Below, piece after piece: positions 1-64,000 of a stretch of DNA of 64,000 nt (position 1 is its first letter; each line of letters starts with the position of its first letter). The notes below the pieces were generated by a model. The model did not search any database. It worked only from the letters and a program-made list of their open reading frames with translations, and was not told the DNA's origin. The stretch comes from Dongia rigui. Its GTDB lineage: Bacteria > Pseudomonadota > Alphaproteobacteria > Dongiales > Dongiaceae. Position numbers and translations under genes: made by a program. The DNA lies in the NCBI RefSeq assembly GCF_034044635.1, contig NZ_JAXCLX010000001.1:1116001-1180000 (forward strand), in the 5' to 3' direction.

Positions 1-23
1 CGCCTGCGCGGGGCATGACAATG
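1..23. repeat. Partial REP-like palindromic repeat (right end)
   Basis: The window opens inside the right-hand end of the REP-like element seen at several other places here. The ending GGGGCATGACAATG resembles the end of the copy at 6073-6168 (GGGCCATGACAATG). The left part lies outside the window. Confidence 0.5.
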
Positions 24-40
24 AAAGAGCTTTAAATAAG

Positions 41-66
41 GCTCGCTCCTCGGAGCGGGCCTTTTT
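41..66 (+). terminator. Rho-independent terminator
   Basis: An 8-bp GC-rich stem (41-48 paired with 53-60, one G-T wobble) closes on a tetraloop and is followed by a run of five T at 62-66. On the + strand it would end a transcript entering from the left. The first gene to the right is on the minus strand and ends at 107. Confidence 0.65.
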
Positions 67-106
67 GAATAGCCCTCCCCCCTGCAGGTGGGAAGAATAA
101 GCCGAG

Positions 107-1003
107 CTACCAGCGCAATGCCGGCAGCCGCGCCAGCTTCAGCGGCCCGAGCCACAGATAGCCCTGCTGCAGGCTGAGGCTGAGATCGACGCGGAGGCGG
201 CCACTGTCGTCGGTCTTAGCGAGGCCCTGGGCCATGATCTTTGCGGTCTTGGCGCTGCGCGCATCCAAAAGGCCGTCCTGCGCCAGCAATTCGACCGTCT
301 CAGCAACGCCGTAAGCGTGCAAACTGAGCGCCCCAAGGGGCTGGAGCGCCTCGTCGAGCGCCAGCGTACCGTCCCCGGTTGCCTGGAGCGGGGCTTGGCT
401 GAAGGCGAAGGCCTTGACCTCCAGCACGCCGCCCGCCGATGCCCAACCGCTGAGTGCCTGCCCAAGATCAGGCGCCACCGGCACCGGCCCCATGATGGCG
501 CCTTGGACCGTCAGCCGCTCGATCGGCCCCGCCGTCACCGCGCGCTTGCCCGCCGGCAACGCCAGATCGCCCATGCTCACCGCGAAGCCCAGGAAGGGCT
601 GGTGGTAGTCGGCCGGTGGCGCTTTGGGAATGTCGACAGACCCTTGCGCCTCGGCCGCACGATAGCTATCGGCGCCGAGGGTCAAATCGAGCGCATTGGC
701 GGCGAACGTCACTTGGTTGATGTTCCAGGGCCGCATCTCGGCCACCAGCGATCCTGTCGCCAGCGACACCGGCGACGCCCCCGGAATGTCGATCCGCGCG
801 GCCCCGAAATTGCGACGGAAAGCGAACGGATAGCCACTGATGCTGCCGTCGGCAAAGGTGAGACCGATCCCGGCCGCGCGCTGCTCGGCGACCCAGGCTT
901 CAATCCCCGCCTGCAGTTTTGCCGCCACGAAGAACCAGTAGCCGGTATAGGCGCCACCCAGGATCAGAACCAACCCGAGGCCGAGATAGGCAGGCAACTT
1001 CAC
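107..1003 (-). CDS. DUF2125 domain protein
   Basis: A 298-residue protein with one N-terminal hydrophobic segment (about residues 5-25), so probably membrane-anchored with the bulk in the periplasm. The sequence after the anchor (GIEAWVAEQRAAGIGLTF) and the long beta-rich body with G-rich strands fit the alphaproteobacterial DUF2125 family, whose function is unknown. The start is GTG at 1003. This GTG overlaps the TGA of a 20-codon frame (1000-1062), which itself overlaps the stop of the permease gene, so translation may be coupled to the transporter. No clear Shine-Dalgarno sequence precedes the GTG. Membership of the transport operon is inferred from this overlap only. Confidence 0.75.
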   Translation of the reverse strand: MKLPAYLGLGLVLILGGAYTGYWFFVAAKLQAGIEAWVAEQRAAGIGLTFADGSISGYPFAFRRNFGAARIDIPGASPVSLATGSLVAEMRPWNINQVTFAANALDLTLGADSYRAAEAQGSVDIPKAPPADYHQPFLGFAVSMGDLALPAGKRAVTAGPIERLTVQGAIMGPVPVAPDLGQALSGWASAGGVLEVKAFAFSQAPLQATGDGTLALDEALQPLGALSLHAYGVAETVELLAQDGLLDARSAKTAKIMAQGLAKTDDSGRLRVDLSLSLQQGYLWLGPLKLARLPALRW

Positions 1004-1062
1004 GCTTTCACATTCATGCCAGAGTTGATCATGCCAGAGACGATCATGCCCGAGAGGATCAT
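1000..1062 (-). CDS. 20-codon bridging ORF made of a 15-bp tandem repeat
   Basis: A 20-codon frame starts with an ATG that overlaps the permease stop (ATGA at 1059-1062) and ends with a TGA that overlaps the GTG start of the DUF2125 gene (GTGA at 1000-1003). The DNA is a 15-bp tandem repeat (units at about 1016-1030, 1031-1045 and 1046-1060, with a decayed fourth), so the peptide reads MI(L/V/N)SG three times and ends MNVKA. It may be a real micropeptide, a pure coupling leader that carries ribosomes between two genes, or a repeat expansion that happens to stay open. The two stop-start overlaps are seen directly; any function is inference. Confidence 0.4.
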   Translation of the reverse strand: MILSGMIVSGMINSGMNVKA

Positions 1063-1787
1063 GCTTGCGCCGATAGCGGCTTGCCCGATACCGGGATCGC
1101 CAGGCGGTCCTTGTTGAGCCTGCGCTCGACCCAATTGAGGCCTCGGGTCAGGAAATAGACGGTGACGAAGTAGACGATGCCGGCGCCGATGAGCGTGTCG
1201 TAGACGCGGTAGGTGTCAACGCGAATCGTCGTCGCCGTGCCCATCACCTCATAGACCGTCACCAGCGACGCGATCGACGTCGCTTTCAACAGCAGGATCG
1301 TTTCCGAACTCATGGTGGGCAGGCAGATGCGCACCGCGCGCGGCAGTGTGATGCGCCAGAACACCTGGAATCGGTTCATGCCGAAGGCGCGCGCCGCCTC
1401 GATCTCGCCATGCGGCACGGCCAGTATGGCGCCACGTAGAATCTCGCCGGTATAGCCAGCCGTGTTCAGCGACAGCGCGAAGATGGCGTAATAGATGCCG
1501 TCCTTCAAAAACGGATAGCCGCGCATCATCCAGCCGGGAATCAGCTGCCCCAGGCCGTAATAGATGAAATAGAGCTGTATGAGGAACGGCGTGCCACGCA
1601 TCATGAAGATGAAGGTGCGTGCCGGGATCCACAGCAGCGGGTTGGGGCTGAGGCGGGCGAGCGCCACCGGCACGGCGCAGATGTTTCCGATAACGCTGGA
1701 GGAAATGGTGAGGAGCAAGGTGAGCGGCAGCGCCCAGATGAGCTGCGGCATCACCACAGTGAACATATAGATCGGATCGAATTTCAT
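1059..1787 (-). CDS. Amino-acid ABC transporter permease (HisM/OccM type)
   Basis: A 242-residue inner-membrane permease of the polar amino-acid uptake family (HisM/OccM/GlnP). It has several hydrophobic segments and the cytoplasmic EAA-type loop (GEIEAARAFGMNRFQVFWRI), which docks the ATPase. The motif MRGTPFLIQLYFIYYGLG is typical of the family. It lies 20 bp downstream of a second permease (1808-2536), with which it should form a heterodimer. ATG start at 1787 preceded by GGGAGAGA. The substrate cannot be told from the permease; the binding protein at 2792-3592 points to basic or other polar amino acids. No ATPase gene is beside it. Confidence 0.9.
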   Translation of the reverse strand: MKFDPIYMFTVVMPQLIWALPLTLLLTISSSVIGNICAVPVALARLSPNPLLWIPARTFIFMMRGTPFLIQLYFIYYGLGQLIPGWMMRGYPFLKDGIYYAIFALSLNTAGYTGEILRGAILAVPHGEIEAARAFGMNRFQVFWRITLPRAVRICLPTMSSETILLLKATSIASLVTVYEVMGTATTIRVDTYRVYDTLIGAGIVYFVTVYFLTRGLNWVERRLNKDRLAIPVSGKPLSAQA

Positions 1788-1807
1788 CTTCTGATCTCTC
1801 CCGGCCG

Positions 1808-2536
1808 TCAGGCGCGCCGAACGCCGCGATTGGCGCGCTTCTCAAGACGGCCGGTGACATACATCGAAACGCCCGACACGATCATGAACACGACCGCAGT
1901 GGCGCCGTAATAGAACAGAAAATGCTTGGTCTGGTTGGCCGCACCGCGCCCCACCGACATGATATCGCCCACCGCCGCCACCACACTGACAAAGGCGCTG
2001 TCCTTGGTGATGTTGAGCCATTGGTTGCCGAGACCCGAGATGGCATAGCGCACCATCTGCGGCAGGATGATGCGGATGAAGCGCTGTGGCGCATGCATGC
2101 CGAAGGCCTTGGCGGCCTCGATCTGTCCCTTCGGCACCGCCTGGATGCCACCCCTGAGCACGTCGGTGAGATAAGCACCATAGATGATGCCCAGTGCAGA
2201 GATGACGGCGCCGAACGGATTGATCTCGACGCCACGCTCGGCAAGGCCCAGACCCACCAGCACGCTGGAGAGGGTTGAGGTACCGGCATAGAAGATGAGG
2301 ATGATGAGCAGCAGTTCCGGCACCGACCGGACCACCGTCGTATAGACCTCGCCGGCCCGGTTCAGCGCCTTGACGTGGCACAGCTTCGACCAGGCGCCCA
2401 GCATGCCGATGCCGAAGGCGATCGTGTAGGCACAGGCCGAGATGAAGAGCGTCGTGTAGATGCCCTTGAAGAATTCGTCGCCATAGCCCGCGTCACCCCA
2501 GGCTAGGCTTGCCCACAAAGATTGTTCCGCCGCCAA
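1808..2536 (-). CDS. Amino-acid ABC transporter permease (HisQ/OccQ type)
   Basis: A 242-residue permease paired with the gene at 1059-1787. It shows the family features: an N-terminal membrane segment (GIYTTLFISACAYTIAFGIG), the VRSVPELLLIILIFYAG motif and the EAA loop (GQIEAAKAFGMHAPQRFIRI). The open frame begins at a TTG (2536) with no good ribosome-binding site, so the true start is uncertain; no in-frame ATG lies ahead of the first membrane segment. It is separated from the binding-protein gene by a terminator-like hairpin and a REP element, so permease expression may be lower than that of the binding protein, a usual pattern in these operons. Confidence 0.88.
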   Translation of the reverse strand: MAAEQSLWASLAWGDAGYGDEFFKGIYTTLFISACAYTIAFGIGMLGAWSKLCHVKALNRAGEVYTTVVRSVPELLLIILIFYAGTSTLSSVLVGLGLAERGVEINPFGAVISALGIIYGAYLTDVLRGGIQAVPKGQIEAAKAFGMHAPQRFIRIILPQMVRYAISGLGNQWLNITKDSAFVSVVAAVGDIMSVGRGAANQTKHFLFYYGATAVVFMIVSGVSMYVTGRLEKRANRGVRRA

Positions 2537-2674
2537 AGCTGGCCCCCATCGTAAAGCCCTGTTCCCCGCAACCCATTTTCTGGGCCGGCCGGTTTTCCCG
2601 GCTCGTAGCTATGCAGGATCGTACCCCCCGCCCCCCGCCGGCAGCAATACCGCATTGCGCCAATTTCTCAAGTC

Positions 2675-2706
2675 GTCATGCCCCGGCTTGACCCGGGCAT
2701 GATGGG
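2675..2706. repeat. REP-like palindromic repeat, short copy
   Basis: The sequence reads GTCATGCCCCGGCTTGACCC and then GGGCATGATG. It is the left hairpin of the repeat family also found at 6073, 12027, 21296, 25441, 35345, 54445 and 61752. It lies in the gap between the binding-protein gene and the permease genes. Confidence 0.7.
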
Positions 2707-2737
2707 GTGGGGGGGGGATGCCACCGCCCCCAAAGCA

Positions 2738-2769
2738 AAACCGCCCGATCCATCTGGACCGGGCGGTTT
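2738..2769 (-). terminator. Hairpin terminator/attenuator after the binding-protein gene
   Basis: The arms CCGCCCG (2741-2747) and CGGGCGG (2760-2766) form a stem flanked by AAAA and TTT. Read on the minus strand it follows the stop of the binding-protein gene (2792) and has a short T-rich tail. It could partly stop transcription before the two permease genes or protect the upstream mRNA. Confidence 0.6.
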
Positions 2770-2791
2770 GTCACGTGATCTTGGGCCAGCC

Positions 2792-3592
2792 TTAGAAGGT
2801 CGGCTTAATCAGCATGCCGTCGAGTTCCGGATACTTCTTGGTGATCTCGTCATACTTGCCGCTGGTAACGACTTCCTTGATCGCGGCATTGAGCTTGTCG
2901 AGCGTGTCCTGGTCGTCCTTGCGGACGGCGGCGCCGACGCCTTCACCCATGATCGGGTCCTGGGGCACAACGGCCTTTTCTTCGTAATCCTTGCCCGCGT
3001 CCGACTTCAGGAACGGGGAGAGGGTCGAACGGCCTTCCTGGACGTAGTCGACGCGACCGGCGGCGAGATCGGCCAGCGCCGTGTCGAGACCGTCATAGGT
3101 CTTGATCTCGGCGGCGGAGCCGAAGCGCTTCTGCAGGAACTTCGAGTGGATCGTGGCGTTCTGCGCGCCCATGATCTTGCCCTTCATCGATTCCGGATTG
3201 TCGAAATCGATTTTGGTCGCATCCGACTTCGGCCCGATGATGATGGTGGTCGAGTCATAGTAGAAATGCGTGAAGTTTACCTGCTGCTTGCGGTCGTCGT
3301 TGATCGTCATCGAGGCGAAGATGAAATCGATCTTGCCTTCCTGCAGTGCCGGGATGATTCCGTCCCACGCCGTCGGGAACAGTTCGCATTTGATCTTTGC
3401 CGCTTCGCACACGGCCATGGCGAGGTCGACTTCCCAGCCGGTCCACTTGCCGCTGGTGTCCTTGGTGGCGAACGGCGGATAGTCGGTCTGGTCCATACCG
3501 ACCTTGTAAACCTTGTCTTCCGCCTGCGCGGCGAAAGCGGTGGCGGCCATGATCGCACCGGCGACGATGCTCCCAAACAAGCTCTTTTTCAT
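2792..3592 (-). CDS. Amino-acid ABC transporter substrate-binding protein
   Basis: A 266-residue periplasmic binding protein of the SBP_bac_3 family. The signal peptide MKKSLFGSIVAGAIMAATAF ends in AQA and gives a mature protein starting EDKVYKVGMDQ. The body has the family landmarks TDYPPFA, GWEVDLAMAVCEAAKIKCE, WDGIIPALQEGKIDFIFASM and a C-terminal GVGAAVRKDD. The start is the ATG at 3592, six bases after AGGGA; the frame stays open for 56 codons upstream, but without signal-peptide character. It should bind an amino acid and feed the permeases at 1059-2536. HisJ/ArtJ-like specificity is a guess. Confidence 0.9.
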   Translation of the reverse strand: MKKSLFGSIVAGAIMAATAFAAQAEDKVYKVGMDQTDYPPFATKDTSGKWTGWEVDLAMAVCEAAKIKCELFPTAWDGIIPALQEGKIDFIFASMTINDDRKQQVNFTHFYYDSTTIIIGPKSDATKIDFDNPESMKGKIMGAQNATIHSKFLQKRFGSAAEIKTYDGLDTALADLAAGRVDYVQEGRSTLSPFLKSDAGKDYEEKAVVPQDPIMGEGVGAAVRKDDQDTLDKLNAAIKEVVTSGKYDEITKKYPELDGMLIKPTF

Positions 3593-3834
3593 GATCATTC
3601 CCTGGTCAAAGTTGCCCTGTTCAAACCTTTGATACCGGTCCTCTTGCTGCCGTACCGCTGACCGCTCTGATGTCGGCCTTGAGGCGGGGGTAAAGGATCG
3701 GCTCGGGAAAAAGACTAGCACAGGCGAATTCGGCTTGGGTAGCAGCGATACAGGCGTCAAACAGACAATTCCGCGTGAGAAAGCCCTGTCATTTGCCGGC
3801 GTTAACCCTCAAATCGCCGGAAACCCCTCACCGC

Positions 3835-5010
3835 TCATGCCTTGCCGAGGAAAGCCTCGAATCGGTCCATGGCCTCCGAGAGCCGCTCGTTGGACTGGGC
3901 GTAGCAGAGGCGCAAATAGCCCTCACCACCCGCACCGAAGGCGGTACCCGGCGCCAGCCCCACCCGCCCCTCGACCACCAGGCGCTTGCAGAAATTGAGC
4001 GCTGCCTCAGGCTCGGTCCCCAGCTCGGCCACCTGCAGCATCAGATAGAATGAGGCGTCGGCCGGGATGACGCGCACGCGGTTCATCCGGGAAAGACGCT
4101 CCAGCACCAGATCGCGCCCGCTTTTGCAGCGCGCCACCATCCACTTCACCCAATCCTCGCCATCGGTGATAGCCTTGACGCAGGCCGCCTGCAGGAAGGG
4201 CTGCCCGCCCGACGTGTTGAATTCCAGCAGGCGTTCGAAAGCGGTCGTGGCCGCACGCGGCATCACCATCCAGCCAACACGCCAGCCGGTCATCGCCCAG
4301 GTCTTGGAGAAGGAATTGACCACGAAGACGGGATCGTCCGGCGTCGCGATTTCCAGGAAGGAGGGTGCCACGGGGCGATTATAGACGAGGCGGTTATAGA
4401 CTTCGTCGGCGATGAGCGCGATGCCGCGCGTCCTGCAGAAATCGAGCAGCGCCTTGCGCTGTTCCTCGGGCATGATCCAGCCGGTCGGATTGCCGGGCGA
4501 GGCCACATAGACGGCACGCGTCCGCGCGTCGCAGGCGGCAAACAGCTTTTCGAGATCGAGATGCCAGCCGTCATCCCGGCCCTTCAACGGCACCTGGCGC
4601 GCGTCGCCGCCCAGAATGGTGACGGCGCGGTAGATGTTCGGCCAGACCGGGCTAACGCAGACCATGTTGTCGCCGGCGCTGATCAGCGATTGCACGATCA
4701 GCATCATCGCGTTCATGCCGCTCGACGTCACCGCGATGCGATCCTCGGTCAGTTCGACCCCGTAGAGGCGGCGGTGATAGTCGATGAGCGCGTCGCGCAG
4801 TTCCGGGATACCGCGCTTATAGGTGTAGAAGGTCTTCCCTTCCTGCAGCGCTTGAGCAGCGGCGTCGCAGACGAATTTCGTGGTCGGCAGATCGCCCTCA
4901 CCCACCCACAGGCCGATCACGTCGGGCACGCTGAAACCCATCCTCCACACATCGACGATCTGCGAATCCTCGAGGGTGGCGATGGCGGGGCGAAGATTAA
5001 GAGCGGTCAT
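3835..5010 (-). CDS. PLP-dependent class I/II aminotransferase
   Basis: A 391-residue cytosolic aminotransferase of fold type I. The PLP lysine lies in NSFSKTWAMTGWRVGWM, preceded by the usual DEVYNRLVY strand that holds the pyridine-nitrogen Asp and the Tyr. The phosphate and substrate region shows ASPGNPTGWIMP (conserved N-P-T-G), and the C-terminal FYLMLQ and LRLCYAQSNERL segments are also typical. The best family fit is the aspartate/alanine-type group. It sits 15 bp after an EamA exporter gene on the same strand, so the two are probably co-transcribed, and the exporter may handle an amino acid linked to this enzyme. The substrate is unknown. Confidence 0.9.
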   Translation of the reverse strand: MTALNLRPAIATLEDSQIVDVWRMGFSVPDVIGLWVGEGDLPTTKFVCDAAAQALQEGKTFYTYKRGIPELRDALIDYHRRLYGVELTEDRIAVTSSGMNAMMLIVQSLISAGDNMVCVSPVWPNIYRAVTILGGDARQVPLKGRDDGWHLDLEKLFAACDARTRAVYVASPGNPTGWIMPEEQRKALLDFCRTRGIALIADEVYNRLVYNRPVAPSFLEIATPDDPVFVVNSFSKTWAMTGWRVGWMVMPRAATTAFERLLEFNTSGGQPFLQAACVKAITDGEDWVKWMVARCKSGRDLVLERLSRMNRVRVIPADASFYLMLQVAELGTEPEAALNFCKRLVVEGRVGLAPGTAFGAGGEGYLRLCYAQSNERLSEAMDRFEAFLGKA

Positions 5011-5025
5011 GATGGGAAAGTCTCG

Positions 5026-5943
5026 TCAGGATATAGGCGTTTGCGGGATTGCAGCGGCATCCGGCTTTTTCTCGCGCGGGCGCCACAGCACCAGAAGGTT
5101 GCCGGACATTACCAAAGCAAAGCCCAATCCCGCCAGAGGCGACCAGCGATAGCCTTCGAGGAAGGTGGAAAGGGTCAGCGCCACGATCGGGAACATGACG
5201 CTGGTATAGGCGGCGCGCGCGGCACCAATGCGCTGCACCAGATGCAGATAGCAGCCAAAGCCGATGACGGTGGCAAAGAGCGCAAGGCCGATGAGCGAGA
5301 CGATATAGGCCGGGCGCGGATCGTAATTGAAACTGGCGCCGGCCGCCAAGGCAAAGCCTACGCAGAACAATGCCCCGAAGCTCATCCCGATCGTGTTCGA
5401 CTGGATGACGGGGATCTCGAGCGCTTTGAGGCGCACGCTCACCATGTTGCCGAGCGAGGCGAGATAGGTGGCCAGGAGCGAGAGGCCGAGGCCCAGCGCC
5501 GGCTCGGAACCGAGGCCGCTGCTGGCCAGTTCTGGATAGAAGACGAGGCAGAGACCGGTCAGGCCGATGAGCGCTGCCACGAAGGCACGGCGGTCAATCT
5601 TTTGCCGAAAGAACAGCGCCAGGTTGAGAATATTCATCATCGACATGGTCGAGAAGCACACCGCGAGCAGCCCGCTGACCAGATGCGCGCCTGCGAAATA
5701 GAAGAGGATGTAGTTGCCGCAAAAGAGACACAGGCCCTGCACCGCCATCAGCAGCACAGCGGGCTTGGGAAAACGCAACGAGCGCCGCGTCACGGCGCAG
5801 AAACCGATCAGGATGACGGCAGAGAGCAGGAAGCGATAGCTGAGCGACACCTGCGGCGCCACCACGCCCAATTGCTGCTCGATCCCGTACCAGGACGAGC
5901 CCCAGATCAGCACCACGATCGTGTAGAGGGCCCAGACGGGCAT
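5026..5943 (-). CDS. DMT-superfamily transporter (EamA family)
   Basis: A 305-residue inner-membrane protein with about ten hydrophobic segments in two related halves, the layout of EamA/RhaT transporters. It starts with MPVWALYTIVVLIWGSSWYG, the usual first helix with the WGS motif, and ends with a short basic tail (WRPREKKPDAA). These proteins usually export amino acids or other small metabolites. It is the upstream gene of a two-gene unit with the aminotransferase (15 bp gap). ATG at 5943. The transported compound cannot be told from the sequence. Confidence 0.9.
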   Translation of the reverse strand: MPVWALYTIVVLIWGSSWYGIEQQLGVVAPQVSLSYRFLLSAVILIGFCAVTRRSLRFPKPAVLLMAVQGLCLFCGNYILFYFAGAHLVSGLLAVCFSTMSMMNILNLALFFRQKIDRRAFVAALIGLTGLCLVFYPELASSGLGSEPALGLGLSLLATYLASLGNMVSVRLKALEIPVIQSNTIGMSFGALFCVGFALAAGASFNYDPRPAYIVSLIGLALFATVIGFGCYLHLVQRIGAARAAYTSVMFPIVALTLSTFLEGYRWSPLAGLGFALVMSGNLLVLWRPREKKPDAAAIPQTPIS

Positions 5944-6072
5944 GCGGCGACACTCCCCTCGACGGAAGCACCGACGCTAGTTCGGGCACGGCGGCGCGAC
6001 AATCGCCGATGCCGCATGCGGGTCATGCAAGGGGCAATGTGTGGAGACAAAGGTGGGGTGACATTCTCATAT

Positions 6073-6168
6073 GTCATGCCCCGGCTTGGCCGGGGCATCC
6101 ACGAGTTTTGTCACTCACACAAAGAAAGCAACTCGTGGATGGCCCGCCTGAAGCGGGCCATGACAATG
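6073..6168. repeat. REP-like repeat, full nested form
   Basis: This is the clearest full copy. A left hairpin (CCCCGG..CCGGGG) and a right hairpin (GGCCCGC..GCGGGCC) are both enclosed by GTCATG..CATGAC ends. A longer central stem is formed by ATCCACGAGTT (about 6098-6108) and AACTCGTGGAT (about 6130-6140). The whole can fold as a cruciform or three-way structure. It lies between the DMT gene and the end of the TPR-methyltransferase gene. Confidence 0.8.
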
Positions 6169-6184
6169 GGGGCGAACCGAACCG

Positions 6185-7825
6185 TCAATCCACCAGATTG
6201 AAGAAGATCCGCGTGTTGTCGTAGCCCACAGCGAGCGTCAGGCGGTCGCCGGGCTGGACGGCCACCGGCTCCTTGAAGAAATGCGCCGCCTGTTTCCAGT
6301 GATTGGTGCGGGAATGACTGTCGGAGCGGTAGACGATATCCTCGAACATGTGGAGGTCGAACCAGAAGGCGACGCCGTGGCAAAGGCCCGCTTCCGTCAC
6401 CGGCACGACGATGCGGTGGCTGTCCATTTCCTTCATGACGATGCGGAAATCGAAGGCCAGCGCCTGGAACCGATCCGAGAGGCGGCGGTGCGGGTCGGCC
6501 GCGAAATCGATCACGGCATAACCCGGCGAGCGGAAGCGATCCATGCCGGACATATCAAAGCCGGCAATATTGCGCACCGGGTTGATCCGCGCCAGATGTT
6601 CGCATTCCAGGAGCACGCCATAGACGGTCGAAGCTTCCGGGACGATGCGCCCCTCAGGCTTCACCAGATTCTCGCGCGCATGGCGGATGATCGGCAGCAT
6701 GTTCGGCGCCAGCATGCCGACATTGAGAAGTTCGGAAACGAAGACATCGGCTTTCTCGGGCAGATCCTCGCCGAGGCGCAGCTGGGTCGACTTCTTGGTA
6801 ACGACCGTGATCTTATCGCCATAGCCATTGTGGGCGATGATCTGGCGCGCGGCATCGGCGATGGTCGGCAGCACTTCGCAGGTGACGACTTTTCCCGCCC
6901 CGGCACGCGCCGCCATCATCGAGACGATGCCCGAGCCGGTGCCGATTTCCAGCACCAAATCGCCCGGTCGCACCGCGCGCGCAAGCGCCGTGTCGTAAGC
7001 CGCGTTGCGCTCCTCGTCATTGATCATCGGGATGTGCCAGGCCGGCACCATCGACGATAATTGCAGGCGCAAGGCGAAGTTGAGATCCTCGTCCTCGGGC
7101 AGCTGCGCCAGGCCCTCCTGGATGACAAGCATGGCGTCATCGGGCCGCTGCTGGTCATGCAGCGCCTGTGCCAGCGACGCGTAGGCCGGCGCGCATTTGG
7201 GATCGAGCCGCAGTGCCTCGCGGAAACAGTTCTCCGCCTCCGGCATGTGGTCGAGCTGGTAGAGGATCTCGCCGGCATTGAAATGCGCGTCGACGAAATC
7301 GGCGTCGTGGCGGATCGCCTCGTTGAAGCAGATCAGCGCCTTGTCGAACTGACCGCGCCGCTTCAGCACGATACCGAGATTGTTGATCGCCGCCACCTGC
7401 ACCGGCGGTCGCGCCAATGCCTGGCGGAAGGCGTTCTCCGCCTCCTCGACCTGGTCGAGGCGCAGCAGCGCGTTACCGAGATTGTTCCAAGCCATGCTGT
7501 CGTCGGGCCGCAGCATGGTGGCACGGCGGAAGCTCACCTCGGCATCGCCGTTGCGGCCCAGCGCATAAAGGAGCGCCCCGCGGCTGTTGTGAAACTGGGC
7601 CCAGGTCGGGTCAATGGCGATCGCCCGGTCGATGAGGTCAAGCGACTGCCCGGCATCCGCCCCGCCCTGGAACCCGATCACACCAAGAAGGTGCACCGCA
7701 TCGGCATTGTCCGGTTCGCGGGCGACGAGATCGGCACAGATGGCGCTGGCTTCACCCAACTGGCCGTTCTCGACGGCAACCATGACCGATTCGATGGACT
7801 GGGCCCGTTCTTCGGCAGATTTCAT
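6185..7825 (-). CDS. TPR protein fused to a PRMT7-like methyltransferase
   Basis: A 546-residue protein. Roughly the first 260 residues are tandem tetratricopeptide repeats (for example SMAWNNLGNALLRLDQVEEA and AAINNLGIVLKRRGQFDKA). The rest is a class I SAM-dependent methyltransferase: the SAM motif LEIGTGSGIVSMMAA, then CEVLPTIADAARQII and VSELLNVGMLAPNML. As recalled, this part resembles eukaryotic PRMT7 closely, and TPR plus PRMT recalls PRMT9. In PRMT7 the loop after SE carries a second Glu; here that place looks like Pro (MLAPNMLP), so arginine methylation is doubtful. The start is the ATG at 7825; the frame runs further up to a TTG without a better site. Confidence 0.8.
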   Translation of the reverse strand: MKSAEERAQSIESVMVAVENGQLGEASAICADLVAREPDNADAVHLLGVIGFQGGADAGQSLDLIDRAIAIDPTWAQFHNSRGALLYALGRNGDAEVSFRRATMLRPDDSMAWNNLGNALLRLDQVEEAENAFRQALARPPVQVAAINNLGIVLKRRGQFDKALICFNEAIRHDADFVDAHFNAGEILYQLDHMPEAENCFREALRLDPKCAPAYASLAQALHDQQRPDDAMLVIQEGLAQLPEDEDLNFALRLQLSSMVPAWHIPMINDEERNAAYDTALARAVRPGDLVLEIGTGSGIVSMMAARAGAGKVVTCEVLPTIADAARQIIAHNGYGDKITVVTKKSTQLRLGEDLPEKADVFVSELLNVGMLAPNMLPIIRHARENLVKPEGRIVPEASTVYGVLLECEHLARINPVRNIAGFDMSGMDRFRSPGYAVIDFAADPHRRLSDRFQALAFDFRIVMKEMDSHRIVVPVTEAGLCHGVAFWFDLHMFEDIVYRSDSHSRTNHWKQAAHFFKEPVAVQPGDRLTLAVGYDNTRIFFNLVD

Positions 7826-7946
7826 GACCTTCAGCCTTCCGCTCCGCAATTTTGCAGGCAGTCTAACGCGCAGAATCGGGATGACGCCAGTTTAGGCGTC
7901 GATTCGGGGCGCAATAAGGCCCAGATGTCAGGGAAAAAGGTGGGCT

Positions 7947-8234
7947 TTAGGCGAGGATATTGACCAACGACCCACGGCCGCCAGCCGGGGTATTGCCCGA
8001 GGCGGTCGGTGTCGTGCCGCCATTTCCATTGTCGAGGGCCGGGGCGGAAGGTGCCTGGGGGGCGCTGGGCGACGCGCCGGCCACCTGCTTGGCGGCACTC
8101 ACGGCCTGGGTCAGCAGATTGGCTACATTCTGGTCCTGGTTCTGCTGGCTGCGGATGCCGGCAAAGGCAGCCTGCTGCCCGCGCTGGGCACTGGCGATCT
8201 GGGAGGCGGCAAAACCGGCGGCGGCGACGTCCAT
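7947..8234 (-). CDS. Small YjfB-like putative motility protein
   Basis: A 95-residue protein. The first 50 residues (MDVAAAGFAASQIASAQ, then helical and Q/A-rich to NVANLLTQAV) look like the short YjfB family of putative motility proteins. The rest is a Pro/Ala/Gly-rich low-complexity linker that ends GRGSLVNILA. There is no signal peptide or membrane segment. It starts at the ATG at 8234, 19 bp after the stop of the flagellar-like gene at 8254-8472, so the two form a small unit. No other flagellar gene is in the window. The family call rests on pattern similarity only. Confidence 0.55.
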   Translation of the reverse strand: MDVAAAGFAASQIASAQRGQQAAFAGIRSQQNQDQNVANLLTQAVSAAKQVAGASPSAPQAPSAPALDNGNGGTTPTASGNTPAGGRGSLVNILA

Positions 8235-8253
8235 GACAGCGGGTCCTGGTCTT

Positions 8254-8472
8254 TTAGGCGGTGATGTCGAGGAGGGCTTGGGTGTTTTGGGCGTCCGTGC
8301 GAATGACCGCCGCATTGGCCTTGAAGCTGGTGGCAGCCAAGCTCAGCGACACGACATCCTCCGGGTCGAGGGAGCCCGAGGCGATGTTCTGAGCGCTCTT
8401 TTCGACGTCGCTCTGGGCCTTCTTCAGGCCTTCGATCGCGGTGTTGATGGCGCTGGATGAAGAGATTTCCAT
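8254..8472 (-). CDS. Mini flagellar rod/hook-like protein
   Basis: A 72-residue protein that looks like the two ends of a flagellar axial protein joined with no middle. The N-terminal part (SAINTAIEGLKKAQSDVEKSA, then QNIASG) matches the pattern of FlgE/FlgG/FlgK N-termini (..LNTALSGLQAAQ..SANNIAN). The C-terminal part (DVVSLSLAATSFKANAAVIR, then TDAQNTQALLDI) matches their C-terminal helix (..MVNMITAQRAYEANAKVI..LL.I). The start is the ATG at 8472, five bases after GGGAGG, in preference to an upstream GTG at 8478. Such a peptide could form or cap a coiled-coil tube or bind axial proteins. Function is unknown. Confidence 0.65.
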   Translation of the reverse strand: MEISSSSAINTAIEGLKKAQSDVEKSAQNIASGSLDPEDVVSLSLAATSFKANAAVIRTDAQNTQALLDITA

Positions 8473-8703
8473 GATCACCTCCCTGGCCGCGCTTCAACCT
8501 AGCGGCCACTTATTGGCTCAAGTCTGGACCATAGCCCAGACCCGTTAAAATTTCGTTTCTTTTCCATCCCGGATAGGAATCCAGATAAAGAATGGTTAAC
8601 AAATCTCCGACTTCGGCGCAAGGGTGGACCGGGACTAAGGTCGTATCATCCTTGCATTTTTACCGCTTGATCGGGTTTCACCGGCCTTGTTAGCATCTGC
8701 AGC

Positions 8704-9621
8704 ATGAGCAATTTGGAAGCTGCATCACTGATGACCATCCGTCCGCGACGCTCGGTGCTTTATTTGCCGGCCAGCAATGCCCGTGCGCTGGAGAAGGCGC
8801 GCACCCTGCCTGTAGACGCCCTCATCCTCGATCTCGAGGACGCTGTGGCGCCGGAGGCCAAGGAGATGGCGCGCGATCAACTCGCCGCAGCCCTGCAGGA
8901 AGGCGGCTTCGGCAAGCGTGAAGTGGTGGTGCGCGTCAATGCGCTGGAGACGCCCTGGGGCGCCGATGATGTGGCGGCGGTGGCCAAGCTCGGCGCCGAT
9001 GCGATCCTCTTCCCCAAGATCAACACGGCGGAAGATGTCTTGAAGGCCGTCGCCGCCCTCGATGCCGCCGGGGCCCCTGCGGATCTCCCCATCTGGATCA
9101 TGGCTGAGACGCCGCGCTGCATCATGGGCATGGATGCAATCGCTGGTGCCAGTCCGCGCCTCACCTGCCTGGTTGCCGGCACATCGGATCTCAGCCGCGA
9201 CCTCCGCGCACGCCCAGCGCCGGGTCGCATCGGCGTCATCTCGGCGCTCTCCATCATCGTCATCGCCGCGCGCGCCCATGGGCTTGATGCGCTCGACGGG
9301 GTGCATCTCGATATGAACGACGATGCTGGCTATCTCGCCGCCTGCGAACAGGGGCGCGATCTGGGCTTCGACGGCAAGACACTCATTCACCCCAAGCAGA
9401 TTCCCGGTGCCAACGCCGCTTTTGCGCCGAGTGTCGCCGAGATCGAGCAAGGGAAGGCGATCGTTGCCGCCTGGGCCGAGGCGCGGGCCGCCGGCAAGGG
9501 CATCTGTGTCCTCAATGGCAAGCTCATCGAGAAGCTGCATGTCGAGGATGCCGAACGCCTCCTCGCCCTCCACGCTGCCATCCTGGAACGGGGCGAAGGC
9601 AGCGCTTCGGCGGCCGCTTAA
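8704..9621 (+). CDS. HpcH/HpaI aldolase, CitE/malyl-CoA lyase-like
   Basis: A 305-residue TIM-barrel lyase of the citrate lyase beta / malyl-CoA lyase group. It begins RPRRSVLYLPASNARALEKA and has DALILDLEDAVAPEAK, where the acidic residues bind Mg2+, followed by VRVNALETPWGADDV. The metal and substrate site continues in IMAETPRCIMGMDAI, LVAGTSDLSRDLRA and FDGKTLIHPKQI. It probably cleaves or forms a beta-hydroxyacyl-CoA ester. As a single gene without CitDF partners it is more likely a CoA-ester lyase than a true citrate lyase subunit. Its stop overlaps by four bases the convergent small lipoprotein gene. Confidence 0.88.
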   Translation: MSNLEAASLMTIRPRRSVLYLPASNARALEKARTLPVDALILDLEDAVAPEAKEMARDQLAAALQEGGFGKREVVVRVNALETPWGADDVAAVAKLGADAILFPKINTAEDVLKAVAALDAAGAPADLPIWIMAETPRCIMGMDAIAGASPRLTCLVAGTSDLSRDLRARPAPGRIGVISALSIIVIAARAHGLDALDGVHLDMNDDAGYLAACEQGRDLGFDGKTLIHPKQIPGANAAFAPSVAEIEQGKAIVAAWAEARAAGKGICVLNGKLIEKLHVEDAERLLALHAAILERGEGSASAAA

Positions 9622-9782
9622 TCCTTGCCCCCGATGCGATCCGTGCAGCCCACCTGCATCAGGCGATCGACCTGATTATAGGCACCGAGATTGGGGCTGC
9701 CCGCAGCCGAACAGGCCGAAACACTGCCAGCGAGCAGCGCCAGAACTGTCAGAGACTTGATATATTTGGCAAAAATCGACAT
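9618..9782 (-). CDS. Small putative lipoprotein
   Basis: A 54-residue protein with a hydrophobic signal sequence (KSLTVLALLAGSVSAC) and a lipobox-like end before Cys. The mature part is only about 30 residues (SAAGSPNLGAYNQVDRLMQV..GCTDRIGGKD). The start is taken at the ATG at 9782, after AGGG/GGAAA; a longer frame exists, but the signal peptide fits only this start. It converges on the CitE-like gene with a four-base overlap of stop codons. Function is unknown; similar short lipoproteins are common in Alphaproteobacteria. Confidence 0.55.
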   Translation of the reverse strand: MSIFAKYIKSLTVLALLAGSVSACSAAGSPNLGAYNQVDRLMQVGCTDRIGGKD

Positions 9783-9876
9783 TTTCCAACCCTTTCGAAG
9801 TACCGGCACCCGCTTTCCGACCATCGGCTTTGCGACCGGCGATGCCCTTAACCTGGGCATTCCTTTCGGCTAGGTT

Positions 9877-10665
9877 GTGAACCGCTTCACAGGACCCATT
9901 GGGGAGGCCTTCATCAGCACCGACGCACCCAACGCCCCGACCGCAGGCGGCGGCCTCGCCGTTCTCGCCGCGCGCGCGCAGTTGCTGGCCAAGAGCTTCC
10001 TGTTCCGCGGGCTGGAACAGGGTCTCCTCGAACGCGTGGCACGCCTCTGTCAGCCGCGGCGCCTCAATGTCGGTGAGACGCTGTTCTGGGAGGATGAGCC
10101 GGCCGATGCGCTTTACGGCGTCGCCAAGGGCCTCATCCGCATCTGGGTGCATGGTCCCGACGGACGCGAGTTGACGCTCAATTTGATGGAGAGCGGCGAC
10201 TTCTTCGGCGAGATCGCGCTTCTCGACGGGCTGCCGCGCACGGCGAGCGCCAGCGCGCTTGCCGATACCGAGATGCTGAGCGTGCCGCGCGCTGCGTTCC
10301 TGGAGCTGATGAAATCGGAGCCCAAGCTGGCGCTCCACATCATCGAGCTGCTGTGCGAGCGCCTGCGCCACAATACCGACCGCATCCGCGACGCCGCCTT
10401 CCTCGATCTCGGCACGCGGCTTGCGAAGACGCTGGAAGCGCTGGCCATGGGCCATGGCGAGGAATCGGCCGAAGGCATCGTCATCACCGCCAAGCTCAAT
10501 CAGAGCGAGCTCGCCCAGCTGCTGGGTGTGACGCGCGAGGCGGTCAACAAGCAGTTGAAGCAGTTCGCCGAAAGCGGATTGATCGCCACCAAGGGCAGCC
10601 GCATCGTGGTGCGCGACAGTGCCGGGCTATCCGCCCGCGGCAAAGTGAAGGAAGAGAGCGCCTAA
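9877..10665 (+). CDS. Crp/Fnr-family transcriptional regulator
   Basis: A 262-residue regulator with an N-terminal cyclic-nucleotide-binding-like beta barrel (about residues 35-150; GDFFGEIALLDGLPRTASA is the phosphate-cassette region) and a C-terminal winged helix (about 180-250; LNQSELAQLLGVTREAVNKQLKQFAESGLI). The cassette has GEIALLDGLPRTA, close to cAMP-binding proteins. No cysteine cluster like that of FNR is present. The start is a GTG at 9877 after TAGG. It lies 6 bp before the CorC-like gene, so the two are probably co-transcribed. Targets are unknown; a CRP-like site is seen at 33406 in this window. Confidence 0.9.
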   Translation: MNRFTGPIGEAFISTDAPNAPTAGGGLAVLAARAQLLAKSFLFRGLEQGLLERVARLCQPRRLNVGETLFWEDEPADALYGVAKGLIRIWVHGPDGRELTLNLMESGDFFGEIALLDGLPRTASASALADTEMLSVPRAAFLELMKSEPKLALHIIELLCERLRHNTDRIRDAAFLDLGTRLAKTLEALAMGHGEESAEGIVITAKLNQSELAQLLGVTREAVNKQLKQFAESGLIATKGSRIVVRDSAGLSARGKVKEESA

Positions 10666-10671
10666 CCCCCC

Positions 10672-11994
10672 ATGTCCGACGTTCCTATAGAAGACACGTC
10701 CCTCTGGTTTGAAATCGTCATCGTCTTCCTGCTGATTCTGCTCAATGGCTTCTTCGCCATGTCGGAACTTGCCATCGTCTCGGCGCGCCGCGCGCGGTTG
10801 AAGCCGCTGGCCGATGCCGGTCACCGCGGCGCCAGGAAAGCGCTGGAACTCGCCGAAGACCCGACACAGTTTCTCTCCAGCGTGCAGATCGGCATCACCC
10901 TGGTCGGCATCGTGGCCGGTGCGTATTCCGGCGCCACCCTGTCGGCGCCGCTCGCAGCCGAGCTTGACGACTTTGCCCTGATTTCCGCCTATGCCTATCC
11001 GATCGCGGTGACGCTGGTGGTCGCCACCATCACCTATCTGTCGCTTATCGTCGGCGAACTGGTGCCCAAGCGCATCGCCATGAATCACGCCGAATCGATC
11101 GCCATGGTCGTAAGCCGCCCGATGGCGCTCATTGCCAAGATCGGCGCACCGCTGGTGTTCGTGCTGCGCGTTTCCACCAACGCGCTCCTCACCCTCATCG
11201 GCCTCAGCGCCGACCGCGACACGGCGGTCACGGAAGAGGAAGTGAAGACAATGGTGGCCGAGGGCGCCGAGACGGGCGTCTTCGAGGAGGAGGAGCGGCA
11301 CATGATCGACCGTGTGCTGCATCTGGCGGACTACACCATTCGCTCGATCATGACGCCGCGGCCCGATATCGACTGGATCGATCTCAACGACCCGATCGAG
11401 GCCGTGACCGCGCAGATCCGCGAAAGCAAGCATACGCGCCTGCTGTTATGCCAAGGCAGCGTCGACGAAGTGGTGGGTGTCGTCCACACCAAGGACCTGC
11501 TGCATCAAATGACCGCCGGTGAACCGCTCAACCCGCAAGGAGTGGCAAAGCCGGCGATGACCCTGCATGAGACGACGACCATCCTGCGGCTCCTCGAACT
11601 CTTCCGCAAATCGCCGAGCCACATGGCCGTGGTGCTCGACGAGTATGGCAGCGTCGAGGGCATCGCCACGCAGTCCGATATCTTCACGGTGATCGCCGGC
11701 GAGATGACCGAAGACGAAGCGGAAGACGAATCCATCGCCCAGCGCGCCGACGGCTCGTGGCTGATCGACGGGCGCACCCGCCTCATCGACGTCGAACGCC
11801 GCATCGGCGCCACCGGTTTCGTTCACGCCGATTACGCCACCATCGCCGGCCTGGTGCTGCACCGCCTGGGCCGCGTGCCCAAGGTGGGTGAGAGCGTTAC
11901 CTTTAACGGCTTCCGCATCGAAGTCGTCGATCTCGACGGCCGCCGCATCGACAAGGTGATGGTCGACCGCCTCGCGGCGCCGGAAGAGGACTGA
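10672..11994 (+). CDS. CNNM/CorC-family (HlyC/TlyC-like) membrane protein
   Basis: A 440-residue protein with a CNNM transmembrane domain (about residues 10-205), a CBS pair (about 220-345; IRSIMTPRPDIDWIDL and VLDEYGSVEGIATQSDI) and a C-terminal CorC_HlyC domain (about 360-435). Proteins of this layout were long called hemolysins but act in Mg2+/Co2+ transport or membrane ion balance. The motif FFAMSELAIVSARRARLK is typical of the first helices. ATG at 10672 follows the Crp/Fnr gene by 6 bp. Confidence 0.9.
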   Translation: MSDVPIEDTSLWFEIVIVFLLILLNGFFAMSELAIVSARRARLKPLADAGHRGARKALELAEDPTQFLSSVQIGITLVGIVAGAYSGATLSAPLAAELDDFALISAYAYPIAVTLVVATITYLSLIVGELVPKRIAMNHAESIAMVVSRPMALIAKIGAPLVFVLRVSTNALLTLIGLSADRDTAVTEEEVKTMVAEGAETGVFEEEERHMIDRVLHLADYTIRSIMTPRPDIDWIDLNDPIEAVTAQIRESKHTRLLLCQGSVDEVVGVVHTKDLLHQMTAGEPLNPQGVAKPAMTLHETTTILRLLELFRKSPSHMAVVLDEYGSVEGIATQSDIFTVIAGEMTEDEAEDESIAQRADGSWLIDGRTRLIDVERRIGATGFVHADYATIAGLVLHRLGRVPKVGESVTFNGFRIEVVDLDGRRIDKVMVDRLAAPEED

Positions 11995-12449
11995 GTTTCG
12001 TCGCCCCGCGACCGCATGCTGAGGCCGTCATCCCCGGGCGAAGACCCGGGGATCCACTGATTGCTCTCGAGAGTGGATGCCGGTCTTCTCAGGCGGCATC
12101 GCAGGACACCGGCATTTCCCGGGGCCGGTGCGACGGGGAGCAGCCATTTCCGCCGGCCTGCCCAGGCGAGGGTCTATGTATCACCCGGGATTTCCAATCG
12201 GGCCGGTTCAGGCTACCGGCCAAGAGCAACAGACCTGCGCCCACGCCTTCCCCTCTCTGCGAGCGGTAGAGCGGCTTGCGTCAGCCAACAACCGGCTGAT
12301 TGCAGATGGCCGCTGTGTGGCCGGTCCGAATGAGATGAGCGCCTCTACATTGCTACTGCATTCCTAGGCGTGTGCTAAGAACATTTCAAGAACAAATATC
12401 CATGATTCGATGTATCATGTGAACACAATGGATGAGGGGGGATGGGGCG
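11995..12449. other. Intergenic stretch with a REP copy, no convincing gene
   Basis: The gap holds a REP-like copy (12027-12100). The rest has short open frames with no recognisable protein features. From about 12340 to 12450 the sequence becomes more AT-rich and probably contains the promoter of the NTF2-like gene. Confidence 0.5.
12027..12100. repeat. REP-like repeat, partly decayed
   Basis: The left hairpin GTCATCCCCGGG..CCCGGGGAT (12027-12053) is intact. The central arms ATCCACT and AGTGGAT follow. The right hairpin (GCCGGTCTTCTCAGGCGGC) is degenerate. Confidence 0.7.
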
Positions 12450-12878
12450 ATGCCTAAGAATGTTGATCTGCGCCGCTTGTTCGACCGCTGGGAACGGGTC
12501 TGGCATGAGAGCAGGTTCGATCTCATTCCAGCTTGCGTGGCGCCGCATTACATCCGCCATGACGAAGCGGGCGACCGCGTGGTAACACGCGAAGCATATG
12601 CCGCCGAACTCGCCAAACTTAAGGCGGCCCGGCCGGATATTCGCATTGTCGTCTATGACCATGTGCTGCAGGAAAAGGCCGCATGGTATCGCTTCACGAT
12701 GCAATGGAGCGATCAAGAGAGCGGCGAGATGCGCAGCCGCGCCGGACTGCAGAGCTACCGCATCGAAGATGGCTTGCTTGCCGAGACATGGGTCATCCTG
12801 CAGCCGCTGGGCTCCGCCTGGACCGACCCGGTGGCGCAGGAGACATGGACGCGTCCGCTGGTGCGGCATCTTCCTTAG
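12450..12878 (+). CDS. NTF2-like/SnoaL-like protein
   Basis: A 142-residue protein with the cone-like alpha+beta pattern of the SnoaL/NTF2 family: RRLFDRWERVWHESRFDLI, then YIRHDEAG with a His-Asp pair, a central PDIRIVVYDHVLQ strand and a C-terminal GLQSYRIEDGLLAETWVI. Members bind small hydrophobic ligands; some are isomerases or hydrolases. It stands alone on the plus strand before the ars operon and probably has no link with it. The start is the ATG at 12450 (GGGG upstream); an in-frame ATG at 12432 is less likely. Confidence 0.75.
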   Translation: MPKNVDLRRLFDRWERVWHESRFDLIPACVAPHYIRHDEAGDRVVTREAYAAELAKLKAARPDIRIVVYDHVLQEKAAWYRFTMQWSDQESGEMRSRAGLQSYRIEDGLLAETWVILQPLGSAWTDPVAQETWTRPLVRHLP

Positions 12879-12950
12879 TGCTGACAGCGGGGCACGAATG
12901 TGTCCGTATGACACAGCCTGACACCAGAAAGGTCCGTCAGTTGCCCCCAC

Positions 12951-12977
12951 CGTTCCCTCACCATGAAGGGAGAGGGC
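12951..12977. repeat. CCCTC-type repeat fragment
   Basis: The fragment CCGTTCCCTCACCATGAAGG followed by GAGAGGG is a short version of the second repeat family, described fully at 17458-17564 and 34333-34436. Confidence 0.5.
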
Positions 12978-13004
12978 ATTTCGAGCGAGAGTGCCTGCCA
13001 CTTC

Positions 13005-13024
13005 ATTTCGACAATCATCAAAAT
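13005..13024. promoter_or_regulatory. Possible second ArsR operator
   Basis: ATTTCGA-N6-TCAAAAT is the same 20-bp layout as the perfect site at 13054-13073, with one mismatch in the right arm. It lies 49 bp upstream of that site. Confidence 0.5.
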
Positions 13025-13053
13025 GTCCTTGACCGGCACTGGCGCGCCCTGAT

Positions 13054-13073
13054 ATTTCGATAAACGTCGAAAT
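13054..13073. promoter_or_regulatory. ArsR operator (perfect palindrome)
   Basis: ATTTCGA-N6-TCGAAAT is a perfect 7-bp inverted repeat ending 13 bases before the arsR start at 13087. Its size and place fit autoregulation by an ArsR/SmtB repressor that is released by arsenite. Confidence 0.75.
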
Positions 13074-13086
13074 GATGGAGAGCGCG

Positions 13087-13470
13087 ATGGTGCAAGAGGC
13101 GCAGCAGATCGTCACCAGCCTGGGAGCCCTGGCGCATGAGCATCGGCTGGCGGTCTATCGGCTGCTGGTCGCAAAGGGGCCGGAGGGCCTCGCCGCCGGG
13201 AGCCTCGCCGAGACGATGGCGATGCCGCCTTCCTCGCTCACCTTTCATCTGCAGCAATTGCTGCAGGCAGGCCTGGTCACCCAGCGGCGGTTGGGGCGGC
13301 AGATCATCTATGCCGCGGATTTTGCCAACATGAACCGCCTGGTTGCCTATCTCACCGAGAATTGCTGTGGCGGCCAGGCCTGCGCCCCTGTCTGCGATCC
13401 CGATCCCAAAGAGTCCGTGGCCAAAGGAGAGACCGAAAATGAAGCGCCTGCACGTCAACGTTGCCGTTGA
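13087..13470 (+). CDS. arsR: ArsR-family arsenic-responsive repressor
   Basis: A 127-residue winged-helix repressor: LGALAHEHRLAVYRLLV is the first helix pair, PPSSLTFHLQQLLQAGLVTQ the recognition helix, and RRLGRQIIYAAD the wing. The C-terminal tail carries C93, C94, C99 and C103. A C-terminal cysteine set is typical of type-2 ArsR proteins that sense As(III), as in Acidithiobacillus ArsR, rather than the CVC motif in the DNA helix. The start at 13087 has GGAG seven bases upstream; ATGs at 13072/13075 would lie within or against the operator. It heads the operon arsR-arsI-arsC-acr3-arsN2 and overlaps arsI by 32 bp. Confidence 0.92.
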   Translation: MVQEAQQIVTSLGALAHEHRLAVYRLLVAKGPEGLAAGSLAETMAMPPSSLTFHLQQLLQAGLVTQRRLGRQIIYAADFANMNRLVAYLTENCCGGQACAPVCDPDPKESVAKGETENEAPARQRCR

Positions 13471-13939
13471 AAATCTGGAGGAAGCGATCCGCTTCTATTC
13501 GACGCTGTTCGCCGCCCAGCCATCGGTCGCCAAGACCGACTATGCGAAGTGGATGCTGGATGATCCGCGCGTCAATTTCGCCATCACGGCGCGCGGCCGC
13601 GTGGCGGGACTCGACCATCTCGGTATCCAGGTGGAGAACGAGGCGGAACTGGGCGAAGTCTACGACCGCCTCAAGCTGGCCGACCGCCCGGTCGTCGACC
13701 AGGGGAATGTCACCTGCTGCTATGCCCAATCGACCAAGAGCTGGATCACCGATCCCGCCGGCATTTCCTGGGAAACGTTCCTGACCCATGGCGGCAGCAC
13801 GGTCTATGGCGGTGACGGCAAGACGGCAGCGGTCGAAACTGGGCCGGTTGAAACGAGCGCCGCCAGTGCCTGCTGCGGCGACAACCCTTGCGGCACCAAA
13901 GCCGCGGATGCACCGGCCGGCTCGGCCTGCTGCGCGTGA
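13439..13939 (+). CDS. arsI: ArsI/CadI-family C-As lyase (VOC dioxygenase)
   Basis: A 166-residue protein of the vicinal oxygen chelate fold. ArsI cleaves the C-As bond of trivalent organoarsenicals using Fe(II) and O2. The expected residues are in place: His5, His60 and Glu112 for iron, and the vicinal pair C93-C94 that binds the arsenical (in Thermomonospora ArsI: H5, H62, E115, C96-C97). The C-terminal tail has two more cysteine pairs (SACCGDNPCG and SACCA), also known in some ArsI/CadI proteins. ATG at 13439 lies inside the end of arsR, so translation is probably coupled. It lies in the cytosol and acts with arsC and acr3. Confidence 0.88.
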   Translation: MKRLHVNVAVENLEEAIRFYSTLFAAQPSVAKTDYAKWMLDDPRVNFAITARGRVAGLDHLGIQVENEAELGEVYDRLKLADRPVVDQGNVTCCYAQSTKSWITDPAGISWETFLTHGGSTVYGGDGKTAAVETGPVETSAASACCGDNPCGTKAADAPAGSACCA

Positions 13940-13948
13940 GATGAGACG

Positions 13949-14476
13949 ATGACGACGAAAACCTACAACGTCCTTTTCCTCTGCACCGGCAATTCGGCGC
14001 GCTCGATCCTTGCCGAGAGTATCTTGCGCAAGGACGGTGCGCCGCATTTCAACGCCTTCTCGGCGGGGAACATGCCAAAGGGAGAGGTGCATCCGATGGC
14101 ACTGAAGGTCCTCGGCGATGCCGGCTACCCGACCCACGGTTTCCGTTCGAAAAGCTGGGAAGAGTTTGCAGCACCTGGCGCAGCGCAGATGGATTTCATC
14201 TTCACGGTCTGCGACAACGCCGCGGGCGAGGTCTGCCCGGTCTGGCCGGGCCAGCCAATGTCGGCACATTGGGGCATCGAGGATCCGGCCGCAGTGACGT
14301 CATCGCCCATGGAGCAGGAGGCGGCCTTCGTCGCGGCGCTGCGCTATATGAAGAACCGCATCGGCGCCTTCACCGCCTTGCCGCTTGCCAGCCTCGACCG
14401 CTTGACCTTGGGCGCAAAACTGGGCGAGATCGGCGCCAGTCAGGGTGCCTCGAAAAAACGCCCGGACGTGGCCTGA
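13949..14476 (+). CDS. arsC: Arsenate reductase, low-molecular-weight phosphatase type
   Basis: A 175-residue protein with the LMW protein tyrosine phosphatase P-loop CTGNSARS (C-X5-R) near the N-terminus. It reduces arsenate to arsenite, which the next gene product exports. Further family features are DFIFTVCDNAAGEVCPVWPG, with the second Cys region, and HWGIEDPA with the general-acid Asp. The protein ends in a 30-residue tail that is not part of the core. It lies 9 bp after arsI and 17 bp before acr3. The glutaredoxin- or thioredoxin-type electron donor cannot be told from this sequence. Confidence 0.92.
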   Translation: MTTKTYNVLFLCTGNSARSILAESILRKDGAPHFNAFSAGNMPKGEVHPMALKVLGDAGYPTHGFRSKSWEEFAAPGAAQMDFIFTVCDNAAGEVCPVWPGQPMSAHWGIEDPAAVTSSPMEQEAAFVAALRYMKNRIGAFTALPLASLDRLTLGAKLGEIGASQGASKKRPDVA

Positions 14477-14493
14477 GAGAATCAGCGTGGGAT

Positions 14494-15531
14494 ATGGGAC
14501 TTTTTGAACGTTACCTGACCCTGTGGGTGGCGCTGTGCATCGGCGCCGGGATCATCCTTGGCTATCTGATGCCGGGTTTCTTCAGCCTGGTGGCCGGCGC
14601 CGAACTGGCCAAGGTCAATCTGCCGGTCGCCATCCTGATCTGGGCGATGATCGTGCCGATGCTGTTGAAGATCGATTTCGCGGCCCTTGGCGGCGTGCGC
14701 GCGCATTGGCGCGGCGTCGGTGTGACCCTGCTGGTCAATTGGGCGGTGAAGCCGTTTTCGATGGCGCTGCTGGGGACACTCTTCCTCGGCACCCTTTTCG
14801 CGCCGCTGCTCGACCCATCGCAGATCTCGTCTTACATCGCTGGACTCATTCTGCTGGCCGCCGCCCCTTGCACGGCGATGGTCTTCGTCTGGTCCAATCT
14901 GGTGGATGGCGAGCCGCATTTCACCCTGAGTCAGGTGGCGCTCAACGATCTCATCATGGTCGTTGCCTTTGCCCCCATCGTGGCGCTGCTGCTGGGCGTC
15001 GCCTCGATTACCATCCCGTGGGAGACGCTGCTGCTGTCGGTCGTGCTCTATATCGTCATTCCGGTCGTGGTCGCGCAGGTGCTGCGGCGCTGGCTGCTGC
15101 AAAGCGGGGGCCTCGACCGCGCACTTGCCGCCATGCGACCCTTGTCGCTGGGCGCGCTGCTGCTGACCTTGGTGCTGCTGTTCGGTTTTCAGGGCCGCGA
15201 GATCATTGCCCAGCCGCTCACCATCGCGCTCATCGCCGTGCCGATCCTCATTCAGGTCTATCTCAATGCCGGCATCGCCTATCTCCTGAGCCGGCGCTTA
15301 GGCGTGGCGTGGTGTGTGGCGGGACCGGCAGCCCTCATCGGCGCCAGCAATTTCTTCGAACTGGCGGTCGCCGCGGCGATCAGCCTTTTCGGCTTGAATT
15401 CGGGTGCAGCCCTTGCCACCGTGGTCGGCGTCCTGGTCGAAGTGCCGGTGATGCTGTCGGTCGTGCGCATCGTGCGCGCGAGCAAGGGTTGGTATGAGGC
15501 CAAGGATGCTGTCACTCGCACCGCTCCATGA
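14494..15531 (+). CDS. acr3: ACR3-family arsenite efflux transporter
   Basis: A 345-residue inner-membrane protein with about ten hydrophobic segments. ACR3 carriers export As(III) driven by the proton gradient. The conserved Cys lies in AAAPCTAMVFVWSNL and the conserved Glu in IGASNFFELAVAAAISLFG. The start is taken at the ATG at 14494 (MGLFERYLTLWVALCIGAG); the frame is open further upstream through arsC, but without family character. The gene overlaps arsN2 by 38 bp. It needs ArsC to supply arsenite. ArsA or ArsB are absent, as is usual with ACR3. Confidence 0.93.
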   Translation: MGLFERYLTLWVALCIGAGIILGYLMPGFFSLVAGAELAKVNLPVAILIWAMIVPMLLKIDFAALGGVRAHWRGVGVTLLVNWAVKPFSMALLGTLFLGTLFAPLLDPSQISSYIAGLILLAAAPCTAMVFVWSNLVDGEPHFTLSQVALNDLIMVVAFAPIVALLLGVASITIPWETLLLSVVLYIVIPVVVAQVLRRWLLQSGGLDRALAAMRPLSLGALLLTLVLLFGFQGREIIAQPLTIALIAVPILIQVYLNAGIAYLLSRRLGVAWCVAGPAALIGASNFFELAVAAAISLFGLNSGAALATVVGVLVEVPVMLSVVRIVRASKGWYEAKDAVTRTAP

Positions 15532-15934
15532 GTTGCAGGAACTTGCCACCGCGCTGAGGCAAGCCGATCTCCCCACCGGCGATCTCGATGCCGCGGGGCG
15601 GCGCTTCTTCCGCGCCGCCGAGGCGGGCGGCGGCGTGATCGGCTATGGCGGGTTCGAGGGCAGCGGCAATGATCAATTGTTGCGCTCGGTCGTCATCGCC
15701 CCGGCTTCGCGCGGTCGCGGTCACGGGCGGGCGCTGGTCGATGCGCTGCTGGCGCAAGCCCGTAACGACGGCGCGGCACGCGTCTGGCTGATGACCACGG
15801 ATGCGATGGATTTCTTCCGGCATCTGGGCTTTGCCGATGCCGCGCGCGAGGCGGCACCCAGCGTGGTGACCCAGTCGCTGCAATTCACCACCCTGTGCCC
15901 GGCAAGTGCCAAGCTGTTGGTGAAGGACATCTGA
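15494..15934 (+). CDS. arsN2: ArsN2-type GNAT acetyltransferase
   Basis: A 146-residue GNAT protein. The acetyl-CoA loop is SVVIAPASRGRGHGRALVDAL (R-x-x-G-x-G/A), followed by the motif MTTDAMDFFRHLGFADA. ArsN2 proteins are common in ars operons; the related ArsN1 acetylates arsinothricin, while the substrate of ArsN2 is not certain. The start lies inside the end of acr3, pointing to translational coupling. A downstream ATG at 15506 is an alternative start. It is the last gene of the operon and is followed by a short repeat. Confidence 0.82.
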   Translation: MRPRMLSLAPLHELQELATALRQADLPTGDLDAAGRRFFRAAEAGGGVIGYGGFEGSGNDQLLRSVVIAPASRGRGHGRALVDALLAQARNDGAARVWLMTTDAMDFFRHLGFADAAREAAPSVVTQSLQFTTLCPASAKLLVKDI

Positions 15935-15952
15935 TACCCGTCACTTGGCGCC

Positions 15953-15985
15953 CACCACCCCGCCCTCCCCCGTGACAGGAGAGGG
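15953..15985. repeat. CCCTC-type repeat fragment
   Basis: CCACCCCGCCCTCCCCCGTG followed by ACAGGAGAGGGTAGGG is a short copy of the second repeat family, just after the ars operon. Confidence 0.5.
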
Positions 15986-16017
15986 TAGGGCGCGTGTGAC
16001 GGACGAACCCGCAGGGC

Positions 16018-17424
16018 TTACGCCCTGAAAATCTTGCCGGGGTTCATGCGGTTGTCGGGATCGAGGGTCGTCTTCAGCTGGCGCATGACGGCGACGGCGG
16101 AGCCGTGTTCGGCCTCGAGGAAAGGGATCTTGCCATAGCCGATGCCGTGTTCGCCGGTGCAGGTGCCGCCCATGGCAATGGCGCGATGCGCGAGGCGGTC
16201 GGTCAAAGCCTTGGCACGGGCGGCTTCTTCGGCATCATCCGGGTTCAAGATGATGCAGAGGTGGAAATTGCCGTCACCCACATGGCCGACCAAAGGCGTG
16301 AGCAGGCCGGAGGCCGCCACATCCGCCTTGGTTTCCAGAATGCAATTGGCAAGCCTCGAGATCGGCACGCAGACATCGGTCGGCCAGCCCTTGGCGCCGG
16401 GGCGAAGGGCCAGGCCCGCATAGAAGGCGTCATGGCGGGCCTGCCACATTTTGTTGCGGTCTTCGGCCTTCGAGGTCCAGTTGAAATCGCTCATGCCGAA
16501 CTCGGCGCCGATCTCGTTCACCAGCGCCGATTGCTCGGCAACGCCGGTCTCGGTGCCGTGGAATTCGAAGAACAGGGTCGGGCGCACGGCGAAATTGAGC
16601 TTGGAATATTTGTTGATGGCGTCGATCTGCACTTCGTCGAGGAGCTCGATGCGCGCCACGGGGACGCCGGCCTGGATGGTGCGGATGACGGTGTTCACCG
16701 CCGACCCGATATCGGGGAAATTGGCGACCGCCGCCGCCATCGCTTCCGGGACACCGTAAAGGCGCAGGCGGATCTCGGTGATGATGCCGAGTGTCCCTTC
16801 GGAGCCGACGAAGAGGCGCGTCAGGTCATAGCCCGCCGCCGATTTCCGCGACCGGCCGCCGGTTTGGATGATGCGGCCATCGGCCAGCACCACGGTGAGG
16901 CCCAGCACGTTCTCGCGCATGGTGCCGTAGCGCACCGCATTGGTGCCGGACGCTCGCGTCGCCGTCATGCCGCCGATGGTGGCATCGGCGCCGGGATCGA
17001 TCGGGAAGAAGAGGCCCTGGTCCTTGATATAGGCGTTGAGCGCCTTCCGGGTCACCCCGGCCTGGACCTTGACGTCGAGATCGTCGGCATTGACCTCGAT
17101 CACCTTGTTCATGCGGCCCATGTCGATGCTGATGCCGCCATCGAGTGCCGCCACATGGCCCTCCAATGAGGTGCCGACACCGAAGGGAATGACGGGTGCC
17201 CCGAACTCGGCCGCGACCTTGGCGATGGCAGAAACCTCTTCGGTCGATTCCGGAAACACGACGACATCCGGCGCATGGCTCTCGTGATAGGATTCGTCAT
17301 GCCCGTGCCGGTCGCGGATGCCGGCATTGGTCGAGACCTGATCGGCTTTCAGGATCTTCTGCAACGCCGCGACGAGGCCGGGGACGTTGAGATTGCGTTG
17401 CGGGCGGGGAGCTGCGGCGGTCAT
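16018..17424 (-). CDS. FAD-linked oxidase, D-lactate dehydrogenase/GlcD family
   Basis: A 468-residue FAD enzyme. The PCMH-type FAD-binding domain covers about residues 40-220 (VVFPESTEEVSAIAKVAAEF, PFGVGTSLEGHVAALDGG, DPGADATIGGMTATRASGTN). The C-terminal cap domain (about 225-465) carries VGHVGDGNFHLCIILNPDD, which holds the metal-binding His, and CTGEHGIGYGK. It oxidises a 2-hydroxy acid such as D-lactate, glycolate or D-2-hydroxyglutarate and passes electrons to cytochrome or quinone. Without glcE/glcF neighbours, single-subunit D-lactate dehydrogenase (LDHD type) is the best guess. ATG at 17424. Confidence 0.88.
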   Translation of the reverse strand: MTAAAPRPQRNLNVPGLVAALQKILKADQVSTNAGIRDRHGHDESYHESHAPDVVVFPESTEEVSAIAKVAAEFGAPVIPFGVGTSLEGHVAALDGGISIDMGRMNKVIEVNADDLDVKVQAGVTRKALNAYIKDQGLFFPIDPGADATIGGMTATRASGTNAVRYGTMRENVLGLTVVLADGRIIQTGGRSRKSAAGYDLTRLFVGSEGTLGIITEIRLRLYGVPEAMAAAVANFPDIGSAVNTVIRTIQAGVPVARIELLDEVQIDAINKYSKLNFAVRPTLFFEFHGTETGVAEQSALVNEIGAEFGMSDFNWTSKAEDRNKMWQARHDAFYAGLALRPGAKGWPTDVCVPISRLANCILETKADVAASGLLTPLVGHVGDGNFHLCIILNPDDAEEAARAKALTDRLAHRAIAMGGTCTGEHGIGYGKIPFLEAEHGSAVAVMRQLKTTLDPDNRMNPGKIFRA

Positions 17425-17457
17425 GGGCAGTGTCCTTACGTTAGGTCTGGGCGTGAA

Positions 17458-17564
17458 GGCCCCTCACCCCAACCCCTCTCCCCATTTCATGGGGCGAGGG
17501 GCTTTCCACTCAGCTCGCTCGAACTCCCTCGCCCCGCTTGCGGGGAGAGGGTCGGGGTGAGGGG
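17458..17564. repeat. CCCTC-type repeat, full copy
   Basis: CCCCTCACCCCAACCCCTCT at the left end pairs with GAGAGGGTCGGGGTGAGGGG at the right end. Inner hairpins (CCCCATTTCATGGGG and CCTCGCCCCG.. CGGGG) and the central arms CTCGCTCGAACTC complete a nested fold. It lies between two minus-strand genes. Confidence 0.75.
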
Positions 17565-17659
17565 CGCTTCGTGCCTCAACGTCTTACTCGGAGCCTAGCA
17601 CAAGGCCCCTTGCCGCTGTCCTGGATTCTGTGCGGGAGGCGCCCCCGAAAAGAGCCGGT

Positions 17660-20600
17660 CTACGCCCGCCCAAAACCGCCGCCACCGGGGGTTTCGATCA
17701 GGAAGACGTCGCCTGGCTGCATCTCGGCACCGTCGGTGCCTTTTAAGATTTCGACCTTGCCATCGGCGCGGATGACGCTGTTCTTGCCCAGCGCCCCTTC
17801 CCCGCCGCCCTGCAAGCCGTAAGGCGCCACGCGGCGATGGCCGGAGAGGATGCCGGCGGTCATCTCCTCCAGGAAGCGGACGCGACGCACGACGCCGTCG
17901 CCGCCTTTGTGCCGGCCCTTGCCGCCGCTGCCCTTGCGGATGTGGAAATCCTCCAGCAGCACGGGGAAGCGGAATTCCAGCACTTCGGGATCGGTGAGGC
18001 GCGAATTGGTCATATGCGTCTGCACGGCATCAGTGCCGTCGAAATCCGCACCCGCACCGGAACCGCCGGCGATGGTCTCGTAATATTGATGGCGCTGATT
18101 GCCGAAGGTGAAGTTGTTCATCGTGCCCTGCGCCGCCGCCATCACATTCATGGCGCCATAGAGCGCATCGGTGATGCATTGCGAGGTCTCGACATTGCCG
18201 GCAACCACCGCCGCCGGATAATGTGGTTTGAGCATCGAGCCATCGGGGATGACGATGTCGAGCGGGTCGAGGCATCCCTGGTTCATCGGGATCTCGTCAT
18301 CGATGAGGGTCCGGAAGACATAGAGCACGGCGGCCTTCGCGACGGCGGAAGGCGCGTTGAAATTGGTGCCCAGCTGCGCCGAGGTGCCAGTGAAATCGAC
18401 CTTGGCGCGGCGCGCCTGGTGATCGACCGTGACGGCCACCTTGATGACGGCGCCGTCATCCATTTCATAGGCGAAGCTGCCGTCGGTGAGGCGGTCGAGC
18501 ACGCGGCGGACCTGTTCGGCGGCATTGGCCTTCACATGCCCCATATAGGCATCGACCACGGGCAGCGAGAACTGCGCCACCATGCGGTGGAGTTCCTGCA
18601 CGCCCTTTTCATTGGCGGCTATTTGTGCACCCAGATCGGCGATGTTCTGGTCGGGGTTGCGCGCCGGGTATTTGCCGGAGGCGAGCAGCTTGCGCATCTC
18701 CTTCTCCAGCATGACGCCCTGATCGACCAGTTTCACATTGTCGATGAGGACGCCTTCTTCCTCGACCGTGCGGCTGTAGGGCGGCATGGAGCCGGGCGTG
18801 AGGCCGCCGATATCGGCATGATGGCCGCGGCTTGCCACATAAAAGAGGATGCGGCTCCCCCCATCGTCGAAGACCGGCGTCACCACGGTGATGTCGGGGA
18901 GATGCGTGCCGCCGTTATAGGGCGCGTTCAGCACATAGACATCGCCGGGGCGCATATCGGTGCCGCCATCCTTTGTCGCATGGGTGCCAATGACACTCTC
19001 GACACTCTCGCCCATGGAGCCCAGATGCACCGGCATATGCGGCGCGTTGGCGATGAGATGGCCCTTTGAATCAAAGAGCGCGCAGGAGAAATCGAGCCGC
19101 TCCTTGATGTTGACCGAATGGCTGGTCTTCTCAAGCGTCGAGCCCATCTGCTCGGCAATCGACATGAAGAGGTTGTTGAAGATCTCCAGCATCACCGGGT
19201 CGACTTCGGTACCGACCGCATGCTGGCGCCGGGCGGCGACATAGCGCTCCATCACCAGATGGCCGCGCTCGTTCAAGACGCCGCGCCAGCCGGGTTCGAC
19301 GACGTTGGTCGAAATCGGCTCGAGGATGATGGCGGGGCCATCGATCTGCTGGCCGGGGCGCAAGGCCGCGCGGTCAAAGACGGGGGCGGTCAGGGCTTCG
19401 CCATGCGCCCAGAAGGGCACGGTGGCGAGCGGCTTTGCATCGCCCGCCATGGGTGTCAGCAAGGGATCGACCACCTGCTCGGTCTTGCCGATCGCCTCGA
19501 CCGAGATCGAATCGACGATGAGGGACTTTGAGGGCACGATGAAGCCGTAGCGCTGGCGATGCCCGTCCTCGAAGCCCGCCTGGATCTCGGCGGCGGTGCC
19601 GAAATCGGTGATGAGCGGGGCGTCCGTGCCGGCATATTTGACATGCACCTGGCGCCGCAGATCGATCTCGGCAGGCGCGATGCCTTGCGCGGCGATTTCG
19701 GTCCGGACCGCTTGCGCCATTGTTTCGAGTTCGGTCGCAAGACCGGTCACGAGATGCTGGTCGAGTGCTGCTTCGACCGTCTTGTGGCGGATGGCACGGA
19801 TGTCGGCAAGGCCCATGCCATAGGCCGAGAGCACGCCGGCCAGCGGGTGCAGGAAGATCTTGGTCATGCCCAGCGCATCGGCCACACGGCAGGCATGCTG
19901 GCCACCGGCGCCGCCGAAGCAAGCGAGGGCATACTTGCTGACGTCATAGCCGCGCTGGATCGAGATTTCCTTGATGGCGTTGGCCATGTTGGCGACGGCG
20001 ATGTCGAGGAAGCCTTCGGCGATGTCTTCGGGCTTCGGCGCCTTGCCGGTCGCCTTGGCGATGTCGGCGGCGAGCGCCTTGAACTTCGCCACCACCACGT
20101 CGCGATCGAGGGGCGCATCGCCATTCGGGCCGAATACTTTGGGGAAATGATCGGGATGAAGCCGGCCCATCATGACATTGCAGTCGGTGACAGCGAGCGG
20201 CCCGCCGCGGCGGTAGGAGGCCGGCCCCGGATTGGCACCGGCGGAATCCGGGCCGACGCGATAGCGGCTGCCGTCGAAATGCAGGATCGAGCCGCCGCCA
20301 GCCGCCACGGTGTGGATCAGCATCATGGGGGCGCGCATCCGCACGCCCGCCACCTGCGCTTCGTAAGTGCGCTCGAACGCACCGTTGAAATGGGAGACGT
20401 CGGTCGAGGTGCCGCCCATGTCGAAGCCGATGATCTCGCCAAAACCCGCTTGCCGCGCCGTCTCCACCGCACCGACGATACCGCCGGCGGGGCCAGAGAG
20501 GATGCTGTCCTTGCCCTGGAACTTGGCGGCGTCGGTCAAGCCGCCATTCGACTGCATGAACATGAGGCGCGTCGTCTTGTTGCCGATCTCGCCTGCCACC

Positions 20601-21271
20601 TGATCGACATAGCGGCGCAGGATCGGCGAGAGATAGGCATCGACCACCGTGGTGTCGCCGCGGCTCACCAATTTCATCAGCGGCGAGACTTCGTGGCTGA
20701 CCGAAATTTGGGTGAAGCCGGTTTCCTCGGCCAGCTTTTTTAGGGCCTGTTCATGGGCGTGGTAGCGGAAGCCGTGCATCAAGAGGATGGCGATGGCGCG
20801 GTAGCCCTTGGCGTAGGCCGCCTTGAAATCGGCACGCGCCTTGTGGAGGTCGAGGGGCGTCAGGACCCGGCCAGCCGTATCGACGCGCTCCTCGATCTCG
20901 ATCACGTCGCGGTGGAGGAGTTCGGGGAGATCGATGCGGCGGGCGAAGATCTTGGGGCGGTTTTGATAGGCGATGCGCAGGGCATCCTTGAAGCCCCGGG
21001 TTACCGCCAGCACCACCGCCTCGCCCTTGCGCTCGAGGAGCGCGTTGGTGGCGACGGTGGTGCCCATCTTGATGGCGGCGACATCGGCGGGGAGTGCTGC
21101 GTCGGGTGCCAGACCCAGAATGGCGCGGATGCCAGCCATTGCTGCGTCCTTGTAGCGTTCCGGATTTTCCGAGAGCAGCTTATGCGTGATGAGCCGCCCA
21201 TCCGGCGCCTTTGCCACGATGTCGGTGAATGTGCCGCCGCGATCGATCCAGAACTGCCAGGAGTTAGCCAC
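17660..21271 (-). CDS. 5-oxoprolinase / hydantoinase A+B fusion
   Basis: A 1203-residue ATP-dependent cyclic-amide hydrolase in which the HyuA-like part (about residues 1-700; [29 protein letters not shown]) is fused to the HyuB-like part (about 720-1200; [37 protein letters not shown]). The length equals that of classic 5-oxoprolinases, which turn 5-oxoproline into glutamate. The start is a GTG at 21271; the frame runs 35 codons further, but those codons cover a REP element, so they are not expected to be translated. The gene lies upstream (in transcription) of the 2-hydroxyacid dehydrogenase and beside a creatinase-like gene. Related N-substituted hydantoins cannot be excluded as substrate. 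Confidence 0.88.
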
Positions 21272-21295
21272 TTCGATATCCGCCCATTTTGTCTC

Positions 21296-21372
21296 GTCAT
21301 GCCCGGGCTTGACCCGCGCATCCAGTCTATCCGAGGCACCAGTGGATCCCCGGGTCTTCGCCCGGGGATGAC
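21296..21372. repeat. REP-like repeat
   Basis: Left hairpin GTCATGCCCGGGCTTGACCC, central arm pieces ATCCA..TGGAT, and right hairpin GGATCCCCGGGTCTTCGCCC then GGGGATGAC. It lies 25 bp upstream of the oxoprolinase start and 12 bp from the end of the M24 gene. Confidence 0.75.
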
Positions 21373-21383
21373 GCATTCTAAAA

Positions 21384-22535
21384 CTAGCGCGTCACCAGTT
21401 CCGTGCCGCGCTTGGATAGTACGCGGCAGCCGGTCTCGGTCACAACGACCGTTTGCCCGGATGTCATGGCGAGGCCGCGCTCAGAGTCGAAGATGATGAG
21501 GTGGATGAAGAACACCTGGTTGGGTGCCGCCAGCTCCGCATTGCCGTGATAGAACATCGGATAATCCATCCAATTGGGCGCGAAGGTCGTGCCGAGGGAA
21601 TAGCCGGTGGCGTTCATCCGGTAGGCTTGATAACCGGCGGCATCGAGCACGCGCGAATGGGCGTCGAACACCTCGCCGATCGGGCGGCCGGGGATGAGGG
21701 CTGCCTTGCACGCCTCCAGCGCATCGACGGCGACCTTGTGCATCTCGACCTGGCGCGGCGGCACCTTGCCGATGGGAATGGTGCGCATCAGGGCCGAATG
21801 GTAGTGGCGGAAGACACCGGCGAATTCGAGGGTGAGCTGGTCGTCCTTTTCCAGCACGCGGCGGCCGGAATGATATCGGCACAGCAGCGCTTCCGGACCC
21901 GAGCCGATGATGAATTCATTGGCCGGATCGTCGCCATCGTTGCGGATGATGATGCTCTGCATGGCGGCGAGGATTTCGGCACCATGCACGCCGGGGGCTG
22001 CCAGGCGATGCGCCTCATCAAGTGCCAGATCGGCAAGGTGCGCCGCCTTCTCGACATAGGCAAGTTCGCTGGCCGACTTCACCAGACGCTGCTTGGAGAC
22101 GATGTCGCTGGCATCGACGAGCGTCGCAAAACCCTCGAACGCCGCCGCCATCCGCATGCCGTTCTTGGCGGTCAAGCCATAGGCATCCCATTCGATGCCG
22201 AGCTTCTTCCCCGAAAGTCCCCAGGATTTCAGCATATCGCGGAGTTCAGCGGACGGATTGGCGTCCGGCCCGTCGACCCAGACGCGGATATCGGCGATGT
22301 CCGAGGTGAGCTGCGCCTGCCGGAGATCGGGCGCGCGGGTGAGGAGGAACTGCCGGCCATCGGCGCCGAGGTAATAGCATTGGAAGAAGACATAGCCGAA
22401 GGTGTCGTAGCCGGAGAGGTAATACATGCTCTCCTGCCGGAACATCAGCAGTCCGGAGAGGCCGCGCGCCTCAAGGGCGGCGATGGTGGCCTTACGGCGG
22501 GCGGCGAATTCCTCGCGGGTGAAGTGCAGCGACAT
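21384..22535 (-). CDS. Creatinase-like M24-family protein without metal ligands
   Basis: A 383-residue protein with an N-terminal creatinase domain (about 10-140) and a pita-bread M24 domain (about 150-380). In metal-dependent members the segment VxxDxGxxxxGYxxDxTRT gives two Asp ligands. Here the segment is [19 protein letters not shown], so both positions are changed, much as in creatinase itself. It is therefore more likely a hydrolase of the creatinase/ectoine-hydrolase (DoeA-like) kind than a metallo-aminopeptidase. The start at 22535 ([14 protein letters not shown]) has the usual N-terminus. It lies next to the oxoprolinase gene, and an IclR regulator is divergent. Confidence 0.8.
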
Positions 22536-22642
22536 GATGTGAAACTCCGGCTTTGCTGGCGATGTGGCCAAAGAAGACCATGGGCCCGCCCCCGGCACAA
22601 ATCTAGAAGTGACTTCTGTTCTACATTGTAGAATATGACATC

Positions 22643-23401
22643 ATGAGACAGGTCCGAATCCAATCCCTGGCCCGCGCCGATCAGATCCTGGAGACGCTTG
22701 CCCGGGAACCGGCGGAAGGGTGCCGCCTGCAGGACGTCGTGGCGCGCACGGGCCTGAAGCCCGTGACGGCGCTGACCTTGCTGCAGAGCCTGGTCGCATT
22801 GAAGCTCGCGGAACAAGTGGGCAAGCGCGGCCGCTACCGGCTGGGGCCGCGCCTGCTGCAACTGGGGCGGAAGGTCGAGGCGCGGCTCGACATCATTGCG
22901 CTTGCCCGCCCCGCGCTGGTGCGCCTCTGCCAGCAATCGGGGGAGATGGTCAATCTGCTGGTCCCAGCCGCCACCACCATGGTCGTGGTCGAGAGCCTGG
23001 AAGGCGAGGTGTTCCTAAAGGCCACGCCCTTGAAAGGCCGCGACCTGCCCATGCACGGCACGGCATCGGGGAAGTGCTTCCTCGCTTTCTCAGGGGACGC
23101 GGTACAGCGCCAAGTGCTCAGTGCACTCACCTTCACCAAGACGACGCAGAAGACGATCGGCGATGCCAAGCGCCTGGAGAAAGAATTCGCGAAGATCCGG
23201 AAGGCCGGCTATGCGACGGAGGAGGATGAATACACCGCCGACACCGTGGCGCTCGCCGTGCCGATCCTCGACCAGGGCGGAAAGATCCGCGCGACGCTGA
23301 GCCTGCACGGACCGGGCGCGCGGTTCGGCGCCGCGCGGCGGCCAAGGTTGCTTTCGATGTTGCAGAAGGAAGCGCAGCGAATCGGCAAGCTGCTGCTCTA
23401 G
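22643..23401 (+). CDS. IclR-family transcriptional regulator
   Basis: A 252-residue regulator with an N-terminal winged helix (about residues 5-70; LARADQILETLAREPAEG, LQDVVARTGLKPVTALTLLQ) and a C-terminal IclR effector domain (about 80-250; LPMHGTASGKCFLAFSGD, GYATEEDEYTADTVALAVPI). It is divergent from the creatinase-like gene, with 107 bp between the starts, so it probably controls the minus-strand block M24-oxoprolinase. That control is inferred from position. The stop overlaps the convergent dehydrogenase gene by four bases. No palindromic operator was obvious in the gap. Confidence 0.9.
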   Translation: MRQVRIQSLARADQILETLAREPAEGCRLQDVVARTGLKPVTALTLLQSLVALKLAEQVGKRGRYRLGPRLLQLGRKVEARLDIIALARPALVRLCQQSGEMVNLLVPAATTMVVVESLEGEVFLKATPLKGRDLPMHGTASGKCFLAFSGDAVQRQVLSALTFTKTTQKTIGDAKRLEKEFAKIRKAGYATEEDEYTADTVALAVPILDQGGKIRATLSLHGPGARFGAARRPRLLSMLQKEAQRIGKLLL

Positions 23402-24453
23402 GCGGCGCCGGGCGGTATCAGCACGAAATTGCCGACATGCCTTTTCTCGAGAAAGGCGCGCTGCGCCTCGGCGATCTCCTGCAGCGGGAAAGTGCCTGCG
23501 ACCAACGGCCTGATTTCGTTGCGTTCGATATAGCCGATCAAATTCGGAAAGACGGGCGCGTCCCAGGCGGTGCAGCCGATCAAGGTAAGATCCTGCAAAT
23601 ATAGATCCCGCATATCGAGCGCCACCACCGGGCCGGCGATGGCGCCGGAAGTGACATAGCAGCCACCGCGTGCAAGGGCCGTCAGCACGCCGCCGAAACC
23701 TGGCCCAGCCACATTGTCGACAGCGACGGCAAAGGTGCCGGCAAGATCCGCGGGGATACCCAATGCGCGATCGATGATGTGATCGGCGCCGAGGTGAAGA
23801 AGTGCCGCGGCTTTATCCGCCGTCGTCACGGCCGCCACCCAGGCGCCCCGCCGCTTGGCAAGCTGCACGGCCGCCGAGCCGACACCGCCGGAAGCGCCGG
23901 TCACCAGCACTCTCTCGCCCGCGCTGACACCGGCGCGGTGCAGCATGTTCTCCGCCGTGCCGTAGGCACAGGGAATGGTCGCCAGTTCCGCATCGCTCCA
24001 TTGGCTGGCGATGGGAAAGAGCTCGGCTTGCGGCACGACGGCATAGTCGGCAAAGGCACCATCGAAATCCGATCCCAGCCACTTCATGTCCAGGCTGGAG
24101 AAGCCCTGGGGGCGCATGCAGGGGCGCACCAGCACGCGCTGCCCGAGCAGCGATGCATCGCCACCGGGACCGATGGCAGCGACCCTGCCGCAGCAATCCG
24201 TCCCTTGGATGAAGGGAAATGGGCTGGCCCCATTCCAGCCGCCATCCGCGGCCGGCATGGCGCCGGCGGCTTCGGCCGTCCCAGCCGTCACGCGCGACGA
24301 GTACCAGCCGAGGCGGGTGTTGATGTCGGTGTTGTTGATACCGGCCGCAAGGACCTTGACCAAAGCCTCGCCCGCCATCGGCACAGGGATGGGCACGTCG
24401 CGAAAATCGAGCCGGTCGTAACCACCGGGGCCGGTGGTCACGACCGCCTTCAT
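23398..24453 (-). CDS. MDR-family alcohol dehydrogenase/quinone reductase-like
   Basis: A 351-residue medium-chain dehydrogenase. The GroES-like N-terminal domain (MKAVVTTGPGGYDRLDFRDV, then GTDCCGRVAAIGPGG) is followed by a Rossmann domain with the dinucleotide motif VTGASGGVGSAAVQLAKRRG. The start is the ATG at 24453; an upstream in-frame codon at 24489 adds residues that do not fit the family. The oxidised substrate is unknown. It lies 46 bp after the hydroxyisobutyrate dehydrogenase-like gene on the same strand, and the two probably form part of one catabolic unit with the genes up to 28402. Confidence 0.85.
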   Translation of the reverse strand: MKAVVTTGPGGYDRLDFRDVPIPVPMAGEALVKVLAAGINNTDINTRLGWYSSRVTAGTAEAAGAMPAADGGWNGASPFPFIQGTDCCGRVAAIGPGGDASLLGQRVLVRPCMRPQGFSSLDMKWLGSDFDGAFADYAVVPQAELFPIASQWSDAELATIPCAYGTAENMLHRAGVSAGERVLVTGASGGVGSAAVQLAKRRGAWVAAVTTADKAAALLHLGADHIIDRALGIPADLAGTFAVAVDNVAGPGFGGVLTALARGGCYVTSGAIAGPVVALDMRDLYLQDLTLIGCTAWDAPVFPNLIGYIERNEIRPLVAGTFPLQEIAEAQRAFLEKRHVGNFVLIPPGAA

Positions 24454-24499
24454 ATGCGGGTGCCCCGCTGAGAGTGCGAACCGATCCAACGCCGCTGGC

Positions 24500-25408
24500 T
24501 TAGAGCAGCTTTGCCGGGAAACCCGGCGCCCTGAGATCGGTCTTCAGCGCGTCTTCCAGCAGCTTCACGATCATCGGCGATTCCGCCTTGCCGCCATAGA
24601 CGGCCTTGGCTTCGACATAGGTCTGGTTGGTGATCGAGGCAAGCTCCAGCGGCACGCCGAATTCCCGGCCGAAATTGAGGGCGAAACTGAGATCCTTCAA
24701 GGCGAGGTCCATCGAGAAGCCGATATCGTAGGAGCCGTTGAGGATGAGCTGGCCCTCGGTTTCGTGGACGAAGGAATTGCCGGAGGACGCGGCAATCGCC
24801 TCATAGGCCTGGGTGAGGTCGAGGCCACCGCGCTTGGCCAGCATGAGTGCCTCGCCCACGGCTTTCAAATGGATGAAGGCCAGCATGTTGGTGATGACCT
24901 TGATCACCGCCGCGGAACCCAGCGGTCCCATGTGGAAGATCTTGCGGCCCATCTTGGCCAAGGCAGGCTGATGAATGTCAAAGAGGTCCTTGTCGCCCCC
25001 GGCCAGCACAGTGACATCGCCAGTGGCCGCCAGATGGATACCGCCGGTAATGGGCGATTCCAGGGTGCGGACGCCGTGCTGCTTCGCCATCTCGGCAAAG
25101 CGCAGAATCTCGTCACGGCCCAGCGTGCCCATCTCGATCCAATGCCCGCCTTCGTCGAGACCGGCAAGGATGCCGTCCTTGTCGGCCAGCACTTCCTGGG
25201 TGGCACCGGGGCTGGGCAGACAGGTGATGACGGTATCGACCTGCTCGGCCAGTTGCGCTGGCGAATCCGCCCATTTGGCACCCTGCGCCAGCAGGGGCTT
25301 GGCCGATTCCGGACGCAAATCATGGACGACGAGCGGGAAGCCGCCGCGCTGCAGGCTGGTCGCCAGATGCAGTCCGATATGTCCGAGACCGATGAAGCCG
25401 TAACGCAT
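24500..25408 (-). CDS. 3-hydroxyisobutyrate dehydrogenase-family oxidoreductase
   Basis: A 302-residue beta-hydroxyacid dehydrogenase. The N-terminal Rossmann motif is YGFIGLGHIGLHLATSL. The substrate loop reads ESPITGGIHLAATGDVTVLA (DAPVSGG in the reference family). The catalytic Lys is in GSAAVIKVITNM. The all-helical C-terminal half is present. These enzymes oxidise small beta-hydroxy acids, such as 3-hydroxyisobutyrate, tartronate or a sugar-acid product, with NAD(P)+. The next upstream gene is an enolase-superfamily enzyme. ATG at 25408. Confidence 0.85.
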   Translation of the reverse strand: MRYGFIGLGHIGLHLATSLQRGGFPLVVHDLRPESAKPLLAQGAKWADSPAQLAEQVDTVITCLPSPGATQEVLADKDGILAGLDEGGHWIEMGTLGRDEILRFAEMAKQHGVRTLESPITGGIHLAATGDVTVLAGGDKDLFDIHQPALAKMGRKIFHMGPLGSAAVIKVITNMLAFIHLKAVGEALMLAKRGGLDLTQAYEAIAASSGNSFVHETEGQLILNGSYDIGFSMDLALKDLSFALNFGREFGVPLELASITNQTYVEAKAVYGGKAESPMIVKLLEDALKTDLRAPGFPAKLL

Positions 25409-25440
25409 GTAGCCTTCTCCCTTATTCTTCGTCTTCTTGC

Positions 25441-25534
25441 CTCGTTGAAGCCGCGGCTTGGCCGGGGCTTCAACGAGTTACTTTCTTCATTTGGACAAAA
25501 CTCGTGGATGGTCGGCCTTCGCCGACCATGACGG
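25441..25534. repeat. REP-like repeat, full nested form
   Basis: A left hairpin (CCGCGGCTTGGCCGGGG) and a right hairpin (GGTCGGCCTTCGCCGACC) lie around the arms CAACGAGTT and AACTCGTGGATG. The right end is GTGGATGG..CCATGACGGGG. It lies between the two genes of the dehydrogenase and enolase-superfamily pair. Confidence 0.75.
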
Positions 25535-25548
25535 GGACAAATAGATCT

Positions 25549-26742
25549 CTACTGGATCACCTTATTGGTCATTTCCAGATGCAGGTTCTTGCCGGTGTAG
25601 GGATGCGCCTTGGCGACATCCTCATCGAGTTCGATACCGAGACCCGGTTCCGTCGGCGGGATGACATAGCCCGCTTCCCATTGCACCGGCTTCTTGATGA
25701 TCTTGCCGTGGAAGCCGCCCCAGGTTTCGATGCTCTCGAGGATGAGGAAGTTGGGGCTGCAGGTGGCGAGATGGACATTTGCCATGCCGATGACGGGACC
25801 GGCATAAAGATGGGGCGCTATCTGGGCGTAATAGGCTTCGGCCATGCTGGTGATCTTCTTGGCTTCCAGCAGGCCGCCGACGCGGCCGACCTGCATTTGC
25901 AGGATGGAGGCGGCGCGCTGTTCGAGGACGCGGGCGAATTCGTATTTGGTGACCAGGCGCTCGCCAGTGGCGATCGGGATCTTGGTGCCGCGTGCTACGA
26001 GCGCCATGTCTTCCGGCTTTTCCGGCGGCGTCGGTTCTTCGAACCAGAGCGGCTGGTATTTCTCGATGCGCTGGGCAAAGCGGATGGCACCCGCCGTGGT
26101 GAACTGGCCATGGGTCCCGAAGAGGAGATCGGCCTTGGAGCCCACCGCTTCGCGAATGAGCTTGCAGAACTTCTCACAGAGATCCATCGATTCCAGCGAG
26201 GGCTGGCGCGGGTCGAAGGGCGAATAGGGTGCTGCCGGATCGAATTTGATGCCGGTGAAACCCATCTTCACGTAATGCGCCGCGCGCTCGGCCGAGGCTT
26301 CCGGATTCCAATAGATGGAGCTGTCCTGGCCCTTGGCGACATCGGGATAGATATAGGTGTAGGAGCGCAGGCGGTCATGCACCTTGCCGCCCAGCAATTC
26401 ATAGACCGGCTTGCCGGTTGCCTTGCCTTTGATGTCCCAGAGGGCGATCTCGATGGCCGACAAGACGCTCATCGCCGTCACGTCGGGGCGCAGCGTATAG
26501 CCGGAGCCATAGGCGAGGCGCCACAGCTTTTCGATATGGAAGGGGTCCATCCCTTCGACATAGCGCTGATACATGTCTTCGATCGCCGCCACCATCGTCT
26601 TCGGCCCGAAGGCGGTGCCGTAGACTTCGCCCAGGCCTTCGATCCCGGTATCGGTGACCAGCTTCACGAAGATGAAATATTGGCCGCCGAAGGAAGGCGG
26701 CGGATTGCCGACGACGAACGTCTTGAGACCGGTGATTTTCAT
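25549..26742 (-). CDS. Mandelate racemase/muconate lactonizing enzyme family
   Basis: A 397-residue enolase-superfamily protein with an N-terminal capping domain (MKITGLKTFVV..) and a barrel. The barrel has FTGIKFDPAAPYSPFDP, PLWFEEPTPPEKPED (second acidic metal ligand) and IPIATGERLV (third ligand), and APHLYAGPV with the likely catalytic His. At the first metal-ligand position, usually Asp in D-x-H or D-x-N, the sequence is LFGTHGQFT, so the Asp looks replaced by Gly. The nearest characterised relatives by pattern are sugar-acid dehydratases (galactonate/mannonate type), but the substrate is unknown. ATG at 26742. The upstream gene is a family-5 binding protein. Confidence 0.85.
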   Translation of the reverse strand: MKITGLKTFVVGNPPPSFGGQYFIFVKLVTDTGIEGLGEVYGTAFGPKTMVAAIEDMYQRYVEGMDPFHIEKLWRLAYGSGYTLRPDVTAMSVLSAIEIALWDIKGKATGKPVYELLGGKVHDRLRSYTYIYPDVAKGQDSSIYWNPEASAERAAHYVKMGFTGIKFDPAAPYSPFDPRQPSLESMDLCEKFCKLIREAVGSKADLLFGTHGQFTTAGAIRFAQRIEKYQPLWFEEPTPPEKPEDMALVARGTKIPIATGERLVTKYEFARVLEQRAASILQMQVGRVGGLLEAKKITSMAEAYYAQIAPHLYAGPVIGMANVHLATCSPNFLILESIETWGGFHGKIIKKPVQWEAGYVIPPTEPGLGIELDEDVAKAHPYTGKNLHLEMTNKVIQ

Positions 26743-26770
26743 GAGAGCTGCTTGACCGAGTGATAAGGGC

Positions 26771-26804
26771 GGTTGCGGGCCGCATAACCGATCGGCCCGC
26801 AACC
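26771..26804. other. Perfect 11-bp intergenic hairpin
   Basis: GGTTGCGGGCC (26771-26781) pairs with GGCCCGCAACC (26794-26804) across a 12-base loop. It sits 14 bp after the binding-protein stop. There is no T-run on the minus strand, so it is more likely an mRNA-stabilising element than a terminator. Confidence 0.55.
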
Positions 26805-26818
26805 GGTCATCCGGGTCT

Positions 26819-28402
26819 TTAGGCGAACCACCAGCGCTGGGTGATCTTCATGCCGTCGACGTCCCAGTTTGGAGCGATGACGTCAGGATGTGCAACGGTT
26901 TTAGCGCATGCGTTCATGTAATTATAGAACATGAGGACAGCGACGCCGCCGTCTTCGGCCACGATGTCCTGCATTTCGCCATAGATGTCGGCGCGCTTCT
27001 TCTGGTCGAGCTCGCTGCGGCCAGCGACCAGCAGCTTATTGAACTGGTCGTTCTTCCAGAAGCTGTCGTTCCAGGCGGCATCGGCCGCGTAGGCGGTCGA
27101 GAACATCAAATCCGGCGTGGGCCGGCCCGACCAATAGGACATGCACCAGGGCTTCTTCATCCACACCGCATCCCAATAGGCGTCGCCCGCCTCCTGGATG
27201 ACATTGATGTCGATGCCGCATTTGGCCGCCGATTCCTTCATCAGGCTGGCGGCATCCACGGCACCGGCAAAGGCCGCATCAGAGGTCGAGAGATCGACCT
27301 TCAAGCTGCTAAGGCCCGCCTTCTTGAGGTGGAACTTCACTTTCTCCGGGTCGTAGGCGTGCTTGACCTTGGGGTCCTTGTGGTAGGGCACGCCCGAGGC
27401 GATCGGGTTGTCGTTGCCGACCGAGCCATGGCCGCGCAGCACCTTCTTCACGATCTCCTCGCGGTCGATCGCGTATTTCAGCGCCAGGCGCACATCGACA
27501 TTGTCGAAGGGTGCCACGGTGCAGTTCATCGGCGCCACGTAATGGGCAAAGCCGGCGACCTCGGAAATGTCGACAGTGCCGGCGCGGGCCATCATGTCGA
27601 CGGTCTTGATGTCGACGCGGTCGATATAATCGACATCGCCGCTGGAGAGCGCGTTGCTGCGCGCCACGACATCGGTGATGGCCTTGATCTCGATTTCGTC
27701 GAAATAGGTCTCGCGGTGATAGTTGGCGTAGCGCTTGCCTTCGGCGCTGACGCCCGGCTGATAGCGGCCCATGACATAAGGACCGGTGCCGTCACCGGAT
27801 TGCCAATCTGCCTTGCCGTCCTTCGCGGGCAGGATCGGCATGTGGTAGTCGGAAATCACGAAGGGGAAATCGGCATTGCCTTCGCTCAGGGTGATGACGA
27901 CCTTGTTCTTGCCGTCGGCCTTCACATCCGTGACCGTGGTCAGCAGCGATTTCGCGGCCGATTTCGATTCCGGGGCGCGGTGATGGTTGATCGAGGCGAC
28001 GACGTCATCGGCATCGACCGACTTGCCGGAATGGAATTGCGTGCCGTTGCGCAAGGTGAAGACCCAGGTCTTGGCGTCCTTTGAGGCCTCGAAGCCCTCG
28101 GCAAGGTCGGGAACGACTTTGCCTTCCGGCGTCACTTCGGTGAGGCTGGAACGCAGCGAGCCCCAGCCATAGACGCCGTTGAAGGTGTCCGGGAAGGTGG
28201 CGGGATCAAGCGTATCGGTGGTGGCGCCGCTGCCCAGGGCCATGCGGAAGCGACCGCCCTTCTTGGGTTCGGCACGAGCGGCCTTGGTGAACATGGTCTG
28301 CGCGGTGGCGGCGGTGATGCCGGCCGCCATGGCGAGCTGGACGAAATCGCGGCGCGACATCTTGCCCTTCGCCGCCAACTTGTTCATCGACTTGATATCC
28401 AT
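26819..28402 (-). CDS. ABC transporter substrate-binding protein, family 5
   Basis: A 527-residue periplasmic binding protein of the peptide/nickel (DppA/OppA) family. The N-terminus has a twin-arginine signal (SRRDFVQLAMAAGITAATA..) with A-A-R-A before the mature sequence EPKKGGRFRMALG. The body has WVFTLRNGTQFHSGKSVDADDV, VRLALKYAIDREEIVKKVL and GNDNPIASGVPYH. No permease or ATPase gene is next to it, so it must work with a transporter elsewhere. Start at 28402 with GGGGAG upstream. Next to it are the enolase-superfamily gene and a divergent LysR regulator; the ligand may be the substrate of this block. Confidence 0.88.
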   Translation of the reverse strand: MDIKSMNKLAAKGKMSRRDFVQLAMAAGITAATAQTMFTKAARAEPKKGGRFRMALGSGATTDTLDPATFPDTFNGVYGWGSLRSSLTEVTPEGKVVPDLAEGFEASKDAKTWVFTLRNGTQFHSGKSVDADDVVASINHHRAPESKSAAKSLLTTVTDVKADGKNKVVITLSEGNADFPFVISDYHMPILPAKDGKADWQSGDGTGPYVMGRYQPGVSAEGKRYANYHRETYFDEIEIKAITDVVARSNALSSGDVDYIDRVDIKTVDMMARAGTVDISEVAGFAHYVAPMNCTVAPFDNVDVRLALKYAIDREEIVKKVLRGHGSVGNDNPIASGVPYHKDPKVKHAYDPEKVKFHLKKAGLSSLKVDLSTSDAAFAGAVDAASLMKESAAKCGIDINVIQEAGDAYWDAVWMKKPWCMSYWSGRPTPDLMFSTAYAADAAWNDSFWKNDQFNKLLVAGRSELDQKKRADIYGEMQDIVAEDGGVAVLMFYNYMNACAKTVAHPDVIAPNWDVDGMKITQRWWFA

Positions 28403-28579
28403 GGAGCTTTTCTCCCCTGCGTTTGCGGTTTCTGAATTGGCACGCGCCCGCTTCGCCGCCTTATCAGAAAGGGCGGCGATGCGGGCCGGCTGACGCCCAT
28501 TGCAGCGCTTGACAGAACCTAAAATCAAACGATGTATTATGGGCCTAAGACCTCATTTTATTTGTCGCTCCTGAACCCC

Positions 28580-29518
28580 ATGTCCTATCGCCTGCCCCCA
28601 CTCCCCTGGTTGCGCGCCTTCGAAGCGTCGGCGCGGCGGGGGTCGTTTGCGGCGGCGGCGGACGAGTTGGGCCTGACCTCGGCCGCGGTCAGCCACCAGA
28701 TGCGGGCATTGGAGCAGGAACTGGGCTATCCGCTGTTCGAGCGCCTGGCGCGGGGCTTGCGCCTCACCGATCTCGGCAAGGCCTATCTGGTGCCGGTCAG
28801 ACAGGCGTTCAGCGAATTGTCGATCTCGACCTTGAGCATCTTCGGACCGGCCGGCGAGACGACACTGAATGTGCGCGTGCCGGTTTCCTTTGCCGTGCTG
28901 TGGATGACGCCGCGCCTCCACCGGTTTGCCCAGGCGCATCCGGGGATCCGCCTGCGCCTCTTCTCGGCGATCTGGGCCGATGCCCTGCCCGCCGACAAGA
29001 CCGATATCGACATCCGCTTCGGCTATGGCAATTGGCCGGGATCGGCCGCACAGCTGCTGGTCAACGACCCCATCGTGCTGGTGACGGCGCCAGGCTCGCG
29101 CATCAAATCGGTGCGCGACATCGGCAGCACCGAAATGGTGCAGATCATGGGCGTCGAGGGCGACTGGCTGCATCTCTATGAGGCGGCCGGCATGGAACTC
29201 CCCAAAGGCGGCGCCGGCATTTCGGTCGACACCAGCCTGGCGGCGCTCGAGATCGTCGCCTCGGGACATGGCGCGGCGCTGGTGCTGTCGCGCTTTGCCG
29301 AGGCCTTTGAGGCAACGGGCAAGGTCGTGCGCGTCAAGGGCGTCGAGCTGCCGCACGACCAATCGCATTACCTTTTGACCACGCAGAGTTCGGACGCCCC
29401 GCGCGCCGAAGCGCTGCTTTTCGCCGATTGGCTGCGCCAGGAACTGGCGACGGAAGCGGCACAACAGATGAAAGGCAAGGCGGCCGCGACCGGTCGCCGA
29501 CGGAGATCGCATGGCTAA
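28580..29518 (+). CDS. LysR-family regulator (GcvA-like)
   Basis: A 312-residue LysR regulator. The N-terminal helix-turn-helix is PPLPWLRAFEASARRGSFAA, then ADELGLTSAAVSHQMRALEQ, a form typical of the GcvA/AmpR subgroup. The effector domain follows (about residues 90-295). The start is the ATG at 28580; the upstream in-frame ATG at 28532 lies in the promoter gap. It is divergent from the family-5 binding-protein gene and overlaps the GMC oxidoreductase gene by 8 bp, so it may control either or both. Confidence 0.88.
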   Translation: MSYRLPPLPWLRAFEASARRGSFAAAADELGLTSAAVSHQMRALEQELGYPLFERLARGLRLTDLGKAYLVPVRQAFSELSISTLSIFGPAGETTLNVRVPVSFAVLWMTPRLHRFAQAHPGIRLRLFSAIWADALPADKTDIDIRFGYGNWPGSAAQLLVNDPIVLVTAPGSRIKSVRDIGSTEMVQIMGVEGDWLHLYEAAGMELPKGGAGISVDTSLAALEIVASGHGAALVLSRFAEAFEATGKVVRVKGVELPHDQSHYLLTTQSSDAPRAEALLFADWLRQELATEAAQQMKGKAAATGRRRRSHG

Positions 29519-31142
29519 TGATATGAATAGCGCAGATTACATCATCGTCGGCGGCGGGTCGGCCGGCTGCGTGATGGCGGCACGGCTGTCGGAAAACGGC
29601 CGACACAAGGTGCTGCTGATCGAGGCTGGTCCCAGCGACCGGCGCTTCGATATCGACGTGCCGGTGGGCTATGCCCGCACCTATTTCGACGCGCGGGTCA
29701 ACTGGATGTTCAACAGCGCGCCGGTGCCCGCGCTCAAGGACCGTGTCGTCTATTACCCGCGCGGCAAGGTGCTGGGCGGGTCGGGCTCGATCAACGCCAT
29801 GGTCTTTGCCCGCGGCCAGGCGGAAGATTTCGAGGATTGGGAGAAGGTCGGCAATCAGGGCTGGGGCTGGCGCGACGTGCTGCCCTTCTACAAGAAGATG
29901 GAGACCCATGATTTCGGCGCCAGCGATCTCCATGGCGGCGACGGGCCGATGCATGTGACGCAGATGGGCCGCGACACGCATCCCATCTGCGAGACCTTCT
30001 TCAAGGCGGCCGAGGAACTGGGCTTCAAGCATCTCAGTGATTTGAACGGCGCCGAGGCGGAAGGCGTCGGGCATTACCAGGTCAATATCAAAAAGGGGCA
30101 GCGGCATTCCTCGGCCAAGGCCTATCTGCGGCCCGCCTTGAAGCGCGGCAATCTTGAGGTCATCACCGGCGCACAGGTGCTCAAAGTCCTCGTCGAGGGG
30201 AAGCGCGCCGTGGGCGTGCAATTGCGCCGCGACGGCATCCTGCAAGACGTGCGGGCGCAGCGCGAGGTGATCCTCAGCGCCGGTGCCATCGGCTCGCCCC
30301 ATCTGCTGCTCCTTTCCGGCATCGGGCCGGCGGCGGATCTCAAGGCGCAAGGCATCGATGTGGTCCATGATTTGCCGATGGTCGGGCAGAATCTGATGGA
30401 TCACATCTGCTATGATCATTACTTCGAAGCGACCGTGCCGACACTGAATTCCGAGCTCGGCAACTGGTTCGGCAAGATCAAGGCTGGTGCCCAATATGCG
30501 CTGCTGCGGCGAGGCCCCTTGGCCGGCAGTCTCAACCAGGCCGGCGGTTTCGTGCGCTCGTCGCCATCGCGCGCGCGGCCGAACATCCAGCTCTATTTCT
30601 GTCCGCTGGCCTATGAGAAGGCCTCGCCCGACAGCCGCGAGCTGATCATCGTGCGCTCGACGCCGGCCTTCTCCTTGAGCGCCTCGCCCTGCCGGCCGAA
30701 GAGCCGCGGGTATTTGCGCTTGAAATCGCGCGACGCCAGTGTCGCCCCGGAGATCCAGCCCAATCTGCTGTCGCATCCCGATGACATGGCGGAGATCATC
30801 GAAGCGGCGCATCTGATGCGGCGCCTCTCCAATACCAAGGCATTGGGCAGTGTCATCCGGCTGGAGACGAAGCCGGGGCCGCGCACGCAATCGGATGCGG
30901 ATTTTGAGGCTTATGTGAAGGAATCGACCTATTCGATCTTTCATCCCAGCGGCACCTGCCGCATGGGGACGAATGCAGCGGAGTCGGTTGTCGATTCACG
31001 CCTGCGCGTGCATGGCCTGCAGTCGCTGCGCGTGATCGATTCCGCGATCTTCCCCAGCATCCCCTCGGCCAACACCAACGCACCGACGATGATGGTGGCC
31101 GAAAAGGGTGCGGCGTTCCTGCTGGGTGAGGATAATCGGTAG
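29511..31142 (+). CDS. GMC-family FAD oxidoreductase
   Basis: A 543-residue flavoenzyme of the choline dehydrogenase/GMC family. The FAD motif is IIVGGGSAGCVMAARLSENG near the N-terminus, the second signature is PRGKVLGGSGSINAMVFARG, and the C-terminal active-site region is FHPSGTCRMGTNAAESVVDS, then NTNAPTMMVAEKGA. It oxidises an alcohol group; the substrate cannot be told. The start ATG at 29511 (GGAG five bases upstream) overlaps the LysR gene, so the two are probably translated together. It has no BetB-type aldehyde dehydrogenase neighbour, so choline is not implied. Confidence 0.88.
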   Translation: MANDMNSADYIIVGGGSAGCVMAARLSENGRHKVLLIEAGPSDRRFDIDVPVGYARTYFDARVNWMFNSAPVPALKDRVVYYPRGKVLGGSGSINAMVFARGQAEDFEDWEKVGNQGWGWRDVLPFYKKMETHDFGASDLHGGDGPMHVTQMGRDTHPICETFFKAAEELGFKHLSDLNGAEAEGVGHYQVNIKKGQRHSSAKAYLRPALKRGNLEVITGAQVLKVLVEGKRAVGVQLRRDGILQDVRAQREVILSAGAIGSPHLLLLSGIGPAADLKAQGIDVVHDLPMVGQNLMDHICYDHYFEATVPTLNSELGNWFGKIKAGAQYALLRRGPLAGSLNQAGGFVRSSPSRARPNIQLYFCPLAYEKASPDSRELIIVRSTPAFSLSASPCRPKSRGYLRLKSRDASVAPEIQPNLLSHPDDMAEIIEAAHLMRRLSNTKALGSVIRLETKPGPRTQSDADFEAYVKESTYSIFHPSGTCRMGTNAAESVVDSRLRVHGLQSLRVIDSAIFPSIPSANTNAPTMMVAEKGAAFLLGEDNR

Positions 31143-31155
31143 ATCTGAGGAAAGG

Positions 31156-31305
31156 CCCCCTCTCCCCCACCCTCCCCCACGTTGGGGGGAGGGAGTCCCA
31201 CCGAGTTTGCTGAAATACTGGGTTCGAGCTGGCTCGAGTTCCCTCCCCCCGCAGTCGGCGCATGCCGACATTCGTCGGCGGTGGGGAGGGTTAGGGAGAG
31301 GGGGA
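31156..31305. repeat. CCCTC-type repeat, long copy
   Basis: CCCCCTCTCCCCCACCCTCC at the left end and GGGGAGGGTTAGGGAGAGGG at the right end pair. Inner hairpins (CCCTCCCCCACGTTGGGGGG, AGTCGGCGCATGCCGACA) lie within. It sits between the convergent GMC and aminopeptidase P genes and may act in transcription ending on both strands. Confidence 0.7.
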
Positions 31306-31308
31306 TAC

Positions 31309-33339
31309 TTAGATCGCCTTCGTCGCCTCGTTTAGCCAAGCGAGATCGCTGCCCGAAAGCTGTGGCGCCAAGGCCGCGCGGACGCGGGCGTGGTAGGCGT
31401 TGAGCCAAGCGGTTTCTTCCGCGGTGAGGAGCTTCTTCTCGATCGCGTTCAAATCGATCGGCGCCAGGGTCAGGGTTTCGAATTCCAGCCAGTCCGGATT
31501 ACCCGTCACTTCCCGCACGACGACGAGGTTCTCGATGCGGATGCCGAATTCGCCTTCCTTGTAATAGCCGGGCTCGTTCGAGATGATCATGCCGGGTTCG
31601 AGGGCGACGCGGTTGGGCACTTTCGATATGCGCTGCGGCCCTTCATGCACCGAGAGATAGGAGCCCACACCATGGCCGGTGCCATGGTCGTAATCGAGAC
31701 CCACATCCCAGAGCGGCTTCCTGGCCAGGGCATCGAGCGCCGAGCCGGTGGTGCCTTTGGGGAAACGCGCGGTGCCCAGGGCGATATGGCCCTTCAGCAC
31801 GCGGGTGAAGCATTCCTTCATCTCCTGCGTCGGCGTGCCGATGGCGATGGTCCGCGTGATGTCGGTGGTGCCGTCGAGATATTGCCCACCGGAATCGATC
31901 AGGTAGAGGGAGTTGACCGGAATCTCGCGCTGGGTTTCCGGCATCGCTTTGTAATGGCAGATGGCGCCGTTGGGGCCGGCTGCTGAAATGCTGTCGAAGG
32001 AAAGATTGCGGAAATAGTCGTTGCCGTGGCGGAAGGCCGCCAGCTGGTCCGAGGCTTCGATCTCCTTCAACCCGCCCTTGGGCGCACGCTCGGCGATCCA
32101 GGCGAGATAGCGGGCGACCGACGCACCGTCGCGGGTATGGGCGTTGCGGGAGCCCTGCACCTCGACCTCGTTCTTGGCCGCCTTGGGCAAGGCGCAGACG
32201 CATTCGCCGACATGCACGCGGGCGCCGGACTTGGCCAGATTGTCGTAAACCCATTCCGAGGTGGTCGCGGCATCGATGGCGATGACCGATTTGCTGGCGC
32301 CCAGTGCCTGCAGGCCAGCCTCGAAGGCATCAGGGGCCGCTACCGCGACCTCGTTGCCAAGATGGGTCAGCGCCTGGGGCGTCAGCTTGCGGCGGTCCAT
32401 ATAGAGATCGACGCGGGCATCGTCATGGAGCACGGCGAAGCCCAGCGCAAAGGGTGTGCGCGGCACGTCGGCGCCGCGGATGTTGAGCAGCCAGCAGAGG
32501 GAATCCGGGCCCGAGATGATGGCAGCGGCCTTCCCCTCGGCCTTCAGCTTGGCGGAAAGAGCGCGGCGCTTCTCGGCCGAGCCCTCGCCGGCGAATTTCA
32601 TGTCATGCGGCAGGACGGGGGAAATGGGATCGGCGGGACGGCCGGCCCAGATCTCGTCCACCGGGTTCTTCGTGACGGCGACCAGCTCCGCCCCGGCGCG
32701 CTTGGCCGCGGCGCGGAAGCGGCCGGCCTGGTCGGGTGTGAAGAGCCTGGGGTCGAAGCCGATCTTCTGCCCCGGCTTCAACTCGGTGGCGATATAGAGG
32801 TCGGCCGGCTCCGTCACCAGATGACGATATATATAGAGAGCGGGGTCGACCTGGTCCTTCACCTGGATGGTGTAGCGCCCGTCGACGAAGATCGCGGCCT
32901 TGTCGGCGAGGACAACCGCCATGCCGGCCGACCCGGTGAAGTTGGAGATATAAGCCAGGCGCTCGGCATTCTTGGGAACATATTCCCCTTGGTGGTCGTC
33001 GGCGCGGCCGATGATGAAGCCGTCGAGGCCTTGGCGCTTCAGCGCCTCGCGGAGAAGGGTGAGGCGCGCGGCGATCGGCTGGCTCTGCGTCTGGGCAAAG
33101 CGGCTTTCTTTCTCACGCCGGAAAGCCTGCAGCTGGGCGACCAAGGCAGGGCTCGGATTGTCCGCCACCAGGTCCATCCAGGAATCCGGCCGCTCACCCG
33201 CCGGCGCCGCGGCGATCCCCGGCAATAGGTCGGCAAGGGCGTTAACACTTAAATGCGCCTGATGCTTTTTGAGCAATCCGCTAAGTGCTTCATCCCCTTG
33301 ATAGGTCTCTCGGCACGCTGAATCCGGGGAAGTTACCAT
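31309..33339 (-). CDS. pepP: Aminopeptidase P (Xaa-Pro aminopeptidase, M24B)
   Basis: A 676-residue metallopeptidase of the large three-domain APP type: two creatinase-like N-terminal domains and a catalytic pita-bread domain. The metal ligands are in place: LIDSGGQYLDGTTDITRT (two Asp), DYDHGTGHGVGSYLSVHEGP (His), ISNEPGYYKEGEFGIRIENL (Glu, Glu). It removes the N-terminal residue before Pro in cytosolic peptides. Start is taken as the ATG at 33339, seven bases after GGAG; the next likely in-frame ATG (33177) would shorten the N-terminus to a more usual length. Divergent from the DUF1127 gene. Confidence 0.88.
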   Translation of the reverse strand: MVTSPDSACRETYQGDEALSGLLKKHQAHLSVNALADLLPGIAAAPAGERPDSWMDLVADNPSPALVAQLQAFRREKESRFAQTQSQPIAARLTLLREALKRQGLDGFIIGRADDHQGEYVPKNAERLAYISNFTGSAGMAVVLADKAAIFVDGRYTIQVKDQVDPALYIYRHLVTEPADLYIATELKPGQKIGFDPRLFTPDQAGRFRAAAKRAGAELVAVTKNPVDEIWAGRPADPISPVLPHDMKFAGEGSAEKRRALSAKLKAEGKAAAIISGPDSLCWLLNIRGADVPRTPFALGFAVLHDDARVDLYMDRRKLTPQALTHLGNEVAVAAPDAFEAGLQALGASKSVIAIDAATTSEWVYDNLAKSGARVHVGECVCALPKAAKNEVEVQGSRNAHTRDGASVARYLAWIAERAPKGGLKEIEASDQLAAFRHGNDYFRNLSFDSISAAGPNGAICHYKAMPETQREIPVNSLYLIDSGGQYLDGTTDITRTIAIGTPTQEMKECFTRVLKGHIALGTARFPKGTTGSALDALARKPLWDVGLDYDHGTGHGVGSYLSVHEGPQRISKVPNRVALEPGMIISNEPGYYKEGEFGIRIENLVVVREVTGNPDWLEFETLTLAPIDLNAIEKKLLTAEETAWLNAYHARVRAALAPQLSGSDLAWLNEATKAI

Positions 33340-33367
33340 CTCAATCTCCAAATTAACCATAAACTGT

Positions 33368-33383
33368 GTGACAGCTAAGTCAC
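33368..33383. promoter_or_regulatory. 16-bp palindrome in the divergent promoter region
   Basis: GTGAC-N6-GTCAC is a perfect inverted repeat between the pepP start (33339) and the CRP-like site. It could be a regulator site; no regulator is assigned. Confidence 0.35.
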
Positions 33384-33405
33384 TATACCGTCTTAATTAG
33401 TTCTT

Positions 33406-33421
33406 AGTGATATGCATCACA
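33406..33421. promoter_or_regulatory. CRP-like binding site
   Basis: AGTGA-N6-TCACA differs by one base from the CRP consensus TGTGA-N6-TCACA. It lies in the 240-bp gap between the divergent pepP and triple-DUF1127 genes, 159 bp upstream of the latter. A Crp/Fnr-family regulator is encoded at 9877-10665. Confidence 0.45.
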
Positions 33422-33579
33422 CTGCCATCTTGACCGTTTTGCATGCGCCGCGTGCATTGCTGCGATGCGGCGAAACCACTACTAAACGGGTGGGGTAAAG
33501 ATTATGTTCTGCCTGTCCGCACAACAGAAGCGATGGCAACGGTGCCATCTGAACTTGAAAGCCGGATTGGAAGGTTACT

Positions 33580-34236
33580 ATGAATCGGATCGTGATCAAT
33601 CAGAACGTGGCGTCGAGCCAGGCCCTGTCGGCCTCCGCCACCAAGGAAATCGGCCTCGCTGCCTTTGCGCGTTTTGGCCGTGCCATCTCCAGCGCCGTGC
33701 GCCGCACCTATGCGCGCATCCAGCTGGAAAACGAACTTTACGCCCTCGACGATCGTTCGCTGAACGACATCGGTGTGGGCCGTGGCTCCATCCCGGCGCT
33801 GGCCCGCGAGGCCTTGCCGGCCGGTGACGAGAGCCTCTTCGCGGAATTCAGCCGCCTCGTCGTCAACGGTGTTCTCCGTCCGGCGATCGACTGGAACCGT
33901 CGCCGCAAGGCCCGTGCGACCCTCGAAGCCCTCGATGACCGGTTGCTGGCCGATATCGGCCTCGCCCGTTTCGAGATCGAGGCCCATGTGGCCCGTCTCT
34001 CCGGTGCCATCAACGGCGCGCTCCCCGCGACCGTCCAGGCGATGGAAGAAGACGTGACCGCGCCCCTCAAGGCTTGGTCTGCGGCCCGTGCCACCGCGAA
34101 GGAATTGTCGCGCCTCACCGATCGCCAGCTGATGGATATCGGTGTCATCCGCGGCGATATCGACGAGTTGGCCGGCAACCTCGCCGAGCGTGGCCTTGCT
34201 GCCAACAGCAACGCCCTCGCCCCGAAGGCCGCGTAA
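33580..34236 (+). CDS. Protein with three DUF1127 (YjiS-like) motifs
   Basis: A 218-residue protein carrying three copies of the DUF1127 core, which is normally found once in small proteins of 50-100 residues. The copies are at about 50-71 (ELYALDDRSLNDIGVGRGSI), 114-133 (LEALDDRLLADIGLARFEI) and 174-194 (ELSRLTDRQLMDIGVIRGDI), spaced about 61-63 residues, each after a basic helix (RRTYARIQ, NRRRKARA, AARATAKE). Single-copy DUF1127 proteins have been linked to RNA binding and phosphate or RNA turnover. The start at 33580 has GGAAGG at six bases. No signal peptide or membrane segment was seen. The tandem layout suggests internal duplication. Confidence 0.78.
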   Translation: MNRIVINQNVASSQALSASATKEIGLAAFARFGRAISSAVRRTYARIQLENELYALDDRSLNDIGVGRGSIPALAREALPAGDESLFAEFSRLVVNGVLRPAIDWNRRRKARATLEALDDRLLADIGLARFEIEAHVARLSGAINGALPATVQAMEEDVTAPLKAWSAARATAKELSRLTDRQLMDIGVIRGDIDELAGNLAERGLAANSNALAPKAA

Positions 34237-34332
34237 AAGTTCGACACTCGAGTTTCCCCTAAGTAGTGCGCCGAAACGGCGGTCCGGGTCCCTCCCGGGC
34301 CGCCGTTTCAGTTTGTGCGGCTTTAGCCAAAG

Positions 34333-34436
34333 GCCCCTCACCCCGACCCTCTCCCCGCAAGCGGGGCGAGGGAGGTTCGAGCGAGCTCGTTAGAAAGCCC
34401 CTCGCCCCTCTGGGGAGAGGGGTTGGGGTGAGGGGA
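34333..34436. repeat. CCCTC-type repeat, full copy
   Basis: GCCCCTCACCCCGACCCTCT at the left end and GAGAGGGGTTGGGGTGAGGG at the right end pair, with inner hairpins (CCCCGCAAGCGGGG, CCCCTCTGGGGAG) and the arms TTCGAGCGAGCTCG. It ends two bases before the prmA stop codon. Confidence 0.78.
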
Positions 34437-34437
34437 G

Positions 34438-35322
34438 TTAGCGCCGCGCCTTTTTCTTCAGCACCAGGACCGACCAGTCGTTCTGGCGGATGCGGAAATC
34501 GAGCTCGAGGCCCACGGCGTGATGCGCCGCCAGCACGTCCTTTTCCTGTGTCTTCAGCAGGCCGGAAAGAATGGCGCGGCCATTGCGCCCGAGGCTCTTG
34601 GCCAGATCAGGCGCCAGTGAAATGAGCGGATTGGCCAGGATGTTCGCCGTGATGAGGTCGTAAGGGCCATTGTCGCGGATCGCCTTCGCCCGGTAGCCGT
34701 CCGAGGCAACAATGCGAATGTGCTTCTTGAGGCCGTTAATGGCGGCGTTCTCACGTGCCACGCGCACCGCGTCCTTGTCGTTGTCGCCGGCCATGACCGG
34801 AATATCGAACAGGTGATGGGCAGCGAAGGCCAGGATGCCGGTGCCGGTGCCGATATCGAGTGCCTTCTTCACTTTCAGCGTCTTCGAGAGCTTCAGCAAC
34901 GCCTTGACGCAGCCGCTGGTCGTTTCGTGCCGGCCGGTGCCAAACGCCATGCCGGCGTCGATCTCGAGCGGGATGACGTTCCTCGGCGCCTTGCCGCGGT
35001 CATGTTCGCCATGAATGAAGAACGGCCCCATCTTGATCGGCGCCAGGCCCTTGCGGCTCTCGGCCAGCCAATCCTTGTCCGGGACCAGGCCGATGACGGC
35101 TTTCAAATTGCCGAAGGGTTTGAGGACGGATTTCACGGCCGCAGCCGACGGCTTCTCCTCGCCGATCACTTCCATATGCCAGCCCTTGCCGCCATCGGTC
35201 TCGAAACTGACCAGGGCCGCCCCGAAGGGTTCCAGGGCTTCTTCCAGCGCCAGGCGCCAGGCGGTTTCCGGCTTGAAGTCGAAATCGACCGTCACCGCAT
35301 AGAGTTTCACTTTGGCTTGCAT
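34438..35322 (-). CDS. prmA: Ribosomal protein L11 methyltransferase
   Basis: A 294-residue SAM-dependent methyltransferase. The N-terminal domain binds L11; the catalytic domain has the SAM motif ALDIGTGTGILAFAAHHLF, preceded by the family signature DAGMAFGTGRHETTSGC, and NILANPLISLAPDLAK (N-x-L-x-x-P) for the methyl-acceptor site. It trimethylates ribosomal protein L11. The start is the ATG at 35322; the frame continues upstream through a REP element and is not expected to be translated there. A CCCTC-type repeat follows the stop directly. Confidence 0.92.
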   Translation of the reverse strand: MQAKVKLYAVTVDFDFKPETAWRLALEEALEPFGAALVSFETDGGKGWHMEVIGEEKPSAAAVKSVLKPFGNLKAVIGLVPDKDWLAESRKGLAPIKMGPFFIHGEHDRGKAPRNVIPLEIDAGMAFGTGRHETTSGCVKALLKLSKTLKVKKALDIGTGTGILAFAAHHLFDIPVMAGDNDKDAVRVARENAAINGLKKHIRIVASDGYRAKAIRDNGPYDLITANILANPLISLAPDLAKSLGRNGRAILSGLLKTQEKDVLAAHHAVGLELDFRIRQNDWSVLVLKKKARR

Positions 35323-35344
35323 GTAGGCCCCCAAAAATAGGTTC

Positions 35345-35420
35345 GTCATGCCCGGGCCTGACCCGGGCATCCACTCTCACCACGGCACCAGTGGATCCCC
35401 GGGTCAAGCCCGGGGATGAC
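35345..35420. repeat. REP-like repeat
   Basis: GTCATGCCCGGGCCTGACCC and GGGCATCCACT form the left half; AGTGGATCCCCGGGTCAAGC and CCGGGGATGAC form the right half. It lies 23 bp upstream of the prmA start and 13 bp from the end of the helicase gene. Confidence 0.78.
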
Positions 35421-35433
35421 GGCGCAGAAGATA

Positions 35434-37695
35434 TCACCCCGCCTTTTCCGCAGGCAGCACGAAGCCGGCCATGACCTTTTTGACGCCCGCCTTGTCAAAG
35501 GCGATTTCGAGCTTGTCGCCATCGGCGGTCAAGACCTTGCCGTAGCCGAATTTCTGATGAAAGACCCGCGTGCCGGACGGATAGACGCCGGACGAACTGG
35601 GCAGCAGTTCGGCCTCGACGTCGATGGTCTGCGGCTTCCGTTGGCTGAACGAGCGGCCATTGCTGGTCCAGGGATGGGCGTTGCCGCCCCCCGCATTGCC
35701 GCCCCAGGTCTGGGCACCGAAACCGGATGGCTTGGGCGGTGTGAACCCGACATGGTCCTGTCGGTCGATGTTTTCCTTGGGCAATTCGGCAAGGAAGCGC
35801 GAGGGCAGCGAGTTCTGCCACTGGTTATGAATGCGCCGCGACCCGGCATGGCCGATGATCGCCAGTTTCCTTGCGCGTGTGATGCCGACATAAGCAAGAC
35901 GCCGTTCTTCCTCCAGCCCCTTGATGCCGTTCTCGTCGAGTGCCCGCGGGTGGGGAAAAAGCCCCTCCTCCCAACCGGGCAGGAAGACGGTATCGAATTC
36001 GAGGCCCTTGGCGCCATGGAGGGTCATGATCGAGACCTGGTCGCGCGGACCGCTTTCGGCATTCTCCATCACCAGCGACACGTGATCGAGGAAGCTTTCG
36101 AGGCTTTCGAAATCCTCAAGCGCACGCACGAGTTCCTTCAAATTCTCGAGCCGGCCCGGTGCTTCGATCGACTTGTCCTGCTGCCACATCGCCGTGTAGC
36201 CACTTTCGTCCAAGACAATCTGTGCCAGTTCTGCATGGTGCGTGGCGCTTGCCATCTGCCGCCAGCGGGCCACGTCATTCATGAAGGACCCGAGCGCGCG
36301 CCGGGCGGCGGGTTTGAGCTCATCGGTCGAGACGATCTGGCGCGCGACTTCCGGGATCGAGAGCGATTGCGCGCGGGCAATCTCGTTGAGCTGCTTCAGC
36401 GTCGTATCGCCTAAGCCCCGGCGCGGCGTGTTGACGATGCGCTCGAAGGCGAGGCCGTCATCTGCCTGGTGGATGAGGCGGAGATATGCCAGCGCATCGC
36501 GAATTTCCTGCCGTTCATAAAAGCGCGGGCCGCCGATGACGCGGTAGGGAATACCTAGCGTGATGAAACGTTCTTCGAATTCGCGGGTCTGGAAGCCGGC
36601 GCGCACCAGGATGGCGATGTCCTTGAGTTCGCTGCCGCGCCGCTGCAGCGTTTCGATCTCGTCGCCGATCTGGCGCGCTTCTTCCGTGCCGTCCCAGGCA
36701 CCGATGACGCGCACCTTTTCGCCCTCCGGCACGTCGGTCCAGAGCGTCTTGCCAAGGCGCCCTTCGTTATGGGCGATGAGGCCGGAGGCCGCGGCAAGAA
36801 TATGCGGCGTCGAGCGGTAGTTCTGTTCCAGACGAATGACCTTGGCGCCGGGAAAATCCTTTTCAAACTTCAGGATGTTTTCAACCTCGGCGCCACGCCA
36901 GCCATAGACCGACTGATCGTCGTCACCGACGCAGCAGATGTTCTTGTGCCCCTGAGCCAAGGCGCGCAGCCACAGATACTGGGCGACGTTGGTATCCTGG
37001 TACTCGTCGACCAGGATGTAACGGAACTGCTGCTGGTAACGCTCCAACTGGTCCGGCGCCGTGCGGAAGATGGTGAGGTTATGCAGCAGCAGATCGCCGA
37101 AATCGCAGGCGTTCAAGGTGAGCAGGCGCTGCTGATAGGCGTGATAGAGGTCGAGGATGCGGCCCGAGGCCACCTCGGCCAATTCGGCACGGCTGACCTT
37201 GTCGGGCGCGAGGCCGCGATCCTTCCAGCGCTCGATGATCCCCAGCACGACGCGCGAGGGCCAGCGCTGTGAATCGAGACCTTCCGCTTCGATCAATTGC
37301 TTGACGAGACGCAGCTGGTCGTCGGTGGAGACGATGGTGAAGTTGGGCTTCAAGCCAACGAGTTCCGCCTGGCTGCGCAGGATGCGCGCCGCCAGGGCAT
37401 GGAAGGTACCCAGCCACCAGCCCTCGACCGGGCGGCCGATGAGACGGCCGATGCGCTCCTTCATCTCGTTGGCGGCCTTGTTGGTGAAGGTCACCGCGAG
37501 GATCTGCGACGGCCAGGCAAGGCCAGAGGTGAGGATATGCGCCAGCCTCGTGGTGAGGACGCGCGTCTTGCCGGTGCCGGCGCCAGCCAGCACCAGAACA
37601 GGGCCGTCCAACGCCAGGACGGCTTCGCGCTGGCGATCGTTGAGCCCACCGAGATAGGGGGCATTAAGGGCGGATATATCGGTCGATTCGGTCAT
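35434..37695 (-). CDS. UvrD/PcrA-type ATP-dependent DNA helicase
   Basis: A 753-residue SF1A helicase: LNDRQREAVLALDGPVLVLA, the Walker A loop GAGTGKTRVLTTRLAHIL, the DEYQDTN Walker B motif, GDDDQSVYGWRGA (motif III), EQNYRST (motif IV), and TLHGAKGLEFDTVFLPGWE (motif V). These are all in the usual order. It unwinds DNA 3' to 5' in excision and mismatch repair and clears stalled forks. The C-terminal tail (about residues 650-753) ends in a tudor-like segment (GTRVFHQKFGYGKVL) found in PcrA/UvrD proteins. The start overlaps no other gene; the M14 gene is divergent. Confidence 0.92.
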   Translation of the reverse strand: MTESTDISALNAPYLGGLNDRQREAVLALDGPVLVLAGAGTGKTRVLTTRLAHILTSGLAWPSQILAVTFTNKAANEMKERIGRLIGRPVEGWWLGTFHALAARILRSQAELVGLKPNFTIVSTDDQLRLVKQLIEAEGLDSQRWPSRVVLGIIERWKDRGLAPDKVSRAELAEVASGRILDLYHAYQQRLLTLNACDFGDLLLHNLTIFRTAPDQLERYQQQFRYILVDEYQDTNVAQYLWLRALAQGHKNICCVGDDDQSVYGWRGAEVENILKFEKDFPGAKVIRLEQNYRSTPHILAAASGLIAHNEGRLGKTLWTDVPEGEKVRVIGAWDGTEEARQIGDEIETLQRRGSELKDIAILVRAGFQTREFEERFITLGIPYRVIGGPRFYERQEIRDALAYLRLIHQADDGLAFERIVNTPRRGLGDTTLKQLNEIARAQSLSIPEVARQIVSTDELKPAARRALGSFMNDVARWRQMASATHHAELAQIVLDESGYTAMWQQDKSIEAPGRLENLKELVRALEDFESLESFLDHVSLVMENAESGPRDQVSIMTLHGAKGLEFDTVFLPGWEEGLFPHPRALDENGIKGLEEERRLAYVGITRARKLAIIGHAGSRRIHNQWQNSLPSRFLAELPKENIDRQDHVGFTPPKPSGFGAQTWGGNAGGGNAHPWTSNGRSFSQRKPQTIDVEAELLPSSSGVYPSGTRVFHQKFGYGKVLTADGDKLEIAFDKAGVKKVMAGFVLPAEKAG

Positions 37696-37852
37696 GCGTC
37701 CTTATAGCACCGGGATCGCGATTTCGCGCGCGCTGCGGGCAAGAATTTCCGCAATCTTGACAGGCACGGTCTGGACCTGCCCAATGCCGCCGAAATTTGT
37801 GCAGCGGCCGCAGAATGTCGGCCATGCCACATCATTTGGAGAGAATTTAATC

Positions 37853-38998
37853 ATGACCAAGACGATCGAGCGGATCTCGCTGGGGGCGATGAGCCCGGGC
37901 ACCGAGCGCTTCCTGGCCGTGCATCGCTATGGCACCAAGGGTGCGCGGCCTAAGGCCTATGTCCAGGCCTCGCTGCATTCGGATGAAATTCCCGGCATGC
38001 TGGCGGTGCATCACCTGCAGCGCCTGCTGGATGAAGCCGACAAAAAGGGCGCGATCAAGGGCGAGATCGTCGTCGTCCCCGTCGCCAACCCGATCGGTCT
38101 TGGCCAGATCGTCAATGGCAGCCATAGCGGCCGCTATGAATTGCGCGGCGGCGGTAATTTCAACCGCCAATGGCCCGATCTCTTTGATGGCTTGCTGGAT
38201 GCGGTGCGCACCAAGCTGAGTGCCGATCAAGCCGCCAATGTCGCCGTCGTGCGGGCGGCGATCGGCACCAAGATCAACCAGATGATGCCGGATACGGAAC
38301 TCTCGCGGCTCAAGGTCGAGCTGGCGCGCCTTGCCCATGATGCCGACATGGTGCTGGACCTGCATTGCGACGACGAAGCCCTGATGCATGTCTACATGCA
38401 GCCGATGCATTGGCAGGATTTCAGCGATATCGCGGCCGAGCTCGGCGCGCGAGCGAGCCTCCTCTGTGTCGATTCAAAGGCGCAGAGCTTTGACGAAACC
38501 TTTTCGCTGCCCTGGAGCAAGCTGCAGGATGCGATCGGCGACAAGTTCCCGATCCCCAATGCCTGCTTTGCCACCACGGTCGAATTTCGCGGCCAGGCCG
38601 ATGTGTTCGACGAGATGGCCAGTGAAGATGCGGCCGGGCTCTATCGCTTCCTGCAGCGCCATGGCGTCCTGGCGGGCGACCCGGGCAAGGTGCCGGAACT
38701 GCAATGCGAGGGCACGGATCTGGAGGCGACCGACATCGTGCGGGCACCCAAGGCCGGCGTCATCGCCTACAAGGTCGCCCTGGGCGCCCAGGTGAAAAAA
38801 GGCGACCTCATCGCCGAGCTGGTCGACCCGCTGGCCGATGATGCCAACAAAGCGCGCCAGCCGATCCGCGCCCTCACTGACGGCCTGGTCCTGTCGCGAT
38901 GCTTGCGCAAGCTGGTCTCGCCCGGCGATGGCATCGCCATGATCGTCGGCACGGCCAAGCTCGCCCACCGCAAGGGCGGCACGCTGCTCAGCGATTGA
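37853..38998 (+). CDS. Succinylglutamate desuccinylase/aspartoacylase-family M14 deacylase
   Basis: A 381-residue zinc-dependent hydrolase of the AstE/AspA group. The zinc site residues are in ASLHSDEIPGMLAVHHL (His..Glu) and the second part in LDLHCDDEALMHVYMQPMHW (His). The C-terminal domain is a beta-rich lipoyl-like fold (APKAGVIAYKVALGAQVKKG, AELVDPLADDANK) seen in family members. It hydrolyses an N-acyl amino acid. The neighbours give no clue to the substrate; the same family includes DoeB of ectoine breakdown. The start is taken at the ATG at 37853; the 53-codon longer frame has no family match. Confidence 0.85.
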   Translation: MTKTIERISLGAMSPGTERFLAVHRYGTKGARPKAYVQASLHSDEIPGMLAVHHLQRLLDEADKKGAIKGEIVVVPVANPIGLGQIVNGSHSGRYELRGGGNFNRQWPDLFDGLLDAVRTKLSADQAANVAVVRAAIGTKINQMMPDTELSRLKVELARLAHDADMVLDLHCDDEALMHVYMQPMHWQDFSDIAAELGARASLLCVDSKAQSFDETFSLPWSKLQDAIGDKFPIPNACFATTVEFRGQADVFDEMASEDAAGLYRFLQRHGVLAGDPGKVPELQCEGTDLEATDIVRAPKAGVIAYKVALGAQVKKGDLIAELVDPLADDANKARQPIRALTDGLVLSRCLRKLVSPGDGIAMIVGTAKLAHRKGGTLLSD

Positions 38999-39018
38999 TT
39001 AAGCCGGGGTCTGCCGGC

Positions 39019-39393
39019 TCAGGTAGCGATGGCTGCCACAAGGGCCGTCAGGCGGACGGGTTTGGTCAGCATGGTCACCGCGGGCAGGCCCTTTGCCTCG
39101 CCGAGTTGCTCGGCCATGGTTGCATAGCTGGGATTGTAGCCCGTGAGCAGGATGATCCGGCATTGTGCCCGCGCCTCGGATAGCCAGTCCAGGACCTCGA
39201 AACCATCCATCTTAGGCATGACGATGTCGAGGATCACCACGTCGGGATTGAAATTGGCAAAAGCGAGGCACCCCTCCCGGCCGTTGGCGGCTGTTTCCAC
39301 CACCCAGCCCTGTGTGGCGGCGGCATCGCGGGCGAAATCGCGGAAGCCCTGATCGTCATCGATGATCAGAATGCGTTTGGGGTCGGTCTTCAT
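39019..39393 (-). CDS. Single-domain response regulator
   Basis: A 124-residue CheY-like receiver domain and nothing else. The acidic pair is in ILIIDDDQGF, the phospho-acceptor Asp in VVILDIVMPKMDGFEVL, the Thr/Ser in IILLTGYN and the Lys in TMLTKPVRLTAL. Its ATG overlaps the kinase stop by four bases (ATGA), so kinase and regulator are made together. It lacks an output domain, so it may act by protein contact or pass phosphate onward. It could be the phosphate target of the kinase, whose own receiver is degenerate. Confidence 0.92.
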   Translation of the reverse strand: MKTDPKRILIIDDDQGFRDFARDAAATQGWVVETAANGREGCLAFANFNPDVVILDIVMPKMDGFEVLDWLSEARAQCRIILLTGYNPSYATMAEQLGEAKGLPAVTMLTKPVRLTALVAAIAT

Positions 39394-42300
39394 GCCGGCA
39401 CCTCGGACATCAGATCGGTTACCAGCGCCAACAGGTCGCGGGCGCGAAAGGGCATCGTCAGCAACAGGTCGTCAGGCGGCAAGCTGCTTTCCAACCGCGC
39501 CTCGGCGTCGCTGAGGCCCGCGAGCTGGAGTACCCTGAGGCCATCCTGGCTGCGCCGCGCCGCGCCGGAAAGATCTGCGCCATGCATACTGCCCGGCAGC
39601 AGCATGTCCGTGATCAGCAGCTTGATGTCGGCATTCTCCGACAGGGCCAGCAGGGCCATGTTCGCGTCACCCGCGACCAGGCACGCATAGCCAAGCTTCT
39701 GCAGCGTCGCCATGCATTCGCTCTGCACTGGCCCACCCCGCCCCACAAACAGGATCTTCTCGCCCTTGCCACGGCGCAAGGCGACTGATGCATCGGATTC
39801 CCAATCCGCTTCCTCGGCGCCCTCATTCGCGCAAGGCAAGAACAGGCCGACCGTGGTACCGCGACCCACCTGGCTATCGATATGGATATTGCCGCCCGAC
39901 TGTTTGACGAAGCCATGCACCATGCTGAGGCCAAGGCCCGTCCCCTTTCCCACCGGTTTGGTCGTAAAGAAGGGCTCGATCGATTTTTCGAGAACCTCCG
40001 GCGTCATGCCGGTTCCCTGGTCCGAGACGACGATCATGATATAGGAGCCGGGTTCGTTGCCGCTCAGGTCGCGGACGGCCATGGTGACGTTCGCGGTTTC
40101 GATGACAAGGCGACCGCCATCGGGCATGGCATCGCGGGCGTTAATCGCGAGATTGAGCAGGGCTGCCTCGAGCTGCACCGGATCGACACGGGCGAAGGCA
40201 TAGTGCGCCGATCCGCGGACCACGATGGTCAGGCCGCTGCCCAGACTGTGTTCGAGCAACGGCCGCATTTCCTGAATCTGGCGGTTGACGTCGACCAGGC
40301 GCGGCGACAACGTCTGGCGCCGCGAGAAAGCCAACAGGCGGTGGATCAGCGACGCGCCGCGTTCGGCTGCCGAGACTGCCCGCTGCAGGATCGTTCGGCC
40401 TCGCTCTTCCTTGATATCGAGCGCCAGCAAATCCAGATTGCCGATAATGGCGCCGAGCAGATTGTTGAAGTCATGCGCCAGGCCGCCGGTCAGCTGGCCC
40501 ACCAGTTCCATTTTCTGGGCCTGCTGCAACGCAGCCTCGGCCGTGCGCTGCTCGGTAAGGTCGAGGGAGATTGTGCCAATCGCCGTCAGTACACCGTCGT
40601 CAATGATTGGGAAATGAGTAAAGGCGCAATCGCGCGCGCCCATCTCGGTCGGCGTGCGGGCCTCGTAGGTCACGGACGCCAGGGTGCGCTGGACCTGCGC
40701 CTTGCGCTCGACCAGCAACCGCGCGCCATCGGGACCGAAGACCTCCTCGGCGGTATGGCCGATGACCTCATCCTCGCCTTTGCCAACTTTGTCGAGGAAA
40801 CGGCGGTTGATCATGGTATAGCGGCCGGCCGGGTTGCTGAGGGACAAGGTCACGGGGACATGGTCGAAGATGGCCCGCAGCCGCGCCTCGCTCTCGCGTA
40901 GGGCCAGTTCGGCCTTTTTCTGCTCGCTGATATCGACGGCAAAGCCACCGATCGCGTTGATACGGCCCGCCGAATCGCGGATCGGAAATTCGATCTCGAG
41001 GCTCCAATGGTAGCGTTCGTACGTGGGAAGCTGGACCTCCTTGGTGACCACTCTGCCGGTCGCCATCACCTCGCGGCTCATGGCGGTAATGGTGCGGCCG
41101 GCGGCGTCGGGCAACAGTTCTTCGGTCAGATGGCCATGCAAATTCTCTTGCGGAACCTCATAGCTCTCGGCGCCTTCGCGATTGATCATCAGCAGGCGAC
41201 CTTCGACATCCTTGATCGACATGATGAAGGGGGCGTTGTCGAGGAATGCCTGCAGGCGCGCCTCGCTGTCATGCTGGGCCAGTTCGGCAGCCTTTGACGC
41301 GGTAATGTCCTGGATCATGCCGAGCACCTGGACGACATCGTCGCCACCGCCCGCAACCGTTTCGATGATCTCGACCACATGGCGCACCGCACCGTCCGGC
41401 CGCAGGATCCTGTATTCGAGCGGCGGGCAGTTGGCGAGCTTCGCCTCGTCCTGCTGCCGGTAACTATCGCGCACATGCGCGCGGTCGTCGGGATGGACGA
41501 AGCGCTCGATATAGGCTGCGTCCGAAACGACGAGCTCAGACGGCGTCACGCCGAAAATGTCGGCAATCGCCTGGGAATAGTTGAGGCCCTGCGGCCAATC
41601 GCTGAGCTGTTCGCCAGACGGGCCGTGGTGCCAAGTGTAATGCCCGATCTTGGCCAAAGCCTGGGCGCGTCGCAATTGCGATTCCCGCTCGGCCAGCGCA
41701 GCGGTCCGTTCTGCCACCAGTTGCTCGAGCTCGTCATTGAGGCGGCGCAGCCGGTCGGCATCCTGGCGCTGCGCGGAGACGTCCTGGATCGTGCCGAACT
41801 CGACGCCACTGGCGTATCTGCCGGTCTCGACGCTTTCACCCGTTTCCTGAACCGTCAGGCAGGTGCCATCCGAGCGCCTGACCCGGTATTCGACAACATA
41901 GCCTTCGGGGTGGTCGGCCTCGTAGATTGCCAGGACCCGGGCGAGGTCGTCGGGATGAATTCGCCGCTTGATGTCATCGAAATCGTGGTTGGTGATTCCG
42001 GGCTCGAGCCCGAGGATGGCAGCGGCTTCTTCCGAGTACTCGATGCAGCCCTTGCGCCAGTCATCGCCGCGATGCTCGAGCCGCCAGTGGCCAAGACGCG
42101 CGATGCGTTCCGCATGGCGATGTCGCGCGGCACTTTCGCTGATGATGCCAAGCGCCCGCTGCCGCTCGCTGACATCGTCAAGCATCATCAGGCAGCGCCG
42201 TGGACCGTCGCCATCGATGGCCTTGATCAACACATCGAACCAGTCATGCGGCTGCGACAGGCACCGCACATCCTTGCGCACGAACTCCGTACTCTCGCCA

Positions 42301-42596
42301 TTGATGACCGCACGCAACCCAGCAGCGATTTCTGCCGCCATGGTATCGCCGGCGGCAGCCACCCGCGCCAGATGGTCGAAGCAATTGTCGCCGATCTTGA
42401 AATTGGTGCGCCCATGATCGACATCGGCGAGCCGCACCCAGGCGGGATTGGTGCACAGCACCCGCCCGTCTGCATCGACGACGCAGACGGCAATCGGCAG
42501 CGCGTTCAGCGTGTCCGCTGCCAACCGGGCATCGGCGGGGTCGGTCGATTGCCCGCGCGCCGGCCCGTTCGGGTGGTTGAGTTCATCCATGTGCAT
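39390..42596 (-). CDS. Multi-PAS hybrid histidine kinase with degenerate receiver
   Basis: A 1068-residue kinase with no membrane segment. About five PAS/PAC units (near residues 28-145, 155-275, 315-430, 435-560 and 565-685) with a short coiled coil (near 278-315) precede a HisKA-type domain with the phospho-acceptor His in GQLTGGLAHDFNNLLG (near 705). Then comes the HATPase domain with the N box ALLNLAINARDAM, DQGTGM and GKGTGLGLSMVHGFVKQ. The C-terminal receiver keeps LLITDMLLPG with the Asp, but the acidic pair is replaced (ILFVGRGGP) and the conserved Lys looks like Met (LTMPFRARDLL). It may therefore be inactive. The stimulus is unknown. Confidence 0.9.
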   Translation of the reverse strand: MHMDELNHPNGPARGQSTDPADARLAADTLNALPIAVCVVDADGRVLCTNPAWVRLADVDHGRTNFKIGDNCFDHLARVAAAGDTMAAEIAAGLRAVINGESTEFVRKDVRCLSQPHDWFDVLIKAIDGDGPRRCLMMLDDVSERQRALGIISESAARHRHAERIARLGHWRLEHRGDDWRKGCIEYSEEAAAILGLEPGITNHDFDDIKRRIHPDDLARVLAIYEADHPEGYVVEYRVRRSDGTCLTVQETGESVETGRYASGVEFGTIQDVSAQRQDADRLRRLNDELEQLVAERTAALAERESQLRRAQALAKIGHYTWHHGPSGEQLSDWPQGLNYSQAIADIFGVTPSELVVSDAAYIERFVHPDDRAHVRDSYRQQDEAKLANCPPLEYRILRPDGAVRHVVEIIETVAGGGDDVVQVLGMIQDITASKAAELAQHDSEARLQAFLDNAPFIMSIKDVEGRLLMINREGAESYEVPQENLHGHLTEELLPDAAGRTITAMSREVMATGRVVTKEVQLPTYERYHWSLEIEFPIRDSAGRINAIGGFAVDISEQKKAELALRESEARLRAIFDHVPVTLSLSNPAGRYTMINRRFLDKVGKGEDEVIGHTAEEVFGPDGARLLVERKAQVQRTLASVTYEARTPTEMGARDCAFTHFPIIDDGVLTAIGTISLDLTEQRTAEAALQQAQKMELVGQLTGGLAHDFNNLLGAIIGNLDLLALDIKEERGRTILQRAVSAAERGASLIHRLLAFSRRQTLSPRLVDVNRQIQEMRPLLEHSLGSGLTIVVRGSAHYAFARVDPVQLEAALLNLAINARDAMPDGGRLVIETANVTMAVRDLSGNEPGSYIMIVVSDQGTGMTPEVLEKSIEPFFTTKPVGKGTGLGLSMVHGFVKQSGGNIHIDSQVGRGTTVGLFLPCANEGAEEADWESDASVALRRGKGEKILFVGRGGPVQSECMATLQKLGYACLVAGDANMALLALSENADIKLLITDMLLPGSMHGADLSGAARRSQDGLRVLQLAGLSDAEARLESSLPPDDLLLTMPFRARDLLALVTDLMSEVPA

Positions 42597-42703
42597 GTGG
42601 CCTGTCAGCTATGCGAAAGCAAGCCTATGGCCTTTAAGGTGGACTTGCCAAGCGCGTCGCTCGCACAGGCGTGGTCGTTCGCCCGGCAACCTGGGTTGCG
42701 TTG

Positions 42704-43546
42704 TCAGGAGATCGGGGCTTCTTGGGCCCACCAATCGGGGTGCCCAGCCAGCACGGCCGCCCGGGCCTGCGCTGCCCTGGCGGCATCGGCATATAGACCG
42801 AAACAGGTGGCGCCGCTGCCGGAAAGGCGCGCAAGGAGGCAATCCGGTGTGGCGGCAATCGCGTCCAGCACAGCGGCGACGGCGGGTGCCACGGTAATCG
42901 CCGGATCGGTCAGGTCGTTCCGGCGCCCCAGCAGATAGGCAGCGAGATCCTGCGGCGTCGCCGGCGGTCTCGCCCAGCGGGCCGGATTTGAGAAATCGCC
43001 CCGGCGCGCCTTGAAGACGGCAGGGGTCGGCGTCTCGACCAGCGGATTGACCAATAGGATATGCATCCTCGGCAAGGTGCCGGCGGGGACAATATCCTCG
43101 CCCACGCCGCCCACGAAAGCGGGGCGGCCGTCGAGGCAAACCGGCACGTCGGCGCCGAGTCTTTCAGCAAGCTGGTAGAGTGCCGCGCGTTCCGGCGTCA
43201 CCTGCCAGAGATCGATCAGCGCCAGCAAGGTCGCCGCTGCATCGGCCGAGCCGCCGCCGATGCCGGAGGCGAGCGGCAGGTTCTTGGTGAGATGAATGGC
43301 GGCACCCCTCTTGCTGCCGGTCAATTCACGCAAGGCCAGCGCTGCGCGCATCACCAGATTGCCGGTACCGGTATCGAGCCCGCGCCCGAACGGACCGTCG
43401 ATAGTGAGGGTCAGCGTTTCTGCGGGCGCCACGCGGATGTCATCGCCGGTCTCGGCAAAGACGATAAGCGAGTCGAGGAGATGGTAGCCGTCGGCGCGTT
43501 TGCCGACGACATGCAGATAAAGATTGACCTTGGCGCGGGCGAGCAT
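42704..43546 (-). CDS. ispE: 4-diphosphocytidyl-2-C-methyl-D-erythritol kinase
   Basis: A 280-residue GHMP kinase of the MEP isoprenoid pathway: it phosphorylates CDP-methylerythritol at the 2-OH. It starts ARAKVNLYLHVVGKRADGYH, the IspE signature with the ligands for CDP-ME, and has the ATP loop LPLASGIGGGSADAAATL and a C-terminal RLSGSGATCFGLY motif. The stop at 42704 is 107 bp from the kinase gene. It lies 24 bp after the TPR-lipoprotein gene, with which it is probably co-transcribed; such pairing is common in Rhodospirillales. Confidence 0.93.
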   Translation of the reverse strand: MLARAKVNLYLHVVGKRADGYHLLDSLIVFAETGDDIRVAPAETLTLTIDGPFGRGLDTGTGNLVMRAALALRELTGSKRGAAIHLTKNLPLASGIGGGSADAAATLLALIDLWQVTPERAALYQLAERLGADVPVCLDGRPAFVGGVGEDIVPAGTLPRMHILLVNPLVETPTPAVFKARRGDFSNPARWARPPATPQDLAAYLLGRRNDLTDPAITVAPAVAAVLDAIAATPDCLLARLSGSGATCFGLYADAARAAQARAAVLAGHPDWWAQEAPIS

Positions 43547-43570
43547 GATGCGTGCGTCAGAATTGAGGAA

Positions 43571-45355
43571 TCAGCCGCCCGACGGTACCGCGGCGTCGGG
43601 CTTTACCGCACCCAGCCCCGATTTCAGCTTCTCCTGGATGAGGCCGATCTGGTCCGCCTCCGGCTTGAAGGAGAGCGAGCGGTGCCATTGGAAGCGCGCC
43701 TCGTTCTTGCGCCCCACCCGCCAATAGGCATCGCCGAGGTGATCGTTGAGGACCGGATCGGTCGGCTGCAGTTCAACCGCGCGCTCGAGATAGGTAACCG
43801 CCTTTTCGAAATCGCCGAGTTGGAAATAGGCCCAGCCCAGACTGTCGACAATGAAGCCTTCCTCGGGCCGCTGCTCGACGGCGTTGTTGAGCATCTTCAG
43901 CGCCTCATCGAGGTTCTCGCGGCGCTCGACCCAGGTATAGGCTAGATAGTTGAGCACATAGGGCTGGTCAGGTGAGAGTTCCAGCGCCTTCTTGAAATCC
44001 GGCTCGGCCTTGTCCCATTCCTTGTTGCGCTCGTGGGCGACACCGCGCGAGTAGAACAGCGACCAATCGTCGGCCTTGGGTTCCTTGATCGTGCCGATGG
44101 CGATGTCATAAGCCTTCACCGCATCGGCAAAGCGTTTCTCGCGGCGATAAAGATCGCCGAGCTCGACCACCGCCTCGGTACGGCCGGGACGCGCCTTGAC
44201 CAAGCCTTCCAGCGTGGCGATGGCGCCATTGGTGTCTTCGAGCTTCTGCTGGCAATCGGCGACCGAAATCTCGGCCGACCAGCGGAAGATCGAGCTTTCC
44301 GGAATGGTGCGGTACATGTCGATCGCGTCGGGGCAGCGTTCGCGCTGCTGCATGATGTTGCCAAGCAGCATGCGCGCGATGTCGAGTTGAGGGTCAAGCT
44401 CAAGCGCCATGCGGGCAAAGACCTTGGCCTGGTCGCCGGCATTCTCGGATTGCAGGATGGAGCCGAGATCGAAGAAGGCCTCCGCCAGACCCTCGACGGG
44501 CTTCTGGATGATCGGCCCCTTCTCGACCGGTTGGCCAAGGCGGTCAGCCAGCGGATCGGCAATGGCCCCGGCAATCCCCGCATTGGCCGAGCGGAAAAGA
44601 TCGAGGAAGGCCGCAGCCGAACCCTTGTCGCCGGCGCGGCGCAGGAACTCGATATAGAGCTCGATGAAGCGCGCACTGGCGGCACCAGCATCGGCCGCCC
44701 CCTTCATGCGATCGAGCGCCTGTTGCGTGCGGCCGAGATGGTCTTCCATCAGCGCGGTGTGCTGCGTCACGACCGAGCCCAGGCCGTTGAATTCGGAGAG
44801 CGGCCCGAGCGCTGCCACGGCCGCATCCAGCTTGCCGGTCGCACCCAATTCAATCCAAGCGGCGATGAACGGCTTGGCGATGCGTCCCACACCGTCATCG
44901 GAAATGCTGTCGAGGGCGGTCTTGGCGCCCTTCCAATCGTCGGCCTTGGCGCGGTCGACCAGTTCGACATAGCCGATGAGTTGGGTCTTGGCGCCCTGTT
45001 GCTTGATCTCGGCCGCGAGCTTCGCCGCCTCGGCAAAGTTGCCGCTGCCGACAAGAGCCGAGAGGGTGCTGGTAGCGAGCATCTGATCGCCGGGGGCCGC
45101 CTCCCGCGCCAGCCCTAGGAGCTTGGCCGCCATGACGTCGTCGCCCTCGTTGAAAGCAAGGCGCCCGGCGAGCAAGGCGCCGGCAAGGGTCCATTGCGGT
45201 TCGGCTGTGCTGGTTGCCGTCGCGTTGCCAGTCGAGGAATCCGCCCGCGCGGTGCCGCTGCCGTCTTCCTTCCCGGCGCAGGCGATCATCGCCGGCAACA
45301 GGGCCAGGGCCAACACCGCCGGTCTGAGACGCGGCACCGAAAGACGGATTTTCAT
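43571..45355 (-). CDS. TPR-repeat lipoprotein
   Basis: A 594-residue secreted protein. The N-terminus is a lipoprotein signal (RPAVLALALLPAMIAC), so it should be lipidated at Cys26. Beyond a short polar linker it is a long alpha-solenoid of tetratricopeptide repeats, clearest at residues about 300-580 (TEAVVELGDLYRREKRFADA, EKAVTYLERAVELQPTDPVL). Such proteins scaffold envelope complexes; the partner here is unknown. It lies 24 bp upstream of ispE in the direction of transcription. A strong terminator at 45430-45462 separates it from etfQO. Confidence 0.85.
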   Translation of the reverse strand: MKIRLSVPRLRPAVLALALLPAMIACAGKEDGSGTARADSSTGNATATSTAEPQWTLAGALLAGRLAFNEGDDVMAAKLLGLAREAAPGDQMLATSTLSALVGSGNFAEAAKLAAEIKQQGAKTQLIGYVELVDRAKADDWKGAKTALDSISDDGVGRIAKPFIAAWIELGATGKLDAAVAALGPLSEFNGLGSVVTQHTALMEDHLGRTQQALDRMKGAADAGAASARFIELYIEFLRRAGDKGSAAAFLDLFRSANAGIAGAIADPLADRLGQPVEKGPIIQKPVEGLAEAFFDLGSILQSENAGDQAKVFARMALELDPQLDIARMLLGNIMQQRERCPDAIDMYRTIPESSIFRWSAEISVADCQQKLEDTNGAIATLEGLVKARPGRTEAVVELGDLYRREKRFADAVKAYDIAIGTIKEPKADDWSLFYSRGVAHERNKEWDKAEPDFKKALELSPDQPYVLNYLAYTWVERRENLDEALKMLNNAVEQRPEEGFIVDSLGWAYFQLGDFEKAVTYLERAVELQPTDPVLNDHLGDAYWRVGRKNEARFQWHRSLSFKPEADQIGLIQEKLKSGLGAVKPDAAVPSGG

Positions 45356-45429
45356 GGGCGGAAACAGCCTTCAACTGATGAATTGTCGAGTTCCAACAAC
45401 ACTCTTAGCAGGAAGTGCCCAAAGCAGAA

Positions 45430-45462
45430 AGGGGCCGCCATCACAATGCGATGGCGGCCCCT
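45430..45462 (-). terminator. Rho-independent terminator of etfQO
   Basis: AGGGGCCGCCATC (45430-45442) pairs perfectly with GATGGCGGCCCCT (45450-45462) over a 7-base loop. Read on the minus strand, a T-rich tail (TTTCTGCTTT) follows. It lies 26 bp after the etfQO stop. Confidence 0.82.
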
Positions 45463-45487
45463 ACGATATTGTTTTCCGGCAGTTGCC

Positions 45488-47140
45488 TTACATATTCGGG
45501 TAGTTGGGGCCGCCGCCGCCTTCCGGGGTGACCCAGTTGATGTTCTGGGTCGGGTCCTTGATGTCGCAGGTTTTGCAATGGACGCAGTTCTGCGCGTTGA
45601 TCTGGAGACGCGGGGACGAGCCATCTGCTTCGCGCACGATTTCATAGACGCCGGCCGGGCAATAACGCTGTTCCGGCGCATCGTAGAGCGGCAGGTTGAC
45701 CTCGATCGGAACCTTGGGGTCCTTCAGGGTCAGATGGCAGGGCTGGTCTTCCTCGTGATTGGTCGAGGAGAGGAAGACGGAAGAGAGGCGATCGAAGGAG
45801 ATCTTGTTATCCGGCTTGGGATAATTGATCGGTTTGAACGAATCCTTCTTCTTGGTCTTCGCATTGTCCGGCGTCTTGTTGTGAAGCGTCCAGGGCGCCT
45901 TGCCGCCGAAAAGCTTCTGGTCCATGCCGGCCATCAGCGTGCCGACGATGAGGCCCTTGTTCATCCACGGCTTGAAGTTCCTGGCCTTGTAGAGCTCGTC
46001 ATAGAGCCAGGAATTTTCGAAGGCCTCGGGATAGGCGGTGAGCTCATCATGCTGACGGTCGGCGGTGACGGCGGCAAAGGCCGCTTCGGCGCCGAGCATG
46101 CCGGTCTTGATTGCGGCATGGCTGCCCTTGATGCGCGGCACGTTCAAGAAACCGGCATTGTCGCCGATGAGGGCACCACCCGGGAAGGTGAGCTTCGGCA
46201 AAGCCTGCAGGCCGCCCGTGACGATGGCGCGGGCACCGTAAGCGACGCGGCGGCCGCCTTCGAGGAACTGTGCGATTTCCGGATGGTGCTTGTAACGCTG
46301 GAATTCCTCGAACGGATAGAGATAGGGGTTCTGGTAGCCAAGCCCGATGACGAAGCCGACCATCACCTGGTTGTTGTCGCCGTGATAGAGGAACGACCCG
46401 CCATAGGTGCTGGTATCGACCGGCCAGCCGGCGGTGTGCATGGCAAGGCCCGGCTTGTGCTTGGCCGGGTCGATGTCCCAAAGCTCCTTGATGCCGATCG
46501 AATAGCTCTGCGCGTCGCGGCCTTCATCGAGGTTGAAGTGCTTGATGAGGCGCTTGCCGAGCGAGCCGCGGCAGCCTTCGGCGAACAGGGTGTATTTCCC
46601 CATGAGGGCCATGCCGGGCTGGAAGTCGGCCTTCTCGCTGCCATCCTTGGCGCGGCCCATATCACCGGTGACGATGCCGAGCACCTTTTTCTTGTCGTCG
46701 TCGAAGACGAGGTCGGCAGCGGCGAAGCCTGGGAATATCTCGACGCCGAGGCCTTCGGCCTGTGTCGCCAGCCAGCGACAGACATTGCCGAGGCTGATGA
46801 TGTAGTTGCCTTCGTTATGGAGGCTCTCCGGCAGCAGGGCATTGGGCAACTGGAACGAATTGGTGTCGTTGGTGAGGAAGAGAAAGCGGTCCTCGGTCAC
46901 CGGGCAGGTGAGCGGTGCGCCCTGTTCCTTCCAATCCGGAATGAGTTCGGTGAGGGCCTTCGGGTCCATGATGGCGCCCGAAAGAATATGGGCGCCCACT
47001 TCCGAGCCCTTTTCCAGGACGACGACCGAGACATCCTTGCCGGTTTCGGCGGCAAGCTGCTTGATGCGGATGGCGGCGCTCAAGCCAGCGGGGCCGCCGC
47101 CGACGATCACCACATCATATTCCATTACTTCCCGGTCCAT
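45488..47140 (-). CDS. etfD: Electron transfer flavoprotein-ubiquinone oxidoreductase
   Basis: A 550-residue inner-membrane-associated enzyme that takes electrons from ETF and passes them to ubiquinone. The FAD motif is YDVVIVGGGPAGLSAAIRIK; the C-terminal 4Fe-4S cluster domain has YCPAGVYEIV and INAQNCVHCKTCDIKDPTQN with the four Cys. A ubiquinone-binding hydrophobic segment lies in the central part. Length agrees with the family (about 550). The start is the ATG at 47140 after GGAGGGG; the frame runs 13 codons further. No etfAB genes are in the window. A terminator follows the stop. Electrons come from acyl-CoA, sarcosine and dimethylglycine dehydrogenases. Confidence 0.95.
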   Translation of the reverse strand: MDREVMEYDVVIVGGGPAGLSAAIRIKQLAAETGKDVSVVVLEKGSEVGAHILSGAIMDPKALTELIPDWKEQGAPLTCPVTEDRFLFLTNDTNSFQLPNALLPESLHNEGNYIISLGNVCRWLATQAEGLGVEIFPGFAAADLVFDDDKKKVLGIVTGDMGRAKDGSEKADFQPGMALMGKYTLFAEGCRGSLGKRLIKHFNLDEGRDAQSYSIGIKELWDIDPAKHKPGLAMHTAGWPVDTSTYGGSFLYHGDNNQVMVGFVIGLGYQNPYLYPFEEFQRYKHHPEIAQFLEGGRRVAYGARAIVTGGLQALPKLTFPGGALIGDNAGFLNVPRIKGSHAAIKTGMLGAEAAFAAVTADRQHDELTAYPEAFENSWLYDELYKARNFKPWMNKGLIVGTLMAGMDQKLFGGKAPWTLHNKTPDNAKTKKKDSFKPINYPKPDNKISFDRLSSVFLSSTNHEEDQPCHLTLKDPKVPIEVNLPLYDAPEQRYCPAGVYEIVREADGSSPRLQINAQNCVHCKTCDIKDPTQNINWVTPEGGGGPNYPNM

Positions 47141-47317
47141 GGGCCCCTCCCCTCCTTTACGCGGCATGCCGGGCGCCAAGTCATCAGGCCCAGGCGGCGT
47201 GGTTGCTTACAACGGCCGGTGCCCCACGCGCAACCGGCCGCCATGTATATATAGTGTGGTCAGTTCGGCCGGCGTGCCAACTGGACCGGCACCGCCGCGC
47301 GATGCTAGCCTTGGGGC

Positions 47318-48202
47318 ATGACTCTATCCGGCCCAGTTTCCGACATTTCCGCGTCCATTTCCGACGCCAATGCCGCCCTGGCATTGCTCCGCTTCAACCT
47401 GGATGCCGGCGCCGATGCCGCCATCGAGGAAGCGCCGATCAGCCGCTTCGGTCTGGCCGGCGTTCGGCTGGAGACGGCGGCGCCCAAGGCATCGGCACCT
47501 ATGCGGGCGACAGATCCAGCCCCGGCCAACGTCACGGCGCCACGCGCGCCGGCCGTGCCGACGGCCGCCATCCTGGGCGCCAATGACCGGGCACTGGCGG
47601 AATCGGCGCGGGCCGCGGCAGCATCGGCCGGATCGCTGGACGAACTCAGAGAGATCCTGCAGCGCTTCGAGGGCATCGAAAGCCTGCGCGGGCGCGCCAC
47701 CAACATGGTCTTTGCCGATGGCAATCCGGAATCCCGGGTGATGCTGGTGGGCGAGGCGCCGGGGGCGGATGAAGATCGCCTGGGCAAGCCCTTCGTCGGG
47801 GTTTCCGGCCAACTTCTCGATCGCATGTTGGGCTCGATCGGCCTCGACCGGACCAGTTTCTACATCACCAACATCTGCTTCTGGCGCCCGCCCGGAAACC
47901 GGAAACCCACCGAGGCCGAATTGGTGGCGCAGGCGCCCTTCGTGCAGCGCCATATCGAGTTGGTGAAACCCCGGGTGCTGGTCCTGGTCGGCGCCTCGTC
48001 GGCGCATGCCCTTCTTGGCACGAATGACGGCATCACGCGGCTACGGGGGCGCTGGTTCGACTATAAATCGGCGGGCCTCGCCAACGCGGTTCCGGCCCTG
48101 CCGATCTTCCATCCCGCCTTCCTGCTGCGCCAGCCGGCGCAGAAGCGGGAGACCTGGGCGGACCTCCTCAAACTGAAAAGCCGGCTCGCCGAACTTGGTT
48201 AA
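47318..48202 (+). CDS. Uracil-DNA glycosylase, family 4-like, without cluster cysteines
   Basis: A 294-residue DNA repair enzyme. The first ~100 residues are an Ala/Pro-rich, low-complexity extension; the glycosylase domain begins near residue 110. The core motifs are [21 protein letters not shown] (uracil site, GEAPG), [19 protein letters not shown] and, near the C-terminus, [10 protein letters not shown] with the HPS/A-type motif. Family 4 enzymes hold a 4Fe-4S cluster by four Cys; here all four places are changed and the protein has one Cys only. It should remove uracil from DNA. ATG at 47318. Confidence 0.85.
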
Positions 48203-48503
48203 CGGGACCGGCGAAACGCCGGGAGTCGGACATATCGCGCCCGTTAATCATTGCGGCGCTTTTGTGATAAAGCCGCGACCCTTTGCCAGGTCACGTAAAA
48301 TTTTACCGATCAAATCAATATATAGTGGTTAACATTGCCTGCGACACCATATCTGTAGATCTACACAGGCGTTTTTTCTGGACGGGGCTGGCTCGAATCG
48401 GTAACGCTGGGAACCAGAAGAAACCACAAGTCGTTAATTCCGCATTCGCAGGCAGGTCCAACGGGGGACCTCGAAGGCGGCTCGCTCTGAGGGGGGCGAA
48501 AGA
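48203..48503. other. Intergenic promoter stretch before the transglycosylase gene
   Basis: This gap has an AT-rich part (about 48295-48340) and a GGGGGG stretch before the TTG start, but no open frame with coding character. It probably contains the promoter for the transglycosylase-moaB unit. No terminator, repeat or RNA gene was recognised. Confidence 0.4.
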
Positions 48504-50075
48504 TTGCAGATTAAGAATTCACAACACGGCTGGCGCCGGGTTTTGGCGTCGACCGCGGCGGTGGTGTTGCTGTCCCCGGTATTGGTGCTGGGTGCCACAC
48601 TGGCCAAGGCCGATGACGATCTCTCCGGTGCCACGCTGGGCAAGGTCGGCAGCACGACAGCATCGCTGCAGACGGGTCCGGACGTGTTTGGCGCGTCGCT
48701 GCCGCAGCCCCTTGATGCCGTTAACGCCGACCGCTATCGCCAGATTTTCCGCCTGCAGGCCGCGGGCGACTTTACCAATTCGGATCGCCTCATCAGCGAC
48801 CTCACCGATCCCGTCCTGCTGGGTCATGTGCTGGCCGATCGCTATCTGGCGCCGGGCTATAAGAGCAAGCCCAAGGAACTCACCGACTGGCTGAAATCCT
48901 ATTCGGCACTGCCGGAGGCCGAGGCGATCTATACCCTCGCCGCCAAGAAGGGCGCCAAGAAGGCAGCCCTCACCAAACCGAAATTCGACATCACCCGTGT
49001 GGGCTCGCCGGACGAGAATTCGAACGACAACGATCCCAATTGGCATGCCGGCCTCAATGCCTGGCGCGCCAAGAATTACGACGAGGCCGCCGCGCAATTC
49101 GAGAAAGCCGCTGTCCGTACCGCGTCTTCGGGCTGGGACCGCTCGGCTGCCGCTTATTGGGCGAGCCGTGCGCATGTGCGGGCGAAGCATCCCGAGAAGG
49201 TCAGCCATTGGCTGAAGCTGGCTTCGGAATTTCCGTACACCTTCTATGGCCAGTTGGCGACCCGGGCGCTGGGTCTGGAACCGCAATTCGATTGGCGCGT
49301 GCCCACCCTGACCGGCAGCCATGGCGCACAGCTGATGACATCGCGCATCGGCAAGCGGGCGCTGGCCCTGCTTCAGGTCGGCGAGGTGGATCTGGCCGAG
49401 AAAGAACTGCTGATCCTGCAGAACGACGCCGGCGCGCAGGTGAGCGACGCGCTAGTTGCCATCAGCCAGGCTTACCGTCTGCCGTCGCTGGCCCTAAAGA
49501 TCGGCGCCTGGCGCACCCTTAAGGGTGGCACCCGCATGGACGCGGCCCTCTATCCGCTGCCCTCATGGAAGCCGACCAATGGTTTCACCGTCGACCAGGC
49601 CCTGCTGTTCTCGGTGATGCGCCAGGAATCGGGTTTCAACCCCAGCGCCGTTTCCGGCGCGGGTGCGGTTGGCCTCATGCAGTTGATGCCGGGCACGGCG
49701 GCGGCCATCGGCGCGCCGGATGGCGCGCGCCTGAAGGATCCGCTGACGTCGCTCGCCTATGGCCAGAAGTACATCCAGCGCCTGCTCGAAGATTCCGCCG
49801 TGAAGGGTGACCTCTTCATGATGGCCGCGGCCTATAACGCCGGCCCAGGCAATCTCGCCAAGTGGAAGAAGAGTATCCGTGGCTCGGAAGATCCGCTGCT
49901 CTTCATCGAGAGCATGCCCTCGCGCGAGACGCGCAACTTCGTCGAGCGTGTGATGGCCGGCTATTGGGTCTATCAAGCCCGCCTCGGCCAGCCGGCGCGC
50001 TCGCTTGAAGCCGTCGCCAATGGTGCCTGGCCGAGCTATCAGCGCAGCGACAACGTCTCGGCTGCTTCCAACTAA
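48504..50075 (+). CDS. Soluble lytic murein transglycosylase (SLT family)
   Basis: A 523-residue periplasmic enzyme that cuts the glycan strands of peptidoglycan, leaving 1,6-anhydro ends. The signal peptide is VLASTAAVVLLSPVLVLG..AKA. The middle part is an alpha-helical superhelix (about residues 80-350). The C-terminal SLT domain has the catalytic Glu in LFSVMRQESGFNPSAVSGAG, then AVGLMQLMPGTAAAIG and AAAYNAGPGNLAKWK. The likely start is a TTG at 48504 after GGGGGG; no in-frame ATG precedes the signal peptide. It is followed after 6 bp by moaB. Confidence 0.92.
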   Translation: MQIKNSQHGWRRVLASTAAVVLLSPVLVLGATLAKADDDLSGATLGKVGSTTASLQTGPDVFGASLPQPLDAVNADRYRQIFRLQAAGDFTNSDRLISDLTDPVLLGHVLADRYLAPGYKSKPKELTDWLKSYSALPEAEAIYTLAAKKGAKKAALTKPKFDITRVGSPDENSNDNDPNWHAGLNAWRAKNYDEAAAQFEKAAVRTASSGWDRSAAAYWASRAHVRAKHPEKVSHWLKLASEFPYTFYGQLATRALGLEPQFDWRVPTLTGSHGAQLMTSRIGKRALALLQVGEVDLAEKELLILQNDAGAQVSDALVAISQAYRLPSLALKIGAWRTLKGGTRMDAALYPLPSWKPTNGFTVDQALLFSVMRQESGFNPSAVSGAGAVGLMQLMPGTAAAIGAPDGARLKDPLTSLAYGQKYIQRLLEDSAVKGDLFMMAAAYNAGPGNLAKWKKSIRGSEDPLLFIESMPSRETRNFVERVMAGYWVYQARLGQPARSLEAVANGAWPSYQRSDNVSAASN

Positions 50076-50081
50076 TCTCCG

Positions 50082-50618
50082 ATGTCGCGGATCGACGACA
50101 CGCGTCCGTTCCTGCCCGTCGGCATCGCGGTGCTGACCGTCTCCGACACACGCACGGCTTCCGACGACAAATCCGGCAACACGCTGGTGGAACTGCTGAC
50201 CCGCGACGGGCACAAGCTCGCCGCCCGCAACATCGTCAAGGATGATGTCGGCGCCATCATCGCGCAGCTGAAGGCGTGGATCGATCATCCGGAAGTCGAT
50301 GTCGTGATCTCGACTGGTGGCACCGGTGTCACCGGCCGCGACGTCACCCCGGAAGCCTTCGAGAGCATCTTTGAAAAGAAGATCGACGGCTTTGGTGAAT
50401 TGTTCCGCTGGATCTCGTATCAGAAGATCAAGACCTCGACGATCCAATCCCGGGCCGTGGGCGGGGTTGCCGGCGGCACCTATCTCTTCGCCCTCCCCGG
50501 CTCGCCCAGCGCTTGCCGCGATGGCTGGGAGGAGATCCTGAAATGGCAGCTCGATTACCGGCACTTGCCGTGCAATCTGGTCGAGCTGATGCCGCGCCTG
50601 CTCGAACATCTTAAATAG
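50082..50618 (+). CDS. moaB: Molybdenum cofactor biosynthesis protein MoaB
   Basis: A 178-residue cytosolic protein of the MogA/MoaB fold. It has VLTVSDTRTASDDKSGNTL, the central ISTGGTGVTGRDVTPEA (GGTG, the molybdopterin-binding loop) and PGSPSACRDGWEEILK. These proteins adenylylate molybdopterin before Mo insertion. It sits 6 bp after the transglycosylase gene and just before the radical SAM gene. No other moa or moe genes are in the window. Confidence 0.92.
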   Translation: MSRIDDTRPFLPVGIAVLTVSDTRTASDDKSGNTLVELLTRDGHKLAARNIVKDDVGAIIAQLKAWIDHPEVDVVISTGGTGVTGRDVTPEAFESIFEKKIDGFGELFRWISYQKIKTSTIQSRAVGGVAGGTYLFALPGSPSACRDGWEEILKWQLDYRHLPCNLVELMPRLLEHLK

Positions 50619-50662
50619 AGTTCGTTCTTGAAATGTTCTATTCGCCATGGCAGGATTTTGCC

Positions 50663-51898
50663 ATGCGCTACGAACGTGATCCCGTCGACCCATTCGCCGA
50701 TTCCCCCCGGCCCAACCTCGCCCGCAAGGGCCGCGGCGCCGCCAGCAACCGCGCCGGCCGTTTCGAGCCCGGCGAGCGCCCGCTGGAGGAGGATGGCTGG
50801 GATGAGACCCGCAGTGGCAGCGAGGGCGAGAGCTTCACCGGCCTGACCTTTAAGGGCGTGGCCCTCAATCTTTCACCTAAACCGATGCCGACAGGCGGCG
50901 ACGAGGACGAATTGCCGCCGCTGAAGACGCAGGTGGCACTCGACACCGCGCGCTCGATCATCGCCCGCAACAATTCGCCCGACATCCCGTTCGATCAATC
51001 GATCAATCCCTATCGTGGCTGCGAGCATGGCTGCATCTATTGCTATGCGCGCCCGACCCACGCTTATCTCGGCCATTCGCCGGGGCTCGATTTCGAGACC
51101 AGGCTCTATATGAAGGCCGATGCCGCAAAGCTCCTGGAGAAGGAGTTGCGCAAGCCCGGCTACAAGCCCAGCGTCATTGCGCTCGGCGCCAATACCGATT
51201 GCTACCAGCCGATCGAGAAGCGCTATGGCATCACGCGCGAAGTGCTGCATGTGCTGTCGGCCTATAATCACCCGGTCGGCATAACGACGAAGTCGGCGAA
51301 TGTCTGCCGCGACATCGACATCCTCGCGCCCATGGCGGCGAAGAATCTCGCCAAGGTCTATATCTCGGTGACGACGCTCGACCGCGATCTTGCCCGCGTC
51401 ATGGAGCCGCGCGCCTCGACGCCCACCAAGCGGCTTGAGGCGATCAAGCGGTTGAGCGAGGCCGGCATTCCCGTGGGCGTCTCGGTAGCACCGATCATTC
51501 CGGGCCTCACCGATCACGAGATCGAGGCCATCATTGAGGCGGCGGCCGGAATGGGCGCCAGCAGCGTCAACTGGACGCTGCTGCGCCTGCCGCTGGAGAT
51601 CAAGGATCTGTTCCGCGAATGGCTCGAAGAGCATCATCCGTTGAAAGCCAAACGCGTGCTGGACCTGATGCGCGAATGCCGCGACGGCGCCCTCTATCAG
51701 GCCGAATTCGGCCAGCGCATGAAGGGCAGCGGCCCCTACGCCACGCTCATCCGCCAGCGTGTGCTGGCGATGGCCAAGAAGCTCGGCCTCAACAACTATC
51801 GCTGGGATGTAGACGGCACCCAGTTCAAGGCACCCGCCGGGCGCATGACGGGACCGGAGGCGGAAGGCGAAAAGGCGCAGTTGAGTTTGTTTGGGTGA
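50663..51898 (+). CDS. PA0069-family radical SAM protein
   Basis: A 411-residue radical SAM protein. The 4Fe-4S motif is CEHGCIYCYARPTHAYLG (C-x3-C-x2-C), and the region starts after FDQSINPYRG. The N-terminal part, LARKGRGAASNRAGRFEPGE, marks the PA0069 subfamily, related to spore photoproduct lyase-like proteins. The start is the ATG at 50663 (AGGA upstream), in preference to an ATG at 50633. The reaction is unknown. It follows moaB with about 45 bp, and a CCCTC-type repeat lies after the stop. Confidence 0.88.
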   Translation: MRYERDPVDPFADSPRPNLARKGRGAASNRAGRFEPGERPLEEDGWDETRSGSEGESFTGLTFKGVALNLSPKPMPTGGDEDELPPLKTQVALDTARSIIARNNSPDIPFDQSINPYRGCEHGCIYCYARPTHAYLGHSPGLDFETRLYMKADAAKLLEKELRKPGYKPSVIALGANTDCYQPIEKRYGITREVLHVLSAYNHPVGITTKSANVCRDIDILAPMAAKNLAKVYISVTTLDRDLARVMEPRASTPTKRLEAIKRLSEAGIPVGVSVAPIIPGLTDHEIEAIIEAAAGMGASSVNWTLLRLPLEIKDLFREWLEEHHPLKAKRVLDLMRECRDGALYQAEFGQRMKGSGPYATLIRQRVLAMAKKLGLNNYRWDVDGTQFKAPAGRMTGPEAEGEKAQLSLFG

Positions 51899-51912
51899 GA
51901 GCCGCTTGAGGC

Positions 51913-52036
51913 GCCCCCTCTCCCTAACCCTCCCCCACGTTGGGGGGAGGGGATTTCAGCCAGCCTGTCACCGCCGCCTCAGCGAGCTCGGTGAGCTCCC
52001 TCCCCCCAGCGTGGGGGAGGGTCGGGGAGAGGGGGT
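51913..52036. repeat. CCCTC-type repeat, long copy
   Basis: GCGCCCCCTCTCCCTAACCC at the left end and GGGTCGGGGAGAGGGGGTG at the right end pair. Inner hairpins (CTCCCCCACGTTGGGGGGAG, CCCCCCAGCGTGGGGGAG) and the arms TCAGCGAGCTCGGTGAG lie within. Confidence 0.75.
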
Positions 52037-52150
52037 GTTGCCCTCACCAAACTTTCTTTGGTTAACGCCAAAAGACGCGCACAACACCTGGAACATGGCC
52101 GACGACTGCCTGTTATGACCGGCAGCATCCATCACGCATGAGGTCTGTCC

Positions 52151-52483
52151 ATGACCACGATCAGGACCATTGTCATTTCCATTGCGGTCCTTTCCGCGAT
52201 GGGCATCGGGGGGGCGCTGGCACCGGCGATGGCCGACAATGCTACTGCGACGCAGCCCGCCGATCTTGGCACCCAAAGCGGTAACAACTGCACGAATGGT
52301 GAGCAGATCGACGGCTCGACCGCCGAGCAGGCGATCGCCAAGTTCAAGGCCGCGGGCTATAGCGACGTGCAGATCCTGGAAAAGGGCTGCGACAATTTCT
52401 GGCATGCGACCGGGACCAAAGGCGGGCAGAGCGGCAATATCGTGCTCTCCCCCACCGGCGAGGTGATGCCGGAAGGCAACTGA
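52151..52483 (+). CDS. Small secreted PepSY-like protein
   Basis: A 110-residue secreted protein. The N-terminal signal peptide (RTIVISIAVLSAMGIGGALA..AMA) is followed by a mature domain with the helix-strand pattern of PepSY-like modules: TAEQAIAKFKAAGYSDVQIL then EKGCDNFWHATGTKGGQSGN, ending VLSPTGEVMPEGN. Two Cys (one before the helix, one in the strand) could form a disulfide. PepSY domains often inhibit or regulate proteases, but this single-domain protein has no known partner. Start ATG at 52151 with GAGG upstream. It stands alone between two repeats. Confidence 0.68.
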   Translation: MTTIRTIVISIAVLSAMGIGGALAPAMADNATATQPADLGTQSGNNCTNGEQIDGSTAEQAIAKFKAAGYSDVQILEKGCDNFWHATGTKGGQSGNIVLSPTGEVMPEGN

Positions 52484-52506
52484 CCCTTCATTGCGCCGAG
52501 GTTACC

Positions 52507-52569
52507 CCCACCTCACCCTCTCCTGCTCACGGGAGGCGAATGCTGACGTCGTCGACGGGGGAGAGGGTT
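52507..52569. repeat. CCCTC-type repeat, degenerate
   Basis: CCCACCTCACCCTCTCCTGC at the left and GACGGGGGAGAGGG at the right are the ends of the second repeat family; the middle (GCTGACGTCGTCGAC) has changed. Confidence 0.5.
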
Positions 52570-52636
52570 TTCTTTTGAGCTGCCGGGGTGGTGGAGGCAC
52601 AATGCGCTGTCTTCGAACAGTGCGTTGTGAGTCGCC

Positions 52637-53258
52637 ATGCCCAATTGGGCCTTTGAAATCGCCGCCGGCATGGACGCCGGCACGCTCGTCTGCGGGGTGG
52701 ACGAGGTGGGGCGCGGGCCGCTGGCCGGGCCGGTGATGGCCTGTGCCGTGATCCTCGATCCCGCCCGCGTGCCGAGGGCACTGCAAAGGCGCCTCGATGA
52801 TTCCAAAAAGTTGTCGGCGGCGTTGCGCGACGAGTTCGCTGCCGCCTTGCGCGAGATCGCGGTCTTTTGCATCGCCGAGGCGAGTGTCGAGGAGATCGAC
52901 GCGATCAATATTCTGCAAGCAACGCACCTCGCCATGCGGCGCGCGGTGGAGGGCTTGGCGCAAAAACCGACCCATGCCCTCATCGACGGCAACCGGGCAC
53001 CGCAACTCACCTGCCCCACCACCTGCATCGTCGAGGGTGATGCCAAATCCCTCTCCATCGCCGCCGCCTCGATTCTCGCGAAGGTGGAGCGGGACAAGAT
53101 CATGAGTGAGCTCAGCCGCAGCCATACCGTATATGGGTGGGAGCGTAATGCGGGGTATGGAACGGCCGAGCACCTGAGTGCCATCCGCGCCCATGGGATC
53201 ACCCCACATCACCGTAGGTCTTTTAGACCGATCTCTGAGAACATTCAGATAACCTGCT

Positions 53259-53260
<2 letters not shown>
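52637..53260 (+). CDS. rnhB: Ribonuclease HII
   Basis: A 207-residue nuclease that cuts the RNA strand of RNA-DNA hybrids and single ribonucleotides in DNA. The active-site motif CGVDEVGRGPLAGPVMACAV carries the first Asp-Glu pair; further acidic residues are in THALIDGNRAP and in KSLSIAAASILAKVERDKIM. Length is usual. The start is the ATG at 52637. It lies directly upstream of ccrM on the same strand, an order often seen in Alphaproteobacteria; a GANTC-rich leader lies in the gap. Confidence 0.93.
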
Positions 53261-54417
<1,157 letters not shown>

Positions 54418-54444
54418 CGCCGCCGACGTCACAGAATAATCTCG

Positions 54445-54532
54445 TCATGGTGCGCGAAGGCGCACCATCCACGAATTTCTTTGATCAAACTCAAACGAAT
54501 TCGTGGATGGTCGGCCTGCGCCGACCATGACG
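54445..54532. repeat. REP-like repeat, full nested form
   Basis: Left hairpin GGTGCGCGAAGGCGCACC, right hairpin GGTCGGCCTGCGCCGACC, and the central arms ATCCACGAATT and AATTCGTGGAT. The ends are GTCATGG and CCATGAC. The hairpin sequence differs from other copies, but both arms have changed together, so the fold is kept. Confidence 0.8.
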
Positions 54533-54659
54533 GGTGAGGATGATGATCCGGCGATGCGCCTATAGCGCGCAGCCCAATGTGAACGAGTCTCTCCCCTGCG
54601 CAGTTGCGAGGGCAGGCTGCCCCCTGGATGTTCCCCCCATGGCAGATTTGGGAGTGCCC

Positions 54660-54941
54660 ATGTCGTTCACAGGTCGATTTTTTCTGTCCATGCTGCTGCG
54701 CGTGCCACTCTACATAGGCGCTGGCACTGGCCTCGGGATTGCTGAATTCTATAGCTGGCGTCCGGAGTACTGGGCTTACGAAGCTGCACCTTTTGGCGCG
54801 CTAGCGATACTTGCTCTAGCCGATACAGCTATATTCTCTGACGTAGAAACAGATAGAAGCTGTCCGGCAGGAATGTTTTTCATCTGCCTTGCCATGGAAG
54901 GTATGGCTTTTCTTGTTTGCTACTTCATCGCAAACCACTAG
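54660..54941 (+). CDS. Small membrane protein of lower GC
   Basis: A 93-residue protein with about three hydrophobic segments (FFLSMLLRVPLYIGAGTGLG, GALAILALADTAIF, FFICLAMEGMAFLVCYFIA). The start ATG at 54660 has GGGAG five bases upstream. The DNA is visibly poorer in GC than its neighbours (about half, by eye) and uses codons such as ATA, CTA and AGA that are rare in the rest of the window. It may have come in by transfer. It is convergent with mutY, only 6 bp from its stop. Function is not known. Confidence 0.5.
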   Translation: MSFTGRFFLSMLLRVPLYIGAGTGLGIAEFYSWRPEYWAYEAAPFGALAILALADTAIFSDVETDRSCPAGMFFICLAMEGMAFLVCYFIANH

Positions 54942-54947
54942 CGCCAC

Positions 54948-56030
54948 CTAACTCAACTTTCCCAGCCCATGCTCAACGACCTTGCGCATGACGCTGGGGA
55001 GGGCCACGGTGCCGAGCTGATCGACACTGACCCATTGATAGCGCGGGTCCGCCTTCACACACGTCGCGGCGAATACCGTCAGGTGCAAAGCGAAATGGGT
55101 GAAGACGTGGATGACGCTGCCGTCGAGCTGGCGCCACTTGCCCTTCACGGGTGCGAGTGAAGTAGCGTCTGTCACATCAAGCGGTGCGCCCAGCCAATCG
55201 CTGGTGGGTACCTGGACCATGCCGCCCAGCAGTCCCTTCTCCGGCCGCTTTTCCAGCGCGATGCGGCCGTCTTTGTCGATCATCACGAAGCAGAAACCGA
55301 AGCGCTGAGGCCTCGCGGCTTTGGGTGATTTTTTCGGATAGACCTCCATGTCGCCAGCGGCATGGGCTGCGCAATCTTCACGCCAGGGGCACAGGAAGCA
55401 TTTGGGCTTCGTTGGCGTGCAGATCGTGGCGCCGAGATCCATGATCGCTTGGGCGTAATCGCCGGGGCGGAGATCCGGCGTGTAGCGCGCTGCCAGAGCG
55501 CGGAGCTCTTCCTTCGCCTTGGGCAAAGGCGTTTCCACACGGTGCAGGCGCGCCATGACGCGTTCGACATTGCCGTCGAGGATGGTGGCCTTGCGGTCGA
55601 AGGCGATGGCGGAAATCGCTGCCGCCGTATAGGGGCCGATACCGGGGAGATCCAGCAAGCCCGCCTCGGTATCCGGGAAGCGGCCGCCATGGTCGGCCAC
55701 GAGGACTTCCGCGCATTTCTTCAAGTTCCGGGCGCGGGCGTAGTAGCCAAGACCCGCCCAGGCGGTCAGCACGTCGTCGAGGGGCGCTGCAGCGAGATCC
55801 TCGATGCGCGGCCAGCGGGTGAGGAAGTCGGTGTAATAAGGGCCAACCGTCACCACCGTGGTCTGCTGTAGCATGATTTCGGAGAGCCAGACATGATAGG
55901 GGTCCGCGGCCTCGCCCGGGGCAGAGCGCCACGGCAGGTGCCGGCGATGCCGGTCGTACCAGGCGAGCAGGCGCTCGGCCGGCGACGAAATGGCTGTGGG
56001 CTGTCGGCGCGACCCGGATTTGCTAGTCAT
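54948..56030 (-). CDS. mutY: A/G-specific adenine glycosylase
   Basis: A 360-residue base-excision repair enzyme that removes A mispaired with 8-oxoguanine. The helix-hairpin-helix region includes LLDLPGIGPYTAAAISAIAF and the catalytic Asp in LDGNVERVMARL; the first helix has SEIMLQQTTVVTVGPYYTDF. The 4Fe-4S cluster ligands are CTPTKPKCFLCPWREDC (C-x6-C-x2-C-x5-C). The C-terminal NUDIX-like domain (about 225-355) recognises 8-oxoG. The start is taken at the ATG at 56030, 20 bp from the divergent DUF721 gene. Confidence 0.93.
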   Translation of the reverse strand: MTSKSGSRRQPTAISSPAERLLAWYDRHRRHLPWRSAPGEAADPYHVWLSEIMLQQTTVVTVGPYYTDFLTRWPRIEDLAAAPLDDVLTAWAGLGYYARARNLKKCAEVLVADHGGRFPDTEAGLLDLPGIGPYTAAAISAIAFDRKATILDGNVERVMARLHRVETPLPKAKEELRALAARYTPDLRPGDYAQAIMDLGATICTPTKPKCFLCPWREDCAAHAAGDMEVYPKKSPKAARPQRFGFCFVMIDKDGRIALEKRPEKGLLGGMVQVPTSDWLGAPLDVTDATSLAPVKGKWRQLDGSVIHVFTHFALHLTVFAATCVKADPRYQWVSVDQLGTVALPSVMRKVVEHGLGKLS

Positions 56031-56050
56031 GGCGCGCGACCTTAGACTGC

Positions 56051-56596
56051 ATGGCCATGAGCACCCAAGCGGAAAAACCCAAGCCCCAATCCAAGCCAAA
56101 GATCGAGGCCGACCGGCGCAACAGCCTCTCGGCACTCGCCAGCAATGTCCCCTCCCTCACCAAACTTGCCTTGGGCCGCAAGGGCTTTGCCGAGGCGAGC
56201 CTCATCGGCGAATGGCCGACGATCGTGGGTGCCGATATCGCGCGCCTGTGCATCCCGGTGAAGATGCGCTTGCCCCGCGCCAAGAAGGACGAAAAGCCGG
56301 CGGCCGGTTCGGTCCCCGCCAATGTCGCGGGCGGAACCCTGACCTTGCGCGCTTCGCCCTCGGCGAGCCTTGAAGTGCAACATCTGAAGCCGCGCATTCT
56401 GGAGCGCATCCAGCGCTATTTCGGCTATCCGCTGATTACCGAGCTGAAGATCGAAATCGGCGACCGGAAGAAGACCGCCAAACCGCGCCGGCCGTTGCTC
56501 GGTCCCCTGGCGCAGGCCGACCTTTCGCATGTCAAAGACCCCGACATACGCGAGGCCTTGGCGCGACTCGGTGAGGCCCGCGCCAAGCGGCGTTAA
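56051..56596 (+). CDS. DUF721 (DciA-like) protein
   Basis: A 181-residue protein with a DUF721 domain in the middle: residues about 55-145, with LIGEWPTIVGADIARLCIPV and the strand GGTLTLRASPSASLEVQHLK, then ILERIQRYFGYPLI. DUF721 proteins include DciA, which loads or interacts with the DnaB helicase in many bacteria. The Lys/Pro-rich N-terminus and a C-terminal tail (RPLLGPLAQADLSHVKD..) are family features in Alphaproteobacteria. The start ATG at 56051 is close to the mutY start, so a shared divergent promoter is probable. Confidence 0.85.
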   Translation: MAMSTQAEKPKPQSKPKIEADRRNSLSALASNVPSLTKLALGRKGFAEASLIGEWPTIVGADIARLCIPVKMRLPRAKKDEKPAAGSVPANVAGGTLTLRASPSASLEVQHLKPRILERIQRYFGYPLITELKIEIGDRKKTAKPRRPLLGPLAQADLSHVKDPDIREALARLGEARAKRR

Positions 56597-56820
56597 GCCT
56601 TTGGCGAAGCACTGAGAACATCACTAAAACATGGCATTTCCATGAAATTCCGGCTGGACAGGACGCGACTCGCCCGAATCCAACGGCTTACCAGGGGGCC
56701 TCGATAAACCATCCACAGGCCGCCCTGGCCGTGGCCGAAGCCGTTCTTGCATGCCCTTCTGAATCCTGCCAAATAGCGGCGAAATCGGGCGCCTCTCCAA
56801 ACGCGGGGTAGGGTCCGGAA

Positions 56821-57519
56821 ATGGAGGCAATGTTGAACGCGCGCAATCTGGTGATCGGTGTCGTGGCTCTGGCGGTGGTGGGCGTCGGCGGCTTCTATGG
56901 CTGGACGCATTACGGCCCCGGTGCGGTACCGGCCTTGAGCGATGATCCGGCACTGGCCGGTCTCCCCGCCCCGGTCGACAGCCCGTTCGCGAAGGTCATG
57001 GACGGTGACATGGTGCTGGGCGATGCCAATGCCCCCATCACCTTCATCGAATATTCCTCGCTCTCCTGCCCGCATTGCGCCCGGCATCACAAGGAAGTTC
57101 TCCCCGAAATCAAGAAGAACTACATAGATACCGGCAAGGTGAAGCTGGTGGTGCGCGATTTTCCGCTGAATGGCCCGGCCGTGCAGGCGTCCCTCCTGGC
57201 GCATTGCGTCTCGCCGCTGGCCTATTGGGGCATGACCGAGCAGCTCTTTGCGACGCAGGCGCAATGGGTCAACGACCAGTCGCTGCCGGTTCTGGCCAGC
57301 ATGGCGGCGGCCGCCGGCATCAACGGCCAGGATTTCCAGCAATGCCTCAATGACAAGGCGGCGAAGGACAAGATCATCGCCTCGGCCGAGAATGCCGATA
57401 AGGCCTTCAAGGTGGATTCGACCCCGACCTTCGTCGTCAACGGCATCGTCGTCAAAGGCGAGAAGACCTACGCCGATTTCGCCAAGATTTTCGACGCGCT
57501 CGCGCCGAAGGCCAATTGA
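56821..57519 (+). CDS. DsbA-family thiol-disulfide oxidoreductase
   Basis: A 232-residue periplasmic protein with an N-terminal membrane anchor or signal (LVIGVVALAVVGVGGFYGW). The thioredoxin-fold active site is SSLSCPHCARHHKEVL (CPHC), followed by DFPLNGPAVQASLLAHC and DSTPTFVVNGIVVKGEKTY with the cis-Pro (TPT). The helical insertion of DsbA-type enzymes lies between. It lies 30 bp before smc, an order kept in Rhodospirillales. It forms or isomerises disulfides; there is no DsbB nearby. Confidence 0.9.
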   Translation: MEAMLNARNLVIGVVALAVVGVGGFYGWTHYGPGAVPALSDDPALAGLPAPVDSPFAKVMDGDMVLGDANAPITFIEYSSLSCPHCARHHKEVLPEIKKNYIDTGKVKLVVRDFPLNGPAVQASLLAHCVSPLAYWGMTEQLFATQAQWVNDQSLPVLASMAAAAGINGQDFQQCLNDKAAKDKIIASAENADKAFKVDSTPTFVVNGIVVKGEKTYADFAKIFDALAPKAN

Positions 57520-57549
57520 TCATCCGAATTCTTTAGGGAAGCCCTAGCC

Positions 57550-60500
57550 TTGGTCCAGTTCAACAAGCTTCGCCTGACCGGCTTCAAATCCTTCGTCGAA
57601 TCCACTGAACTCTCGATTCAGGCGGGCATGACCGGGATCGTCGGCCCCAATGGCTGCGGCAAGTCGAACCTGGTCGAAGCCCTGCGCTGGGTGATGGGTG
57701 AAACCTCGGCCAAGCGCATGCGCGGCGGCGAAATGGATGACGTCATTTTCGGCGGCAGCGGCAACCGACCAGCGCGCAACGTCGCGGAAGTTGTCCTGAC
57801 GCTCGACAATGCCGACCGCCGTGCCTCAGCCCAGTTCAACGAAAGCGACGATCTGGAAATCTCGCGCCGCATCGATCGCGGCGAGGGCTCGACCTACAAG
57901 GTCAACGGCAAGGAAGCGCGCGCCCGTGACGTGCAGCTCCTGTTCCAGGATATCTCGGCGGGTGCCCATTCGACGGCCCTGGTGAGCCAGGGCCGCGTCG
58001 GCGCCATCGTCAACGCCAAGCCCACCGACCGCCGCTCGCTGCTCGAAGAAGCCGCCGGCATCACCGGCCTCCATACCCGCCGGCATGAAGCAGAGTTGCG
58101 CTTGAAAGCGGCGGAAGCCAATCTCGCGCGGCTCGACGACGTCATCATCACGCTGGAAAGCCAGCTGGGACAGTTGAAGAAGCAGGCCCGCCAGGCGTCG
58201 CGCTACCGGAATCTGCAGGATCATATCCGCCGCGCCGAAGCGATCATCTTCCATCTGCAATGGCTGGATGCGCGCCAGCGCCTCGAATATTCCGAACAGA
58301 CCCTGATGGCGGCGGAAACCGCCGTCGTCTCGCTGACCTCGGCCGCGGCCATTGCCGCCACGCGCCAGACGGAAGCGGCGACGATCCTCCCCAGCCTGCG
58401 CCAGGCGGAAGCCGAAGCCGCCGCCGAATTGCAGCGCCTCACCATCGCGCGCGGCGCGCTCGACAAGGAAGAGGAGCGCATCCAACAAGCGCGGCACGAT
58501 GCCGACCGTCAGCTGCGCGAGAACGAGGCCGATCATGGCCGCGAGCAAGCGCTGACCACCGACGCCATTGCCGCCGCCGAGCGCCTGAACGAAGAGCGCG
58601 CCACCATCGAAGCGACTGCCGGCGAGGAAGCGGCGATCGGCGAAGAGACGCAGCGCCGCGTCGAAGCAGCGCAGGCGGAAGTCGACGAGAGCGAAGCGGA
58701 ACTCGGCCGCCTCACCCAGGACATGGCCGCTGCCGAAGCCCGTGCCCAGAGCCTGACCCGGCGCCTCGATGAATTGCAGCAGCGCCGCCAGCGCCTCTCG
58801 AACCGCGCCCAGGAAGTGGATGCCGAGCGCCAGCGCCTGTCGGCCGAGATCGAGAACGATGCCGAGACGCAGGCAGCGCGCGCGGCCGTCGCCGAAGCGG
58901 AAGCGGCCCTTGAAGAAGCCCAGGCCATCCTGGCCGAGATCGAGGCGCAGCGCGGCCTTGCCGGCGAGGCCGAGACGCAGGCCCGCGCCCAGCTGCAACA
59001 AGCCCAGGACCAGCGCCAGCGCCTGAAGGCCGAGGTCGATGCGCTGTCGTCGATCTTTGCCAATTCCGATGCCGACATGTGGCCGCCACTCATTGACAGC
59101 CTGACCGTGGCGCCGGGTTATGAGACGGCGTTGGCCGCAGCCCTCGGCGATGATCTGCAGGCTTCGACCGATCTCGGCGCGCCGACCCATTGGCGCGAGG
59201 GCGAGACCGATCCCGCGGCACCCGGTCTGCCGGCCGACGCCGAACCGCTGTCGCGCTATGTCACCGGTTCGGCCGCCTTGCTGCGCCGCCTCGCCCAGAT
59301 TGCCGTCGTCGGCGACGAAGCCGCCTGCCGTGCCTTGGGCGCCCAGTTGCGCCAGGGCCAGCGCGTTGTCTCGAAAGACGGCGCCATGTGGCGCTGGGAC
59401 GGCTTCACCATCGCCGCCGGCACCGAAACCGCCGCCGCCACGCGCCTGAAGCAACGCAACCGCCTGCGCGAGCTGGAAGGTATGCTGCAAACGGCCGAAG
59501 GCGCCTTGGCCGAGGTCGAGGCGCAGTTCGGTTCGGCGCGCGACGAGGCGCAAGGGTTGATCGACCGCGAGCGCAGTCAGCGCCAGACCCTGCAGGCCGC
59601 CTATAACAGCGCGCGCCAGGCGCGCGATGCCGCGGCCCGCGTCGAGCAGCGCGCGACGCAAATGCAGTCGCGCCTTGCCGCCATCGCCGAACAGGCGGAA
59701 GCGGTTGCCGGCGATATCGCGGAAATCGAAGGCCAGTTGGAAGCAGCGGCCGCCGAGCGCGCGGAACTCCCCGACCTTGAGCAGGCCCGCCTGCAGATCA
59801 ACACCCTGCGCCCGGAAGTGGCCGAACGGCGCACGCGGCTGGTCGAGGCGCGTTCGGCCCTGGATCGCCTGCAGCGCGAGGCGCAACAGCGCCAGCAGCG
59901 CCTGCTCGCCATCGCCGACGAATTGCGTTCCTGGGAAAACCGCGGCCAGCGCGCGCAGCAACATTTGAATGAATTGGTCGAGCGCCGCGCCCATATCGAG
60001 GCGGAAATCGAGCGCCTCGCTGCGCTGCCAGAGGAAATCGCCCAGCAGCGTCTGGACCTCATGGACCTCCTCGAAACATCCGAGGCGAAGCGCCGCGATG
60101 CCGCCGATGCGCTGGCCGCGGCCGAGACGGCCCTCAACGAGGCGGATCGCGGCTTGAAAGGCGAAGAGCATAAGCTGATCGAAGCGCGCGAGCAGCGCGT
60201 GCGTGCCGAGGCCGCCATTGCCCAGGCGAAGGAAGCCGCCGACACGCTGATCGAGCGCATCCGCGAAAAGCTGGAATGCTCGCCCGAGGAGGTGCTGACG
60301 CTCGCCGAGCTTGATCCCAGCGAGCCGCTGCCGGCCCGTGACGAGACCGAGCAGCGCCTTTCGAAGCTGCTGCGCGAGCGGGAGAATATCGGCCCGGTGA
60401 ACCTCCGCGCCGAGACGGAATCGAACGAGCTCGACCAGCAGCTGGCCGGGATGCAGACCGAGCGCTCCGACCTCATCAACGCCATTTCGCGTCTCCGTCA

Positions 60501-61014
60501 GGGCATTGCCTCGCTCAACCGCGAAGGCCGCGAGCGGTTGCTCGCCGCCTTCGAACTGGTGAACGGGCATTTCACCTCGCTCTTCACCAGGCTTTTCGGC
60601 GGCGGCAAGGCACATCTGCAATTGACCGAGGCAGAGGACCCGCTCGATGCGGGCTTGGAAATCTTTGCGAGCCCGCCGGGCAAGAAGCTGCAGATTCTGT
60701 CGCTGCTCTCGGGTGGTGAACAGGCGCTGACCGCTTTGGCGCTCCTTTTCGCCGTGTTCCTCGTGAACCCCGCACCGATCTGCGTGCTGGACGAGGTCGA
60801 CGCCCCGCTCGACGACGCCAACGTCGAACGCTTCTGCAATCTGGTGCAGGAACTGGCCGAAGCGTCGGGCACGCGCTTCCTGGTCATCACCCACCACCGC
60901 CTGACCATGGCCCGCATGGACCGCCTCTATGGCGTCACCATGGCGGAGCGCGGCGTCAGCCAGCTGGTCTCGGTCGACCTCCAGGAAATCGGCGAACTGC
61001 GCGCGGCGTCTTAA
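57550..61014 (+). CDS. smc: Chromosome segregation protein SMC
   Basis: A 1154-residue ATPase of bacterial condensin. The N-terminal Walker A is GIVGPNGCGKSNLVEALRWV, the hinge lies around residues 500-640 (MWPPLIDSLTVAPGYETALA), and long Ala/Glu/Gln/Arg-rich coiled coils flank it. The C-terminal part has LSLLSGGEQALTALALLFAV (signature) and ICVLDEVDAPLDDANVERF (Walker B). It compacts and segregates chromosomes with ScpA and ScpB. The start is a TTG at 57550 or the adjacent GTG at 57553. Because of the biased composition, the minus strand has a very long open frame that is not a gene. Confidence 0.95.
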   Translation: MVQFNKLRLTGFKSFVESTELSIQAGMTGIVGPNGCGKSNLVEALRWVMGETSAKRMRGGEMDDVIFGGSGNRPARNVAEVVLTLDNADRRASAQFNESDDLEISRRIDRGEGSTYKVNGKEARARDVQLLFQDISAGAHSTALVSQGRVGAIVNAKPTDRRSLLEEAAGITGLHTRRHEAELRLKAAEANLARLDDVIITLESQLGQLKKQARQASRYRNLQDHIRRAEAIIFHLQWLDARQRLEYSEQTLMAAETAVVSLTSAAAIAATRQTEAATILPSLRQAEAEAAAELQRLTIARGALDKEEERIQQARHDADRQLRENEADHGREQALTTDAIAAAERLNEERATIEATAGEEAAIGEETQRRVEAAQAEVDESEAELGRLTQDMAAAEARAQSLTRRLDELQQRRQRLSNRAQEVDAERQRLSAEIENDAETQAARAAVAEAEAALEEAQAILAEIEAQRGLAGEAETQARAQLQQAQDQRQRLKAEVDALSSIFANSDADMWPPLIDSLTVAPGYETALAAALGDDLQASTDLGAPTHWREGETDPAAPGLPADAEPLSRYVTGSAALLRRLAQIAVVGDEAACRALGAQLRQGQRVVSKDGAMWRWDGFTIAAGTETAAATRLKQRNRLRELEGMLQTAEGALAEVEAQFGSARDEAQGLIDRERSQRQTLQAAYNSARQARDAAARVEQRATQMQSRLAAIAEQAEAVAGDIAEIEGQLEAAAAERAELPDLEQARLQINTLRPEVAERRTRLVEARSALDRLQREAQQRQQRLLAIADELRSWENRGQRAQQHLNELVERRAHIEAEIERLAALPEEIAQQRLDLMDLLETSEAKRRDAADALAAAETALNEADRGLKGEEHKLIEAREQRVRAEAAIAQAKEAADTLIERIREKLECSPEEVLTLAELDPSEPLPARDETEQRLSKLLRERENIGPVNLRAETESNELDQQLAGMQTERSDLINAISRLRQGIASLNREGRERLLAAFELVNGHFTSLFTRLFGGGKAHLQLTEAEDPLDAGLEIFASPPGKKLQILSLLSGGEQALTALALLFAVFLVNPAPICVLDEVDAPLDDANVERFCNLVQELAEASGTRFLVITHHRLTMARMDRLYGVTMAERGVSQLVSVDLQEIGELRAAS

Positions 61015-61029
61015 GGGCGCAATATTGTC

Positions 61030-61060
61030 ATCGGACCATTATCGGACTATATTCGGTCCG
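61030..61060. promoter_or_regulatory. Operator-like repeats before the toxin-antitoxin pair
   Basis: ATCGGACCAT (61030-61039) is repeated as ATCGGACTAT (61041-61050) and followed by ATTCGGTCCG (61051-61060), whose GGTCCG is the inverse of the first CGGACC. Such iterated sites suit binding by a Phd/YefM antitoxin dimer. Confidence 0.5.
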
Positions 61061-61077
61061 GAAATGGAGACGCCGAC

Positions 61078-61383
61078 ATGAAATTGTCCAGCCAGGTAAA
61101 GCCGATCAGCTACCTCAAGGCCAATGCGGCCGAGGTTCTCGATGCATTGGCCGAAAACCAGCAACCGATGATCATCACGCAGAATGGCGAAGCCAAGGCT
61201 GTGCTGCAGGATCTTGCGTCGTACGAGAAGACGCAGGAGACGTTAGCGCTGTTGAAGATCATTGCGCTGGGCGATGCGCAGATCGCGCGTGGTGAAATCG
61301 TTCCGGCGCGCCAGGCCATCGAGGCGCTGCGGACCGACTTGAAGTCATCGGCGGCGGACACATCGAAGAAAAATCATCCGTGA
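61078..61383 (+). CDS. Phd/YefM-family antitoxin
   Basis: A 101-residue antitoxin. The N-terminal DNA-binding part is QVKPISYLKANAAEVLDALA followed by QPMIITQNGEAKAVLQDLASYEKTQETLALL, the family fold. The C-terminal tail (SSAADTSKKNHP) is charged and probably disordered until bound to toxin. The start ATG is at 61078; the upstream repeats suggest autoregulation. Its stop overlaps the GTG start of the toxin (GTGA), a usual sign of coupled translation. Confidence 0.88.
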   Translation: MKLSSQVKPISYLKANAAEVLDALAENQQPMIITQNGEAKAVLQDLASYEKTQETLALLKIIALGDAQIARGEIVPARQAIEALRTDLKSSAADTSKKNHP

Positions 61384-61706
61384 ATTTTCGCGTCGAGCTG
61401 ACCAGGAGCGCGCTGCGAGATCTGGAAGACATTGCGCACTTCGTCGCCGATCAGACATCCGTTACGGCAGCGGATCGGCTCCTGACAGGCATCCTTGATA
61501 TTGTTGGCACACTTGAAACCATGCCCGAACGGGGCCGTGCGGTGCCGGAACTGGCAGAATACGGATACCAATCGATCCGAGAGCGCTTCTTCAAGCCTTA
61601 TCGCATTGTTTATCGCATCGATGGCGGCAATGTCCGCATTCTGCTGATCGTCGATGGTCGGCGCGACCTGCAACAAATTTTGGCGCGTCGCCTGATCGCT
61701 GATTGA
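61380..61706 (+). CDS. ParE/RelE-family toxin
   Basis: A 108-residue toxin of the RelE/ParE superfamily: VELTRSALRDLEDIAHFVAD, a middle PERGRAVPELAEYGYQSIRE segment and RFFKPYRIVYRIDGGNVRIL with the Y-R-I-x-Y core. ParE inhibits gyrase; RelE cuts mRNA. The residues here fit ParE better (no clear RelE catalytic set), but this is uncertain. It starts with GTG at 61380 overlapping the antitoxin stop. A REP element lies downstream. Confidence 0.87.
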   Translation: MNFRVELTRSALRDLEDIAHFVADQTSVTAADRLLTGILDIVGTLETMPERGRAVPELAEYGYQSIRERFFKPYRIVYRIDGGNVRILLIVDGRRDLQQILARRLIAD

Positions 61707-61751
61707 TACGTCTCATAGCCAGCACTCCAACATCATGGAACGCGATCGCGA

Positions 61752-61818
61752 ACCACCCACGAGTTTTCCACGCTACGGGATAGGGTAAGTCGTGAATGGT
61801 CGGCCTACGCCGACCATA
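61752..61818. repeat. REP-like repeat, decayed left half
   Basis: The right hairpin GGTCGGCCTACGCCGACC is intact; the arms CCACGAGTT and AAGTCGTGAATGG are partly changed and the left hairpin is missing. It lies between the toxin gene and the acetyltransferase gene, which converge. Confidence 0.65.
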
Positions 61819-61834
61819 ACCATGGCGTTTCTTC

Positions 61835-62284
61835 TCACAACCTCTTGCTCATATGCACGATGATGCCGCCGCGGAAGTCTTCTTCGCGGTCGTGCGTATA
61901 GCCCAGCTTCTGATAGTGCGTCACGTTCGCGGCGAAGAGCTTGTTGGTATAGAGACGAATCGTGTCGAAGCCGGCGGCGCGCGTGAGCTCTTCGGCATGG
62001 GCGACGAGGATGCGCCCGTAGCCCTTGCCTTGCTGTGCTGGATCGACGGCAACGTTCTCGATCAGCCAGTGATCCGTCATCGGGATAAGTTCGACCAAGC
62101 CCGCGACAACGTCACCTTCGATCAGCAGATCGATGACATGGTCCCGGACCGCCAGGGCGTAATCCGCCGTCATCGGCTTAGGTGCGCGACCGATCACGGG
62201 GACCCATTTCTGATAGGCGCGATGAGTGATGGCCTCGACCAGGGCGGCATCATGCGGCCCGGCGCGGCGGAAATGATTGGTCAT
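61835..62284 (-). CDS. GNAT-family N-acetyltransferase
   Basis: A 149-residue acetyltransferase. The acetyl-CoA-binding segment is ENVAVDPAQQGKGYGRILVA (Q-x-x-G-x-G), followed by FDTIRLYTNKLFAANVTHYQ and KLGYTHDREEDF, the usual fold end. The substrate is unknown. The ATG at 62284 shares its A with the TGA stop of the small membrane protein gene upstream (TGATG), so the two are coupled. A longer frame exists but overlaps that gene. Confidence 0.87.
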   Translation of the reverse strand: MTNHFRRAGPHDAALVEAITHRAYQKWVPVIGRAPKPMTADYALAVRDHVIDLLIEGDVVAGLVELIPMTDHWLIENVAVDPAQQGKGYGRILVAHAEELTRAAGFDTIRLYTNKLFAANVTHYQKLGYTHDREEDFRGGIIVHMSKRL

Positions 62285-62598
62285 CACTGCCAGTGAATTT
62301 GCATGGTGCAGAGGTGGTAGATGCCAGCGCCCCAGGCTGCGAGGCCCAGGATCGCGACCGCCCAGCCAATATGGGTCCAGCGCCGGCGGTCGGGGTGGTC
62401 GCGGAACAGCCAACGGGGCACCCGCCCCATCGCCCAGGCATCAAGCCAGACGACCAGAAGCGCCAACGGCAGGAAGGCCGGCAGGAATGGATAATAGGGG
62501 TCCGTGATCAGCAGCGCCATCAGCCCAGCCACACCCATCAGCACCATGCCGCCCAGGCCGATTGCCGCTGCCAGCAACCATGCACCCATTTTCCGCAC
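62284..62598 (-). CDS. Small membrane protein, three TM segments
   Basis: A 104-residue membrane protein with three hydrophobic segments (WLLAAAIGLGGMVLMGVAGL, PFLPAFLPLALLVVWLDAWA, WTHIGWAVAILGLAAWGAGI). The likely start is the GTG at 62598 with AGGGGG seven bases upstream; an ATG at 62589 has a weaker site. Its stop overlaps the acetyltransferase start by one base. No family was recognised, and the link with the acetyltransferase rests on the overlap. Confidence 0.65.
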   Translation of the reverse strand: MRKMGAWLLAAAIGLGGMVLMGVAGLMALLITDPYYPFLPAFLPLALLVVWLDAWAMGRVPRWLFRDHPDRRRWTHIGWAVAILGLAAWGAGIYHLCTMQIHWQ

Positions 62599-63017
62599 CG
62601 CACTGCCCCCTATTTTGCCGCCGAATCACCGCCGTCCATTCGCCAGCAGGCTCGACCGGAGACTGTCGGAGAAAATGGCCAGCGCCAAGGGCGGAGCCAG
62701 GTCGATTCACCGGTCGGATCCAGGACGTCCCGCGTTGTGAACATGGTCCTATTGACCCACCCTGCCGTCATCCTGGTGCGAAACCTGCGGCGGCTCTCTG
62801 GGTTGATGGTGCAGGTGCGATTCTAAGACGTTAACAAGCACCTTGCGCCGACACCATCCCCGCGTCGATTTTGTTATTATTCTTCAAATAGTTAGATATA
62901 CCCAAATCACCTTGACAGCCCTTAACCCCTTGCCTATGTTGCGCGCGCTTCCGCCGATCCTCCGATTGGCGGCAGTAGCGGCTTGTTGCTCGGGGGATAC
63001 CTTGAGGATCGGCAACG
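62599..63017. other. Intergenic stretch upstream of the ATP synthase operon
   Basis: There is no convincing gene. The right part becomes AT-rich (about 62860-62915) and carries the promoter at 62912-62940. The left part may hold promoter signals for the minus-strand membrane protein gene. Confidence 0.5.
62912..62940 (+). promoter_or_regulatory. Sigma-70-type promoter of the atp operon
   Basis: TTGACA (62912-62917), a 17-bp spacer and TATGTT (62935-62940) form a near-consensus housekeeping promoter. It sits 78 bp upstream of the atpI start, with an AT-rich stretch before the -35 box. Confidence 0.72.
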
Positions 63018-63338
63018 ATGACCGAACAGCAGCCCGATAAGCTCGATCAGTTCAACGCGAAGCTCCAAGCAGCGCGCGACCGGATCGAGGGGTCGGGGAC
63101 CCAGGAATTGGCCCGTGAGGGCACGTCCCTGGGGTATGGCTTCCGCCTCAGCGTCGAATTGCTGGCGGGCCTGCTGGTGGGTCTGGGGATGGGCTATGTC
63201 ATCGATGGATGGCTGGGTACACGTCCCTGGTTGATGCTGGTTTTCATGATCCTGGGTCTCGGCGCGGGCGTCCTTAATGTGATGCGCGTGACGCGGCAGA
63301 TGGAGCAGCTGGAAGCTTCCAAGAAGGATCAACGTTAA
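63018..63338 (+). CDS. atpI: ATP synthase protein I (AtpI)
   Basis: A 106-residue inner-membrane protein with two hydrophobic segments (ELLAGLLVGLGMGYVIDGWL, WLMLVFMILGLGAGVLNVMR) and charged ends, the usual AtpI layout. It begins the F0 operon and helps assemble the c-ring; some AtpI proteins carry Mg2+. The start has GAGGA upstream. It is followed by atpB. Confidence 0.93.
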   Translation: MTEQQPDKLDQFNAKLQAARDRIEGSGTQELAREGTSLGYGFRLSVELLAGLLVGLGMGYVIDGWLGTRPWLMLVFMILGLGAGVLNVMRVTRQMEQLEASKKDQR

Positions 63339-63431
63339 GCGTCGACCCTTCGGACCTGGTCTGGTGAGCGCATGCAATTCTGACTGCGCCCTGTCCTCGG
63401 TTCGCGGGCGGCATCAACCGGGGATGACATC

Positions 63432-64000
63432 GTGGCCGAAGCCCATTCACCGCTCGCCCAGTTCGAAATCAAGACGCTTGCGGATTTTCATCTGGGCGGC
63501 ATCGACGCCTCGTTCACCAATGCCTCGCTGATCATGGTAGTGGTGGTGGGCCTCATCACCCTCTTCATCGTCGCCGGCATGCGCAATGCCACCATCGTCC
63601 CCGGCCGTTTCCAGGGCATGGTCGAGTTCTTCTATGAATTCATCGCCAATCTCCTGAAGGAAAACACCGGCAGCGCCGGGAAGCAGTTCTTCCCGCTGAT
63701 CTTCTCGCTGTTCATGTTCATCCTGGGCGCCAACCTCATTGGCCTCTTTGGCGCCATCACCGTCACCAGCCACATCATCGTCACCTTTGCCCTGGCCTTC
63801 ATGGTCATCACGGTAGTTACGGTCGTCGGCTTCGTGAAGCACGGCACGCATTACTTCAGCTATTTCGCCCCGGCCGGTGCGCCGATGTGGCTGATGCCGC
63901 TGATGATTCCGCTGGAAGTCATCTCTTATCTCATCCGCCCGATCAGCCTCTCGGTCCGACTGTTTGCCAACATGGTGGCCGGCCACGTGATGTTGGGCGT
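63432..64000 (+). CDS. atpB: ATP synthase F0 subunit a (partial, 3' end outside)
   Basis: The first 189 codons of subunit a. The start is a GTG at 63432 (VAEAHSPLAQFEIKTLADFH), with GGGG upstream; an ATG at 63424 is out of frame. Membrane segments alternate, and the conserved Arg of the proton path lies in ISLSVRLFANMVAGHVMLG close to the window end. Subunit a forms the half-channels beside the c-ring. The gene continues past 64000; c, b and b' subunits should follow. Confidence 0.93.
   Translation, partial: MAEAHSPLAQFEIKTLADFHLGGIDASFTNASLIMVVVVGLITLFIVAGMRNATIVPGRFQGMVEFFYEFIANLLKENTGSAGKQFFPLIFSLFMFILGANLIGLFGAITVTSHIIVTFALAFMVITVVTVVGFVKHGTHYFSYFAPAGAPMWLMPLMIPLEVISYLIRPISLSVRLFANMVAGHVMLG

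Follow-up and report, generated by a model that had tools for sequence, protein, structure and literature searches.

A gene of Dongia rigui encodes a real, selected and lineage-specific three-module member of the DUF1127 family of small proteins, and the reading that we favour, at a probability of roughly 0.5, is that its product may act as a regulatory adaptor that is activated by LsrB, multivalent and possibly short-lived. The gene lies in the window, by which is meant the whole stretch of 64,000 nucleotides that was analysed (NCBI RefSeq assembly GCF_034044635.1, contig NZ_JAXCLX010000001.1, positions 1,116,001 to 1,180,000 of the forward strand). DUF1127 proteins are widespread and have been linked to the metabolism of phosphate, carbon and RNA, with RNA binding versus protein binding being debated (PMC12501420; this and all other PMC articles are cited from excerpts). 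A natural three-module form, together with an apparently old syntenic class that has a probable common regulator and a tag-like tail, would allow DUF1127 binding and control to be framed as specific tests, and would extend LsrB control of DUF1127 genes outside the Rhizobiales.

Three DUF1127 cores in one selected protein

The open reading frame at 33580-34236 (+) has an ATG start and encodes 218 residues, and a ribosome-binding site, GGAAGG, is located at 33569-33574 (+), 5 nt before the ATG; the coordinates, the length and a ribosome-binding site had been given in a sequence-only reading of this DNA. The whole protein matches Pfam DUF1127 (PF06568) with 84.9 bits (E 3.1e-24), over the gathering cut-off of 23.3 bits, and at a loose setting three stretches of it are matched, two of them individually at E ≤ 0.001. 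When the thirds of the protein were scored singly they gave 21.7, 36.8 and 40.4 bits, so that cores 2 and 3 pass and core 1 just fails. Whole-genome searching gave similar scores, with 22.6 bits for core 1 (33691-33786, +), slightly below the cut-off, 37 bits for core 2 (33889-33981, +) and 40.7 bits for core 3 (34066-34164, +). Among the Pfam matches listed, the orthologues of at least seven relatives (G008, G009 and G012-G016) have three places above the cut-off, and core 1 is therefore taken to be real. Profile searches thus find more than one true DUF1127 core, in agreement with the three cores per protein that had been claimed, and the core starts are spaced by about 62 and then about 61 residues (61-62 overall, using the core model described below), close to the claimed 61-63. 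No match to the protein was found in NCBIfam.

Nucleotide changes relative to five close relatives fall mostly at third codon positions (35, 19 and 84 changes at the first, second and third positions, respectively, relative to G003), indicating that the reading frame and its protein are under selection. The sequence-only reading had also placed a basic helix before each core. This describes core 2 best, which follows the most basic helix (RRRKAR), and describes cores 1 and 3 less well, as the helices before these are weakly basic in the Dongia rigui genome; averaged over 15 orthologues, the first 14 residues of the 34-residue core segments have a net charge of 1.7 for core 1, 3.3 for core 2 and 2.5 for core 3.

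The three-core form is confined to Dongiaceae among the loci examined

An orthologue was present in 16 of 17 Dongiaceae genomes, the remaining genome (G011) having weak, short matches alone. Three cores are recognisable in 15 of the 16 orthologues and two plus a decayed third in G007, using a core model that was built from 15 Dongiaceae orthologues; since the promoter box matrix used below was also derived from Dongiaceae, the fit of both within this family is by construction. In an alignment of the 16 orthologues, which share 36-97% identity with the window protein, the invariant or nearly invariant positions include many residues of the cores as well as P101, W166, the C-terminal A-N-x-N and the final A. 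Five named loci were obtained, of which three belong to Dongia and the closest (97% identity) comes from a proteobacterial metagenome assembly; Dongia mobilis CGMCC 1.7660 also has an orthologue.

A search for multi-copy DUF1127 homologues had been suggested by the sequence-only reading. No three-core protein outside Dongiaceae was seen among the loci examined from a class-wide search of 387 genomes with the alignment of the 16 orthologues (from the matches listed, with up to 30 loci kept). Genomes with two-core proteins number at least 10 and come from four other families (G017; G056, G165, G245, G312 and G373; G097, G192 and G270; G158). The literature searched yielded no report of a tandem, two-copy or three-copy DUF1127 form. 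In a tree of the cores, based on 34 columns and with many forks unresolved, 13 of 15 first cores, 14 of 15 second cores and 14 of 15 third cores cluster by position, with a few cores of G008, G010 and G014 falling outside their own position group, and cores 2 and 3 resemble each other more than either resembles core 1. As the cores mostly group by position, the three-core form is probably older than the Dongiaceae split, and was likely present already in the family ancestor. A second two-core DUF1127 protein, in a 208-aa frame, is encoded elsewhere in G010 (L051, G010:C1:2045432-2045857), without the promoter box described below.

The triple gene belongs to a pepP-linked class of DUF1127 genes

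The divergent neighbour of the triple gene is an aminopeptidase P-type gene, here called pepP (31309-33360, -), identified by Pfam M24 and creatinase N-terminal domains and by synteny. On the other side lies prmA, encoding ribosomal protein L11 methyltransferase (34438-35370, -; PF06325, 189.7 bits), followed by uvrD/pcrA (-). The order pepP, DUF1127, prmA is kept in all seven other Dongiaceae stretches that were fetched, with uvrD next in five, and it also surrounds the two-core genes of G017, G097, G312 and G165; the two-core gene of G158 adjoins pepP.

Outside Dongiaceae, 325 genomes have a PepP match (331 in all, 6 of them Dongiaceae), and the stretch upstream of pepP was surveyed in 100 of the 325, which were hand-picked from the best-scoring matches listed and are not a random sample. 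A divergent DUF1127 gene was found beside pepP in 43 of these 100 alphaproteobacterial genomes, having one core by the core model in 40 and two cores in 3, and prmA was inside the fetched stretch at 38 of the 43 loci. Two-core genes are undercounted here, because five listed genomes with a known two-core gene (G017, G097, G165, G312 and G373) were left out of the survey. Among the remaining 57 pepP intervals, three contain a decayed DUF1127-like ORF, as judged by eye. The triple gene therefore shares with pepP-linked DUF1127 genes elsewhere its place beside pepP, and with part of them a promoter box (score of at least 14 in 24 of 43) and an [AS]N.N tail (22 of 43), both described below, and differs from them in having three cores, so far a property of Dongiaceae only. 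It appears, from synteny and sequence, to be the Dongiaceae form of an older alphaproteobacterial class of pepP-linked DUF1127 genes that mostly stand before prmA.

Two DUF1127 ORFs lie near each other in the pepP interval in five surveyed genomes (G255, G272, G321, G078 and G362), and such pairs are a plausible source of fused cores. They would also fit a rather unlikely alternative, that the extra cores are a neutral or dosage expansion by fused tandem copies of which one module suffices, as would an additional single-core ORF beside the triple gene in G005 and the retention of the gene in G007 after decay of its third core. Against such an expansion, three cores are kept in 15 of 16 Dongiaceae orthologues across 36-97% identity, albeit by a model built from these same cores, and Pfam alone lists three above the cut-off in seven of them. 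The extra single-core ORF of G005 is located between the triple gene and pepP (L162, G005:C1:36870-37109) and has a box-like site of its own.

A conserved promoter box matches the LsrB/VtlR motif

Alignment of the DNA upstream of the triple gene in 16 Dongiaceae revealed one strongly conserved block, with the consensus GCATTRCYGCRATGCRGC, which is present in all 16 promoters and corresponds in the window to GCATTGCTGCGATGCGGCG at 33454-33472 (+). The pattern GCAT-N3-TG-N3-T, published as the LsrB/VtlR motif (PMC7486931, PMC8844928), is matched exactly within the block in the window (33454-33466) and in 14 of the 16 Dongiaceae promoters. A -10-like hexamer, TATGTT (33503-33508, +), begins 49 nt after the start of the box, which places the box at about -61 to -49; this spacing of +49 is found in 12 of 16 Dongiaceae and is 1 nt off in two, with no match to the hexamer pattern in the other two. 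A strict scan for sigma-70 hexamers recognised no promoter here and no -35 element. The motif is reported at -61 to -49 in the Sinorhizobium meliloti promoter PabcR1 (PMC8844928), and positive control of three Brucella DUF1127 genes by VtlR, with the motif CAATGCAGCCATGCA, has been reported (PMC12595884).

With a matrix made from the Dongiaceae boxes and a threshold of 14, a site was detected in 24 of 43 promoters of pepP-linked DUF1127 genes, 19 scoring lower, and in 3 of the 57 pepP promoters for which no DUF1127 gene had been detected; the corresponding numbers of promoters were 25 and 4 at a threshold of 12, and 20 and 3 at a threshold of 16. The three unlinked promoters scoring at least 14 are those with the decayed DUF1127-like ORFs identified by eye. 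In a further set of 33 loci (37 named, less one without a core and three repeats), the best box match lies 450-60 nt before the first core in 21, where about 4 are expected from the lengths; the genomes overlap with those of the survey of 100 that gave the 43 linked genes, and the two results are thus not independent. The strict box was present at none of the 28 single-core DUF1127 ORFs of Dongiaceae that were tested. The two-core genes of one family (f41, five loci) have no good box at the expected place, although the five genomes have an LsrB homologue.

Some other sites were noted. A weaker look-alike, CATTTTYTGCAATGCACCA, is found about 610-622 nt before the first core of the two-core genes in three f41 genomes (L032, L115 and L117). 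A near match to the box, with one mismatch, before another DUF1127 gene of the genome (C3:707485) lies about 40 nt before the ATG, too close for the geometry, and was not counted. Box-like palindromes also precede a gene for a 2Fe-2S protein that resembles, by eye, the small subunit of carbon monoxide dehydrogenase (L079, G000:C1:478879).

A candidate regulator is encoded next to trxB

The Dongia rigui genome has one trxB above the family cut-off, and directly after it a gene encoding a LysR-type protein of 300 aa (L174:2554-3453; G000:C1:912680-913579). The best match of this protein among solved structures is 9HH1 (E 1e-100, the next match having 2.3e-39), which was deposited as Agrobacterium LsrB (PMC11975290). 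An LsrB homologue was found in 37 of the 40 genomes asked, with trxB adjacent at 29 of the 30 loci given. There was no LsrB match at E ≤ 1e-70 in G007, G016 (68% complete) and G097, though the genes there have the box. LsrB is described as unique to Rhizobiales in one excerpted source (PMC11975290) and as present in many Alphaproteobacteria in another (PMC7486931).

Motif, spacing and presence of the regulator together suggest that a LysR-family activator resembling LsrB/VtlR, whose gene adjoins trxB, would bind the box at about -61 to -49 and switch the gene on, and LsrB-type activation through the box is considered probable. Such control would resemble the LsrB/VtlR regulon (abcR1, the Brucella DUF1127 genes and Agrobacterium targets) in the GCAT-N3-TG-N3-T box and its apparent position at about -61 to -49, in a DUF1127 target and in a regulator beside trxB. 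Unlike that regulon, Dongia is outside the Rhizobiales, the target is multi-core, the control is a prediction, and the LsrB homologue contains no cysteine, which means that it cannot share the cysteine-based redox sensing of Agrobacterium LsrB.

The palindrome in the promoter was at first read as a PhaR site, placing the gene in the polyhydroxybutyrate (phasin) regulon. Its core, TGCRNYGCR, resembles reported PhaR sites (PMC12542648), the genome has genes for both PhaR and a phasin, and two or three sites of the TGCRNYGCR type occur in 18 of 26 Dongiaceae phasin upstream regions (taken from the first ATG of each frame; seven have no PhaR-type site). A matrix trained on the phasin regions ranks the window site third in the 64 kb, and the site before the triple gene outscores every position of the window in 11 of 16 Dongiaceae and all positions but one in a further genome. 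However, GCAT-N3-TG-N3-T and CAWTRCYGC are found in none of the 26 phasin upstream regions, compared to 15 of 16 and 16 of 16 triple-gene upstream regions, respectively, and the arms and spacing of the element fit the LsrB box. PhaR control was demoted on account of the absence of the motif from the phasin regions, and is now regarded as improbable relative to activation by the LsrB homologue. A Dongia rigui phasin locus is L134 (G000:C1:1182522-1182809); other phasin loci are L135-L150.

The sequence-only reading had instead pointed to a CRP-like site in the upstream region. A CRP/FNR-like palindrome, GTGATATGCATCAC, is indeed present at 33407-33420, separated by about 33 nt from the LsrB-type box downstream, and recurs, differing at one or two positions, in the seven genomes of the genus, as judged by eye. 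It is absent in the other nine Dongiaceae that have the gene, and the LsrB/VtlR-type box is the better conserved of the two. CRP control of the triple gene is thus weakly supported, and was rejected because the palindrome is conserved in the genus alone.

The protein ends in an ssrA-like tail

The C-terminal tail of the protein, AANSNALAPKAA (34198-34233, +), resembles the tmRNA (ssrA) tag of the same genome, which ARAGORN gives as ANDNVASDLRMAA. Of the 16 tmRNA loci, 9 were analysed in this way and eight yielded a tag, the seven further Dongiaceae tags starting with ANDN and ending with AA. The motif [AS]N.N within the last 22 residues, combined with a final A, was counted in all 16 Dongiaceae, in 19 of 43 pepP-linked relatives and in 1 of 812 control ORFs, the controls being long non-overlapping ORFs rather than annotated genes. 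[AS]N.N alone was found in 22 of the 43 linked relatives (21 are without it) versus 4 of the 812 controls, and shuffling of the last 22 residues of the 43 linked proteins gave a mean of 1.5 occurrences, with a maximum of 5 in 200 shuffles, compared to the 22 observed. The tail motif was present in none of the 28 single-core DUF1127 ORFs of Dongiaceae.

In the ssrA tag, the first part is recognised by SspB and the end by ClpX. The conserved A-N-x-N...A end might act like an ssrA tag that is built into the protein and recognised by SspB and ClpXP, giving a short-lived protein or one whose level follows the protease load, and a role of the tail as a gene-encoded degron is proposed tentatively, at somewhat less than even odds. 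The tail is like the tag in its A-N-x-N start and AA end; unlike the tag, it is encoded by the gene rather than added by tmRNA, and in the triple protein it ends in PKAA, not MAA. Across the orthologues the tails end in PKAA, PRAA, PHAA, PRVA or RQAA, and the tmRNA tags in LAA or MAA, for which reason ClpX may read the tail badly. The A-N-x-N part is conserved in all 16 Dongiaceae, and the last three residues resemble the tag less, which would suit a mimic of the tag that sequesters SspB or a different adaptor, so that the protein competes with tmRNA-tagged substrates and is not itself degraded by way of the tail; SspB binding is itself putative, and we consider a mimic of this kind a good deal less probable than a degron. 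None of the literature listed on ClpXP, ssrA, degrons and SspB mentions DUF1127.

A wider and more speculative proposal, to which we give somewhat less credence than to the degron, is that pepP-linked DUF1127 proteins throughout the Alphaproteobacteria are driven by an LsrB-type regulator and carry a gene-encoded ssrA-like end, through which their level reports on, or competes for, SspB/ClpXP capacity, and that such a protein became a three-module adaptor in Dongiaceae. If this were true, DUF1127 genes would be an old core target of LsrB far beyond the Rhizobiales, and a family of regulatory proteins would have a built-in mimic of the tmRNA tag.

The three modules may bind several ligands at once

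Single-core DUF1127 proteins, such as CcaF1, the short and long Agrobacterium proteins and YjiS, have 47-102 aa (PMC12501420, PMC11707872), and share with the triple protein the DUF1127 core and a preceding helix with arginines; unlike these, the Dongia protein has three cores in 218 aa. It would form a chain of three helical modules, in each of which a long helix is followed by a short one over DDR.L.DIG and then by a third. An AlphaFold2 model based on six close sequences, a prediction that had been suggested for the three modules, shows three repeats of long helix, short helix and helix, the long helix of repeat 2 being split in two. The model is poor (mean pLDDT 51, pTM 0.28), with pLDDT of 70-75 around cores 1 and 3 and of 42-46 around core 2, and owing to these low values the helix pattern alone was taken from it.

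The modules could bind the same kind of ligand as the single DUF1127 proteins, whether RNA or a regulatory protein, for instance a sensor kinase, with several ligands bound at once or with higher avidity, and we hold such multivalent binding to be about as probable as its opposite. Binding of RNA or protein by the modules, with bridging of several targets, is possible, as the sequence-only reading had envisaged; the sequences point to no particular partner. Published DUF1127 proteins differ in what they bind. RNA is bound by CcaF1 of Rhodobacter (PMC12501420), whereas the short DUF1127 proteins of Agrobacterium bind the sensor kinase PhoR (PMC12501420, PMC11707872).

A narrower alternative, that the three modules make up a CcaF1-like RNA-binding protein which bridges or chaperones several RNAs, draws on the example of CcaF1 and on the RRRKAR of core 2. 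It is set back by the number of arginines per 34-residue core (5.2, 5.4 and 4.5), which is not raised over the 5.4 of linked single cores, by the weakly basic helices before cores 1 and 3, and by YjiS, for which the excerpted report found no RNA binding (PMC11707872). An RNA-only function is therefore rated as doubtful, below binding of either kind of ligand by several modules.

Elements flanking the gene

An upstream ORF at 33443-33583, which overlaps the start of the triple gene at ATGA, was considered as a leader peptide because an upstream ORF that includes an attenuation element has been reported for a DUF1127 gene of Sinorhizobium (PMC12218461). It was rejected, as it is interrupted by stops in four of five close relatives (G002, G003, G004 and G006) and is intact in G001. 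Rfam gave no match in the window at gathering scores. Downstream of the gene, an inverted repeat, AAACGGCGG...CCGCCGTTT (34274-34308), seen in the sequence and absent from the output of the terminator scan, is a possible terminator. The 3′ region of the window at 34237-34310, comprising CCCTAAGTAGTGCGCCG and this GC-rich inverted repeat, is very similar in close Dongia genomes, and may represent a terminator or a 3′ UTR element.
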